The notes beneath the pieces were generated by a model. The model was not told the DNA's origin. It saw only the letters and a program-made list of their open reading frames with translations, and did no database searches. Positions 1 to 45,467 of a DNA stretch of 45,467 nt are shown here, in pieces. The position numbers were made by a program, and so were the translations under genes. The DNA comes from Polaribacter sejongensis (GTDB taxonomy: Bacteria; Bacteroidota; Bacteroidia; Flavobacteriales; Flavobacteriaceae), in contig CATITK010000156.1 of assembly GCA_949545755.1 (NCBI GenBank), forward strand, positions 1-45,467, in the 5' to 3' direction. How positions within the stretch are numbered: the first letter of the stretch is position 1; every line of letters begins with the position of its first letter.

Positions 1-996
1 GATACTTCTGGTAAATTCACCTACAAACCTGTTGATAAAAAAACAAACTATGTAAAACGTTGTGTGGGTATTGCTGGCGATTCTCTAGAAATGAAAAATG
101 GTTATTTCTATATCAATGGAAAAAAGAATGCGCTACCTGAAAGGGCAAAGTTACAATTTTATTATACTTATGAAGCAAAAAAAACAATAAGTCAGAGTAC
201 ATACCCTAAATTTTTAATAGGCAAACAACGAACTGGAGTTTACAAAATTTTAAGTGAATATTGGAATAATGAAAAAGTACAAAAAGCAATAAAAAAGAAT
301 GGGAATTTATCTAAAATTGGTGCTGATTCTTTATATACAGAGGTTGTTGGAGGTATAAACTCTAATTTTGCTCGAAAATTAAAAATGTTTTCTGTTGAGA
401 ACAAGATAAATATCAATTTAACGGAAGAAGAAGCAGCTCGTTTAGAAGAATACCCATTAGCTGTTTCTGTTAAAAAAATAAATCATGATATTGACAATGC
501 TATTTTTCCTCATGTAGAAAAATTGGGTTGGAGTCAAGATAACTTTGGTCCAATTTATATACCAAAGGCTGGAGCTACTGTCAAAATAGATTTAGAAACA
601 TTGCCTTTCTACAAGCAAATCATCGAAAATTATGAAAATAATGATTTACAAGTTGTTGGGGAAAACATCTATATTAATGGAGTAAAATCAGTTTTTTATA
701 CTTTTAAACAAGACTACTTTTATTTAATTGGAGACAACAGACACAGTTCGCTAGATGGTCGTTACTGGGGTTATGTTCCTTTTGATCATGTTTTAGGAAA
801 ACCTGTATTAGTTTGGTTTAGTTGGAATCCGAATGCCGAAGGTTTTGGAGCTAAATTAAAATCAATTCGTTGGGACAGAATGTTTACAACCGTCCATGGT
901 GAAGGAAAACCTTTTTCTTTCAGATACTTCGTTTTAGCATTCATAGGAATGTATTTTGTTTATAGTATTTATAGAAAAAGAAAAGTGAAAAAATAA
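1..996 (+). CDS. lepB: Signal peptidase I, 3' part (5' end outside window)
   Basis: Membrane-anchored serine peptidase that removes signal peptides from exported proteins. The reading frame is open from base 1, so the gene begins upstream. Visible are the box with the catalytic lysine (YVKRCVGIAGDS, lysine codon 55-57) and the distal box GDNRHSSLDGRYWG near 730-770. About 200 residues separate them, the long insertion typical of Bacteroidota enzymes and much longer than in E. coli LepB. The protein ends with one hydrophobic segment (FVLAFIGMYFVYSIY) and a lysine-rich tail, so it has a C-terminal membrane anchor. The catalytic serine is in the missing N-terminal part. Any start inside the window, such as GTG 64, would cut off the catalytic lysine and is wrong. 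Confidence 0.95.
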   Translation, partial: DTSGKFTYKPVDKKTNYVKRCVGIAGDSLEMKNGYFYINGKKNALPERAKLQFYYTYEAKKTISQSTYPKFLIGKQRTGVYKILSEYWNNEKVQKAIKKNGNLSKIGADSLYTEVVGGINSNFARKLKMFSVENKININLTEEEAARLEEYPLAVSVKKINHDIDNAIFPHVEKLGWSQDNFGPIYIPKAGATVKIDLETLPFYKQIIENYENNDLQVVGENIYINGVKSVFYTFKQDYFYLIGDNRHSSLDGRYWGYVPFDHVLGKPVLVWFSWNPNAEGFGAKLKSIRWDRMFTTVHGEGKPFSFRYFVLAFIGMYFVYSIYRKRKVKK

Positions 997-1044
997 TTTT
1001 AGCAGCAGTTTAAAATTGAAACTAAAAAGGGTTCATTAAAACAT

Positions 1045-1647
1045 ATGTCATTATTTATACCCACTTACTTCTCTCCTATTTCTCAATATTCTGAAATTGT
1101 AAAATCTAATTCAGTTGTTTTTGAAATGGAAGATAATTTTCAGAAACAAAGCTATAGAAATAGATGCTACATCTATAATTCTAACGGAAAACAGTTATTA
1201 AACATTCCTGTAAAAGATAAATACAAAGGAAGTTCTCAACGAAAAAAAACAAAAGATTTATTGGTTGACAACGATGCTCTTTGGCAAGATCATCATTTAA
1301 AATCTTTACAAACAGCTTATAGAACTTCCCCTTTTTACGAGTTTTACGAAGATGATTTACTTTCTATTTTCACAAAAAAATATACTTTTATTCAAGATGT
1401 AAACATCGATACTTTTTTATTTATTTCTGATGCATTACAAATATCCCAGCAATATTCTAAAACGGGAGAGTATATCGTAAAAACTACTGAAAAAGATTTA
1501 AGAGAACTTTCAGATGTAAAAAAACAACCTCAAAAACTAGTAGATAACTACGTACAAATGTTTGATGACAAGCATGGTTTTATTCCTGATTTATCAATTT
1601 TAGACTTACTTTTTATGGAAGGTCCAAACGCAATTAGTTTCTTGTGA
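1045..1647 (+). CDS. WbqC-like family protein
   Basis: A 200-residue protein matching the WbqC family (PF08889) by its start (SLFIPTYFSPISQYSEI), the NRCYIYNSNGKQLLNIPV segment and the DHHLKSLQTAYRTSPFYEFY stretch. The family occurs in some O-antigen clusters and widely in Bacteroidota, and no biochemical role is firmly established. There is no signal peptide or membrane segment, so it should be cytoplasmic. It starts 48 bases after lepB and overlaps the next gene by 4 bases (GTGA), so lepB, this gene and the DUF6122 gene probably form one transcript. Confidence 0.85.
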   Translation: MSLFIPTYFSPISQYSEIVKSNSVVFEMEDNFQKQSYRNRCYIYNSNGKQLLNIPVKDKYKGSSQRKKTKDLLVDNDALWQDHHLKSLQTAYRTSPFYEFYEDDLLSIFTKKYTFIQDVNIDTFLFISDALQISQQYSKTGEYIVKTTEKDLRELSDVKKQPQKLVDNYVQMFDDKHGFIPDLSILDLLFMEGPNAISFL

Positions 1648-1952
1648 ATTTAGCATTCATAATACATTACGGGTTACATTTTGTAGCACCACTTTTTATA
1701 GCCTACTTTTTGTTTAAGAAAAACTGGAAAATTACTTACTTAATTTTCATCTGCTCGATGTTAGTAGATTTAGATCATTTACTAGCGACCCCTATTTTTG
1801 ACAAAAACAGATGTAGCATCAACTTTCACCCCTTGCATTCCTATATTGCAATTAGCTTTTATGGTATTGGTTTATTTTTTAAGAAAACAAGAATCTTATG
1901 TATTGCATTAATATTCCACATGCTAACAGACGCTATAGATTGCTATCTATAA
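1644..1952 (+). CDS. Small DUF6122-type integral membrane protein
   Basis: A 102-residue protein that is almost entirely membrane-embedded, with about four hydrophobic helices. It starts at GTG 1644, overlapping the TGA of the WbqC gene, which suggests translational coupling. It carries polar clusters at helix ends: DLDHLLATPIFD, CSINFHPLHSY and FHMLTDAIDC. The spacing of Asp and His recalls the YdjM family of membrane-bound metal-dependent hydrolases, but a catalytic role is only inference. The stop overlaps the 3' end of the convergent flippase gene by 10 bases. Confidence 0.7.
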   Translation: MNLAFIIHYGLHFVAPLFIAYFLFKKNWKITYLIFICSMLVDLDHLLATPIFDKNRCSINFHPLHSYIAISFYGIGLFFKKTRILCIALIFHMLTDAIDCYL

Positions 1953-3433
1953 TATTTCTTTAAAAGTAAATCAAACTCTTTAGAAATATTAAGTTTTAGT
2001 ACTAAAAAAACATATAGAACAGTAATCATTACACTTTTTAAAGCGATGTTAATTATTGGAGTGATACTAAATTTCAATATTTCTATTTCTGGAAACGTAA
2101 AGTTCCAAAAGTAAAAAGAATAAAACAAAATGAGAATAATTAAAATCAATCTCCATGATTTATTTGTAAAAGGTGTAATTGCAAATTTATGATGTACAAA
2201 CCATAACTTAATTGTATTAAACACTAAAATTGTTAGTAAGGTTGCAATTGCTAAGCCATTAGTACCCAATTCTAAATTAAAATAGAAGAGCTTATTTAAA
2301 AAGTATACAGAAACAGACATCCCTATAGCAAGTGGCAATACCACTCTATAAAATTTAGAGTTATTTATGATTGCACCATTACTTCCTAAAAGCATGGTAT
2401 ATAATTTGGCTAAAGAAATCATTAGAACTACATATTCACCACCAGCATAACCTTTTTCTGGCATTAATTTAAAAAGTTCACTTACACCACAATTAACTAA
2501 CAGAAAAAATAAACCACCAACTAAAAGTAGATTTATAGAACTTTTCTTGTATAAGTTTTCAACTTCTGTTGTATTAAATTCATTTAAAGATTTAGATGTT
2601 AATGGTTGTAAAATTTGGGTCATTGCTCTGCTTGGTGCTTCTATAAAAGAACCTATAAAAACAGCAACAGAATAATAAGCTGCTTTTTCTATGGTATCTT
2701 TTCCAGGAATCATAACTTTATCAATATCTAATAAAATAGCACCTGCACTTCCTGCTAAAATAATATATCCTGAATATTTAATAACCTCTAAAATATTATT
2801 TGGCAACTTAAAATGAAACTTCGGGAAATAAATAGAAAAGGCATAAAACATCATTACAAGAGCTCTAATAACATATGCTATACTTAAATATAAGATAAAT
2901 TCTGATTTTGTTATGAAATCAAAAAGAACAGCTAAAAGTAAAATCATTACCACAACTCTATTCCAAAGTTCTTTTAAAATATTTCCAAAAACAGTTTGGA
3001 GTTGTACTTTTGTCCAAGAATAGAAAAGTTCAAAATAAGCGCATGCAATCGCTATTAAATAAATAGAAAACGTATAACTTTCTATAATCTGATTCTCTTC
3101 AGTTACCTTACTCATAATCCATGTATGAGCATTATCCCAAAAAAAACCTAAAGGGACTGCGATTAATAATGGTAAAAATATAACCGAAGAAAGAAACGTA
3201 TCTTTTTCTTCTTTTGTTTCATAAGACGAGAAATATTTTACAATAGTATATTGAACTCCGAATGCAGTAAATGGCATAATCAAATTAGAAGCAGATAAAA
3301 GAATTGTAACCATTCCATAAAATTCTGATTCCAAAACTCTGGGATAAAAAACAATCGTATTTATTCCGCCGATTAAGAATGCACCATAAATAATAATCGT
3401 ATTTCTAAAAGACTGTTTTAATACAATTCCCAT
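1943..3433 (-). CDS. Wzx/MATE-like polysaccharide flippase
   Basis: A 496-residue membrane protein with about 12-14 hydrophobic segments and short loops, the layout of MOP-superfamily lipid-linked oligosaccharide flippases. The N-terminus (SFRNTIIIYGAFLIGGINTIVFYPRVL) and the central DIDKVMIPG segment are typical of the flavobacterial oligosaccharide flippase group. It probably moves an undecaprenyl-linked glycan across the inner membrane. It is the last gene of the minus-strand operon and starts one base after the upstream glycosyltransferase stop. The substrate cannot be read from the sequence. Confidence 0.88.
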   Translation of the reverse strand: MGIVLKQSFRNTIIIYGAFLIGGINTIVFYPRVLESEFYGMVTILLSASNLIMPFTAFGVQYTIVKYFSSYETKEEKDTFLSSVIFLPLLIAVPLGFFWDNAHTWIMSKVTEENQIIESYTFSIYLIAIACAYFELFYSWTKVQLQTVFGNILKELWNRVVVMILLLAVLFDFITKSEFILYLSIAYVIRALVMMFYAFSIYFPKFHFKLPNNILEVIKYSGYIILAGSAGAILLDIDKVMIPGKDTIEKAAYYSVAVFIGSFIEAPSRAMTQILQPLTSKSLNEFNTTEVENLYKKSSINLLLVGGLFFLLVNCGVSELFKLMPEKGYAGGEYVVLMISLAKLYTMLLGSNGAIINNSKFYRVVLPLAIGMSVSVYFLNKLFYFNLELGTNGLAIATLLTILVFNTIKLWFVHHKFAITPFTNKSWRLILIILILFYSFYFWNFTFPEIEILKFSITPIINIALKSVMITVLYVFLVLKLNISKEFDLLLKKYYR

Positions 3434-3434
3434 A

Positions 3435-4700
3435 TTACGAATGTAGACTTTTAATAATAAATGTCAATTTTTTAGTTAAATGCTTTCTATGATATTTTTC
3501 TATGTTTTTAGAATTCACTTCTAAGTTTCCTTGTTTATATTGATGATATAACCGTACTATTTCTGATGATAATTTCTCTTCGTTATCAAACCCAACAACA
3601 ACTCCGGCATTCGTCTCTTTTAAAATTGCTGCTAAATCTCCTTGTTCTGAACCAATTGCCAAAATAGGTCTTTTTGCTGTTAAATACTCAAATATTTTAC
3701 CTGTTAAAATTCCTTTTGACTTTTCTACATTAGGAATTAACAATAATAAAACCTGTGCTTTTTTCTGATATTCAATTGCTTTTTGATGATTCACATAACC
3801 AACAAAATTTACATTATCCATTAATTGATGATTGATTACCTCAGTTTCAATTTCATTAGAAATATCACCAATAAAATTGAGTTTTAACTCTTTTTTAAAA
3901 TTTTCATTCTGAGAACAAAGTTCTTTTAAAACTTTAAATAAAATTGTTGGATTACTTTGTTTAGGCAATAAACCAATATAAGAAATCGTGAATTTGTGAT
4001 CTAATTCTATTCTATTCTTCGTTAAAACTTCATCATCAAAACCATTGGTTATTACTTCTACTCTACTTGCAGTTTTAGCGAATTCTTCTTTTAACGAATT
4101 ACTAACAGTTAATACACAATCTGCATTTTTTAAAACAGCTTCTTCTAATTTTTTATTCTTATTTTTAGCAAATGAAAGCTGATTAAAATCTTTATTATAA
4201 TATAAATCTGACCATGGATCTCTTAAATCTGCAATCCATTTTATATTATTTTTCTGATGTAATTTTTGCGCAATTAAATGCATACTATGAGGTGGACCTG
4301 TAGAAATAATAGTATCAATCTTATTTGAATTTAAATACGTTTGCAAATACCTTATAGATGATTTTACCCAAAATACTTTTGGATCAGGAATAAATAAATT
4401 TCCGCGTATAAAAGACAAAAAACGACTTTTACTCAAATTTGAAAACCCATTTTTCTGTGGTTTATTTTTCTTCCAAAAAAGAAGGTTTAAAGGCTCCCAA
4501 ATAGGTTGTTTTAAAACTTCAATGTTTGTTGGCACTTCATTAATTAACGTTTTATCTTCTCTAGGATAAGTAATATTATCAACTGTATACACAACAGGTT
4601 CTATTCCGAATTCTTGTAAGTATTTTACAAACTTCAACCAACGTTGAACTCCAGATCCGCCTGCAGGTGGCCAATAATATGTAATTATTAATACTTTCAA
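3435..4700 (-). CDS. Glycosyltransferase family 4 (WcaI-like)
   Basis: A 421-residue cytoplasmic GT-B enzyme. The N-terminal domain begins KVLIITYYWPPAGGSGVQRW, the glycine-rich acceptor-side loop of GT4 enzymes. The C-terminal nucleotide-sugar half has FTISYIGLLPKQ, then KSKGILTGKIFEYLTAKRPI with the conserved Glu. It starts inside the last 4 bases of the preceding glycosyltransferase gene and ends 1 base before the flippase start, so the three are translationally linked. It likely adds one sugar to a surface glycan or glycolipid. Donor and acceptor are unknown. Confidence 0.9.
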   Translation of the reverse strand: MKVLIITYYWPPAGGSGVQRWLKFVKYLQEFGIEPVVYTVDNITYPREDKTLINEVPTNIEVLKQPIWEPLNLLFWKKNKPQKNGFSNLSKSRFLSFIRGNLFIPDPKVFWVKSSIRYLQTYLNSNKIDTIISTGPPHSMHLIAQKLHQKNNIKWIADLRDPWSDLYYNKDFNQLSFAKNKNKKLEEAVLKNADCVLTVSNSLKEEFAKTASRVEVITNGFDDEVLTKNRIELDHKFTISYIGLLPKQSNPTILFKVLKELCSQNENFKKELKLNFIGDISNEIETEVINHQLMDNVNFVGYVNHQKAIEYQKKAQVLLLLIPNVEKSKGILTGKIFEYLTAKRPILAIGSEQGDLAAILKETNAGVVVGFDNEEKLSSEIVRLYHQYKQGNLEVNSKNIEKYHRKHLTKKLTFIIKSLHS

Positions 4701-5887
4701 GATGATAAATTATTGTATAAATATAGTAGTTCTTTTGAGGTTTGTTCCCAAGAAAATTTTTTTTGTATAAATAGTTTTCCATTTTGCCCCAATTCATTCC
4801 TTAGAGCTTCACTCTTGTAGAGTGTTAGTATTTTTTCAGAAAAATCAGCTACATCTCTATCTTTATGAACGAGACCCGTATTATTCTTTTCTACCAATTT
4901 TCTTTGAGCAATCGCATCGCTTACTAAAAGCGGTCTTGCTAAACTCATATATTGAAAAATTTTATTAGCATAGGCAACATCATGTTGTAAATTTCTATGC
5001 AATGGAGAAATACAAATAGTACTTGAAATAATATAAGATTGAAACAATGAAACATTTTTCCAACCTTCAAAATCAACAAAACTTTCTAATTTTAAATCGA
5101 CAACTTGTTGCTTCAAAACTACGTCTGTAGTATTTTTTCCAACAATCACAAGTTTAATATTCGGAATCTTTTCTTTTAAAGAAGTTACTGCATCAATTGC
5201 AGTTTGTAAACCTCTTCTTAAGTGTGTATCCCCTAAATACAAAACAACGAACTTATCTTTATATCTTCTTATAATAGACTGATCTATATTATAATCCTTA
5301 TAAAATGATTCTCTAATTGTATTAGGCACTAAAACTAACTTTTCTTTTGAAGAAGGGATTCTTTCTTCTATATTTTTAAGAAATTCTGGAGAAACAGCAA
5401 TAACTTTATTTGCTTTATTAATAAATTCTTCTTCCTTTTTTTTCCATTTTTTTGGTGAAATGATATACTTTCCTGGAAATTTCTGTAAATGAGGGTACAA
5501 CTTCATCACTTCTGGCATATTATCATGTAAATCTAAAACTACTGGTAATTTAAGTTTTTTATTTGCTCTAAAAACTGCTTCAGCAATTCTAATATCATGA
5601 ATATGAATTGACTCAATATTGGTTTTTTCTATAAATTTAGAAACCTTATTTCCCATTAAAAAAGAATAAAAAGGTATTGTATAAGCTAAAGCTGATAATT
5701 TATATTCTAATTTATTAGAAAAATATCTTTTTACTTGAATTCCATTAATAGTTTCAAACTTCTTTTGGTTTCCATAAGTTAAACAAAAAAGAAAAACTTT
5801 ATGCCCAGCTTCAACTAAAGAAATTGCTTCATTCTCCACTCTTGGATCTGGAGGGAATTCAGCATCTAAAATCATCCCTATTCTCAT
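4697..5887 (-). CDS. Glycosyltransferase family 4
   Basis: A 396-residue GT-B enzyme of family 4. The N-terminal half opens with MRIGMILDAEFPPDPRVENEA and includes HIHDIRIAEAVF. The C-terminal half carries VVLYLGDTHLRRGLQTAIDA and HDVAYANKIFQYMSLARPLL, the usual EX7E-type donor region, though the first Glu is replaced in this read. It overlaps both neighbours by 4 bases: the methyltransferase stop upstream and the next glycosyltransferase start downstream. It is probably the second sugar-adding step of the same surface glycan. The sugar is unknown. Confidence 0.9.
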   Translation of the reverse strand: MRIGMILDAEFPPDPRVENEAISLVEAGHKVFLFCLTYGNQKKFETINGIQVKRYFSNKLEYKLSALAYTIPFYSFLMGNKVSKFIEKTNIESIHIHDIRIAEAVFRANKKLKLPVVLDLHDNMPEVMKLYPHLQKFPGKYIISPKKWKKKEEEFINKANKVIAVSPEFLKNIEERIPSSKEKLVLVPNTIRESFYKDYNIDQSIIRRYKDKFVVLYLGDTHLRRGLQTAIDAVTSLKEKIPNIKLVIVGKNTTDVVLKQQVVDLKLESFVDFEGWKNVSLFQSYIISSTICISPLHRNLQHDVAYANKIFQYMSLARPLLVSDAIAQRKLVEKNNTGLVHKDRDVADFSEKILTLYKSEALRNELGQNGKLFIQKKFSWEQTSKELLYLYNNLSS

Positions 5888-6408
5888 TTTATATTTTTCT
5901 CAGCATAAACGGCGTAGTACCTTGGGATAAATTTTCTTAAAATTGGTCTAAATCCTATTTTAGTGGTTGGACTAGTCCATTTTTCTTTTTCCTGAATTTG
6001 CCAACCAGATTTTTCTAAAAGCCAATCAAATTGCCAATCTTCAAACTCATGATAATGCCTATCCCACATATCAGTTTTACTTCTATAAGCTTTAGCAAAC
6101 CATAAATCTAAAGGGATTGTAGTAACCAACTTTGTAGTTTCAATTTCTCTTAAAACATTAAGAGGAGCTAATAAATGTTCAAAAATTTCAAATGCAGTAA
6201 CAGCATCTACTTTGTGTTTTTTTACAATTTCTGGTAACAAATCTAAATCTTCGCCTTCTGTATTAATTACTATATATCCATTTTGTTCCATAATTTCAGA
6301 GAAAGGATTTCTAGTACCTAAATCTAAAACAGTTGCTGGACTTGGTACAACTTTTTTCAAGAAAGCTAATGTATGCTCGTATCTTTTTAAATGAGGTATA
6401 TTATACAT
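5884..6408 (-). CDS. SAM-dependent methyltransferase, class I
   Basis: A 174-residue protein with the Rossmann methyltransferase core: motif I is VLDLGTRNPFSEIM at about residues 28-41, an acidic strand end follows (INTEGEDLDL), and the post-motif AVTAFEIFEHL resembles Methyltransf_11 and sugar-methylating enzymes. It lies second in the operon, 20 bases after the yfhO-like gene and overlapping the next glycosyltransferase by 4 bases. It may methylate a sugar of the glycan made by this operon, which is inferred from context only. Confidence 0.8.
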   Translation of the reverse strand: MYNIPHLKRYEHTLAFLKKVVPSPATVLDLGTRNPFSEIMEQNGYIVINTEGEDLDLLPEIVKKHKVDAVTAFEIFEHLLAPLNVLREIETTKLVTTIPLDLWFAKAYRSKTDMWDRHYHEFEDWQFDWLLEKSGWQIQEKEKWTSPTTKIGFRPILRKFIPRYYAVYAEKNIK

Positions 6409-6410
6409 TT

Positions 6411-6430
6411 ATTATTATTTATTATTATTT
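6411..6430. repeat. Two direct copies of a 10-bp AT repeat
   Basis: ATTATTATTT occurs twice in tandem between the yfhO-like stop and the methyltransferase start, and the second copy runs into the TAA stop of the yfhO-like gene. It may be slippage-prone and change the length of this intergenic link, but it is short and low in complexity. Confidence 0.6.
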
Positions 6431-8846
6431 ATTTTTTCTCATAAAAAAACCATCCAACAGGAATAAGCAACAGAAACAGGTACGAAACTAAAGAAATAAC
6501 TTTTCCTTGCTCAATTATTTTTGGCTCAAATTTGAATTCAATTTTATGGTTTCCTGCTGGAATTATCATACCACGTAACACATAATTCACTCTAAAATGT
6601 GGTGTTAATTTTCCATCAACATACCCATTCCAACCATCTTTATAATAAATTTCAGAAAACACAGTAAATTGTTCTTTTTCTGTTTTAGATTGATATGTTA
6701 ACGTTGTAACATCGTACTTTAAAAGCTTAATTGTTGCTGTAGAATCTTTCTTACTAACAGGAATTCCTGTTGCTTTAAACCTACTACCAAATTCATAATT
6801 ATTAAAAACAGCTACATTTTTAGTATCTATACTATCTAAAGCCTGTATTTCTTGGTTAGCAGAATTCACAAGTTTTACATTCTCTACAAACCAAACATTT
6901 CCATTTGCATCTGAGTTTTCTTGTGCTTGAGGGTTTCCTTTATCATCTGGAACAATAAAATACTTGGTGTTTAGCATGTTTAAAACCTGCATATTATTTT
7001 TTGAAATCTGATATTCAAAAAGCTCTTGGTAACGCATCATTTTTGCTGCATGATAACCACCAATTGATTGATGAAAATAAGAGGTACTTCCATCATTCAT
7101 CGGATTTACAGTAAAATTAGCTACTCTAAAATGTGCTTTATCTTGTAAGATTATTTTATCTGCTACAGAAGCTGTAAATGGTTTTTCTATCTTTCTTGCT
7201 ATTTTAAAATCGTCTTGATCTACGTATTTTTTGTCCACAGAAATTAAATCAAACAACACAAAAACGGTAAGTATACCAATAGCAACGCCTTGTTTTAATT
7301 TATCTTTTAACAACAGCCATAAAACCCCTCCTGAAACGAACATTAAAAATAAAGAACGTAGAGAATCCATTAATAAAATCGATTTTCTATCTGCAATTAT
7401 TGCATCTACCAAGCCTGGCAACTGGCTGTATTGTGAATCTCTTAATCCTTCAAAAGTTGAAAATGCATGTGCTAATAAAAACCCAGCAACAATGAATCCT
7501 CCAAAAATGCTAAGTGCCTTTTTTAAAGCGTCCTGTTTTTCATCCGAAGAAACCCTTGACGAAAAGAACTCTTTTAACCCTAAAATAGCTAAAATAGGAA
7601 CACATAATTCTGCAATAACTTGTATGGAAGAAACTGCTCTAAACTTATTATAAAGAGGAATATAATCAATGAAGAAATTGGTTAAAACATCAAAATTTCT
7701 TCCCCAACTCATTAAAACTGAAAAAACTGTTGCGGTTACTAACCATTGCTTTAAACGTCCTTTTACTAAGATTATTCCTAAAAAAAATAGAAAGAAGATG
7801 ACGGCACCAATATAAGCAGGTGCTTCAACGATATTTTGATCCCCCCAATAGGTTAACGCTTGTTTTGAATACTCTTTAGCAACTTTTCTCCCTGCTCTGG
7901 CTTCTATTGTTTTATAAAAATTAGAATCTTCCGGCAATTCTTCAACGGTTCCTCCCCCCATAAAACGAGGGATAAACAGATTAAAAGTTTCTAATTTCGC
8001 ATAACTATATTCTGTGATATAAGACTTATCTAGCCCTTTTGAAACTTCTTTCTCAGTGCCATCATAATTTATGGTCAACTCCGATCTACTTCTGGTACTT
8101 TGATCTGCATACTCTTTCATGGCCATTAAACGAGAAGAATTGGCACCAATTCCTAATAAAACTGCTACAATAATTACACTACTTTGTTTTACAAAAACGG
8201 GAAGTATCTTTTCTCTAATTGCATGAATAAATTCTACGATTCCTAAGACTAATAAACAAAATCCAAGATAATAGGTCATCTGTGGATGATTTGTGTGAAT
8301 TTCTAGGGCCATGGCAACACCTGTCACTAAAAAACCAAGTATATATCTTTTCTGAAAAACCCATAAAACTCCAGCTAAGACCAAAGGCATGTAGGCAATT
8401 GCATGTGCTTTTGAATTGTGTCCTGCTCCAAAAATTATAATTAAATATGTTGAAAAACCAAAGGCGAGAGCTCCTAAAATAGCCAATCTCCAATTGACTT
8501 TTAAAGCCATCATCAATACAAAAAAACTTAAAAAATATAAAAAGGTATAATCTGCTGGTCTTGGTAAAAAACGTAAAGTCCGATCTAAAACTCTTACAAA
8601 ATCATTCGGATAATAAGCACTTATTTGATATGCAGGCATTCCACAAAAAGAAGCACCTGTCCAGTATGGTTCGGCATCTTTATCCAACCTAAAGTCATTA
8701 ATCTCTTTTACCATTCCTCTAAATTGAGTGATATCAGACTGATTTAATTTTTGTCCTTTTAAAAGTGGATGAAAATATAGGATGGATGCCAACGTAAAAA
8801 TCACGATGGCAACAATATATGGTATCACTTTATTAGAAATCTTCAA
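6429..8846 (-). CDS. YfhO family multi-spanning membrane protein
   Basis: An 805-residue protein of the YfhO family (PF09586), resembling GT-C glycosyltransferases. It has about 12 hydrophobic helices in the first two thirds, a large soluble domain at about residues 560-770 (GYHAAKMMRYQELF, WNGYVDGKLTPHFRVNY) and a final helix. Bacillus YfhO is linked to lipoteichoic-acid glycosylation; in flavobacteria the substrate is unknown. The start is TTG (8844-8846): an in-frame TAA lies at 8862-8864 and the next ATG is about 45 codons in, past the first membrane helix. It heads the five-gene operon running to 1943, so a role in extracytoplasmic sugar transfer fits. Confidence 0.88.
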   Translation of the reverse strand: MKISNKVIPYIVAIVIFTLASILYFHPLLKGQKLNQSDITQFRGMVKEINDFRLDKDAEPYWTGASFCGMPAYQISAYYPNDFVRVLDRTLRFLPRPADYTFLYFLSFFVLMMALKVNWRLAILGALAFGFSTYLIIIFGAGHNSKAHAIAYMPLVLAGVLWVFQKRYILGFLVTGVAMALEIHTNHPQMTYYLGFCLLVLGIVEFIHAIREKILPVFVKQSSVIIVAVLLGIGANSSRLMAMKEYADQSTRSRSELTINYDGTEKEVSKGLDKSYITEYSYAKLETFNLFIPRFMGGGTVEELPEDSNFYKTIEARAGRKVAKEYSKQALTYWGDQNIVEAPAYIGAVIFFLFFLGIILVKGRLKQWLVTATVFSVLMSWGRNFDVLTNFFIDYIPLYNKFRAVSSIQVIAELCVPILAILGLKEFFSSRVSSDEKQDALKKALSIFGGFIVAGFLLAHAFSTFEGLRDSQYSQLPGLVDAIIADRKSILLMDSLRSLFLMFVSGGVLWLLLKDKLKQGVAIGILTVFVLFDLISVDKKYVDQDDFKIARKIEKPFTASVADKIILQDKAHFRVANFTVNPMNDGSTSYFHQSIGGYHAAKMMRYQELFEYQISKNNMQVLNMLNTKYFIVPDDKGNPQAQENSDANGNVWFVENVKLVNSANQEIQALDSIDTKNVAVFNNYEFGSRFKATGIPVSKKDSTATIKLLKYDVTTLTYQSKTEKEQFTVFSEIYYKDGWNGYVDGKLTPHFRVNYVLRGMIIPAGNHKIEFKFEPKIIEQGKVISLVSYLFLLLIPVGWFFYEKK

Positions 8847-8911
8847 ACGAATACTTTTTAATTAATAGTGTGAATCATTAAATTTTACAATTAAAACGAG
8901 CGTACTCCCAA

Positions 8912-9166
8912 TCAATCAACTTCTTCAAAATCTACATAATCCCCAACAGAGTCTTTACTTTGTTGTTTATTATTCGGCTTTTTATCTATGACCGTTTCTC
9001 CTTCTGACACCCTGTTCTTTTTTTGGTGACTTCCATATTGTTGTTCCGCCTTCTTTTTGATTGTTTCTGCAGCCTTTTTTATCAAAAAAGGTGCAAACAG
9101 TCGTGCTAAAAACTTAAAAGCATAGTAAAATAGTAATATAAAAAATATCGTTTTCAGTAAACCCAT
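8912..9166 (-). CDS. DUF4834-type small membrane protein
   Basis: An 84-residue protein with one N-terminal hydrophobic helix (LLKTIFFILLFYYAFKFLARLF), then a basic and finally acidic, charged tail (KKKAEQQYGS, ending VDFEEVD). This matches the DUF4834 family of Bacteroidota. The function is unknown. It lies 65 bases upstream of the yfhO-like gene on the same strand, so cotranscription is possible but not certain. Confidence 0.8.
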   Translation of the reverse strand: MGLLKTIFFILLFYYAFKFLARLFAPFLIKKAAETIKKKAEQQYGSHQKKNRVSEGETVIDKKPNNKQQSKDSVGDYVDFEEVD

Positions 9167-9305
9167 TTAAATTTGTATTTCTAAGTATATAAAAAATATA
9201 AATCAAAAATAACAATTTGAAGACAATTGTAGCGTTAACAATGCTATAAAAATTTCACAAACTCAAAAAAGTATAAATTGCGCTTAAAAAATAGCATTTT
9301 TAACC

Positions 9306-9313
9306 TATGTTTG
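9306..9313 (+). promoter_or_regulatory. Putative -7 box of the outer-membrane protein gene
   Basis: TATGTTTG matches the Bacteroidota -7 consensus TAnnTTTG and lies 42 bases before the ATG at 9356. The nearest upstream TTG (9278-9280) is 25 bases away, slightly beyond the usual 17-23. A short inverted repeat (TGTGT 9312-9316, ACACA 9323-9327) overlaps its downstream edge. Confidence 0.4.
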
Positions 9314-9355
9314 TGTTCGTCGACACATACTCCTTATAATATTATATTGTAATTT

Positions 9356-10357
9356 ATGAAGAACTTTTTCTTACATCTTATTTTGGTCTTATCATTACTT
9401 GAAATCACCTCAATACAAGCTCAGTACACAGAGGTAATAAACTCTAACAGACCTGGTTTTTCTGAGAGCCCTTATAGTGTTGGCACAGGAGTTTATCAAT
9501 TTGAAAGTAATTTTTTCTACAAAAATACAAGTATTGAACCTACTTTTTCACAACCGCAATCTTTTGGAGTTGACCTCCTTTTTAGAACCTGTTTTTTTCT
9601 AGAAAAATTAGAATTAAATACCCAATTAACGTATCAAAGAGATAAAGTAGCTTTTAAGAATATTTTCTCTTCTCACTATTTCACGACTGGACTCAGCAGG
9701 ATGTCAATAGGTGTTAAATATTTATTATTTGAACCAAAATATACTGATAAAACGAAAGAAGTTAGAAGTTGGAAAAGAAGATTTTCTTTTGACAAAAAGC
9801 GATTTATTCCTTCTGTAGCTATTTATGTTGGTCTGAATACAAATTTTGTAAGTGAAATTTATAAAACGGAAAGTATTACCCCAAAAGTGGGTGTTTTACT
9901 TCAACATAATTTAACGAATGAATTTAACGTAATTTCGAATGTTTTTTATGACAAAATAGGATCTGACTTTTCTGAAATTTCTTACACAATTACTGCAACA
10001 CAGAATTTCAGTGTTCAATGGTCTGGCTTTATAGAACATCAAGGAATCTTTCAAAAATACCAAAATAATCTAAATTTTGGAACAGGTTTGGCGTATCTCT
10101 TTAGTGAAAATTTTCAGATTAATGCCTCTACTAGGTTTCTTCAAGAAGGGAAATCCCAAGGATTTTATGGCAGTTTAGGTATCTCTTATAGAATTGACAG
10201 ACACCAAGATTCTTTTACTGACTTAGATCAAATAGGAACAAAAGACAGTAACAAACTAAGTGTTTTTTTTAATAAGATTTTGAGTTTATTCAAGAAAAAA
10301 GGAAACAAAAAAAACAAGGTAAAAAGAAGTAGAAAAAGAAAAAAAAGAAAAAGATAG
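9356..10357 (+). CDS. MetA-type outer-membrane beta-barrel protein with basic C-terminal tail
   Basis: A 333-residue protein with a signal peptide (hydrophobic core LHLILVLSLLEITSI, cleavage near QAQ) and a series of amphipathic beta strands. The start of the mature part (TEVINSNRPGFSESPYSVGTGVYQFE) fits the transporter family grouped as the MetA pathway of phenol degradation (PF13557); the pathway name is a historical label and no phenol genes are nearby. The barrel seems to close at GFYGSLGISYRID. It is followed by about 50 residues that include a short hydrophobic helix and a run dominated by Lys and Arg (KKKGNKKNKVKRSRKRKKRK), which is unusual for an outer-membrane barrel. Confidence 0.75.
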   Translation: MKNFFLHLILVLSLLEITSIQAQYTEVINSNRPGFSESPYSVGTGVYQFESNFFYKNTSIEPTFSQPQSFGVDLLFRTCFFLEKLELNTQLTYQRDKVAFKNIFSSHYFTTGLSRMSIGVKYLLFEPKYTDKTKEVRSWKRRFSFDKKRFIPSVAIYVGLNTNFVSEIYKTESITPKVGVLLQHNLTNEFNVISNVFYDKIGSDFSEISYTITATQNFSVQWSGFIEHQGIFQKYQNNLNFGTGLAYLFSENFQINASTRFLQEGKSQGFYGSLGISYRIDRHQDSFTDLDQIGTKDSNKLSVFFNKILSLFKKKGNKKNKVKRSRKRKKRKR

Positions 10358-10411
10358 ATAAAGGCGTAAATCCAACTATAAAAAGCTACTAAAGAAAACG
10401 AATAGAAAGAT

Positions 10412-10419
10412 TAACTTTG
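10412..10419 (+). promoter_or_regulatory. -7 box placed for a leaderless mRNA (GNAT-like gene)
   Basis: TAACTTTG is a perfect TAnnTTTG match ending exactly four bases (TTAC) before the ATG at 10424. With the usual Bacteroidota spacing, transcription would begin at or next to the A of the ATG. No clear TTG is seen 17-23 bases upstream. Confidence 0.55.
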
Positions 10420-10423
10420 TTAC

Positions 10424-11583
<1,160 letters not shown>

Positions 11584-11673
11584 AAATTAAAAATTCCTAA
11601 CTTTTGAACATAATAATTTTTATACTTTAGCTCTCTAAAACATTGAATTTTTAAAAATTTTGAAACTTAAAAA

Positions 11674-12402
11674 ATGCAACTATTCTATAATTCGGAAATT
11701 TCTATAGAAACAAAACAAATTACTTTTGATAAAATTGAGAGTAAACACATTGTCCGTGTCTTACGTAAAGAAGAAAATGACATTCTTAAAATCACCAATG
11801 GAAAGGGTTTTTTGTTTGATGCAAAAATTCGTCTTGCAAGCGACAAAAAATGTACTGCAGAAATTATAAATTTCGAAGAAAAACAGAAACCTTGGAACTA
11901 TTATTTACACATAGCAATTGCGCCAACTAAAAACAATGATAGAATTGAATGGTTTTTAGAAAAAGCGACAGAAATTGGTATTGATGAAATTACGCCAATT
12001 ATTTGTAGTAATTCTGAACGAAGAGTTATAAAACTAGAACGTTTTGAGAAAATTTTACAAGCTGCCATGAAGCAATCTTTAAAATTTACACTGCCAAAAT
12101 TAAATAAGCCTATAAAATTAAATGAATTCATCAATCAAGATATTGATGGAAAAATTTGTATTGCGCATTGTGAATCTTTCGACAAAAATTCAAAAAAAAG
12201 AGAAAAGAGATTTTTAAAATCTATCGTAGATTCATCTGAGAAAACTACAATTTTAATTGGTCCTGAAGGTGATTTTTCTTCAGAAGAAATAAAAAAATGT
12301 TTGAAAAAAAACATGATTCCTATTTCTTTAGGTGAAAGTAGGTTGCGAACAGAAACTGCGGGCTTAGTGGCTGTTAATACAATTTCATTTATCAATCAGT
12401 AA
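11674..12402 (+). CDS. rsmE: 16S rRNA (uracil-1498-N3)-methyltransferase RsmE
   Basis: A 242-residue SPOUT methyltransferase that modifies U1498 of 16S rRNA. The N-terminal PUA-like part contains HIVRVLRKEENDILKITNGKG. The C-terminal knot domain has EWFLEKATEIGIDEITPI, the SAM-binding LIGPEGDFSSEEI (about residue 197) and RLRTETAGLVAVN. The length is normal. The 128-base gap before it holds the heptamer repeat and no clear strong promoter. Confidence 0.95.
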   Translation: MQLFYNSEISIETKQITFDKIESKHIVRVLRKEENDILKITNGKGFLFDAKIRLASDKKCTAEIINFEEKQKPWNYYLHIAIAPTKNNDRIEWFLEKATEIGIDEITPIICSNSERRVIKLERFEKILQAAMKQSLKFTLPKLNKPIKLNEFINQDIDGKICIAHCESFDKNSKKREKRFLKSIVDSSEKTTILIGPEGDFSSEEIKKCLKKNMIPISLGESRLRTETAGLVAVNTISFINQ

Positions 12403-12442
12403 GTTTTCCTTATCTTGCTTTCAATTCTTATCAAAATAATTA

Positions 12443-13084
12443 ATGAAGCAAATTTTATTCTTTTTATTTATATCTCTAAACTTTTCAGGGCACACACAAG
12501 ATGTTGCCATTTTAAAATATAATGGTGGTGGAGATTGGTATGCAAACCCAACTGCTATTCCTAATTTAATAGCATTTTCGAACAAAAATATAAAAACCAA
12601 TATTCCTGAAAACCCACAAGGAGTTGCAATGGGAAGTGAGGATATCTTTAACTTTCCATTATTATTTATGACGGGTCATGGAAATGTGTTTTTTTCTGAG
12701 GACGATGCGAAAAACCTCCGAAATTATTTAATTTCTGGTGGATTTCTACATATTTCAGACAATTATGGTTTAAATATATTTATACGGAGAGAAATGAAAA
12801 AAGTATTTCCTGATATTGAATTTCAAGAGATTCCAACAAAGCATCCAATTTATAATCAAACATTTAAATTCCCAAACGGAATTCCTAAAATTCATGAACA
12901 TGATAAGAAACCTGCACAAGGTTTTGGGCTTTTTTATAAAGGACGATTAATTGTTTTTTATGATTATGAAACCGATTTAAGTGACGGGTGGGAAGATGAG
13001 ATAATACATAACAATCCTAAAAGCGTAAGAGAGAAAGCACTTCAAATGGGTGCAAATATTATAGAATACGCTTTTAAAAACTAA
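12443..13084 (+). CDS. DUF4159 domain secreted protein
   Basis: A 213-residue protein with an N-terminal signal peptide (MKQILFFLFISLNFSGHTQ). The rest matches DUF4159: VAILKYNGGGDWYANPTAIPNL, then FPLLFMTGHGNVFFSEDDAK and YLISGGFLHISDNYG. The alternating strands resemble a class I glutamine-amidotransferase-like fold, as in other DUF4159 proteins, but no catalytic Cys is visible. It is probably periplasmic and the function is unknown. It lies 40 bases after rsmE and may be cotranscribed with it. Confidence 0.85.
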   Translation: MKQILFFLFISLNFSGHTQDVAILKYNGGGDWYANPTAIPNLIAFSNKNIKTNIPENPQGVAMGSEDIFNFPLLFMTGHGNVFFSEDDAKNLRNYLISGGFLHISDNYGLNIFIRREMKKVFPDIEFQEIPTKHPIYNQTFKFPNGIPKIHEHDKKPAQGFGLFYKGRLIVFYDYETDLSDGWEDEIIHNNPKSVREKALQMGANIIEYAFKN

Positions 13085-13119
13085 GTTTCGTAACAACTAA
13101 AAATCATCAATTAAATTTT

Positions 13120-14022
13120 ATGCAAAACCAAATAGCGATAGATGATATTAAAATAAATTTTGATGAAAGTGGTTTATGGATTTTAAATATAGCTATAGCC
13201 ATAATTATGTTTGGGGTTGCACTAGGAATTACATTAGATGATTTTAAACGACTTTTTAAAAACCCTAAAATAGTATTTGTTGGTGTTTTATCACAATTTT
13301 TCTTGTTGCCCGCTGCTACTTTTTTAGCAATTTTAGTTATAAAACCCCAGCCTAGTCTTGCTTTAGGAATGATGATGATTGCTGCTTGCCCTGGAGGTAA
13401 TGTGTCAAACTTCTTCAGTAAAATGGCTAGAGGAAATCTAGCATTGTCAGTTAGTTTAACAGCTTTTGCAACATTAATTTGTATTGTGATGACTCCTTTT
13501 AATTTACAATTTTGGGGAAGTCTATATGAACCTACCAACCAAATATTAAAAACAGTTTCATTAGATCCTTTTGATTTATTAAAATTGGTTTGTTTAATTT
13601 TAGGAATCCCTTTAATTCTTGGAATGCTTCTAAAACATACGTATCCTGAAGTGGCGGATAAAATGGAAAAAGTTTTAAAACCACTATCAATGTTGGTTTT
13701 TATTACATTAATTATCATTGCCTTCTCTCAAAACTTAGCCATCTTTATAAGCCATATTCACCACGTTTTATTATTGGTTATTTTTCACAATATTTTTGCT
13801 TTTATAATAGGATTTTACACTGCAAAAAGTTTTAAACTAAATAAAAGAGACTGTAAAACGATTGCTATTGAAACTGGAATACAAAATGGTGGCTTGGGTT
13901 TGTTACTTGTTTTTGGGTTTTTTGAAGGTTTAGGAGGAATGGCTTTACTAGCTGCATTTTGGGGGATTTGGGATATTTTCTCTGGGATTATTTTAGCAAC
14001 ATACTGGGGAAGGAAAAAATAA
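13120..14022 (+). CDS. BASS (bile acid:sodium symporter) family transporter
   Basis: A 300-residue membrane protein with about nine hydrophobic helices. The family signatures are FGVALGITLDDFKRLFKNPK, AACPGGNVSNFFSKMARGNLALS (about residue 90) and TGIQNGGLGLLLVF (about residue 247), which form the sodium-binding crossover region. The likely role is Na+-coupled uptake of an organic anion such as a pantoate- or keto-acid-type solute; bile acids are not implied. It is one of a run of plus-strand genes 25-60 bases apart. Confidence 0.9.
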   Translation: MQNQIAIDDIKINFDESGLWILNIAIAIIMFGVALGITLDDFKRLFKNPKIVFVGVLSQFFLLPAATFLAILVIKPQPSLALGMMMIAACPGGNVSNFFSKMARGNLALSVSLTAFATLICIVMTPFNLQFWGSLYEPTNQILKTVSLDPFDLLKLVCLILGIPLILGMLLKHTYPEVADKMEKVLKPLSMLVFITLIIIAFSQNLAIFISHIHHVLLLVIFHNIFAFIIGFYTAKSFKLNKRDCKTIAIETGIQNGGLGLLLVFGFFEGLGGMALLAAFWGIWDIFSGIILATYWGRKK

Positions 14023-14046
14023 ACTTTAATATAAGAGATATCATTT

Positions 14047-15135
14047 ATGGTTCAAAAAATTTGGTTTACACTCGTTTGGAGTTATATAAAACTTGGATTG
14101 TTTTTTTACAGTAAAAGAATTACCGTTTTAGGTAGAGAGAATATCCCAAAAAAGGGGGCTGTTATATTTGCTGTAAATCATCCTAATGGATTGTTAGATC
14201 CTTTATATGTGACCACAACAAATAGCAGACAAAATCATTTTTTGGTGAGGGCTGCATCATTTAAGAATCCGCTCATAAAAAAGATTTTGGAATCATTATA
14301 CTTAATGCCTATTTATAGAATTAGAGACGGAATTAAACAGCTTTCAAATAATCAAGAAATTTTTGAAAAATGTTTTAATATTCTAAAAAAAGGCGAAACT
14401 TTGATGATTTTCCCTGAAGGAAGTCATCATAAGAAAAGAACCATTAGACCTTTAAGTAAAGGTTTTACAAGAATCGTTTTTGGAGCTTTAGAGAGATACA
14501 AAAACTTAGAAATCACCGTTATTCCTGTAGGAATCACCTACCAACATTCTTCTCATTTTCCAGCGAAAGTAATTGTAAATTATGGAAAGAGAATAACAAC
14601 AAGAGCCATTTTTGAAACAAATACACCTGCAAAATCAATTAACATTTTAAAAGCGAAAGTTAGTGTGCAACTAAAAGAATTAAGTGTTCATATCGATGAT
14701 AATGAAAGCTATGCAGCTATTTTACAAAAGTTAAATGAAGCGCAAGTAGATTTTACAGAAGTTGAAAAAGTAAATAAAATGATTAAAAATAAATTGTTTT
14801 CTACTAGAAAATCTCCTAAAAAAAACTATTTGAAACCTCTGTTTTATCTCATTATTGTAAATAGTTGTATCCCTTTTTTACTATGGAAAACCACCTACAA
14901 GAAAATTGATGAAATTGAATTTATAGATACTTTTAGATTTGGTTTTAATTCGTTGCTTTTCCCTCTATTCTTAAGTATTCAAGGTTGGATTTTAAGTCTT
15001 TATTTTGGAAAGATGGTTGGTTTTTTTTATGTAGCATGCTCTGCTTTCTTACTTCTTATTTACTCAAAATTTGCACCTACAAATTCAAAAAAACATATTG
15101 AATTAAAGGAAGCTAGCAAGAGTGTAAAGCCTTGA
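14047..15135 (+). CDS. PlsC-type 1-acylglycerol-phosphate acyltransferase family protein
   Basis: A 362-residue membrane-associated acyltransferase. The catalytic block is NHPNGLLDPLYV at about residue 46, and the glycerophosphate-binding block is FPEGSHHKKRT at about residue 122. The C-terminal third adds two or three hydrophobic helices, making the protein longer than classical PlsC (about 245 residues), as in the larger Bacteroidota group. It probably acylates lysophosphatidate or a related lipid. The exact acceptor is uncertain. It begins 24 bases after the BASS gene. Confidence 0.85.
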   Translation: MVQKIWFTLVWSYIKLGLFFYSKRITVLGRENIPKKGAVIFAVNHPNGLLDPLYVTTTNSRQNHFLVRAASFKNPLIKKILESLYLMPIYRIRDGIKQLSNNQEIFEKCFNILKKGETLMIFPEGSHHKKRTIRPLSKGFTRIVFGALERYKNLEITVIPVGITYQHSSHFPAKVIVNYGKRITTRAIFETNTPAKSINILKAKVSVQLKELSVHIDDNESYAAILQKLNEAQVDFTEVEKVNKMIKNKLFSTRKSPKKNYLKPLFYLIIVNSCIPFLLWKTTYKKIDEIEFIDTFRFGFNSLLFPLFLSIQGWILSLYFGKMVGFFYVACSAFLLLIYSKFAPTNSKKHIELKEASKSVKP

Positions 15136-15225
15136 TTAAAGCAATTCCCTGAGCCCTCCCCTTTTTTTTAAAAAGCAAATGCATTTTCGTCTTCACTCAA
15201 AATAAACTCAAGCTGTAAATAACTA

Positions 15226-18144
15226 CTAATCTAAAATAGCATCTTGAATAACTTGTTGAATTTCTGTTCGCATATTTTGTTCTATCAAACCTATATTTTC
15301 CATAGTTGGGTATACTCTATTTGACAAAAAGACATAAACAATTCCACTTTTTGGATCTGCCCAAGTGTAAGTACCTGTAAAACCAGAATGCCCAAAACTC
15401 TCCTCGGAAACGCACCCACAAGTTGCTTTCACTTCAGGATCTAATTGTGGCTTATCAAACCCCAAACCTCTACGCACTTTTTTATCAGCGAAATAACGAT
15501 GATTAAATGTATCTAGAGTTACTGTTTTTAAATAACGTTTGCCTCCATAATACCCTTTTTGCAAATACATTTGCATAATTTTCGCAACATCATTAGCATT
15601 CGCAAACAAACCTGCATGACCTCCTACTCCTCCCAACATTGCTGCCCCCATGTCATGCACATGCCCGTGTAATAATTGCTGACGATAATACGTATCTTTT
15701 TCGGTGGGAATAATTTCTTTTTTAGAGAATTTCTGAAGTGGCAAATAAGTTGTTCTATTGGCTCCTAAAGATTGATAAAACACTTCATCAGCTAATACAT
15801 TTAAAGGCTTTTTATAGCTCATTTCTATCACTTCTTTGAAGAGATAATAACCTAAATCGCTGTACTTATAACCCGCTTCTTCTTGTTGATCTGCTTCCCT
15901 AATGTATTTATAAATAGTATCTTTATAATTGGACTTTAAATAAATATTTTCAGCAATGTTTAAAGTGTACTTTTTTGATTTCTCACTACTGTAATACATT
16001 GGTAAATTTGCACCTGTAAGACTGTCTTGAGTTGCTTTATAAAAAGGAATCCATGCCTTTAATTTACCATAATGTGAAAGAATTTCTCTAACAGAAACAC
16101 CTGCTTTATTTGTATTTTTAAAGCTTGGAAGAAGGTCACCTAAATTGTCACTTAGAGATATTTTTTGATCTTCTTGTGCTTTCATCAACAGGGGTAAAGT
16201 CGCAAGTATTTTTGTAAGGGAAGCAACATCATAAATATCTGAGTTTTTAACTTTTGTTGTTTTTTTATCGGTTTGATACCCATAACTTTTATTTAAAACA
16301 ACCTGACCTTTTCTTGCGACTAAAACTTGAAAACCAGGAGCCATTTTCTCATCCAAAATGTGTGTTGCTAAAGAATCTATTTTTTCTAATTTTTTTGAAG
16401 ATAATTGTACCGCTTCAGGAATGGTATATTGCAACCTGCTTAATCTTGGGGTAAAACGACCATGACCTTCTAAAAAGTTGTTTTTGATAGAAACTGGTAG
16501 TTTTCCTTTTGCACTTATTGCTCCAAAAATAAGTTGTGCAGATAGTTCTTGTGCCAATTTACTATTTTGATAAGAAACAATTAATCCTTCTATATTGGAT
16601 GCTTTTTTTATTTGTAACAAGCTATAAGGGCTAGCAAAAACATCTAAAATAACCGTATTCTTTTTAGAGATTTCTTGTATCCAAAGTAGTTCTTTCTTTT
16701 CAAATTTATAACTTTTCCAAGGATGCAAATTTGATTTATGGAACCCGATAATCACCAAATTATAGGGTTTTAATTTATTGAGAATTCCTTTTAAATTTTT
16801 ATCAGAAACCACGGTTACTTTTGTGTAATTCTGTAACATATCCACAAAGTGATTTCCAGAATCGTCTCCTAAATTTACATAAGCAATTTTACGCTTTTCT
16901 AAATTTTTGATCGGAATTATTTCTGTACTATTTTGAACAACAGTCAATGAATTTTTAATCAATTCTCTGTGCAATAATTCATCTGCGATCGTATTTAAAT
17001 CCTTCTGAATATTTGCTACTTTAACAGGTTGATATTGATGTAAGCCCGCCCAATATTTTGCTTTTAATATTTTTTGAACAGAAATATTTATTCGCTGTTC
17101 TGAAAGTGTTTTTGAAGCAATCGCTTTTTTAATTAAAAGAACAGTTGCTGGAACATCTTGCGGAATTAATAATAAATCGTTCCCTGCTTGAATTGCTGCT
17201 AAATCTATTGCTGAGGAAGTTGCATAATTCGCAGCACCTTTCATATTTAACCCATCAGTAATAACCAATCCTAAAAAACCTAATTTCTGTTGCAATAAAT
17301 TGGTGACCACGTTTTTAGACAACGAAGTTGGCAATCTACTGTCTGGCTCTAAACTTGGTATACTTAAATGCGCAGTCATTACACTTGCGATTCCTGCATC
17401 AAATACTTTCTTATATGGATATAATTCAATAGCATCTAAACGCTCCATCTCAAAATTTAAAACCGGTAAAGTGTGATGAGAATCGGATGCTGTATCTCCA
17501 TGACCCGGGAAATGTTTTGCGCTTGCCAAAACCCCTTGGCTTTGTATTCCTTGAGTAAAAGCAATGGCTTTTTGAGTTACATTTTCTTTATTTTCTCCAA
17601 AAGAACGGTTTCCAATAATAGGATTTTCAGGATTTGTATTGATGTCTACTACGGGTGCAAAATTTATATGAATCCCCAATCGCTTACAATGTTTTCCTAA
17701 ACGTTCTCCAAATTGTTTAATCAAAGAATCATTTCTAAGGGCACCTAAAGTCATGTTCCAAGGAAATCGATACGTGTTCTTCAAACGCATATCTAAACCC
17801 CATTCTCCATCAAAACCAATGAGTAAAGGTAGTTTCGCATCAGCTTGATATTTGTTATTCAATTCTGCCTGCTTCTCGGGTGTTCCCTGCATAAAAATTA
17901 AATTCCCAACATGATATTCTGTAATCATTTTAGCGATAAAATCTTCGTGCTTTTTATCCTTATTTGAATATGCTTGTACCATAAACAACTGACCTATTTT
18001 TTCATCTAGAGACATCGTTTTCATAATACTATCTACCCAAATATTTTGAGCTTCTGCATCTTTTGTTCTTAAAGGATCTAGACTTTGTGCAGATACACTA
18101 AAAACAAGACTTATAAAAAAGAGCATCAGTAAGGTATTCTTCAT
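15226..18144 (-). CDS. Glycoside hydrolase family 3 (NagZ-like) fused to a beta-lactamase-type serine hydrolase
   Basis: A 972-residue exported two-domain enzyme. A signal peptide (FFISLVFSVSAQ) is followed by a GH3 domain with NagZ hallmarks: KHFPGHGDTASDSHHTLP (about residue 208, the Asp/His dyad loop) and VITDGLNMKG (about residue 296, the nucleophile Asp). After a GH3 C-terminal-like segment comes a class C/penicillin-binding-type serine hydrolase with SLTK (about 640), YSD (about 760) and HSGFTG (about 920). Both domains keep their catalytic motifs. It likely trims N-acetylglucosamine and peptide or ester groups from cell-wall material in the periplasm. The fusion is recurrent in Bacteroidota. 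Confidence 0.92.
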   Translation of the reverse strand: MKNTLLMLFFISLVFSVSAQSLDPLRTKDAEAQNIWVDSIMKTMSLDEKIGQLFMVQAYSNKDKKHEDFIAKMITEYHVGNLIFMQGTPEKQAELNNKYQADAKLPLLIGFDGEWGLDMRLKNTYRFPWNMTLGALRNDSLIKQFGERLGKHCKRLGIHINFAPVVDINTNPENPIIGNRSFGENKENVTQKAIAFTQGIQSQGVLASAKHFPGHGDTASDSHHTLPVLNFEMERLDAIELYPYKKVFDAGIASVMTAHLSIPSLEPDSRLPTSLSKNVVTNLLQQKLGFLGLVITDGLNMKGAANYATSSAIDLAAIQAGNDLLLIPQDVPATVLLIKKAIASKTLSEQRINISVQKILKAKYWAGLHQYQPVKVANIQKDLNTIADELLHRELIKNSLTVVQNSTEIIPIKNLEKRKIAYVNLGDDSGNHFVDMLQNYTKVTVVSDKNLKGILNKLKPYNLVIIGFHKSNLHPWKSYKFEKKELLWIQEISKKNTVILDVFASPYSLLQIKKASNIEGLIVSYQNSKLAQELSAQLIFGAISAKGKLPVSIKNNFLEGHGRFTPRLSRLQYTIPEAVQLSSKKLEKIDSLATHILDEKMAPGFQVLVARKGQVVLNKSYGYQTDKKTTKVKNSDIYDVASLTKILATLPLLMKAQEDQKISLSDNLGDLLPSFKNTNKAGVSVREILSHYGKLKAWIPFYKATQDSLTGANLPMYYSSEKSKKYTLNIAENIYLKSNYKDTIYKYIREADQQEEAGYKYSDLGYYLFKEVIEMSYKKPLNVLADEVFYQSLGANRTTYLPLQKFSKKEIIPTEKDTYYRQQLLHGHVHDMGAAMLGGVGGHAGLFANANDVAKIMQMYLQKGYYGGKRYLKTVTLDTFNHRYFADKKVRRGLGFDKPQLDPEVKATCGCVSEESFGHSGFTGTYTWADPKSGIVYVFLSNRVYPTMENIGLIEQNMRTEIQQVIQDAILD

Positions 18145-18184
18145 GTATTTTTTAAAGTGATTTTGGGTGTTTTAACAGCAATGC

Positions 18185-18670
18185 TTAAACCAAAAAGCGT
18201 TTGTGCCAACTTTCTTTTGCTTGAATTTCCCAATTATTTTCAAAATCTGCTTTTGTAGCCACCATATTATTAAACACGATCGTTTCTGGAGTTACGCTAT
18301 TTTCTTTAACAAGAGTCTGAAAATCAGATAATTTAACTAAATTAACAACCTCATTATCTTTATAAGTAATGTTCATTTTATTCATTAAATCTATTTTTAA
18401 TTCCGTTTCTAACTCTTTTATAAAACGAACAGAACTATCGATAGAACATCCAGAAATTGAATTAAAACTTTCATCTACTGCCAACACTAAAAACTGATTG
18501 TATTTTATAGTAAAAGATCCTTTTAAACCCTCTCCATGACGAGTCCATTGATTAATAAACTCGACCGCTTTTGCTGAAATAAATTCAATATCCTTTTCAA
18601 TAAATACCCTATCGGATTGGTAAATCCAAACGCGAGAATTATCTGGTAAATTTTTATATTGTGTAAACAT
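18185..18670 (-). CDS. Conserved hypothetical protein (family often labelled ABC transporter ATPase)
   Basis: A 161-residue soluble protein starting at ATG 18670 (FTQYKNLPDNSRVWIYQSDR). A longer frame reaches 18742, but its extra 24 residues are unlike the rest and seem to be untranslated sequence. Bacteroidota relatives are often named ABC transporter ATPase, yet no Walker A, Walker B or LSGGQ motif is present, so that name has no support here. The function is unknown. It lies 75 bases after the exonuclease gene and 40 bases before the GH3 fusion on the same strand. Confidence 0.7.
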   Translation of the reverse strand: MFTQYKNLPDNSRVWIYQSDRVFIEKDIEFISAKAVEFINQWTRHGEGLKGSFTIKYNQFLVLAVDESFNSISGCSIDSSVRFIKELETELKIDLMNKMNITYKDNEVVNLVKLSDFQTLVKENSVTPETIVFNNMVATKADFENNWEIQAKESWHKRFLV

Positions 18671-18745
18671 CTTTAATTGTGTAATTGTTAATTCGTTGAA
18701 TTGTATAATGAATAAGTTAAGTAAATATCTTAGAAATAACAATAA

Positions 18746-19573
18746 TTACCTCAAATTAAACTTCTGTTGAAGCGCTTGTAACTTGTCTGCTTCTGACATC
18801 GGCTTTTTTTTAGTTGACATTCTTTCTTTAATCTCTCTTAAAACCTTTTTGGTATACAAAGGAAAATCTGCATTTTGGATCCAATTGTGATACCCAGAAT
18901 TTTCTTTAAAAACGGCTTCTACTGTTCTACCTTTGTATTTTCCAAAAGAAAATATTTCTTGATTGTCATCATTCATCAAAATAAAACCTGCAAAATCGGC
19001 TCTCACTCCATGTGTAGAATAATCACTTAAAGCAGTTACAGAATTTTCTAAGTCTTCATACTTATCTAATTGGGCTAACAAAATTTCATAGGTAGCATTG
19101 GTATCTGCTTCTGCACCATGTGCACCTTCTAATTCTTTTCCGCAGTAAAATTTATACCCAGCACCTAGAGTTCTTTGTTCTTTCTTATGAAATATAACTT
19201 GCACATCTATTGCTTTTCTATTCTTCATATTAAAGTCAATTCCTGCACGCATTAATTCTTCTGCTAATAAAGGAATATCAAACCTATTTGAGTTAAATCC
19301 CGCCAAATCTGCAGCAGCAATCATTTCGTTTATTTTTGGAGCAAGCTCTTTAAAAGTAGGTTCTGTAAGCACTTTTTCATTGGTAATTCCATGAACATCT
19401 ATAGATTCTTTTGGAATTACCATTTCAGGATTTACCAACCATGTTTTACTTTCCTTATTTCCATTTGGAAACACTTTTAAAATTGATATTTCTATAATTT
19501 TATCTGTTGCAATATTTGTGCCTGTTGTCTCTAAATCGAAAAAAACAATAGGTTTTGTTAAGTTTAAATTCAT
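18746..19573 (-). CDS. 3'-5' exonuclease, DnaQ/PolC epsilon-like (DEDDh)
   Basis: A 275-residue nuclease of the DEDDh superfamily. ExoI motif: FFDLETTGTNIATDKIIEI (residues 10-28). ExoII: AGFNSNRFDIPLLAEE (about 90-105). ExoIII: HGAEADTNATYEI (about 150-162). All four acidic residues and the His are present. The C-terminal third (FSFGKYKGRTVEAVF, then YHNWIQNADFP) is the small extra domain common in Bacteroidota copies. It degrades single-stranded or mismatched 3' ends; whether it acts as a proofreading subunit or a stand-alone nuclease is not visible. Confidence 0.9.
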   Translation of the reverse strand: MNLNLTKPIVFFDLETTGTNIATDKIIEISILKVFPNGNKESKTWLVNPEMVIPKESIDVHGITNEKVLTEPTFKELAPKINEMIAAADLAGFNSNRFDIPLLAEELMRAGIDFNMKNRKAIDVQVIFHKKEQRTLGAGYKFYCGKELEGAHGAEADTNATYEILLAQLDKYEDLENSVTALSDYSTHGVRADFAGFILMNDDNQEIFSFGKYKGRTVEAVFKENSGYHNWIQNADFPLYTKKVLREIKERMSTKKKPMSEADKLQALQQKFNLR

Positions 19574-19597
19574 TTGCTTTTTAATTTTTTTTTAAAT

Positions 19598-19628
19598 AAA
19601 AAGTACCTTTTAAAACGTTAAGATACAA
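19598..19628 (-). promoter_or_regulatory. Putative promoter of the exonuclease gene
   Basis: On the minus strand TTG (19626-19628) is followed after 20 bases by TACTTTTT (19598-19605), one mismatch from TAnnTTTG. The exonuclease ATG is 24 bases further on. Confidence 0.45.
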
Positions 19629-19896
19629 TTATCTGTGTTTTAGAATTTAATAATTAATAATCTTAAATTCAATTACTTGAGAATTTTACCTTTGTAATGC
19701 TCCTTTATTTTCACATAACAATTCTTCCTTGTAAATATTTTTTAAAGATAGAAAAAAATGTGATTTTATTTTTCATATTCTCTATATTTATAATAAATAT
19801 TTTCAAATTAAAATAATCTTTGAAGATTCAAATTTTTGATTCTTAACTTCTAAAGTTATCCCCTACAATTATTTATTTTAAACCTTTTAATTTTGT

Positions 19897-19904
19897 TATT
19901 TTTG
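19897..19904 (+). promoter_or_regulatory. -7 box placed for a leaderless mRNA (FAD oxidoreductase gene)
   Basis: TATTTTTG matches TAnnTTTG exactly and ends four bases (CAGC) before the ATG at 19909, so the predicted mRNA would have essentially no leader. No TTG lies 17-23 bases upstream. Confidence 0.5.
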
Positions 19905-19908
19905 CAGC

Positions 19909-21468
19909 ATGGTAAAAGAGATACAACTTAGAGTGAATTTAATAGAAGAACGTAAAGAACATATTCTTTTACACAAGGCTTCTAAAAACTTGGGAGTTGA
20001 TGAAAATGAAATTTCTGCTGTAAAAGTGTTGCGAAAATCTATAGATGCTCGTAAAAAAGACATTATCTTTAATTATAAAGTTGCAGTATATCTAAATGAA
20101 GAAGTGCCAGGGAAATCGGATTATATCTTTGATTATAAGGACGTTTCAAAAGCAAAAGAAATACATATTATTGGTTTTGGGCCTGCAGGAATGTACGCTG
20201 CACTGCGTTGTATTGAATTAGGATACAAACCCGTTGTTTTAGAACGTGGGAAAAATGTACAAAATAGAAGACGAGATTTAAAAGCCATCAATCAAGATCA
20301 TGTTGTAAACGAAGACTCTAATTATTGTTTTGGTGAAGGTGGTGCAGGAACTTACTCTGATGGAAAACTGTATACCAGAAGTTTAAAACGTGGAGATGTT
20401 AGGCGTATTTTTGAAAACCTTGTTTTTCATGGAGCAACGGGACAAATTTTAGTAGATGCACATCCTCATATTGGAACGAATAAATTGCCGAAAATTATCG
20501 AAAATATTCGTTCAACTATTTTAAAATTTGGAGGTGAAATTCATTTTGAAACTAGAGTCGTAGATTTCACGGTTAAAAATAATAAATTAGAAGCTATTCA
20601 ACTTCAAAACGGACAAGAAATGGCTGTTAATTCTGTGATTTTAGCCACGGGGCATTCTGCAAGAGATATCTATGAATTGTTACATAAAAAAGAGATTGCA
20701 TTGAAAGCAAAGTCTTTTGCAATGGGAGTTCGTGTAGAACATCCTCAAGAAATTATAGATCAGATTCAATATCATTGTTCTGGAGAAAGAGACGAATTAT
20801 TACCTGCCGCAGCTTACAGTTTGGTGCACCAAGTAAAAAACAGAGGTGTGTATTCATTTTGTATGTGTCCTGGAGGATTTATTGTTCCGGCAGCGACCGC
20901 AAATGGAGAAGTAGTTGTAAACGGTATGTCGCCAAGTAGAAGAAATAACAAATTTGCAAACTCGGGAATTGTTGTTGAATTAGATATTGATAAAGATTTT
21001 AAAAAATACGAAGAATTTGGGGCTTTAAAGGGATTGGAATTTCAGAAAGATATAGAAAAAATCGCGTTTAACGCTGGTGGAAGATCGCAAATGGCACCTG
21101 CACAAAGGTTGGTAGATTTTGTGGACGGAAAAATTTCTACAGATTTAAATGAGACCTCCTATCAGCCAGGGTTAAATTCTTCCCCGCTGCATTCTTTATT
21201 ACCCAAAATTATTGGAGGAAGATTGCGAAAAGGTTTTGCTGCTTTTGGACAAAAAATGCATGGTTTCTATACGAATGAAGCAAATATTATTGGAGTAGAA
21301 TCAAGAACATCATCCCCTGTAAATATACCAAGAAAAAAGAATTTAGAACACACTGAAATAGCAGGATTGTTTCCTTGTGGAGAAGGTGGTGGTTATGCCG
21401 GTGGAATTGTTTCTGCCGCAATGGATGGTGAACGTTGTGCGGAAGCGGCTACTACACAGTGTAAATAA
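19909..21468 (+). CDS. NAD(P)/FAD-dependent oxidoreductase (COG2509-type)
   Basis: A 519-residue flavoprotein. Residues 1-80 form a small N-terminal domain (VKEIQLRVNLIEERKEH). The FAD-binding Rossmann motif is IIGFGPAGMYAALRC at about residues 86-100, followed by VLERGKN. Family blocks include YCFGEGGAGTYSDGKLYTR (about 143), CMCPGGFIVPAA (about 322) and the C-terminal GLFPCGEGGGYAGGIVSAA FAD-contact loop. The substrate is not known; relatives are described only as FAD-dependent dehydrogenases. It is monocistronic: its downstream neighbour is convergent. Confidence 0.85.
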   Translation: MVKEIQLRVNLIEERKEHILLHKASKNLGVDENEISAVKVLRKSIDARKKDIIFNYKVAVYLNEEVPGKSDYIFDYKDVSKAKEIHIIGFGPAGMYAALRCIELGYKPVVLERGKNVQNRRRDLKAINQDHVVNEDSNYCFGEGGAGTYSDGKLYTRSLKRGDVRRIFENLVFHGATGQILVDAHPHIGTNKLPKIIENIRSTILKFGGEIHFETRVVDFTVKNNKLEAIQLQNGQEMAVNSVILATGHSARDIYELLHKKEIALKAKSFAMGVRVEHPQEIIDQIQYHCSGERDELLPAAAYSLVHQVKNRGVYSFCMCPGGFIVPAATANGEVVVNGMSPSRRNNKFANSGIVVELDIDKDFKKYEEFGALKGLEFQKDIEKIAFNAGGRSQMAPAQRLVDFVDGKISTDLNETSYQPGLNSSPLHSLLPKIIGGRLRKGFAAFGQKMHGFYTNEANIIGVESRTSSPVNIPRKKNLEHTEIAGLFPCGEGGGYAGGIVSAAMDGERCAEAATTQCK

Positions 21469-21534
21469 AACTAATATAAAAGAGGGTTAAAAAAAGACCA
21501 CAGGATCCAAAGGGTACTGTTGTCTTAATTGCAT

Positions 21535-21564
21535 GAAAAAAACCGAATTATAGAAATAATTCGG
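21535..21564 (-). terminator. Rho-independent terminator of the AAA+/VWA operon
   Basis: A perfect 9-bp stem (CCGAATTAT, 21543-21551; ATAATTCGG, 21556-21564) with a 4-base loop is followed on the minus strand by seven T (21536-21542). It lies about 40 bases after the AAA+ stop. The plus-strand side has no T run, so it serves the minus operon. Confidence 0.85.
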
Positions 21565-21605
21565 CTGTATGATAAAACACAAAATCCTTAGGAAACTGTA
21601 TTTGA

Positions 21606-23072
21606 TTATAGTCCACTCATAAAATTCCCATAAGGGTCTTTGAATTGAGTCCCTTCTGCAAACCTATATTTACTTAATTTTTTAAACTCTACTAAAGCCC
21701 AAAGAATAAATTCTTTTACAAAATACGCATCTGAAGTATTCATTTTAGGCTGTCTTTCATTTAAAAAATCATCTAAAGGGGTTACTTTATCTAACTCGTT
21801 TTTATACTGTAATTCTGTATATTCATCTAACAGTTCGAAATCTTCATTGGCATTAAAAAACCAAGAAATAATAGCATCGTATGGCGTATCTGCCTCTTGC
21901 TTTTCTAACTTTTTGATTTCTGGAAAAAAAGTTGGAAAAAGCGTTTTAACAGCATTTTTAATCAATTTTTCTGCCACCACTTGCGCGCCCTCTTGTTCAC
22001 CTTCATAAACCAACTCAACTTTACCTGTAATTGCCGGAATTATTCCATCAAAATCACTTAGGCGAATCATGGTATTCTCATCTCCAGAAAGTAAAGCTCT
22101 TCTTTCGGCGGTACTTAATAAATTTTCAAAAGCAGTAATACTTAAACGGGCACTAACACCACTCTTTGAGTCTATATACTCACTCTCTCTTGCTTCAAAA
22201 ACAATCTGCTCCAATAAGTCTTTTGCTAATTCAGGAACATGAATAAACTTCTTTTGTGAAATTGTTTTATTCGTTTCCTGTTGGGTAATAGTTTTAGCGG
22301 TTTCAATATCTTGAGGATAATGAGTTAAAATTTGAGAACCAATTCTGTCTTTTAGAGGTGTTACAATACTTCCTCTATTGGTATAATCTTCTGGATTTGC
22401 AGTAAACAAAAATTGCATATCTAAAGGCAAACGCAACTTAAATCCTCTTATTTGAATATCGCCTTCCTGTAAAATATTAAACAATGCAACTTGAATTCTT
22501 GCTTGTAAATCTGGCAATTCATTAATTACAAAAATACATCTATTTGCTCTTGGGATCATCCCATAATGAATGACCCTATCATCTGCATATGATAATTTTA
22601 AATTGGCCGCTTTTATAGGATCCACATCACCAATAATATCTGCGACCGTAACATCTGGAGTTGCTAATTTTTCTGCAAAACGATCCGCTCTATGCATCCA
22701 ATAAATAGGGGTTGCGTCTCCTTTTTCTTTTATGATTTCAATCGCAAATCTAGAAATTGGATGTAAAGGGTCGTCATTAATTTCCGAACCTACTACAACA
22801 GGGATATACGCGTCCAATAAATTGACCATCAATCGTGCTAAACGTGTTTTTGCTTGCCCTCGTAAACCTAATAAATTGATATTATGTTTACTTAAAATTG
22901 CTCTTTCCAGTTCTGGAATTACAGTATTCTCATAACCATGCACCCCTTTAAAAACGGTTTCTTTACTCATTATTTTACTAATAAGATTTTCTCTTAATTC
23001 GTCTTTTATAGATTTTGATTGATAGCCTGACTTTACTAACTCTCCAAGTGTTTTAATTGTATTTAAACTCAT
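21606..23072 (-). CDS. AAA+ ATPase, MoxR/magnesium-chelatase-like
   Basis: A 488-residue ATPase related to MoxR and ChlI. Walker A is LLGLRGQAKTRL at about residues 66-77. The Walker B position reads CIFVINELPDL (about 178), with Asn where Asp normally sits, while the catalytic Glu is kept. Sensor 1 is FLFTANPEDYTNRG and the arginine-finger region is PLKDRIGSQILTHYP. It is paired with the VWA gene 60 bases upstream on the same strand, the standard MoxR/VWA arrangement in which the ATPase remodels or metallates a client. No chlorophyll or cobalamin genes are nearby, so a metal chelatase role is not implied. Confidence 0.85.
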   Translation of the reverse strand: MSLNTIKTLGELVKSGYQSKSIKDELRENLISKIMSKETVFKGVHGYENTVIPELERAILSKHNINLLGLRGQAKTRLARLMVNLLDAYIPVVVGSEINDDPLHPISRFAIEIIKEKGDATPIYWMHRADRFAEKLATPDVTVADIIGDVDPIKAANLKLSYADDRVIHYGMIPRANRCIFVINELPDLQARIQVALFNILQEGDIQIRGFKLRLPLDMQFLFTANPEDYTNRGSIVTPLKDRIGSQILTHYPQDIETAKTITQQETNKTISQKKFIHVPELAKDLLEQIVFEARESEYIDSKSGVSARLSITAFENLLSTAERRALLSGDENTMIRLSDFDGIIPAITGKVELVYEGEQEGAQVVAEKLIKNAVKTLFPTFFPEIKKLEKQEADTPYDAIISWFFNANEDFELLDEYTELQYKNELDKVTPLDDFLNERQPKMNTSDAYFVKEFILWALVEFKKLSKYRFAEGTQFKDPYGNFMSGL

Positions 23073-23132
23073 ATATTATTTTATTTGAAACAAATTTTGC
23101 AACTTTATTATTTTGCAATTCATCTCTTATTT

Positions 23133-24257
23133 TTATCCTTTAATCCTCTTTTTTCTATTCGTTTCATAATCCTCAAAGATCATTTCTCCAAGACCTTTTA
23201 ATCCTGTATAAAATGCTTTCCCTTGGTTCGCTTGTGTGAATGCTTTGATAAATTGCATTAAATAAGCATCTTGTGCAATCATAAAAGTAGTAATAGGAAT
23301 GTGCAATTTTCTTGCTTGTTGTGCCATTCCATAGCATTTATCTACAATATATTTGTCTAAACCATTACTGTTTTTATAATATTGACCATCCGGCAAACGC
23401 AAACAACTTGGTTTTCCATCCGTAATCATAAAAATTTGTTTGTTGGTATTTCTTTTTCTACGCAATAAATCCATCGCTAACTGCAAACCAGCAACTGTAT
23501 TTGTGTGATAAGGCCCCACTTGTAAGTAAGGTAAATCTTTAATCTGTATGGCCCAAGCATCATTTCCGAAAACAATAATATCTAAGGTGTCTTTTGGATA
23601 TCGCGTTGTAATTAATTCTGCCAATGCCATCGCTACTTTTTTAGCAGGTGTAATCCTATCTTCTCCATAAAGAATCATTGAATGGCTAATGTCGATCATT
23701 AGTACCGTACTCATTTGAGATTTATGCAGAGTCTCTTCTACTATGAGATCATTTTCAGTCAGATTAAAACGATCTATTCCATTATTAATCTGTGCATTTT
23801 TAATACTTTCCGTCATAGAAACCTTGTCTAGGGAATCTCCAAATTGGTAAGCTCTAAAATCGCCAGTATGTTCATCTCCAATTCCTGGAGATTTACTCTT
23901 ATGATTTCCTGCACCACTTCTTTTAATTTTTCCAAAAATAGTATTTAAAGCTTGCTGACGAATGGCTCTTTCTGTTTTAGAAGTTATTATCGTTGCACCT
24001 TTTCCATCTCCTTTTATTTCCTCTTTTATATACCCTTTCTTTTTTAGGTCTTCAATAAAATCTTCAATGGTATACGTATCATCTGTAAGTTTATATTCTT
24101 TATCCAAAGATCGTAACCAATCAATGGCTTCGTCAAAATCACCTGAAGTATGGGTGATTAATTCCTTAAAAATTTCAAACAGTTTTTCAAAGGGAGATTG
24201 TGTATCAGCTTCATAAGTTTTAAAAACAAAACCTTTTCTTTTTTTATTGTTTTTCAT
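23133..24257 (-). CDS. VWA domain protein, partner of the AAA+ ATPase
   Basis: A 374-residue cytoplasmic protein starting at ATG 24257; a GTG one codon upstream is less likely. The C-terminal half is a von Willebrand A domain with a complete metal-ion-dependent adhesion site: MIDISHSM (about residue 187), HTNTVAGLQ (about 245) and MITDGKPS (about 272). The N-terminal half is charged and helical (FEKLFEIFKELITHTSGDFDEA). It has no signal peptide. Such proteins work with MoxR-type ATPases as adaptors. The client is unknown. It is the first gene of the two-gene unit ending at the 21535 terminator. Confidence 0.85.
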   Translation of the reverse strand: MKNNKKRKGFVFKTYEADTQSPFEKLFEIFKELITHTSGDFDEAIDWLRSLDKEYKLTDDTYTIEDFIEDLKKKGYIKEEIKGDGKGATIITSKTERAIRQQALNTIFGKIKRSGAGNHKSKSPGIGDEHTGDFRAYQFGDSLDKVSMTESIKNAQINNGIDRFNLTENDLIVEETLHKSQMSTVLMIDISHSMILYGEDRITPAKKVAMALAELITTRYPKDTLDIIVFGNDAWAIQIKDLPYLQVGPYHTNTVAGLQLAMDLLRRKRNTNKQIFMITDGKPSCLRLPDGQYYKNSNGLDKYIVDKCYGMAQQARKLHIPITTFMIAQDAYLMQFIKAFTQANQGKAFYTGLKGLGEMIFEDYETNRKKRIKG

Positions 24258-24262
24258 CACTA

Positions 24263-24270
24263 TAAAAATA
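24263..24270 (-). promoter_or_regulatory. Putative -7 box of the VWA/AAA+ operon
   Basis: TATTTTTA on the minus strand, one mismatch from TAnnTTTG, ends five bases before the ATG at 24257. No good TTG partner is seen. The rest of the 294-base gap up to 24551 is AT-rich, with the epimerase promoter at its right end and nothing else recognised. Confidence 0.35.
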
Positions 24271-24513
24271 CGGAATTATTAAATGGAAATTTAAAGATTG
24301 ACATAGCTTTTATATATTCATCAATTGTCATTTTTTATAATTGTATAATTCCTAGATTTTAGGGCAATAGGTTTTCTATTTTTTATATGAAATTAGAATC
24401 CTAGGACGATGTAATTATTAGGTCTTAATGAACTTTAAGAAATAATTAAAAAAAAATTAGTACGAACATATTGAGAGAAATTAAATCATCCAATAATAAT
24501 TATCTATTAACAA

Positions 24514-24547
24514 TTGTAATCATTTCGAATGGTATTATTTATTTTTA
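24514..24547 (+). promoter_or_regulatory. Promoter of the TIGR01777 gene, leaderless spacing
   Basis: TTG (24514-24516), 23 bases, then TATTTTTA (24540-24547), one mismatch from TAnnTTTG, then four bases (CAGT) and the ATG at 24552. The box argues against the longer frame that opens at TTG 24471, since that would make the promoter coding. Confidence 0.5.
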
Positions 24548-24551
24548 CAGT

Positions 24552-25433
24552 ATGGCAAAAATTTTAATTACTGGGGGCACAGGTTTGGTTGGTAAAAGAG
24601 TGTCAAAAATGCTGATTGAACGAAATCATGAAGTTGTAATCTTAAGCAGAAACCCTAAAAAAGAGCATGAATTTAAATGGGATCTCTCTTCTAATTATAT
24701 TGACGAAAGGGCACTTTTAGGTACAGATTATATTATTCATCTGGCGGGTGCAGGAATTGCTGAAAAACGTTGGTCTGCTAAAAGAAAACAACTTATTATT
24801 GATAGTAGAGTTGAAACAGCAAATTTACTTTTCAATAAGATAAGGACCCTGAAAATTGATTTAAAAGGTTTTGTTTCTGCTTCAGGAATTGGATATTACG
24901 GGGCTATAACTTCCGAAATAATTTTTGAAGAAACCGCTAAAGTTGGTACTGATTTTTTAGGTAATGTTTGCCATAAATGGGAAAAAGCTGCGCTTCAATT
25001 TCAAAATAAAAACATACCCGTTACTATTTTAAGAATGGGCATAGTACTATCAAAAAAAGGAGGTGCTTTAGAAAAAATGAGTACCCCAATAATAACCCCA
25101 TTAGGTTCTGGCAACCAATACCTGCCTTGGATTCATATTGATGATTTATGTTGCATGTTTATAAAATCAATATCGGAAAATCTAGTAGGTGTTTTTAATG
25201 CAGTTGCACCTGAGCATCACACCAATAAAACTTTTTCAAAAGCATTGGCTAAAAGTATAAAAAGACCTTATTTAGGAATTGGAGTTCCTAGATTTTTATT
25301 GAAACTACTCTTTGGAGAGATGGCAGTGATACTATTGAAGGGAAGTAGGATTTCGACAAAAAAAATCGAAAAAAATACTGAATATTCCTTTCGATTTTCA
25401 AACCTCTCTGAAGCTTTACGTAATTTAAAATAA
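24552..25433 (+). CDS. TIGR01777 family epimerase-like SDR protein
   Basis: A 293-residue extended short-chain dehydrogenase/reductase. The start at ATG 24552 gives the standard N-terminus AKILITGGTGLVGKRVSKML with the NAD(P)-binding GxxGxxG. Family blocks are YIIHLAGAGIAEKRWSAKRK (about 62) and SASGIGYYG (about 110), then PWIHIDDLCCMF and a C-terminal DUF1731-like part. Relatives include YfcH and plant cell-division proteins; the substrate is unknown. Its stop is six bases from the convergent YceI-type gene. Confidence 0.9.
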   Translation: MAKILITGGTGLVGKRVSKMLIERNHEVVILSRNPKKEHEFKWDLSSNYIDERALLGTDYIIHLAGAGIAEKRWSAKRKQLIIDSRVETANLLFNKIRTLKIDLKGFVSASGIGYYGAITSEIIFEETAKVGTDFLGNVCHKWEKAALQFQNKNIPVTILRMGIVLSKKGGALEKMSTPIITPLGSGNQYLPWIHIDDLCCMFIKSISENLVGVFNAVAPEHHTNKTFSKALAKSIKRPYLGIGVPRFLLKLLFGEMAVILLKGSRISTKKIEKNTEYSFRFSNLSEALRNLK

Positions 25434-25439
25434 AAGTAT

Positions 25440-26069
25440 TTAAAAGGTAGATTTTATATTTAAGGCAACATCACTCCAAGTTTTTGAAACTCCATCTTCA
25501 CCTTTGTGTAAATCTCTACAAACAGTATTTAAAGAATTTAACGCTTCAACAGCATTCCATTTGGTTATATCCATCGTTGCTTTCATAGAAAAAGTAGTTG
25601 CTTCTATAGTATAAGTAAAAGGTACTTTTTCTGTAACTCCGTTCATTTTAATACTTGCAGTACCAATAGAATCATTTTCAATAACTAATTTTCCAGATAA
25701 CAACTTGGTATTGTCCATAATACCAAAGAAAAATTTCTTTATTTTATAATCTCTGCTTGTGTTTTTGGTAAAAAGACTACTGACTGGTATCGAAAAATCC
25801 GTATTATGAATCGCTTCTTTAATTGAGTTTCCTTCACCTCCAGTAATGATATCAACTTTTTTGAACTGACCTCCTACAGGTACTTTGTCTGTAGTTTTAT
25901 AAGCTATGAAATTAATTTCATTTTTTGCACTTTCTAATGAAAAAGGAAAACGACTCTTTTTAGCTTCAACCTTATATTCGTTTTCAACGTCCTTCTTCTT
26001 TTCTGATTTACAAAACGAAAAACTAAAAGTTATAAGGACTAATGATGATAAAATAAGTACTCTTTTCAT
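25440..26069 (-). CDS. YceI-like exported lipid-binding family protein
   Basis: A 209-residue protein with an N-terminal hydrophobic signal ending in SFSFCKSEKKKD. The Cys followed by Ser and Lys looks like a lipoprotein anchor, but the residue before Cys is Phe rather than Gly, Ala or Ser. The rest fits the YceI beta-barrel fold: FSLESAKNEINFIAYKT, VPVGGQFKKVDI, then GKLVIENDSIGTASIKMNG. YceI proteins bind isoprenoid or fatty-acid-like lipids in the periplasm. It is last in the ftsH/phospholipid run, 4 bases after the acyl-CoA-binding protein gene, which fits a lipid-related role. Confidence 0.8.
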   Translation of the reverse strand: MKRVLILSSLVLITFSFSFCKSEKKKDVENEYKVEAKKSRFPFSLESAKNEINFIAYKTTDKVPVGGQFKKVDIITGGEGNSIKEAIHNTDFSIPVSSLFTKNTSRDYKIKKFFFGIMDNTKLLSGKLVIENDSIGTASIKMNGVTEKVPFTYTIEATTFSMKATMDITKWNAVEALNSLNTVCRDLHKGEDGVSKTWSDVALNIKSTF

Positions 26070-26073
26070 AATG

Positions 26074-26343
26074 TTATTTTTTAGTATTTAAAATAGTATT
26101 TGCTAATTCAATATATTCTTTTTTTGCAGCATCAGACGACATTCCTTTTAATTGCAACCATGCATTAAACTTAAATGCATTTCTAACGTTAGACTCTTGA
26201 TTAGAAGAAGATTGATTACCAAAATTTGCCTGCTTATTGTAAGCATATAATTTCAGCATTAAATCGGGTGTTATTGATGCTATTTTAAAAATAGTGATTC
26301 TATCAAAAGCCGCTTTAAAATCTTTGTCTAAGTCAGATTCCAT
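26074..26343 (-). CDS. Acyl-CoA-binding protein
   Basis: An 89-residue ACBP-family protein (PF00887). It shows LMLKLYAYNKQANFG, then NAFKFNAWLQLKGMSSDAAKKEYIE, matching the Lys, Tyr and Trp positions that hold the CoA moiety in eukaryotic ACBP. It would bind medium- or long-chain acyl-CoA in the cytoplasm. ACBPs are sporadic in bacteria but known in flavobacteria. It starts 5 bases after the Psd stop, so it is probably made together with the phospholipid enzymes. Confidence 0.85.
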   Translation of the reverse strand: MESDLDKDFKAAFDRITIFKIASITPDLMLKLYAYNKQANFGNQSSSNQESNVRNAFKFNAWLQLKGMSSDAAKKEYIELANTILNTKK

Positions 26344-26348
26344 AGGTA

Positions 26349-27005
26349 CTATTTTTCTGCAATTATTTGAATACCACCTTTCACTTTATCTCCTAAAGAT
26401 ACATTTAATTTTGTATCTAATGGAAGAAAAAGATCTACACGAGATCCAAATTTAATAAAACCAGCATCTGTTCCTTGTACAATTGAATCTCCTTCTTTTG
26501 CATAGTTTACAATTCTTTTTGCTAAAGCTCCAGCAATTTGTCGATACAAAACATCTCCAAAAGAAGTATTATTAATAACGACCGTAGTTCTTTCATTTTC
26601 CGTAGATGCTTTTGGATGCCATGCAACCAAGTATTTGCCAGGATGGTATTTGCTATATTTCACCTCACCACTCATTGCATATCGAGTTACGTGCACATTA
26701 ATTGGAGACATAAAAATTGAGACTTGTAACCTTTTCCCTTTAAAATATTCTGGTTCCTCAACTTCTTCAATAACAACAACTTTACCGTCTACAGGAGCAA
26801 CTAGCACATTGTCGTTTAATGGAACAACTCTTTTAGGGTTTCTGAAAAACTGTAAAACAATAATTAAAAATCCAATTATGGTAACCTGAATTGCTTTAAC
26901 CAACCAAAATAAGTCTATTAATTTTTCTGCTAATAAAATGCCTACAATAGATACTATTAAAGTAATAGTAATTATTTTATATCCTTCTTTGTGAAAACGA
27001 ATCAT
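26349..27005 (-). CDS. psd: Phosphatidylserine decarboxylase, short type
   Basis: A 218-residue Psd of the short group. It has two N-terminal membrane helices, then NVLVAPVDGKVVVIEEV, the conserved SIFMSPINVHVTRYAMSG (about residue 95) and FIKFGSRVDLFLP (about 185), whose Gly-Ser is the predicted self-cleavage site giving the pyruvoyl group. It converts phosphatidylserine to phosphatidylethanolamine at the inner membrane. It lies 2 bases after cdsA. The phosphatidylserine synthase that should link the two is not in the window. Confidence 0.93.
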   Translation of the reverse strand: MIRFHKEGYKIITITLIVSIVGILLAEKLIDLFWLVKAIQVTIIGFLIIVLQFFRNPKRVVPLNDNVLVAPVDGKVVVIEEVEEPEYFKGKRLQVSIFMSPINVHVTRYAMSGEVKYSKYHPGKYLVAWHPKASTENERTTVVINNTSFGDVLYRQIAGALAKRIVNYAKEGDSIVQGTDAGFIKFGSRVDLFLPLDTKLNVSLGDKVKGGIQIIAEK

Positions 27006-27007
27006 AC

Positions 27008-27802
27008 TTAAATTATAAAATTAATATACAAATATACAAATGGTGCGACAAAGAGCAAGCTATCTAATCGATCTAAAATACCTCCATGACCTGGCATAAT
27101 ATTGCCACTATCTTTAATATTAGCTTGTCTCTTAAATTTAGATTCTACTAAATCTCCAATAGTACCAATTACACTTACTATAAAAGCTATAACGAACCAG
27201 TTAATAAGAGTGAAATCGTTATTAAAGCGACTAATCACATACGCAGAAAGTAGTGCAATTGCAAACCCTCCTAAAAAACCTTCTTGTGTTTTTTTTGGTG
27301 AAACTGAGACAAACAATTTTCTTTTTCCAAAATTTTTTCCTACTAAAAAAGCAAAACTATCATTAATCCAAATAATAATTAAAATAGAAATCATTAAGTG
27401 AGGATTATAAACCCCTTTATAAATTGGTAAAAGAACTAGAAAAATCATCGAAAAAACAACATACCTAATTAACAAACCTGACTTAGATCTATCATTAGAA
27501 AAAGTAATTTCTTTTTTAGTAAATAACTTGTAAATAAGGAATAGTGAAGAAATTATAGTGATTCCTAAAATCCCAATAGTTGCATAACTTTCAGGTCTTT
27601 TTAGAATTAAAAACAATGTAAAACCAAAGAAGATATAACCGATTAAACCTTTGAATTGAATTAATTTAGAAAATTCCCAAACACACAATAATCCAAATAA
27701 ACCCGTTAATAATATATACGATTCTTTTGAATACAGAATCGCAGATAAAAAAATTAAAACGTAAATAATGCCTGAAAAAATCCTTTTGAAAAGGTTACCC
27801 AT
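27008..27802 (-). CDS. cdsA: Phosphatidate cytidylyltransferase
   Basis: A 264-residue polytopic membrane enzyme making CDP-diacylglycerol from phosphatidate and CTP. The C-terminal CDP-alcohol signature is clear: SPKKTQEGFLGGFAIAL (about residue 170), GTIGDLVESKFKRQANIKDS (about 215) and MPGHGGILDRLDSL (about 240). About seven membrane helices are seen and the length is normal. It sits between the LUD gene (1-base gap) and psd (2-base gap). Confidence 0.95.
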   Translation of the reverse strand: MGNLFKRIFSGIIYVLIFLSAILYSKESYILLTGLFGLLCVWEFSKLIQFKGLIGYIFFGFTLFLILKRPESYATIGILGITIISSLFLIYKLFTKKEITFSNDRSKSGLLIRYVVFSMIFLVLLPIYKGVYNPHLMISILIIIWINDSFAFLVGKNFGKRKLFVSVSPKKTQEGFLGGFAIALLSAYVISRFNNDFTLINWFVIAFIVSVIGTIGDLVESKFKRQANIKDSGNIMPGHGGILDRLDSLLFVAPFVYLYINFII

Positions 27803-27803
27803 G

Positions 27804-28388
27804 TTATAAATCTTCTAATAGGAGCAAATATAAGTTTTTTGAATTACTGTTTCGGTAGTTTAAGAGATTATCCTCATTTTTATTGATGGCATAATTTTTA
27901 ATAGCAGATATATTTGTTGGTAAATTATCTCTATGATGTGTATTAATACCCGTTAAGCCTTCCCCCATATCATTAACCAACTGACTTGTAGTAGCATATA
28001 CTATAAAATTAAGAGGCATTTCAGATAACTTATTAGATTTTAATTGATTTGAAGTAAATAAGATATCTCCATTATCTGCAATTAGATATTCGCAATTAAT
28101 GAAGACAGGAATCTCAGAATTAAAATTTCCACTTATATCAGCATCTTTTTCACTAAAAAAAGTGGCTAAATTTTTATTTAATAGAGAAATTCGATTCCAA
28201 CTATTCTCTATCAGGATATTCTTTAAGTTATCTGTAACTTCTGATTTTGTTGAACAGTATAGAAACCTTCCACCTTTTTCTACAAAATTATGAACAAAAA
28301 GGTCATCTAAAGAAAGAATAACTTCTTGCTTTTGGATTTCCTTATCTTCTTTAACAGGAATGTTTAATAACTTTTTTAAAAAACTCAT
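27804..28388 (-). CDS. LUD domain protein (LutC/YkgG-like)
   Basis: A 194-residue cytoplasmic protein with a divergent LUD domain (lactate utilization proteins B and C). It includes FVEKGGRFLYCSTKSEVTDNL, CEYLIADNGDILFTSNQL (the conserved Ala-Asp-Asn/Thr-Gly site) and the end block NLYLLLLEDL. No iron-sulfur partner (LutA or LutB) is nearby. It sits between ftsH (14-base gap) and cdsA, a position seen in other flavobacteria, so a lactate role should not be assumed. Confidence 0.78.
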   Translation of the reverse strand: MSFLKKLLNIPVKEDKEIQKQEVILSLDDLFVHNFVEKGGRFLYCSTKSEVTDNLKNILIENSWNRISLLNKNLATFFSEKDADISGNFNSEIPVFINCEYLIADNGDILFTSNQLKSNKLSEMPLNFIVYATTSQLVNDMGEGLTGINTHHRDNLPTNISAIKNYAINKNEDNLLNYRNSNSKNLYLLLLEDL

Positions 28389-28402
28389 TTAATTAAAGAT
28401 AT

Positions 28403-30382
28403 TTATTCTTCAGTACTTTTTGTCACTGTAGAAGTTTCTTTTTTTTCTTCAATCACTTTTTCTTCTATTATTTTTTCTTCAATTTCATCAAAAGGTCTTT
28501 TCCCAAATATTTTTTCTAAATCATCTTTAAAAATGACTTCTTTCTCTAATAATAATTCGGCAAGAATAGCTAATTTATCTCTATTTTCATCTAATATTTG
28601 AATGGCTCTTGCGTATTGAGCCTCAATCATTTTAGAAATCTCTTTGTCAATTTTCTTTGCTGTATCTTCACTGTAAGGCTTAACAAAAGCATCATTTCCA
28701 GAAGAATCGTAGTAAGTTACATTACCTACTTCTTTATTTAAACCGTAAACCGTAACCATTGCTCTCGCTTGTTTGGTTACTTTTTCTAAATCACTTAAAG
28801 CACCTGTAGAAATCTTATTAAAAATAACTTTTTCTGCAGCTCTACCTCCCATGGTAGCACACATCTCATCTAACATTTGTTCCGTTTGAACAATCATTCT
28901 TTCTGCAGGCAGATACCAAGCAGCACCTAAAGATTGTCCTCTTGGAACAATCGTAACTTTCACTAGAGGTGCAGCGTGTTCTAATATCCAACTTATAGTT
29001 GCATGACCTGCTTCATGAAAAGCAATCACTTTTTTCTCTCTAGGGGTAATTACTTTATTTTTCTTTTCTAAACCTCCAACAATTCGATCTACTGCATCTA
29101 AAAAATCTTGATGATAAATTGCCTTTTTCCCATTCCTTGCAGCAATCAATGCAGATTCGTTACACATATTAGCTATATCTGCTCCAGAAAAACCAGGAGT
29201 TTGTTGCGCTAAAAAATCAATTTTTACATCGTCTGCTAATTTTAGAGGTTTTATGTGAACTTCAAAAATTTCTTTACGTTCATTTATATTTGGTAAATCA
29301 ACATAAATTTGACGATCAAAACGTCCCGCACGCATTAACGCATTATCTAAAACATCAGCTCTATTTGTTGCTGCCAGAACAATAACATTCACATCGGTAC
29401 CAAAACCATCCATTTCTGTTAGTAACTGATTTAGCGTGTTTTCGCGTTCATCATTACCACCCGTCATGCTGTTTTTTCCACGCGCTCTACCAATCGCATC
29501 TATTTCATCAATAAAAATAATAGAAGGAGATTTCTGAGCAGCTTGCTTGAATAAATCTCGAACACGAGAAGCACCTACACCAACAAACATTTCAACAAAA
29601 TCTGAACCTGACAAGGAGAAAAAAGGAACATCTGCTTCACCAGCAACCGCTTTTGCTAACAATGTTTTCCCTGTTCCTGGAGGACCTACCAATAAAGCTC
29701 CTTTTGGTATTTTCCCTCCTAATGAAGTATACTTTTCTGGATTTTTTAAGAAATCTACAATTTCTTGGACTTCTTCTTTTGCGCCTTCTAATCCTGCTAC
29801 ATTTTCAAACGTAGTTTTCACTTTCGTATCTTTATCGAATAGTTTTGCTTTGGATTTTCCAATACTAAAAATTTGACCTCCACCGCCTGAGCCAGCTCCA
29901 CCGCCAGACATTCTTTTCATAAAAAATAGCCAAACAGCAATTAAAATAATAAATGGCAAAAATCCTAGAATGGTATCAAAAATACTCGTTTTATTCTCGT
30001 TTTTTAAATCGAAATCTAAATCACTTGATTGTCGAACTCTTTCAATATTATTTTCAAAATTTTGTAAGTCACCAAAATTGTATTCATACAAAGAAGCTCC
30101 TTTTGTATAAAAAGCGGAACTTATTAATTTTTTATAACGTTCTTTCTTTTGAGCTTCTGGTTTAATGAAAATCTGAGCTAAGTTATTATTTAAAACAACG
30201 ATTTTAGAAATATCATTCTCTTTTAAGATTTCATTAAACTCATTTTTTGAAATGCTTTTAGTTGCCAAATCTCCACTACTAAGAAATTGAAATGCAATTA
30301 TTACAAGAAATACGGCACCATAAATCCAATATGCTTTAAACTTAGGCATTTTAGGATTACTATTTTTTTTTGAATCACTCAT
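28403..30382 (-). CDS. ftsH: ATP-dependent zinc metalloprotease FtsH
   Basis: A 659-residue membrane protease that degrades misfolded and regulatory membrane proteins. Two N-terminal helices flank a periplasmic domain. The AAA+ module has Walker A GPPGTGKT (about residue 232), Walker [12 protein letters not shown] and the second region of homology [20 protein letters not shown]. The zinc site is HEAGH (about 456). A glycine-rich linker ([13 protein letters not shown]) follows helix two and the tail is rich in Glu and Lys. Its place before the phospholipid genes is suggestive, as E. coli FtsH regulates lipid A synthesis, but that link is inference here. Confidence 0.97.
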
Positions 30383-30399
30383 TTATTTAAAATAAAAAA

Positions 30400-30768
30400 T
30401 TAAACTGATTTTATAGCTGTGATTTTTGCATCACCCCAAAGGCTTTCTAAATCATAAAATTCGCGGATGTGCTTTTGAAAAACATGTACAGCTACGTTTA
30501 CATAATCCATTAAAATCCATTCAGAATTTGTTTGCCCTTCTACATGCCAAGGTTTGTCTTTCAACTCCTTGCTCACTATTTTTTGAATAGAACCAGAAAT
30601 TGCATTTACTTGTGTATTTGAATTACCGGAGCAGATTATAAAATAATCACAAACAGTATTTTCTATGTCTCGTAAGTCTAATAATTGAATATTTTCTCCT
30701 TTAACATCATCAATTCCTTTAATAATTAAAGCAATTAAATCATCTGTACTTACTTGTTTTTTTGTCAT
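30400..30768 (-). CDS. rsfS: Ribosome silencing factor RsfS
   Basis: A 122-residue protein of the RsfS/Iojap family. Blocks are DIENTVCDYFIICSGNSNTQV (about 30-50), KPWHVEGQTNSEWILMDY and VNVAVHVFQKHIREFYDLESLWGDA. It binds ribosomal protein L14 (uL14) and blocks subunit joining under starvation. It is first in the ftsH/cdsA/psd run, 17 bases before ftsH. Confidence 0.95.
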   Translation of the reverse strand: MTKKQVSTDDLIALIIKGIDDVKGENIQLLDLRDIENTVCDYFIICSGNSNTQVNAISGSIQKIVSKELKDKPWHVEGQTNSEWILMDYVNVAVHVFQKHIREFYDLESLWGDAKITAIKSV

Positions 30769-30790
30769 TAACTTTATTTCTAATTTAATG

Positions 30791-30798
30791 CAAAGTTA
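30791..30798 (-). promoter_or_regulatory. Putative -7 box of the rsfS-ftsH operon
   Basis: TAACTTTG on the minus strand is a perfect TAnnTTTG, 22 bases before the rsfS ATG. No TTG is seen 17-23 bases further upstream, so the upstream half is weak. Confidence 0.45.
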
Positions 30799-30855
30799 TT
30801 ATTTTTTTATGAGTATTTTGTTTATTATTACAGTAGTTTATACTTTATTTAACGC

Positions 30856-31587
30856 TTGGAAATAATCAAACTTAATACCACCGATTCTACAAATTCTTTT
30901 TTAAAGGGTTTGATGCATAATTCTGACTTACAAAACTTTACCGTAGTGGTTGCAAAACAACAAACAAAAGGAAGAGGGCAACTAGAGCGGAAATGGGTGT
31001 CCGAGCCTAATAAAAATCTAACATTCAGCATCTTTGTAAAGTTTAATCAGCTACAAATAACTAAAAATAAATATTTGAATTTTGCTATTTCTTTAGCAAT
31101 ATATGATGTTTTACTTTCCAAAAAAATAGTAAAAACTACGATTAAATGGCCCAATGACTTGCTCTCTGGAAACAAGAAAATTTGTGGAATATTAATAGAA
31201 AACACCTTTTCTGGAAATAGCATCAAGAATTCTATTGTAGGGATTGGTCTTAATGTCAATCAAGAAATATTTCCAAAATTCAAACCCAATGCAACTTCTT
31301 TAAAACTAGAAACTGGCTCAGAATTTAATCTAAACACATTGCTAAATGATATTTTGATTGCATTTCAAAATAAAATAAATTTACTAAAAACGAAGCAGTT
31401 TGCTTTGTTGGAAGAAAGCTATTTGAAAGTTTTATATAAAAAAAACATCCCAAGCATGTTTAAAAACACTAGCGATGAAGTTTTTATGGGAATAATTACA
31501 GGAATTTCTAATAACGGAAAACTTCAAATTCAAATGGAAGATGATGAAATCAAAGAATTTGGTATTAGAGAAGTTTCTTTTCTTTAG
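30856..31587 (+). CDS. birA: Biotin--[acetyl-CoA carboxylase] ligase
   Basis: A 243-residue biotin protein ligase without the N-terminal DNA-binding domain of E. coli BirA. Motifs: TDSTNSFLK (about 10), KQQTKGRGQLERKWVSEP (about 35-52, biotinyl-AMP loop) and IKWPNDLLSGNKKICGILIE (about 96-115). The start must be TTG 30856: an in-frame TAA lies at 30850-30852 and the next ATG would cut off the TDSTN motif. It attaches biotin to carboxylase carrier proteins. Its stop overlaps the stop of the convergent SRPBCC gene. Confidence 0.93.
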   Translation: MEIIKLNTTDSTNSFLKGLMHNSDLQNFTVVVAKQQTKGRGQLERKWVSEPNKNLTFSIFVKFNQLQITKNKYLNFAISLAIYDVLLSKKIVKTTIKWPNDLLSGNKKICGILIENTFSGNSIKNSIVGIGLNVNQEIFPKFKPNATSLKLETGSEFNLNTLLNDILIAFQNKINLLKTKQFALLEESYLKVLYKKNIPSMFKNTSDEVFMGIITGISNNGKLQIQMEDDEIKEFGIREVSFL

Positions 31588-31973
31588 AGTTTACTTATAT
31601 TTTCTGAGAGTGTTTCAACAAACTTTGTTAAAGGTTTTTTAATCATCATCGTCATCATTGGATTAAAATCTCCTTCAAAATTCAATGTCACTTCTGTATT
31701 TTTTTCTGATAAAACTGAAATATCAGCAGCCAAAGTAAAAGGTAATTTACTACTTGCAGCACCTAAAGTGATGTTAGAAAATTCTGTTTTCTTTGTTAAA
31801 ACCAATCTAATTTCTGGCATTCCTGGCAAACCAAATAAAAAGGAATTTCCATCCACTTCAAACTTCTGAATAGTATCAGGCATTATTTTCTTAAAATTAT
31901 GTAAATCTATAAAAAAAGTAAATACCTCTTCTGCTGTTTTCTTAACAATAACTGTTTCTCCTTTAATATTCAT
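31584..31973 (-). CDS. SRPBCC family (START-like) protein
   Basis: A 129-residue protein starting at ATG 31973; the longer frame up to 32021 overlaps pyrE by 38 bases and is unlikely. It shows the helix-grip fold start MNIKGETVIVKKTAEEVFTF, DLHNFKKIMPD and a long C-terminal helix (KPLTKFVETLSENISKL). Such domains bind lipids or other hydrophobic ligands. The ligand is unknown. It lies 10 bases after pyrE and is probably cotranscribed with it. Confidence 0.8.
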   Translation of the reverse strand: MNIKGETVIVKKTAEEVFTFFIDLHNFKKIMPDTIQKFEVDGNSFLFGLPGMPEIRLVLTKKTEFSNITLGAASSKLPFTLAADISVLSEKNTEVTLNFEGDFNPMMTMMIKKPLTKFVETLSENISKL

Positions 31974-31983
31974 TGCGCTCTTT

Positions 31984-32625
31984 TTACTGTTTCCAATCGC
32001 TTGGATTATTTCTCCAGTCATTCAAAGTAACCAGCTCTTCATTCGTAATATAATGACTATTTAAAGCTTGTTCTAACAAGTTTTCATAATCACTTAAAGT
32101 AGTCAAGCTAATATTTTTATCTTTGAAATTTTTGTCTGCAATTTCAAATCCATAAGAAAAAATAGCAACCATCCCTTTCACAACAGCTCCAGCTTCTTTT
32201 AGAGCTTCAACTGCATTCAAACTACTATTTCCCGTACTAATTAAATCCTCAATAACAACGACGTTTTGTCCGCTTTCTAAGTATCCTTCAATTTGGTTCT
32301 TTCTACCATGTTTTTTTGGTTCTGGCCTCACATAGATAAAAGGAACTCCTAGCTCTTGTGCTACTAAAATTCCAATAGCAATAGCACCAGTAGCAACACC
32401 TGCAATTACGTCTGGCTTCCCATATTCTAACTCAACAATATTTGCAATTTCTTTTTTTAAAAAAACACGAACTGAAGGATAAGATAACGTAATTCTGTTA
32501 TCGCAATATATCGGCGATTTCCAGCCTGAAGCCCAATTAAATGGATCGCTTGGACTTAACTTTATAGCCTTTATTTGTAACAACAGTTCAGCTGTTTTTT
32601 TTGCTGTATCTTTGTTTAAAATCAT
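31984..32625 (-). CDS. pyrE: Orotate phosphoribosyltransferase
   Basis: A 213-residue pyrimidine synthesis enzyme joining orotate and PRPP to give OMP. Motifs: DPFNWASGWKSPIYCDNR (about 27-44, orotate side), VRPEPKKHGRKNQIEG (flexible loop, about 100-115) and the PRPP-binding VVVIEDLISTGNSSLNAVEAL (about 121-141). It is divergent from the Nudix gene with starts only bases apart, so its promoter lies within the Nudix coding region. Confidence 0.96.
   Translation of the reverse strand: MILNKDTAKKTAELLLQIKAIKLSPSDPFNWASGWKSPIYCDNRITLSYPSVRVFLKKEIANIVELEYGKPDVIAGVATGAIAIGILVAQELGVPFIYVRPEPKKHGRKNQIEGYLESGQNVVVIEDLISTGNSSLNAVEALKEAGAVVKGMVAIFSYGFEIADKNFKDKNISLTTLSDYENLLEQALNSHYITNEELVTLNDWRNNPSDWKQ
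32607..32614 (+). promoter_or_regulatory. -7 box of the Nudix gene, inside pyrE
   Basis: TATCTTTG, a perfect TAnnTTTG, lies within the first codons of pyrE (antisense to it). It is 18 bases before ATG 32633 and 9 bases before ATG 32624. No TTG lies at the ideal distance; the nearest upstream (32575-32577) is 29 bases away. Confidence 0.5.
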
Positions 32626-32629
32626 GCGG

Positions 32630-32663
32630 CAAATGTATAAAGTTTTTATAGATGATACACCAA
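32630..32663 (-). promoter_or_regulatory. Promoter of pyrE, inside the Nudix gene, leaderless spacing
   Basis: On the minus strand TTG (32661-32663) is followed after 23 bases by TACATTTG (32630-32637), a perfect TAnnTTTG, then four bases (CCGC) and the pyrE ATG. The box overlaps the first codons of the Nudix gene. Confidence 0.55.
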
Positions 32664-33229
32664 TAATTATTACATCTTCTAAAAAAAAAAAAAATAATTT
32701 CCCTGTCTACTTATTTAAAAATATTGTTTTTGATGAAATCATTCTAAAACTAAAGCATGAAAAGCTACAGGGGGTGAACTTATACTCAACTGATTTAGAA
32801 AATGATTGGCACTCCTTTCTTTCAAATGTGACGGTAATTTCTGCTGCTGGCGGTTTGGTTGTCAACCCTAAAAAAGAAATTTTATTTATTTTTAGAAATG
32901 GGGTTTGGGATCTACCAAAAGGTTGGATTGAAAAAGGCGAAACTATCGAATCTGCAGCTACTAGAGAAGTTGAAGAAGAATGTGGTGTTTTTAATTTAAA
33001 AATAATAAAATCTCTAGTTACAACCTATCACATTTATTATCAAGAAGGTATGAATCTAAAAAAAACACATTGGTTTTTAATGTCTTCTGATAGTAACAAA
33101 GAATTAGTTCCCCAAATTGAAGAAGGAATTACAGAGGTTGTTTTCAAGAATGAACGAGATACCGAAGAAGCTTTAAAAAATTCTTACGGAAACATTAAAT
33201 TAGTGCATGATACTTTCAAAGAAAGATAA
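32633..33229 (+). CDS. Nudix hydrolase
   Basis: A 198-residue protein. The C-terminal two thirds hold a Nudix domain with an intact box, GWIEKGETIESAATREVEEECGV (Gx5Ex7REUxEExGU), at about residues 98-120. The N-terminal 60 residues (MYKVFIDDTPIIIT onward) are an extra domain common in Bacteroidota copies. It would cleave a nucleoside diphosphate linked to another group; the substrate is unknown. ATG 32633 is preferred; ATG 32624 is also possible. It is head to head with pyrE. Confidence 0.9.
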   Translation: MYKVFIDDTPIIITSSKKKKNNFPVYLFKNIVFDEIILKLKHEKLQGVNLYSTDLENDWHSFLSNVTVISAAGGLVVNPKKEILFIFRNGVWDLPKGWIEKGETIESAATREVEEECGVFNLKIIKSLVTTYHIYYQEGMNLKKTHWFLMSSDSNKELVPQIEEGITEVVFKNERDTEEALKNSYGNIKLVHDTFKER

Positions 33230-33247
33230 TTTTCTAAAAAAACGGAG

Positions 33248-33255
33248 TATCTTTG
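33248..33255 (+). promoter_or_regulatory. -7 box of the SulP gene, decides its start
   Basis: TATCTTTG is a perfect TAnnTTTG that overlaps the in-frame TTG at 33253. Transcription would begin after 33258, so that TTG cannot be the start and ATG 33280 is chosen. Confidence 0.45.
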
Positions 33256-33279
33256 GCGACTTTAAAAAGCAACGAACTC

Positions 33280-34941
33280 ATGACAGAATTTATTAGAAAA
33301 ATAGTACCAAATGCAAAAGACGACCTGTTTGCAGGAATCACAGTTTCTTTAGCAATGATTCCAGAAGTAGTTGCGTTTGCTTTTGTAGCTCAAATAGATC
33401 CTTTAGTGGCACTTTCTGGTGCTTTTATTATTGGATTAATAACAGCATTTTTTGGTGGTAGACCTGGTTTAATATCAGGAGCTGCAGGGGCTGTTGCAGT
33501 TATTTTTGTTGCTATGATTTCAGAAGGACATGCCAAAGGGATGTTGTTTGATATTCCAGTAGATAATATGGGGTATTTCTATCTTTTAGCCTGTGTAATC
33601 CTCATGGGAATTATTCAAATATTTGCTGGAGTCTTTAAACTCGGTCGTTTTGTACGTTTAATTCCGCATTCTGTAATGATGGGCTTTGTCAATGGATTGG
33701 CAATTGTTATTTTTTGGGCACAAGTAAAAATGTTTTCTCATAAAACATTAAGCATTTCAGAAAATGGTGTCAAAGAATATATTAATACTTTTATGCAGGG
33801 AACAGAATTGTATCTAATGCTCGGTTTGGTTGCACTAACAATGGCAATTATTTGGTTGTTACCAAAAATCACTAAAAAAATACCAGCATCGCTTACTGCG
33901 ATTTTAATCACAACCTTTGTTGTTATTTTTTCAGGTTTAGATGTATCTACTGTTGGTTCCTATATTATAGAAGGTGGAGGGACAGGCTTAAAAGGGGAAT
34001 TTCCTACCCCAAATCTAGAACTTTGGCAAAACTTACCTTTTAATTTAAATACCTTATTTTTTATTTTACCTTTTGCCTTTTTAGCTGCTTCGGTTGGTTT
34101 GATCGAATCTTTAATGACAATGAATTTAGTAGATGAATTGACAGAAACAAGAGGTAATGGAAATAGAGAATGTATCGCACAAGGGGCAGGAAATATTGTA
34201 AGTGGGCTTTTTGGTGGAACTGGTGGTTGTGGTATGATAGGACAAACCGTAATTAATATCAATGCTGGTGGTCGTGGCCGTTTATCTGGTATTACGATGG
34301 CATTGACCTTACTTACTTTTATTCTTTTTACTGATAAATTAATTGAACAAGTACCAATTGCCGCTTTAGTGGGAGTGATGTTTATGATGGTTATTGAAAC
34401 ATTTGCTTGGTCTAGTTTTAGAATTTTAAAGAAAATACCAAAGTCAGATGCTTTTGTGTTAATTGTAGTTTCTACAGTAACCGTTGTTTTTGATTTGGCA
34501 ATCGCTGTTTTTGTTGGAGTTATTATTTCTGCATTAGTTTTTGCTTGGGAAAACGCAAAAAAAATTAGAGCGAGAAAGCGTATTAAAGAAGATGGAACAA
34601 AAGTGTATGAAATCTGGGGACCACTGTTCTTTGGAAGTATTGCTGCTTTTAATGAAAAATTCGATATTAAAAATGATCCTTCAGCAATAGAGATTGACTT
34701 TATAGAAGCGCGGATTTCGGATCATTCCGCTATTGAAGCTATTTTTAGTTTGGTCGAAAAATACCAAGCTGCTGGAAAGAAGATTACCCTAAAACATTTG
34801 AGTGAAGATTGTAAATTATTATTACACAAGTCTAGCCCTATTTATAAAGATATTATTGAAGAAGACATTGATGATCCTCGCTATTATTTAGCGGCGAATC
34901 CTGAGGATTTTTCGAAACCTTTGGGAGAGTATAAGTTTTAA
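33280..34941 (+). CDS. SulP family anion transporter
   Basis: A 553-residue inner-membrane carrier of the SLC26/SulP family. About 12-14 helices begin FAGITVSLAMIPEVVAFAFV; the family loops GRPGLISGAAGAVAVIF (about 75) and GNRECIAQGAGNIVSGLFGGTGGCGMIGQ (about 294-322) are present. A C-terminal STAS domain spans about 455-535 (IEIDFIEARISDHSAIEAIF). Family members move sulfate, bicarbonate or dicarboxylates, often with Na+; bicarbonate is plausible for a marine bacterium but unproven. It is 50 bases after the Nudix gene. Confidence 0.9.
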   Translation: MTEFIRKIVPNAKDDLFAGITVSLAMIPEVVAFAFVAQIDPLVALSGAFIIGLITAFFGGRPGLISGAAGAVAVIFVAMISEGHAKGMLFDIPVDNMGYFYLLACVILMGIIQIFAGVFKLGRFVRLIPHSVMMGFVNGLAIVIFWAQVKMFSHKTLSISENGVKEYINTFMQGTELYLMLGLVALTMAIIWLLPKITKKIPASLTAILITTFVVIFSGLDVSTVGSYIIEGGGTGLKGEFPTPNLELWQNLPFNLNTLFFILPFAFLAASVGLIESLMTMNLVDELTETRGNGNRECIAQGAGNIVSGLFGGTGGCGMIGQTVININAGGRGRLSGITMALTLLTFILFTDKLIEQVPIAALVGVMFMMVIETFAWSSFRILKKIPKSDAFVLIVVSTVTVVFDLAIAVFVGVIISALVFAWENAKKIRARKRIKEDGTKVYEIWGPLFFGSIAAFNEKFDIKNDPSAIEIDFIEARISDHSAIEAIFSLVEKYQAAGKKITLKHLSEDCKLLLHKSSPIYKDIIEEDIDDPRYYLAANPEDFSKPLGEYKF

Positions 34942-35179
34942 AATTAAAAAATTAACGGTTAAGTCTTTTTTATTTAGTGAATCTAATTTATAAATTGAGT
35001 TTGAAATACAACCCTTTATTTTTCTTGTAGATTTAACCAAAATCATGTCTGCAAGAACTTACTGTATCTAGGTTTGTGTTATTTAATATTTAGTTACATA
35101 TAATTTATTGTTGATAATAAAATTATTTATAATGATAAATATTCCTGAAGCTATATAGCCTACTCATCAAAAAACAATT

Positions 35180-37393
35180 CTAAACCAACCCCAAATCACT
35201 TATTGGCAAGCTTCTCACCCTTTTTCCAGTCGCATTAAAAATAGCATTGCAAATTGCGGGTGCCATTACAGGAACTCCAGGTTCTCCAACTCCAGTGGGT
35301 GCTTCATGCATTTTATCTATTATATCTACATGGATGTTTGGTATATCTTTCATTCTTGTCATTCTATAATCGTAGAAATTATGTTGGGCTACAGCACCCT
35401 CTTTTACAGAAATTTTTCCATACAATGCAATTGACATTCCAAAAATAGCTGCTCCTTCAAGCTGGTTTATAATATTATCTTTATTTAAGGCCAAACCGCA
35501 ATCGATAGTAGTCCAAATATTTTCAATTTTTAAGCGCTCATTTTTAACAGAAACCTCAACAATAGTTGCTACATAACTATAAAAACTATAATGGATTGCA
35601 ACTCCTAAACCATGATTTTCTGGCATTTTTTTTCCCCAACCAGCTTTTCTAGCTGTGTTTTTCAACACGTCTTTCATTCGTTTAGAGTTATAGGGATGCT
35701 TAGATTTTCCTTTCGAAATTTGATCTTTCCCTATTAAATCCAAATGCATTTCTACCGGATCTTTTTGTGCCGAAAAAGCAAGTTCATCAATAAAGCAATT
35801 ATTTCCAAAACCACTCTGTATATTCACTACAGAACGCATCCAACCAATCCTTAAATTTGCTTCCGCTTTTACACTTTCTAGTCTAAAATTGGTTATTTTA
35901 TAGGGAGTATTGGTAAAACCCATTCCTAATTCAAAACCAGAAGCGTAGTCAGATAATGGCTTAAAAGAAGACACAATCGAAGGAAAACCAACGCGCTGCA
36001 ACCAACCAGTTACCTTTCCGTTTTCATCGATACTACCTTTTAAATACTGAGCACTTGTTGCATGATAAAAACTATGTTGTACATCATCTTCGCGTGTCCA
36101 AACAACTTGTACTGGTGCATTTATTTTTTTTGAGATTGCAACTGCTTCTATTACAAAATCAGATTTTGATTTCCTACCAAATCCACCTCCTAAAAAAGTA
36201 ACATTTACAATGACATTTTCTAATTTCACATCAAAGAAATGCGCAATTTCTGCCCTTGCTGTTTGTGGATCTTGCACCGGTGCCCATACTTCTATTGAAT
36301 CTCCTTGAAACCAAGCCGTAGCATTTGGTACTTCCATAGGTGCATGTAACAAAAACGGAACATGATACGTTGCTTCTACAATATTTTTTGAATTCTTAAA
36401 AGCAGTATTGACATTGCCACTACCGCCAGGAACTAATTTTCCTTTTTTCGCTATTCTTTTTGTTAGTTTCTCTTTGAATTTCTCAGTGTCAAAAGAATAA
36501 TTATCTCCATAATTCCATTCAATATCTAACGCTTTTTTTCCTTGAAATGCCGCCCAAGTATTGTCAGCTACTACTGCTATTCCACCGAGCATACCAAAGA
36601 ATTTTCCTGTTGGCGGAATTAATCTTGGCAGTTCAAAAACACCTGCTACACCAGTAACTTTTACTGCTTTGTTCTTGGTAAATTTTTTTACAGTACCAAA
36701 AGTGACAGGACATCTTGCAATAGCTGCAAATTTCATATTCGGAATTCGAATATCAATTCCATAAGTTGCGGTTCCGTGTATAAAATCCTTTAAATCAACA
36801 CTTTTTAGAGTTTTTCCAATGTATTTAAAATCTTCAACTTTTTTTAACTGAATGGTTTCTTCTGCAGGAACGGGAATTTTTGAAGCCTCATCAACCAAAT
36901 CTCCGAAGAAAACTTTGTCATTATTGTTTGTGTTGATGACATAATGATTTTCAGCTTTACAAACTGTCGTTGCTACTTCCCACTTTTTCGCAGCGGCAGA
37001 AAGCAACATGGCTTTTACAGTAGCCCCCATTTTACGCATGGGCAACAACAGGGTTCTTACACTTCTAGAACCATCTGTATTTTGATTACCATACTTGGCA
37101 TCTCCAACGGCTTGTTTTACTGTAATATAATTCCAATCTGCTTCTAATTCATCTGCAATAGCGGAAGCCAAAGAAGTTCTAATTCCTTGTCCCATTTCTG
37201 AACGTGAAGCTAATAAAATAATTTTTCCGTCTTTTTGAATTTGAACAAATAAATTGGGAATAAAAGCACCTTCAGTTTGTGGAATAAAGCCTTTTTTATC
37301 TGATGAGATATTACAACCTAAAACGATTCCACTAGATGCCAAACCAAATAACTTGACAAAATCTCTACGATTGATTTGTTGGATTTTACTCAT
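35180..37393 (-). CDS. Molybdenum hydroxylase large subunit (xanthine dehydrogenase/IorB-like)
   Basis: A 737-residue molybdopterin-binding subunit. It starts with a twin-arginine signal (RRDFVKLFG, Arg 9-10), with Cys27 in a lipobox-like VLGC, so it is probably exported folded and possibly anchored. The first aldehyde oxidase domain includes KDFIHGTATYGIDIRIPN (about 205). Cofactor blocks are FLGGGFGRKS (about 400) and the C-terminal GVGEPGVPVMAPAI, holding the predicted active-site Glu (about 706). It pairs with the [2Fe-2S] subunit, 4-base overlap. The substrate (an aldehyde or N-heterocycle) is unknown. No FAD subunit is present, as in isoquinoline 1-oxidoreductase. Confidence 0.9.
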   Translation of the reverse strand: MSKIQQINRRDFVKLFGLASSGIVLGCNISSDKKGFIPQTEGAFIPNLFVQIQKDGKIILLASRSEMGQGIRTSLASAIADELEADWNYITVKQAVGDAKYGNQNTDGSRSVRTLLLPMRKMGATVKAMLLSAAAKKWEVATTVCKAENHYVINTNNNDKVFFGDLVDEASKIPVPAEETIQLKKVEDFKYIGKTLKSVDLKDFIHGTATYGIDIRIPNMKFAAIARCPVTFGTVKKFTKNKAVKVTGVAGVFELPRLIPPTGKFFGMLGGIAVVADNTWAAFQGKKALDIEWNYGDNYSFDTEKFKEKLTKRIAKKGKLVPGGSGNVNTAFKNSKNIVEATYHVPFLLHAPMEVPNATAWFQGDSIEVWAPVQDPQTARAEIAHFFDVKLENVIVNVTFLGGGFGRKSKSDFVIEAVAISKKINAPVQVVWTREDDVQHSFYHATSAQYLKGSIDENGKVTGWLQRVGFPSIVSSFKPLSDYASGFELGMGFTNTPYKITNFRLESVKAEANLRIGWMRSVVNIQSGFGNNCFIDELAFSAQKDPVEMHLDLIGKDQISKGKSKHPYNSKRMKDVLKNTARKAGWGKKMPENHGLGVAIHYSFYSYVATIVEVSVKNERLKIENIWTTIDCGLALNKDNIINQLEGAAIFGMSIALYGKISVKEGAVAQHNFYDYRMTRMKDIPNIHVDIIDKMHEAPTGVGEPGVPVMAPAICNAIFNATGKRVRSLPISDLGLV

Positions 37394-37854
37394 CTAGATT
37401 CATTTTTAAGTGCGACCGCTTTGTGGATTGCTTTTCTAATTCTAGTATAGGTTCCACATCTACAAATATTGCCACTCATAGCAGTTTTAATATCTTCATC
37501 CGTAGGTTTTTTTATGGAGTCTAGGAGCGAAGTGGCCGCAATTAATTGTCCAGATTGACAGTACCCACATTGTGGAACGTTACCATCATTCCAAGCTTTT
37601 CGTAAAAATTCTAAATTAGCAGAGGTTCCTTCAATGGTGAAAATCTCTTTACCAAACGCAAAAGAAACAGGTATAACACATGATTTTGTGAGAAGTCCAT
37701 CAACTAAAACGGAACAGGCTCCACATTGGCTCACTCCACAGCCAAATTTCGTTCCTGTTAAACCAACAACATCTCTAATAGCCCATAATAAAGGCATCTC
37801 TTCTTGTACTTTAACAGTATATGATTTTCCGTTAATAGATAATGATTTTTCCAT
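37390..37854 (-). CDS. (2Fe-2S)-binding subunit of molybdenum hydroxylase (IorA-like)
   Basis: A 154-residue electron-transfer subunit with two [2Fe-2S] sites: the plant-ferredoxin-type GCGVSQCGACSVLVDG (about 37-52) and the second site with QCGYCQSGQ and CRCGTYTRIRKA (about 96-140). It has no signal of its own and would be exported by the twin-arginine signal of the large subunit. Its stop overlaps the large-subunit start by 4 bases, indicating coupled translation. Confidence 0.93.
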   Translation of the reverse strand: MEKSLSINGKSYTVKVQEEMPLLWAIRDVVGLTGTKFGCGVSQCGACSVLVDGLLTKSCVIPVSFAFGKEIFTIEGTSANLEFLRKAWNDGNVPQCGYCQSGQLIAATSLLDSIKKPTDEDIKTAMSGNICRCGTYTRIRKAIHKAVALKNESR

Positions 37855-37874
37855 CTGTAACTCCCTTTAATTTT

Positions 37875-37894
37875 ACAATTTACAATAAAATTGT
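37875..37894. repeat. Inverted repeat before the molybdenum hydroxylase operon
   Basis: ACAATTT (37875-37881) and AAATTGT (37888-37894) are perfect 7-base arms around 6 bases, about 20 bases before the small-subunit ATG and downstream of the -7 box at 37923. It may be an operator or a weak leader hairpin. All-AT stems arise easily by chance here. Confidence 0.3.
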
Positions 37895-37922
37895 TTAATG
37901 AAAATTTTAGGAAAGAAGATTT

Positions 37923-37930
37923 CAAATTTA
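37923..37930 (-). promoter_or_regulatory. Putative -7 box of the molybdenum hydroxylase operon
   Basis: TAAATTTG on the minus strand is a perfect TAnnTTTG, 68 bases before the ATG at 37854. No TTG lies 17-23 bases upstream. Confidence 0.35.
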
Positions 37931-38000
37931 GCAACATAAAACTAGATGAATTCCGCTTTGAATTTTAAGTACCAGGATAAACCTTCTTTAAAACAAGGCG

Positions 38001-38032
38001 TAATGACATTACATAATAATAAGGTGTCATTA
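38001..38032. repeat. 8-base inverted repeat in the hydroxylase/lactonase gap
   Basis: TAATGACA (38001-38008) and TGTCATTA (38025-38032) are perfect arms 16 bases apart, between the lactonase stop and the molybdenum hydroxylase promoter. There is no T run after it on either strand, so it does not look like a terminator. An operator is possible. Confidence 0.45.
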
Positions 38033-38061
38033 TATTCTGCACAATTTGGAAAAAAGTTGAT

Positions 38062-39174
38062 TTATAATGCTAAAATACAAACTGGCATTGGCGCAGCAAT
38101 TTCATCTACAAAAGTTAATTTTCCTGTTGCAACATTTCGTTTGAATGAAATGATATTGTTTGAATCTTGATTTGCAAATAACAAATAATTTTCCATTGGA
38201 GACAGGGAAAAATTACGAGGATTTTTTCCTAAAACAGCTTGGTAACCAATCGTTTTTAAGGTTCCGTTTTCATTCACTTCATAAATAGCAATAGAGTCAT
38301 GGCCTCGATTGGAAGCATATAAAAACTTACCATCTTTAGAGATGTGAATATCCGCAGCTTTACTATATGCTGTAAAATTTTTTGGTAATGTAGAAATTGA
38401 AGAAGCTACAAAGTAAGTATCCTTTTCTTCTTTGACCAATGAAACGGTATTATTTAATTCATTTAAAACATAAATCCATTTATTATTTGGATGAAATGTT
38501 AGATGCCTGGGACCTGCTCCGGCAGCCATTTTTAAAGTCTTCTGATTTGTAAAAATTAATTTATTTTTATCAATCGTAGAAAACCACAATTGATTGGTAC
38601 CTAAATCAACAGAAACAATTACTGCTTTTATTGGATGAAACCAAGCGGAATGTGCATGCGGCTTTCTTTGTCTTTCAGTTGTTCCTTTACCCAAATGTTG
38701 TTGCACATCTAATAAAGAAGATAATTGACCTGTTTTATCTACTTTTAACAGACCTACATTTCCTCCTGTATAATTCGCTACTAAAATTTGATTTTCATCA
38801 TTTACCGTAATATGGCAAGGATGTGCTCCTCCAGATTTTGATTTACTAATAAATGCTAAAGAATCTTTTAAAATTTTATATGATTTCACAAAACCTGTCT
38901 GGCCTTTACTTGTTTCATCTACAGCAAGAAGGGTTTTATTATCAATCGTTTTTGTTAAAAAAGAAGGGTTATCTGTTTCAGCGACTAATCCTATTCGTTC
39001 CAATATTCCTTTTTTGGAAAGCTTATATTTATAAATTCCTTTTGCAGCTTTCTTTGTGTAAGTTCCCACATAGAAATGTATGCTATCATCCTTTTCAATT
39101 TCTTTCGTATTGTCTTGTGCTGTTTTACAGCCAAAAAACAAAATAAATGATAGCAAGGTGTAAAGAATTTTCAT
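38062..39174 (-). CDS. Lactonase-type beta-propeller lipoprotein (YkgB/6-phosphogluconolactonase family)
   Basis: A 370-residue exported lipoprotein: the signal peptide ends FILFFGCKTAQD, with Cys16 in a good lipobox. The mature part is a seven-bladed propeller of the lactonase family (PF10282): FYVGTYTKKAAKGIYKY, GGAHPCHITVNDENQILVANYTGG, PHAHSAWFHP, AAGAGPRHLTFHPNNKWIYVLNE and ASNRGHDSIAIYEV. Family members hydrolyse sugar lactones such as 6-phosphogluconolactone, but a periplasmic lipoprotein would not meet that cytoplasmic substrate, so the substrate here is open. Confidence 0.88.
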   Translation of the reverse strand: MKILYTLLSFILFFGCKTAQDNTKEIEKDDSIHFYVGTYTKKAAKGIYKYKLSKKGILERIGLVAETDNPSFLTKTIDNKTLLAVDETSKGQTGFVKSYKILKDSLAFISKSKSGGAHPCHITVNDENQILVANYTGGNVGLLKVDKTGQLSSLLDVQQHLGKGTTERQRKPHAHSAWFHPIKAVIVSVDLGTNQLWFSTIDKNKLIFTNQKTLKMAAGAGPRHLTFHPNNKWIYVLNELNNTVSLVKEEKDTYFVASSISTLPKNFTAYSKAADIHISKDGKFLYASNRGHDSIAIYEVNENGTLKTIGYQAVLGKNPRNFSLSPMENYLLFANQDSNNIISFKRNVATGKLTFVDEIAAPMPVCILAL

Positions 39175-39283
39175 AAATCAACGTGTTTTTAATAACAAGG
39201 AAATAGGTCTATATACGGTCGAAATAAACTCATTTGCTTAAAAGAAAACGACCAAAGTAGCCTAAATGAAACCCAACAATTTT

Positions 39284-39742
39284 TTATTTTTTCAAACGAA
39301 CACTTTTGGGTACTAATTTTGTATAATCTCCATCATGGAGAATTACTTCTCTAACAATGGATGATGAAATATAAGAAGTACTGGCAGCAGTCAAAAGGAA
39401 AACAGTTTCTATAGGGGCTAAATCTCTATTTGTATGCGCTATTGCTTTTTCAAACTCAAAATCAGCCGGATTCCTAAGTCCTCTTAGAATAAACTCAACA
39501 TCATTTTCTTGACAAAAATCGACGGTTAAACCTTTATATGTTACTACTTTAATCTTAGAATCATTAGGGAAAGAAGCTTCGATAAATTGTTTACGCTCTT
39601 CTAAAGAAAACATATATTTTTTACTGGAATTTTCACCAATAGCAATTATAAGTTCATCAAATAATTTTACCCCACGCGTAATAATATCATGGTGTCCTGA
39701 AGTAAGTGGATCAAAAGATCCTGGGAAAATGGCTCTTTTCAT
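39284..39742 (-). CDS. coaD: Phosphopantetheine adenylyltransferase
   Basis: A 152-residue enzyme of the fourth step of coenzyme A synthesis, joining 4'-phosphopantetheine and ATP. The nucleotidyltransferase motif is FPGSFDPLTSGHHDII (residues 6-21), with GLRNPADFEFE (about 89) and the ATP-binding SYISSSIVREV (about 122). The length is normal. It lies 60 bases after ddl on the same strand. Confidence 0.97.
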   Translation of the reverse strand: MKRAIFPGSFDPLTSGHHDIITRGVKLFDELIIAIGENSSKKYMFSLEERKQFIEASFPNDSKIKVVTYKGLTVDFCQENDVEFILRGLRNPADFEFEKAIAHTNRDLAPIETVFLLTAASTSYISSSIVREVILHDGDYTKLVPKSVRLKK

Positions 39743-39801
39743 TTTTTTTAATATTTAATTATTTTTGTCTTTAAAATTTATTTACAACCAATAAATCAAC
39801 G

Positions 39802-40776
39802 CTACAAAAAAGCAGATTCAATCGCATTGTCAAATAATTCCGTTAACGAAATTCCAGCTTTCTGTGCCTGTTCTGGTAAAATACTTTTCTCTGTTAAACC
39901 CGGTACCGTATTCATTTCTAGAAAATAAGGCTCTCCTTTTACTAAAATATATTCAGATCTAGAAAAACCAGACATATTTAAAATTGCATATACTTTTTTA
40001 GCAATTTCTTCAACTTTTTTCTTTTCTTTTGCTGTAATTCTTGCTGGAGTTATCTCTTCTGATTTCCCTTCATACTTTGCTTCATAATCAAAGAAGTCAT
40101 TTTCCGTAACGATTTCTGTTATTGGCAATACTTTTGTTTCTCCTTTGTACTGAATTACACCAACAGAAACCTCCGTTCCATCTAAAAAAGACTCAATTAA
40201 AATGGCAGCATCTTCTTTGTATGCTTTTTCTAAAGCTGGCAACATTGCTGCTTTAGTATGTACTTTCGAAATACCATAACTAGACCCTGCATTATTTGGC
40301 TTCACAAAACAAGGTAAGCCAACTTTTTCTATAATCGTATCTAAATCAACAATATCTCCTTTATTTAAATAGACAGAAACTGCTGTTTTAACTCCATACT
40401 CTTTGACAACACTTAGTGTATCTCTCTTGTTAAATGTGAGTGCCATTTGATAAAAAGGTGCAGATGTATGTTTTAAATTGATCAAGTCAAAATACGCTAA
40501 TAATATTCCATTTTCTCCTGGAGCACCATGAATTGCATTAAAAACACAATCAAAAGTTATTTTCTCACCCTCTAAAACAAATGAAAAATCGTTTTTATCA
40601 ATAGCATACTCCTTATCAAACTCATCTAAAGCAACCCATTTTTCTTTTAAAATATGTACTCTAAACGGAAGATACTTCCCTTTATCTAGTTGACGATAAA
40701 CGACTTTTCCACTAGCATGGGAAATGTTCACTTCGGAGGAATAACCACCCATAACAATAGCAATGTTCTTCTTCAT
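39802..40776 (-). CDS. ddl: D-alanine--D-alanine ligase
   Basis: A 324-residue ATP-grasp enzyme making the D-Ala-D-Ala end of peptidoglycan precursors. It begins NIAIVMGGYSSEVNISHASG, contains NAIHGAPGENGILLAYFD (about 82), FVKPNNAGSSYGISKV (about 156-171) and ends the core with EMNTVPGLTEKSILP (about 287). It is divergent from the PASTA gene and probably drives coaD. Confidence 0.97.
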   Translation of the reverse strand: MKKNIAIVMGGYSSEVNISHASGKVVYRQLDKGKYLPFRVHILKEKWVALDEFDKEYAIDKNDFSFVLEGEKITFDCVFNAIHGAPGENGILLAYFDLINLKHTSAPFYQMALTFNKRDTLSVVKEYGVKTAVSVYLNKGDIVDLDTIIEKVGLPCFVKPNNAGSSYGISKVHTKAAMLPALEKAYKEDAAILIESFLDGTEVSVGVIQYKGETKVLPITEIVTENDFFDYEAKYEGKSEEITPARITAKEKKKVEEIAKKVYAILNMSGFSRSEYILVKGEPYFLEMNTVPGLTEKSILPEQAQKAGISLTELFDNAIESAFL

Positions 40777-40795
40777 TTTCTCTAAAATAATAAAA

Positions 40796-40827
40796 CAAAT
40801 TTATCAAAATAATAATAGAAATAGCAA
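40796..40827 (-). promoter_or_regulatory. Promoter of ddl-coaD
   Basis: On the minus strand TTG (40825-40827), 21 bases, then TAAATTTG (40796-40803), a full match to the Bacteroidota consensus, 19 bases before the ddl ATG. Confidence 0.6.
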
Positions 40828-40840
40828 CGTTTAGTTTTTA

Positions 40841-40848
40841 TATCTTTG
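40841..40848 (+). promoter_or_regulatory. -7 box of the PASTA gene
   Basis: TATCTTTG is a perfect TAnnTTTG, 20 bases before the ATG at 40869. It lies 13 bases from the ddl TTG, so the divergent promoters are back to back. No TTG partner is seen upstream. Confidence 0.5.
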
Positions 40849-40868
40849 TATGTTCTAAAATTAAAACA

Positions 40869-41426
40869 ATGCATATTTTTCATTTTCTAAAAAGTAAATC
40901 TTTTTTCATACAAGTTGCCATTGCAATTGTGGGGGTATTTGTTGTTGTTGTTGCTTTAAAATATTGGTTAGGTTTTTCTACGAATCACGATCAAAAGATT
41001 CAAGTTCCAGATTTACATAAAATGTCTTTAGAGGCTGTAAAAAGAGAATTGACAAGTATAAATTTGGATTTTATTGTCATCGATAGTGCAAGTTACAATC
41101 CTGATTATCCAAAAAGATCTGTGATAGATCAAACACCAAAAACTGGCGATTTTGTAAAAGAAAAACGGAAAATATACTTAACACTCAATCCTTCTAAATA
41201 TAGAAATATTACTCTACCCAATTTGAATGGAAAAACGAAAAGGCAAGCTATTTCTCATTTGCGCTCAATTGGCTTAGATGTTGGGGTAAATTTCATATAT
41301 ATAAATGATCTTGGAAAAAATGTTGTGCGTGGATTACGTTACAAAGGAAAAACGATAAATCAAGGAGATAAATTACCTCTGAAATCAATTATAAATTTAG
41401 TTTTGGGTAATGGAAAAGGAAGGTAG
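40869..41426 (+). CDS. PASTA domain membrane protein
   Basis: A 185-residue protein with one N-terminal membrane helix (IQVAIAIVGVFVVVVALKYWL) and an extracytoplasmic part with two PASTA-like units: IQVPDLHKMSLEAVKRELTS (about 45) and ITLPNLNGKTKRQAISHLRS (about 115). PASTA domains bind peptidoglycan fragments or divisome partners; no kinase or transpeptidase domain is attached. It lies between ddl and rluD, a common Bacteroidota arrangement that fits a cell-wall role. Confidence 0.88.
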   Translation: MHIFHFLKSKSFFIQVAIAIVGVFVVVVALKYWLGFSTNHDQKIQVPDLHKMSLEAVKRELTSINLDFIVIDSASYNPDYPKRSVIDQTPKTGDFVKEKRKIYLTLNPSKYRNITLPNLNGKTKRQAISHLRSIGLDVGVNFIYINDLGKNVVRGLRYKGKTINQGDKLPLKSIINLVLGNGKGR

Positions 41427-41440
41427 TTTTTAGTTTTTTT

Positions 41441-41471
41441 TTGTAAAAAAATTACAACGGTGTTACCTTTA
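41441..41471 (+). promoter_or_regulatory. Putative promoter of rluD
   Basis: TTG (41441-41443), 20 bases, then TACCTTTA (41464-41471), one mismatch from TAnnTTTG, 40 bases before the ATG at 41512. Confidence 0.45.
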
Positions 41472-41511
41472 AACTTTATGATTCCAAACCTTTACCCCTA
41501 AAAATAAAAAA

Positions 41512-42549
41512 ATGCAAGAAAACGAAACGCAAGATATAGAAAACGAAGATTTATACGAACATCATAAATTTATTGCAAGCGAAGGACAAGAACCCTTGCG
41601 TGTAGATAAATTTTTAATGAATTTTATCGAAAATGCGACCCGAAGCAAATTACAGCAAGCTGCAAAAGCGGGCAATGTTTTGGTGAATGATGTTGCTGTA
41701 AAATCGAATCACAAAGTAAAACCAAATGATATTGTAAGAGTTGTTTTAGCCTATCCGCCAGCAGAAAGATTATTGGTAGCAGAAGATATTCCTTTAGATA
41801 TTGTTTATGAAGATGCTACTGTTATAGTAGTCAATAAGCCTGCAGGAATGGTGGTACACCCAGGTCATGGAAATTATTCTGGGACCTTAGTAAATGGTTT
41901 AATTCATCACATAGAAAATTTACCTACAAATTCGAATGAAAGACCCGGATTGGTTCATCGAATCGATAAAGATACGAGTGGATTGTTGGTGGTCGCCAAA
42001 ACCGAATCTGCCATGGCAAATTTATCACGTCAATTTTTTGACAGGACAACAGAACGATTATATTATGCCTTAGTTTGGGGACATGTTGAAGAGGATGAAG
42101 GCAGGATTGAAGGAAATATTGGTCGTAGTTTTAAAAATAGATTGCAAATGGATGTTTTTCCTGACGGCGATTTCGGAAAACACGCAGTTACACATTATAA
42201 AGTTTTAGAACGTTTAACCTATGTAACGTTGGTACAATGTAAATTAGAAACAGGAAGAACACATCAAATAAGAGCGCATTTTAAACATATTGGACACACA
42301 CTTTTTAACGACGAACGTTATGGAGGTAATGATATTCTAAAAGGAACAACCTTCACCAAATACAAACAATTTGTACACAATTGTTTTAAGGTATTACCAA
42401 GACAAGCTTTACATGCAAAAACGCTAGGTTTTACACATCCAACAACGGGCGAATTTATGCAGTTTAATTCTGAAGTTCCTCAAGATATTCTAGATTGTCT
42501 AGAAAAATGGAGAACATATTCGGAAAATTCTAAAGAGGGAATAGAATAA
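41512..42549 (+). CDS. rluD: RluA-family 23S rRNA pseudouridine synthase (RluD-like)
   Basis: A 345-residue enzyme converting uridines of 23S rRNA to pseudouridine. An S4 RNA-binding domain covers about residues 25-85 (LRVDKFLMNFIENATRSKLQ). The catalytic block is GLVHRIDKDTSGLLVVAKT (about 144-162, with the nucleophile Asp), followed by RTHQIRAHFKHIGHTLFNDERYGG (about 247-270). E. coli RluD acts in helix 69; the same target is likely here but not proven. Confidence 0.93.
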   Translation: MQENETQDIENEDLYEHHKFIASEGQEPLRVDKFLMNFIENATRSKLQQAAKAGNVLVNDVAVKSNHKVKPNDIVRVVLAYPPAERLLVAEDIPLDIVYEDATVIVVNKPAGMVVHPGHGNYSGTLVNGLIHHIENLPTNSNERPGLVHRIDKDTSGLLVVAKTESAMANLSRQFFDRTTERLYYALVWGHVEEDEGRIEGNIGRSFKNRLQMDVFPDGDFGKHAVTHYKVLERLTYVTLVQCKLETGRTHQIRAHFKHIGHTLFNDERYGGNDILKGTTFTKYKQFVHNCFKVLPRQALHAKTLGFTHPTTGEFMQFNSEVPQDILDCLEKWRTYSENSKEGIE

Positions 42550-42570
42550 GTAACCGTATTATTCCTTTTT
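42538..42570 (+). terminator. Possible terminator of rluD
   Basis: GGAATA (42538-42543) plus ATA (42546-42548) pair with TATTATTCC (42557-42565), leaving a 2-base bulge and an 8-base loop, followed by five T (42566-42570). The stem includes part of the rluD stop codon (42547-42549). Confidence 0.45.
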
Positions 42571-42600
42571 ATCAAAAACAGCAATTTATCGTTTTAGAGA

Positions 42601-43068
42601 CTAACAACACCCTTCACTTGGATCACAACAAGAGCTTTGTGCTTCAGCAATGGCAACCTTTGGCTTTTCTGTTGGAATTCCACAAGCATCTGTGGCCAAA
42701 CAGGCAGTGATTTTTGAAGTTAATAAAAAATGTGTTCCGTCGAAATCAAGATTATATTTACCAATGGTTTCTTTTCCTTGATATTCTACTTCAATTTCTA
42801 AGTCTTCAAAATTGAATCTCTTTTCAGACAACGCTATAATGCGTAACAATTTTTCTGGATGCAATCTATGATCATAATCCTTCTCTTCCCAAAGCTGAAA
42901 ATTAATAACAACTTCATTCCTTGCCTTTCCTCCACAATCAATAAAGTCTTTGGTTATTTTACCTACTTCTGTTACATGAAAATGACTTGGCACCAATTTT
43001 CCATTTGGCAATTGAAATCCTATTTTTTCTAGCCCTTTTAAATGGTTTTTAATTTCTGATAATTTCAT
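42601..43068 (-). CDS. DUF6428-type protein with Cys-rich tail, ars-associated
   Basis: A 155-residue cytoplasmic protein starting at ATG 43068 (KLSEIKNHLKGLEKIGFQLP). The family is usually found next to ArsR in Bacteroidota arsenic operons and has no proven role. Blocks are VPSHFHVTEVGKITKDFIDCGG (residue 25 onward) and VVINFQLWEEKDYDHRLHPEKL. The tail reads SSCCDPSEGCC, four cysteines in the last eleven residues, suggesting thiol binding of arsenite or another soft metal. It begins 11 bases after arsR. No ArsC or ArsB/Acr3 gene follows; the next gene is convergent. Confidence 0.75.
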   Translation of the reverse strand: MKLSEIKNHLKGLEKIGFQLPNGKLVPSHFHVTEVGKITKDFIDCGGKARNEVVINFQLWEEKDYDHRLHPEKLLRIIALSEKRFNFEDLEIEVEYQGKETIGKYNLDFDGTHFLLTSKITACLATDACGIPTEKPKVAIAEAQSSCCDPSEGCC

Positions 43069-43079
43069 GATTTTTATTT

Positions 43080-43406
43080 TTAGCAACAACTTCCTGTTGC
43101 GTTCTTATTTAAAAAATTTCCTAAAATGTTTTTTATTTTATCCCAGTTTTCTTGATGGATGCAATAACAAACACTTGTACCTTCTATTGTTCCTTTTATT
43201 ATCCCTACTTTTTTTAGTTCTTTTAAATGTTGAGAAATAGTTGGTTGTGCCAAACCAATATCTTTTACTAAATCTCCACAAACACATGACTTCAGCTTTA
43301 TTAAAAATTCTAAAATTGCAATTCTTGCAGGATGCCCTAACACTTTTGCAACTGTTGCAATTTGGTTTTGTTCTTCCGTGAAAATTTCTGTCTTAGTTAA
43401 ACCCAT
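43080..43406 (-). CDS. arsR: ArsR/SmtB family repressor
   Basis: A 108-residue winged-helix regulator. The N-terminal helix has VAKVLGHPARIAILEFLIKL. The metal-sensing helix start SCVCGDLV holds Cys41 and Cys43, the classic arsenite site. The recognition helix is AQPTISQHLKELKKVGII, and extra Cys are in SVCYCIHQ. It ends with SCC, a further vicinal Cys pair. When arsenite binds, such proteins leave their operator. A 24-bp palindrome lies 7 bases before its start, so self-repression is likely. Confidence 0.93.
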   Translation of the reverse strand: MGLTKTEIFTEEQNQIATVAKVLGHPARIAILEFLIKLKSCVCGDLVKDIGLAQPTISQHLKELKKVGIIKGTIEGTSVCYCIHQENWDKIKNILGNFLNKNATGSCC

Positions 43407-43413
43407 TTAATTT

Positions 43414-43437
43414 ATTTATTGCAATATTACGATAAAT
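43414..43437. promoter_or_regulatory. Probable ArsR operator, 24-bp near-perfect palindrome
   Basis: The 24-base element, left half ATTTATTGCAAT and right half ATTACGATAAAT, pairs at 10 of 12 positions about its centre. It ends 8 bases before the arsR ATG, where a bound repressor would block transcription. The size and position fit an ArsR-dimer site. Confidence 0.6.
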
Positions 43438-43487
43438 ATATTATAATTATTGTTTATAATTAAATCAATTTAAACTTAAAATTTGGT

Positions 43488-43518
43488 TTGATTATTCTTG
43501 TTATGAATTGTATTTTTA
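43488..43518 (+). promoter_or_regulatory. Putative promoter of yaaA
   Basis: TTG (43488-43490), 20 bases, then TATTTTTA (43511-43518), one mismatch from TAnnTTTG. It ends 17 bases before ATG 43536 and rules out the longer frame beginning at 43488. Confidence 0.45.
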
Positions 43519-43535
43519 CAATTCAATTCCATCAA

Positions 43536-44294
43536 ATGAAAATCATAATCTCTCCAGCAAAATCTTTAGACTTTGAAAGTAAAGTGCCAACAAGTTTAAA
43601 CACGCAAGCTCGTTTTTTAGAACAGTCAGAGGTATTGAATAAGCAATTAAAAAGACTTTCAAAAAAAGAATTATCTAAATTAATGAAAATTTCAGATGAT
43701 TTGTCTGCATTAAATTATGATAGAAATCAACTTTGGAAAACACCTTTTACCCCTACCAACTCAAAACAAGCTATTTATGCTTTTACAGGGGCTGTTTTTA
43801 AAGGAATTGATGTAAATTCTTTAGCTGAAGAAAAAATCCCTTTACTGCAAGATAACTTAAGAATATTATCTGGTCTATATGGCATCTTAAAACCTTTAGA
43901 TTTAATACAACCTTATCGTTTAGAAATGGGAACAAGATTGCCTATTGGAAAAACTGAAAACCTCTACAAATTTTGGGATGACACGGTTGCAAATGCTTTA
44001 AATGAAGAACTAGAAAATGGTGAACTACTTGTCAATTTAGCAAGTGCCGAATACTTTAAAGTCATTCCTAAAAAGGTTTTAAAAGTACCAATGATTACAC
44101 CTATTTTTAAAGATTTTAAAAACGGAGAATACAAAATAGTGATGACCTTTGCTAAAAAAGCACGTGGCTTGATGGTTCGTTACCTTATTGATAATAACAT
44201 CAAAACGATTGAAGGATTAAAAGGTTTTAATAAGGATCGATATCGTTTTTCTGAAGAAATGTCTCTTGGAAATGAACTGGTTTTTACACGTTAA
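43536..44294 (+). CDS. yaaA: YaaA family peroxide-stress protein
   Basis: A 252-residue protein of the YaaA/DUF328 family, starting at ATG 43536 with the family N-terminus KIIISPAKSLDF. Further blocks are YAFTGAVFKGIDV (about 70), LRILSGLYGILKPLDLIQPYRLEMG (about 107-131), NLASAEYFKVI (about 167) and KARGLMVRYLI (about 209). E. coli YaaA lowers free iron and DNA damage during peroxide stress and binds DNA. The length matches the family. Its TAA shares bases with the Blh stop. Confidence 0.93.
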   Translation: MKIIISPAKSLDFESKVPTSLNTQARFLEQSEVLNKQLKRLSKKELSKLMKISDDLSALNYDRNQLWKTPFTPTNSKQAIYAFTGAVFKGIDVNSLAEEKIPLLQDNLRILSGLYGILKPLDLIQPYRLEMGTRLPIGKTENLYKFWDDTVANALNEELENGELLVNLASAEYFKVIPKKVLKVPMITPIFKDFKNGEYKIVMTFAKKARGLMVRYLIDNNIKTIEGLKGFNKDRYRFSEEMSLGNELVFTR

Positions 44295-45175
44295 TTCTTC
44301 ATTTTATACATTACCCAAGTATGGGGAGCCGTTACTGCAAATAAAATAACAAAAACAACCGTTGCAAATAAGGCTATTTGTGGAACCAATTGATATATAA
44401 ATAAAAGACCCAAAATACTAATCAACCAATAAAGCATTGCTTTTTTCACGTACGAAAGGATACTTTTCTTATCTAAACTTCCATAAATAAATTCTATTTG
44501 ATGAATAATCGAAGGTATTGAATGCCAGAGGATAAAGTATATTGCAAAGCCTAAGATTAAAGAAGAGGTTTTAAAAACAAGGAAAAGCAACAATAAATAA
44601 CAGCACTCTTTCAACAATGTTTTTAGCTGATTTCTCTTTGTTAAAACTAGGTACAAACTTCCTATCAGTAAAAAGACAACACTACTAAAAAGAGTGATCT
44701 CAATTTGAAGCTTCGTAAATGTTACACCAGTTAATTCTATCATGATTAAATCGACATCAGCAATGGATTGATAAAAAAGTAATGAAAAAATTAACAAACC
44801 ATAAGCTAAGAAATAAAAAAAATCAAATCTTAGATTTACAGCTATTTTATTACTGAGATGTTCCTCCCCAAAATGGTATGCGCTCAATAAAACAAATAGT
44901 AAAATCGCAATAAAAGAACTAATAAAATAAATTATTACACATAAAATAATGATACTAATATAGATTAAAAGGTTTTTTGTGAAATTACTTCCCTTTTTCT
45001 CTCTTTTAGATAAAATTAATAGATCATTTGCACCATGAAGGATTCCTATAGAGATTACCATAACATACGCTAGTGAATCCTCTACAAACTCTCCGAACTG
45101 AATACTTACCCAAAGCAGGAAAAATGTAAAATAAAGCATAAAATTTTGGTAATTTCGAATAAATATAGAATTCAT
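44291..45175 (-). CDS. blh: Brp/Blh family beta-carotene 15,15'-dioxygenase (retinal synthesis)
   Basis: A 294-residue polytopic membrane enzyme that cleaves beta-carotene into two retinal molecules. The conserved His positions of the family are visible: GILHGANDLLIL (about 45), AYHFGEEHLS (about 100), LWHSIPSIIHQIEF (about 217) and APHTWVMY near the C-terminus, between about eight hydrophobic helices. The divergent neighbour is a rhodopsin gene, which needs the retinal. The predicted mRNA is leaderless. Confidence 0.93.
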   Translation of the reverse strand: MNSIFIRNYQNFMLYFTFFLLWVSIQFGEFVEDSLAYVMVISIGILHGANDLLILSKREKKGSNFTKNLLIYISIIILCVIIYFISSFIAILLFVLLSAYHFGEEHLSNKIAVNLRFDFFYFLAYGLLIFSLLFYQSIADVDLIMIELTGVTFTKLQIEITLFSSVVFLLIGSLYLVLTKRNQLKTLLKECCYLLLLFLVFKTSSLILGFAIYFILWHSIPSIIHQIEFIYGSLDKKSILSYVKKAMLYWLISILGLLFIYQLVPQIALFATVVFVILFAVTAPHTWVMYKMKN

Positions 45176-45176
45176 A

Positions 45177-45208
45177 TTGCAAAGTTAATAATTTTATTCT
45201 TACATTTG
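45177..45208 (+). promoter_or_regulatory. Promoter of the rhodopsin gene
   Basis: TTG (45177-45179), 21 bases, then TACATTTG (45201-45208), a full match to the Bacteroidota consensus, 65 bases before the ATG at 45274. A weaker second candidate (TTG 45228-45230, 20 bases, TAACTTAA 45251-45258) lies closer to the start. Confidence 0.55.
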
Positions 45209-45214
45209 GTTCAA
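45180..45214 (-). promoter_or_regulatory. Promoter of blh, leaderless spacing
   Basis: On the minus strand TTG (45212-45214), 24 bases, then TAACTTTG (45180-45187), then four bases (CAAT) and the blh ATG. It shares almost all its length with the opposing rhodopsin promoter. Confidence 0.55.
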
Positions 45215-45273
45215 GGTTTATAACAATTTGTTAAACAATAAACCATTTACTAACTTAAACTTTTATAAATATT

Positions 45274-45467
45274 ATGAATTTATCTATTAATTTTCTTTCT
45301 GTTGCAAAAATGGCTACAGATGATTACGTTGGATTTACATTTTTTGTCGGATGTATGGCTATGATGGCTGCATCTGTATTTTTCTTCTTTTCAATGAACA
45401 GTTTTGACAAGAAGTGGAGAACTTCAATTCTTGTTTCTGGTTTAATTACTTTTATTGCTGCAGTTCA
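45274..45467 (+). CDS. Proteorhodopsin-like microbial rhodopsin, 5' part (3' end outside window)
   Basis: The first 64 codons of a retinal-binding membrane protein. After a short N-terminus (NLSINFLSVAKMATDDYVG), helix A is FTFFVGCMAMMAASVFFFF, the loop is SMNSFDKKWRTS and helix B begins ILVSGLITFIAAV. The DDYVGFTFFVG block and the KKW loop match flavobacterial light-driven proton pumps rather than the sodium pumps. The counterion, tuning residue and retinal Lys lie beyond the window, so pump type and colour cannot be read. A later ATG (codon 13) is possible. Confidence 0.9.
   Translation, partial: MNLSINFLSVAKMATDDYVGFTFFVGCMAMMAASVFFFFSMNSFDKKWRTSILVSGLITFIAAV

Follow-up and report, generated by a model that had tools for sequence, protein, structure and literature searches.

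In Polaribacter sejongensis, a rhodopsin gene and blh, which encodes a beta-carotene 15,15'-dioxygenase of the Brp/Blh family, are transcribed away from each other from the two sides of a 98-bp gap, which raises the question of what signals in so short an interval govern the opsin and the enzyme that makes its retinal. The window, that is, the whole stretch of DNA analysed here (45,467 nt of contig CATITK010000156.1), contains the blh ORF (44291..45175, minus strand; 294 aa), the product of which matches PF15461 (Pfam; E 9e-40) and TIGR03753 (NCBIfam; 184 bits, cut-off 95), and the 5' part of the rhodopsin gene (45274..45467, plus strand; 240 aa in all). The latter gene carries on from the end of the window into contig C149, the two contig ends sharing an identical 101-bp overlap; its first 64 aa score 21.8 bits against Pfam Bac_rhodopsin, just under the curated cut-off of 24.6.

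For comparison, blh was sought in 97 Polaribacter genomes, 28 of which carry the gene (P. sejongensis included), in 397 genomes of the family, 99 of which gave a match, a few of these weak, and in one named collection, from which the best 80 of 273 relatives were kept. Wherever both genes were found, they are divergent (173 of 173 loci, copies of the same sequence included); seven further loci have no opsin gene within the fetched stretch. Six loci were dropped, three for want of a usable blh start and three as duplicates. The distance between the two genes is about 1.2 kb, instead of about 0.1 kb, in L086, L096 and L126. In one genome (L030/L032, G064:C46), blh is split into two overlapping pieces, each of them containing a stop, as if broken, and the opsin beside it aligns over nearly its full length.

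Predicted promoters of blh and the opsin gene

The initial annotation had placed in the gap a promoter for each gene, composed of a TTG at −33 and a −7 box, and all four strings are indeed found where it had put them. The blh −7 box, TAACTTTG (45180..45187, minus strand), stands 4 nt before the blh ATG, and the opsin −7 box, TACATTTG (45201..45208, plus strand), 65 nt before the opsin ATG. Both fit the Bacteroidetes sigma-A −7 motif TAnnTTTG without a G at either n position, in keeping with the TAHH rule (PMC6847099); the boxes of some relatives have a G at an n position. The window contains 84 copies of TAnnTTTG, both strands counted (about 0.9 per kb per strand), and dinucleotide-shuffled versions of the 98-bp gap contain at least one copy on each strand with a probability of 0.021. 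As judged from the alignment, it is conservation that puts both −7 boxes far above chance: among 43 distinct Polaribacter-type gaps (Kordia and L031 left out), 27 have the blh box at exactly 4 nt from the ATG and 35 have it anywhere within 45 nt, 32 have the opsin box 50–70 nt ahead of its start codon, and 27 combine the opsin box with a blh box anywhere within 45 nt. Outside Polaribacter, the blh box, by eye, is mostly not near the blh ATG.

In the probable promoters of F. johnsoniae, box and start are separated by 4–5 nt and the −33 motif is weak (PMC6847099). Under this rule, blh transcription is predicted to start at 45175 (minus strand), the A of its ATG, and opsin transcription at 45213..45214 (plus strand); the latter position supports the opsin leader of about 60 nt envisaged in the initial annotation. 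The leaderless blh mRNA envisaged there appears likely because the distance between box and ATG is fixed at 4 nt, in agreement with the same rule (PMC6847099). If so, the blh mRNA would belong to a minority class, given that 87% of F. johnsoniae leaders are longer than 10 nt (PMC6847099) and the leaderless class comprises 5.5% of 890 mapped genes in F. psychrophilum (PMC9723704). The two predicted starts are about 38 bp apart, and the polymerase footprints should therefore overlap; the 38 bases over which the initial annotation had the promoters interlock are the span from TTG to CAA.

The −33 boxes present a different picture. The TTG assigned to the opsin promoter (45177..45179, plus strand) has a spacer of 21 nt, and TTG is found at this spacing in 4 of 32 gaps and at 17–23 nt in 8 of the 32, against a background of 0.166. 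The TTG assigned to blh (45212..45214, minus strand) lies 24 nt from its box, outside the normal spacing of 17–23 nt, and occurs there in one of 27 gaps, that of the window itself, whereas TTG at 17–23 nt is found in none of the 27. With 0/27 for blh and 8/32 for the opsin, compared to a background of about 17%, neither box is conserved or commoner than expected by chance, and both were rejected. Thus, of the interlocked divergent promoters originally proposed, the overlap is retained by virtue of the conserved −7 boxes, but the interlocking through the −33 boxes is not; the alignment across relatives, suggested in the initial annotation for both kinds of box, separates the two.

Compared to the Bacteroidetes sigma-A promoter, both −7 boxes fit TAHHTTTG and the 4–5 nt rule yields the predicted starts (PMC6847099); what differs is that two such promoters would overlap back to back, the blh one being leaderless. 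A similar case has been described in Dokdonia MED134, in which blh also adjoins the proteorhodopsin (PR) gene and a TTG...TAnnTTTG consensus is reported upstream of the latter, the same consensus being reported as absent at the opsin genes of strains PRO95 and 4H-3-7-5; the excerpts of that account describe no operator, overlap with the blh promoter or mRNA hairpin (PMC3587595). Beyond this MED134 promoter consensus, our searches of the openly licensed literature turned up neither an operator nor a light regulator of any flavobacterial rhodopsin.

The gap alignment revealed one more element, TTACTAACTTAA (45247..45258, plus strand), which is strongly conserved before the opsin ATG in Polaribacter and is represented by TTACTAACAAATC in a sister group. 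As a regulon motif it was rejected, with 2 copies in the genome versus 2+1 for the reversed control, and perhaps it is a translation-start element. An Rfam family in the gap was likewise rejected, the single match being far under its threshold and outside the gap.

An inverted repeat near light-protection and pigment genes

A feature not included in the initial annotation is a family-wide inverted repeat, TGTTTAA-N16-TTAAACA, which sits over the opsin promoter. In the window, it takes the form GGTTCAA-N16-TTAAACA (45208..45237), a predicted repressor site that agrees with the family-wide form in only 12 of 14 letters (p 0.015 in shuffles of this gap). The 45-kb window holds two N16 sites with at least 12/14 letters, including this one; the other is at 14310-14339. 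In Polaribacter, the repeat shares its first one or two bases with the end of the opsin −7 box. There, 19 of 32 Polaribacter-type gaps reach a score of at least 12/14, compared to 0.2% of other positions. Since the remaining 13 score below 12, part of the genus seems to have lost the repeat. Across all gaps of up to 260 bp (137 of 139 kept), an N16 repeat of at least 12/14 was found in 32 of the 53 gaps of the closer set, which is defined by a blh identity of at least 47% to the best of six queries and includes four Kordia, four Aquimarina and one Tenacibaculum, and in 64 of the 84 others; with other spacers (13–15 and 17–19), this score is reached in 0–12 gaps. In 26 of the 64 non-Polaribacter gaps with such a repeat, an exact opsin-strand −7 box lies inside the repeat spacer, and some gaps outside Polaribacter carry a second copy at the blh side. 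The presence of this conserved repeat at the opsin start points to a repressor dedicated to it and perhaps linked to light.

The repeat is not confined to rhodopsin loci. In 16 chosen blh-bearing Flavobacteriaceae genomes, it occurs with 15–17 spacer bases at 80 sites, compared to 4 for the reversed control. Among the 61 of these 80 sites that were fetched (in 60 stretches), the spacer is 16 in 54 and 17 in 7; one further N15 and one further N17 site are among the sites listed. In these genomes, the repeat is found near light-protection and pigment genes, namely, those for photolyase, GTP cyclohydrolase I, crtI and opsin/blh. Flanking products recognized by Pfam or NCBIfam (21 protein submissions, some proteins twice and several without a match) are photolyase or DASH cryptochrome, GTP cyclohydrolase I (folE), 6-pyruvoyl tetrahydropterin synthase (PTPS), a TetR_C_23 regulator and DUF2237. 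Named by eye were crtI, idi, msrA, peroxiredoxin (bcp)/endonuclease III pairs, htpG and fasciclin-like genes, as well as several neighbours unrelated by name, such as a thymidylate synthase-like gene and an ABC transporter; crtI beside the merR gene was found by tblastn, with a crtI query chosen by eye. Six of the 61 sites fall within called ORFs.

In the P. sejongensis genome, three sites have a clear context: an exact repeat at a photolyase operon (C18:61748), a copy with one mismatch at a TetR_C_23 gene (C18:70304), syntenic in two relatives, and a 13/14 copy between a CarH-like MerR gene and crtI (C145:4386), the spacer of the last enclosing a −7 box, TATATTTG. At one mismatch, there is no excess over the control in this genome (7 versus 6) and no clear one in two relatives (5 versus 3 and 5 versus 6); genome-wide enrichment was accordingly rejected, and it is only location and synteny that speak for these sites. 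In three Polaribacter genomes (L200, L202 and L208), a protein of 142–150 aa is encoded directly behind a repeat, beside photolyase, and precedes DUF2805 and small repeated proteins; its L200 copy has no match in Pfam or NCBIfam. Because the repeat is also present at photolyase, folE, crtI and the CarH/LitR-like MerR gene, the opsin gene and blh may belong to the regulon of a light repressor.

Candidate regulators of the repeat

In most fetched loci, the repeat is positioned at the promoter or within the operon of a CarH/LitR-like MerR regulator. P. sejongensis has one such gene (G000:C145:3477-4361). In all 31 fetched loci (the best 30 of 71 genomes plus P. sejongensis), the CarH-like gene is followed by crtI. 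In 28 of them, a repeat of at least 12/14 is found either up to 260 nt ahead of the start of the CarH-like gene or just past its end; of random 280-nt windows taken from the CarH and TetR loci, 10% contain one. A repeat of at least 13/14 is found in 11 of the 31. In 15 loci outside the genus (L276-L290), the CarH-like gene has its start codon in the right arm of the repeat, which reads ATGAACA; this overlap suggests autoregulation.

Pfam identified MerR and B12-binding_2 domains in two orthologues (L251 and L240). The best solved relatives of the P. sejongensis protein are 3whp and CarH 5c8d (Thermus; E 3e-11). Its residues 8–228 match the CarH chains and the CarH model of NCBIfam, where its score of 62.3 bits is far below the equivalog cut-off of 400 (NF052513). 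Judged by the motifs given in PMC9304148, Wx9EH is intact (W-QTETLMPAH-EH), with W, E and H invariant in three sequences, and the B12 motif D/ExHx2G-x41-SxT-x22-27-GG is represented by EVHELG, 41 residues and SMT, the GG being degenerate (by eye); SxT is absent from the L251 orthologue. Of the 71 genomes with the CarH-like gene, 46 have a gap repeat of 13/14 or better, compared to one of the nine without the gene (Fisher p 0.003, uncorrected for relatedness), where one of the nine, with a 1.2-kb gap, was left unscored. The single genome that has the repeat but not the gene is 73% complete, and its gap repeat scores 14/14.

The CarH sites described in PMC9304148 consist of direct repeats of 11 bp with TnnACA. 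Around the sites studied here, tandem copies of nnnnTnnACAn were counted in 0–3 of 108 cases at offsets of ±11, 22 and 33 bp, with small peaks only at −21 and −14 (9 each), and direct repeats of this kind were rejected. Given their absence, the operator design would differ from that of known CarH. The resemblance to CarH/LitR of T. thermophilus, B. megaterium and Myxococcus nevertheless extends to the MerR head, the B12-binding_2 domain, Wx9EH, the adjacent crtI, a half-site, TAAACA, that fits TnnACA, and a site over the core promoter (PMC9304148): the crtI site encloses TATATTTG, and the opsin site touches the −7 box. What sets the present system apart is the inverted repeat with a 16-bp spacer in place of 11-bp direct repeats, and targets that include rhodopsin and blh. 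Inverted repeats do occur in the operator of Myxococcus CarA (PMC9304148), but Wx9EH is intact here, as in CarH.

The main rival to the CarH-like protein is the TetR_C_23 regulator, the gene of which adjoins an ABC1/AarF-like kinase gene (named by eye). Were this protein to bind the repeat, the repeat would still be real but the signal would not be light. Binding to an inverted repeat at the regulator's own gene is common among TetR proteins, and here 27 of 30 loci have a repeat of at least 12/14 in the 260 nt ahead of the gene; at 13/14 or better, it is commoner at this gene (24 of 30) than at the CarH-like gene (11 of 31). Of the nine genomes without the CarH-like gene, seven also lack the TetR_C_23 gene and two have it. 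These observations have to be set against six genomes that carry the CarH-like gene and a gap repeat of at least 12/14 and have only distant TetR matches: in G006, G016, G032 and G054, the match is of 32–37% identity, with no upstream site of at least 13 and a single one of 12, and in G182 and G435 it is of 34% (TetR loci not fetched). The genes near the repeat are, in addition, light-protection genes, and a half-site distance of 23 bp is wide for a single TetR dimer. We therefore regard TetR_C_23 as an unlikely binder and, because of the six genomes with only distant TetR matches, favour the CarH-like protein, short of proof.

The opsin leader and a proposed mode of control

The palindrome may also act in the opsin mRNA, the 5' end of which is predicted to form a stem-loop (GGTTTAT...ATAAACC; 45215..45244, plus strand; −5.7 kcal/mol, z −1.6 taken alone). 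Single leaders fold weakly (mean z −1.28 sense and −0.75 antisense), and the stem starts at the predicted first base of the mRNA in 13 of 35 folded leaders. Across 31 gaps, the two halves of the palindrome fit far better within than between species: the summed folding energy is −149.5, compared to −74.3 upon permutation, with none of 1000 permutations as good (17 gaps without a plus-strand box in the set range dropped; relatedness uncorrected). The antisense strand gives −109.9 versus −52.2, again with 0/1000 permutations as good, and since this signal is as strong, the covariation is not strand-specific. An ungapped test of the inner pairs (32 rows, including six from outside Polaribacter/Kordia and two from Kordia) showed a weak excess of pairing, matched by 55 of 2000 shuffles, and G-U was not in excess over A-C, so that the test does not separate RNA from DNA. 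On these sequence data, RNA appears to be the likelier reading of the covariation, though the signal is on both strands.

Taken further, this could mean that the Polaribacter repeat now matters solely as an RNA stem-loop, affecting mRNA stability or the start site, and no longer as an operator. In L012, L013 and L039, for instance, the stem is kept although the operator letters have decayed. We give this possibility little weight, because 19 of 32 gaps still score at least 12/14 at a fixed position, compared to 0.2% elsewhere, and because the pairing signal is equal on both strands.

Proceeding from the boxes, the repeat, its neighbours and the covariation, which can be read off the DNA itself, we infer start sites, binding of the MerR protein to the repeat, a response to light and protection of the mRNA. 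The resulting scheme, which combines overlapping promoters, a CarH-like light repressor on the repeat and a structured opsin 5' end, seems to us, as a whole, somewhat probable. Two sigma-A promoters, each set by a conserved −7 box, would overlap back to back, with blh transcribed without a leader and the opsin gene with one of about 60 nt. In the dark, the CarH-like protein on the repeat would block the opsin promoter; light, sensed via cobalamin as in CarH, would release the protein and allow opsin to be made. In Polaribacter, the opsin mRNA would start with the short stem-loop derived from the repeat palindrome, which may protect its 5' end.

The initial annotation had offered a simpler model, in which competition between polymerases alone sets the ratio of Blh to opsin, with no dedicated regulator. 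The footprints expected from starts about 38 bp apart should indeed overlap, this overlap is conserved in Polaribacter, and L009, L014 and L039 are among the Polaribacter gaps that have both boxes without a good repeat. We nonetheless consider competition alone improbable, given that the −33 boxes that were meant to interlock are not conserved and that, outside Polaribacter, the blh box is mostly not near the ATG, whereas the repeat is present in 64 of 84 gaps. Nor is a fixed ratio needed between Blh, which is an enzyme, and the acceptor of its product. As for accidental boxes and palindromes in an AT-rich gap, chance does account for the two TTGs, and a shuffled gap has both −7 boxes 2% of the time, but the boxes, their spacing and the repeat are conserved over many species, making chance barely credible for the −7 boxes and the repeat and marking the gap, on comparative grounds, as a real conserved regulatory region.

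A more elaborate form of the favoured scheme, which we put forward as quite doubtful speculation, would turn the Polaribacter gap into a switch, with a single light-repressor site and two overlapping promoters, so that darkness favours blh and light the opsin gene. In the dark, the bound repressor would shut only the opsin promoter, its site spanning approximately −6 to +25 of the opsin start, and, with the competing polymerase removed, blh would be favoured, the site lying at about −33 to −62 relative to the blh start. In the light, the opsin promoter would open and its polymerase would hold blh down, and the opsin mRNA would begin with the operator palindrome folded as a protective hairpin, the same palindrome serving as a switch in DNA and a cap in RNA.

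The flavobacterial family in question is large and largely marine, and the signals in the gap would hint at the way in which its members turn on the capture of light. If the proposed control is real, rhodopsin, retinal synthesis, carotenoid synthesis and photolyase would have an operator in common and probably also a single B12-based light sensor, and light-dependent rhodopsin expression would be directly testable and tied to the supply of vitamin B12.
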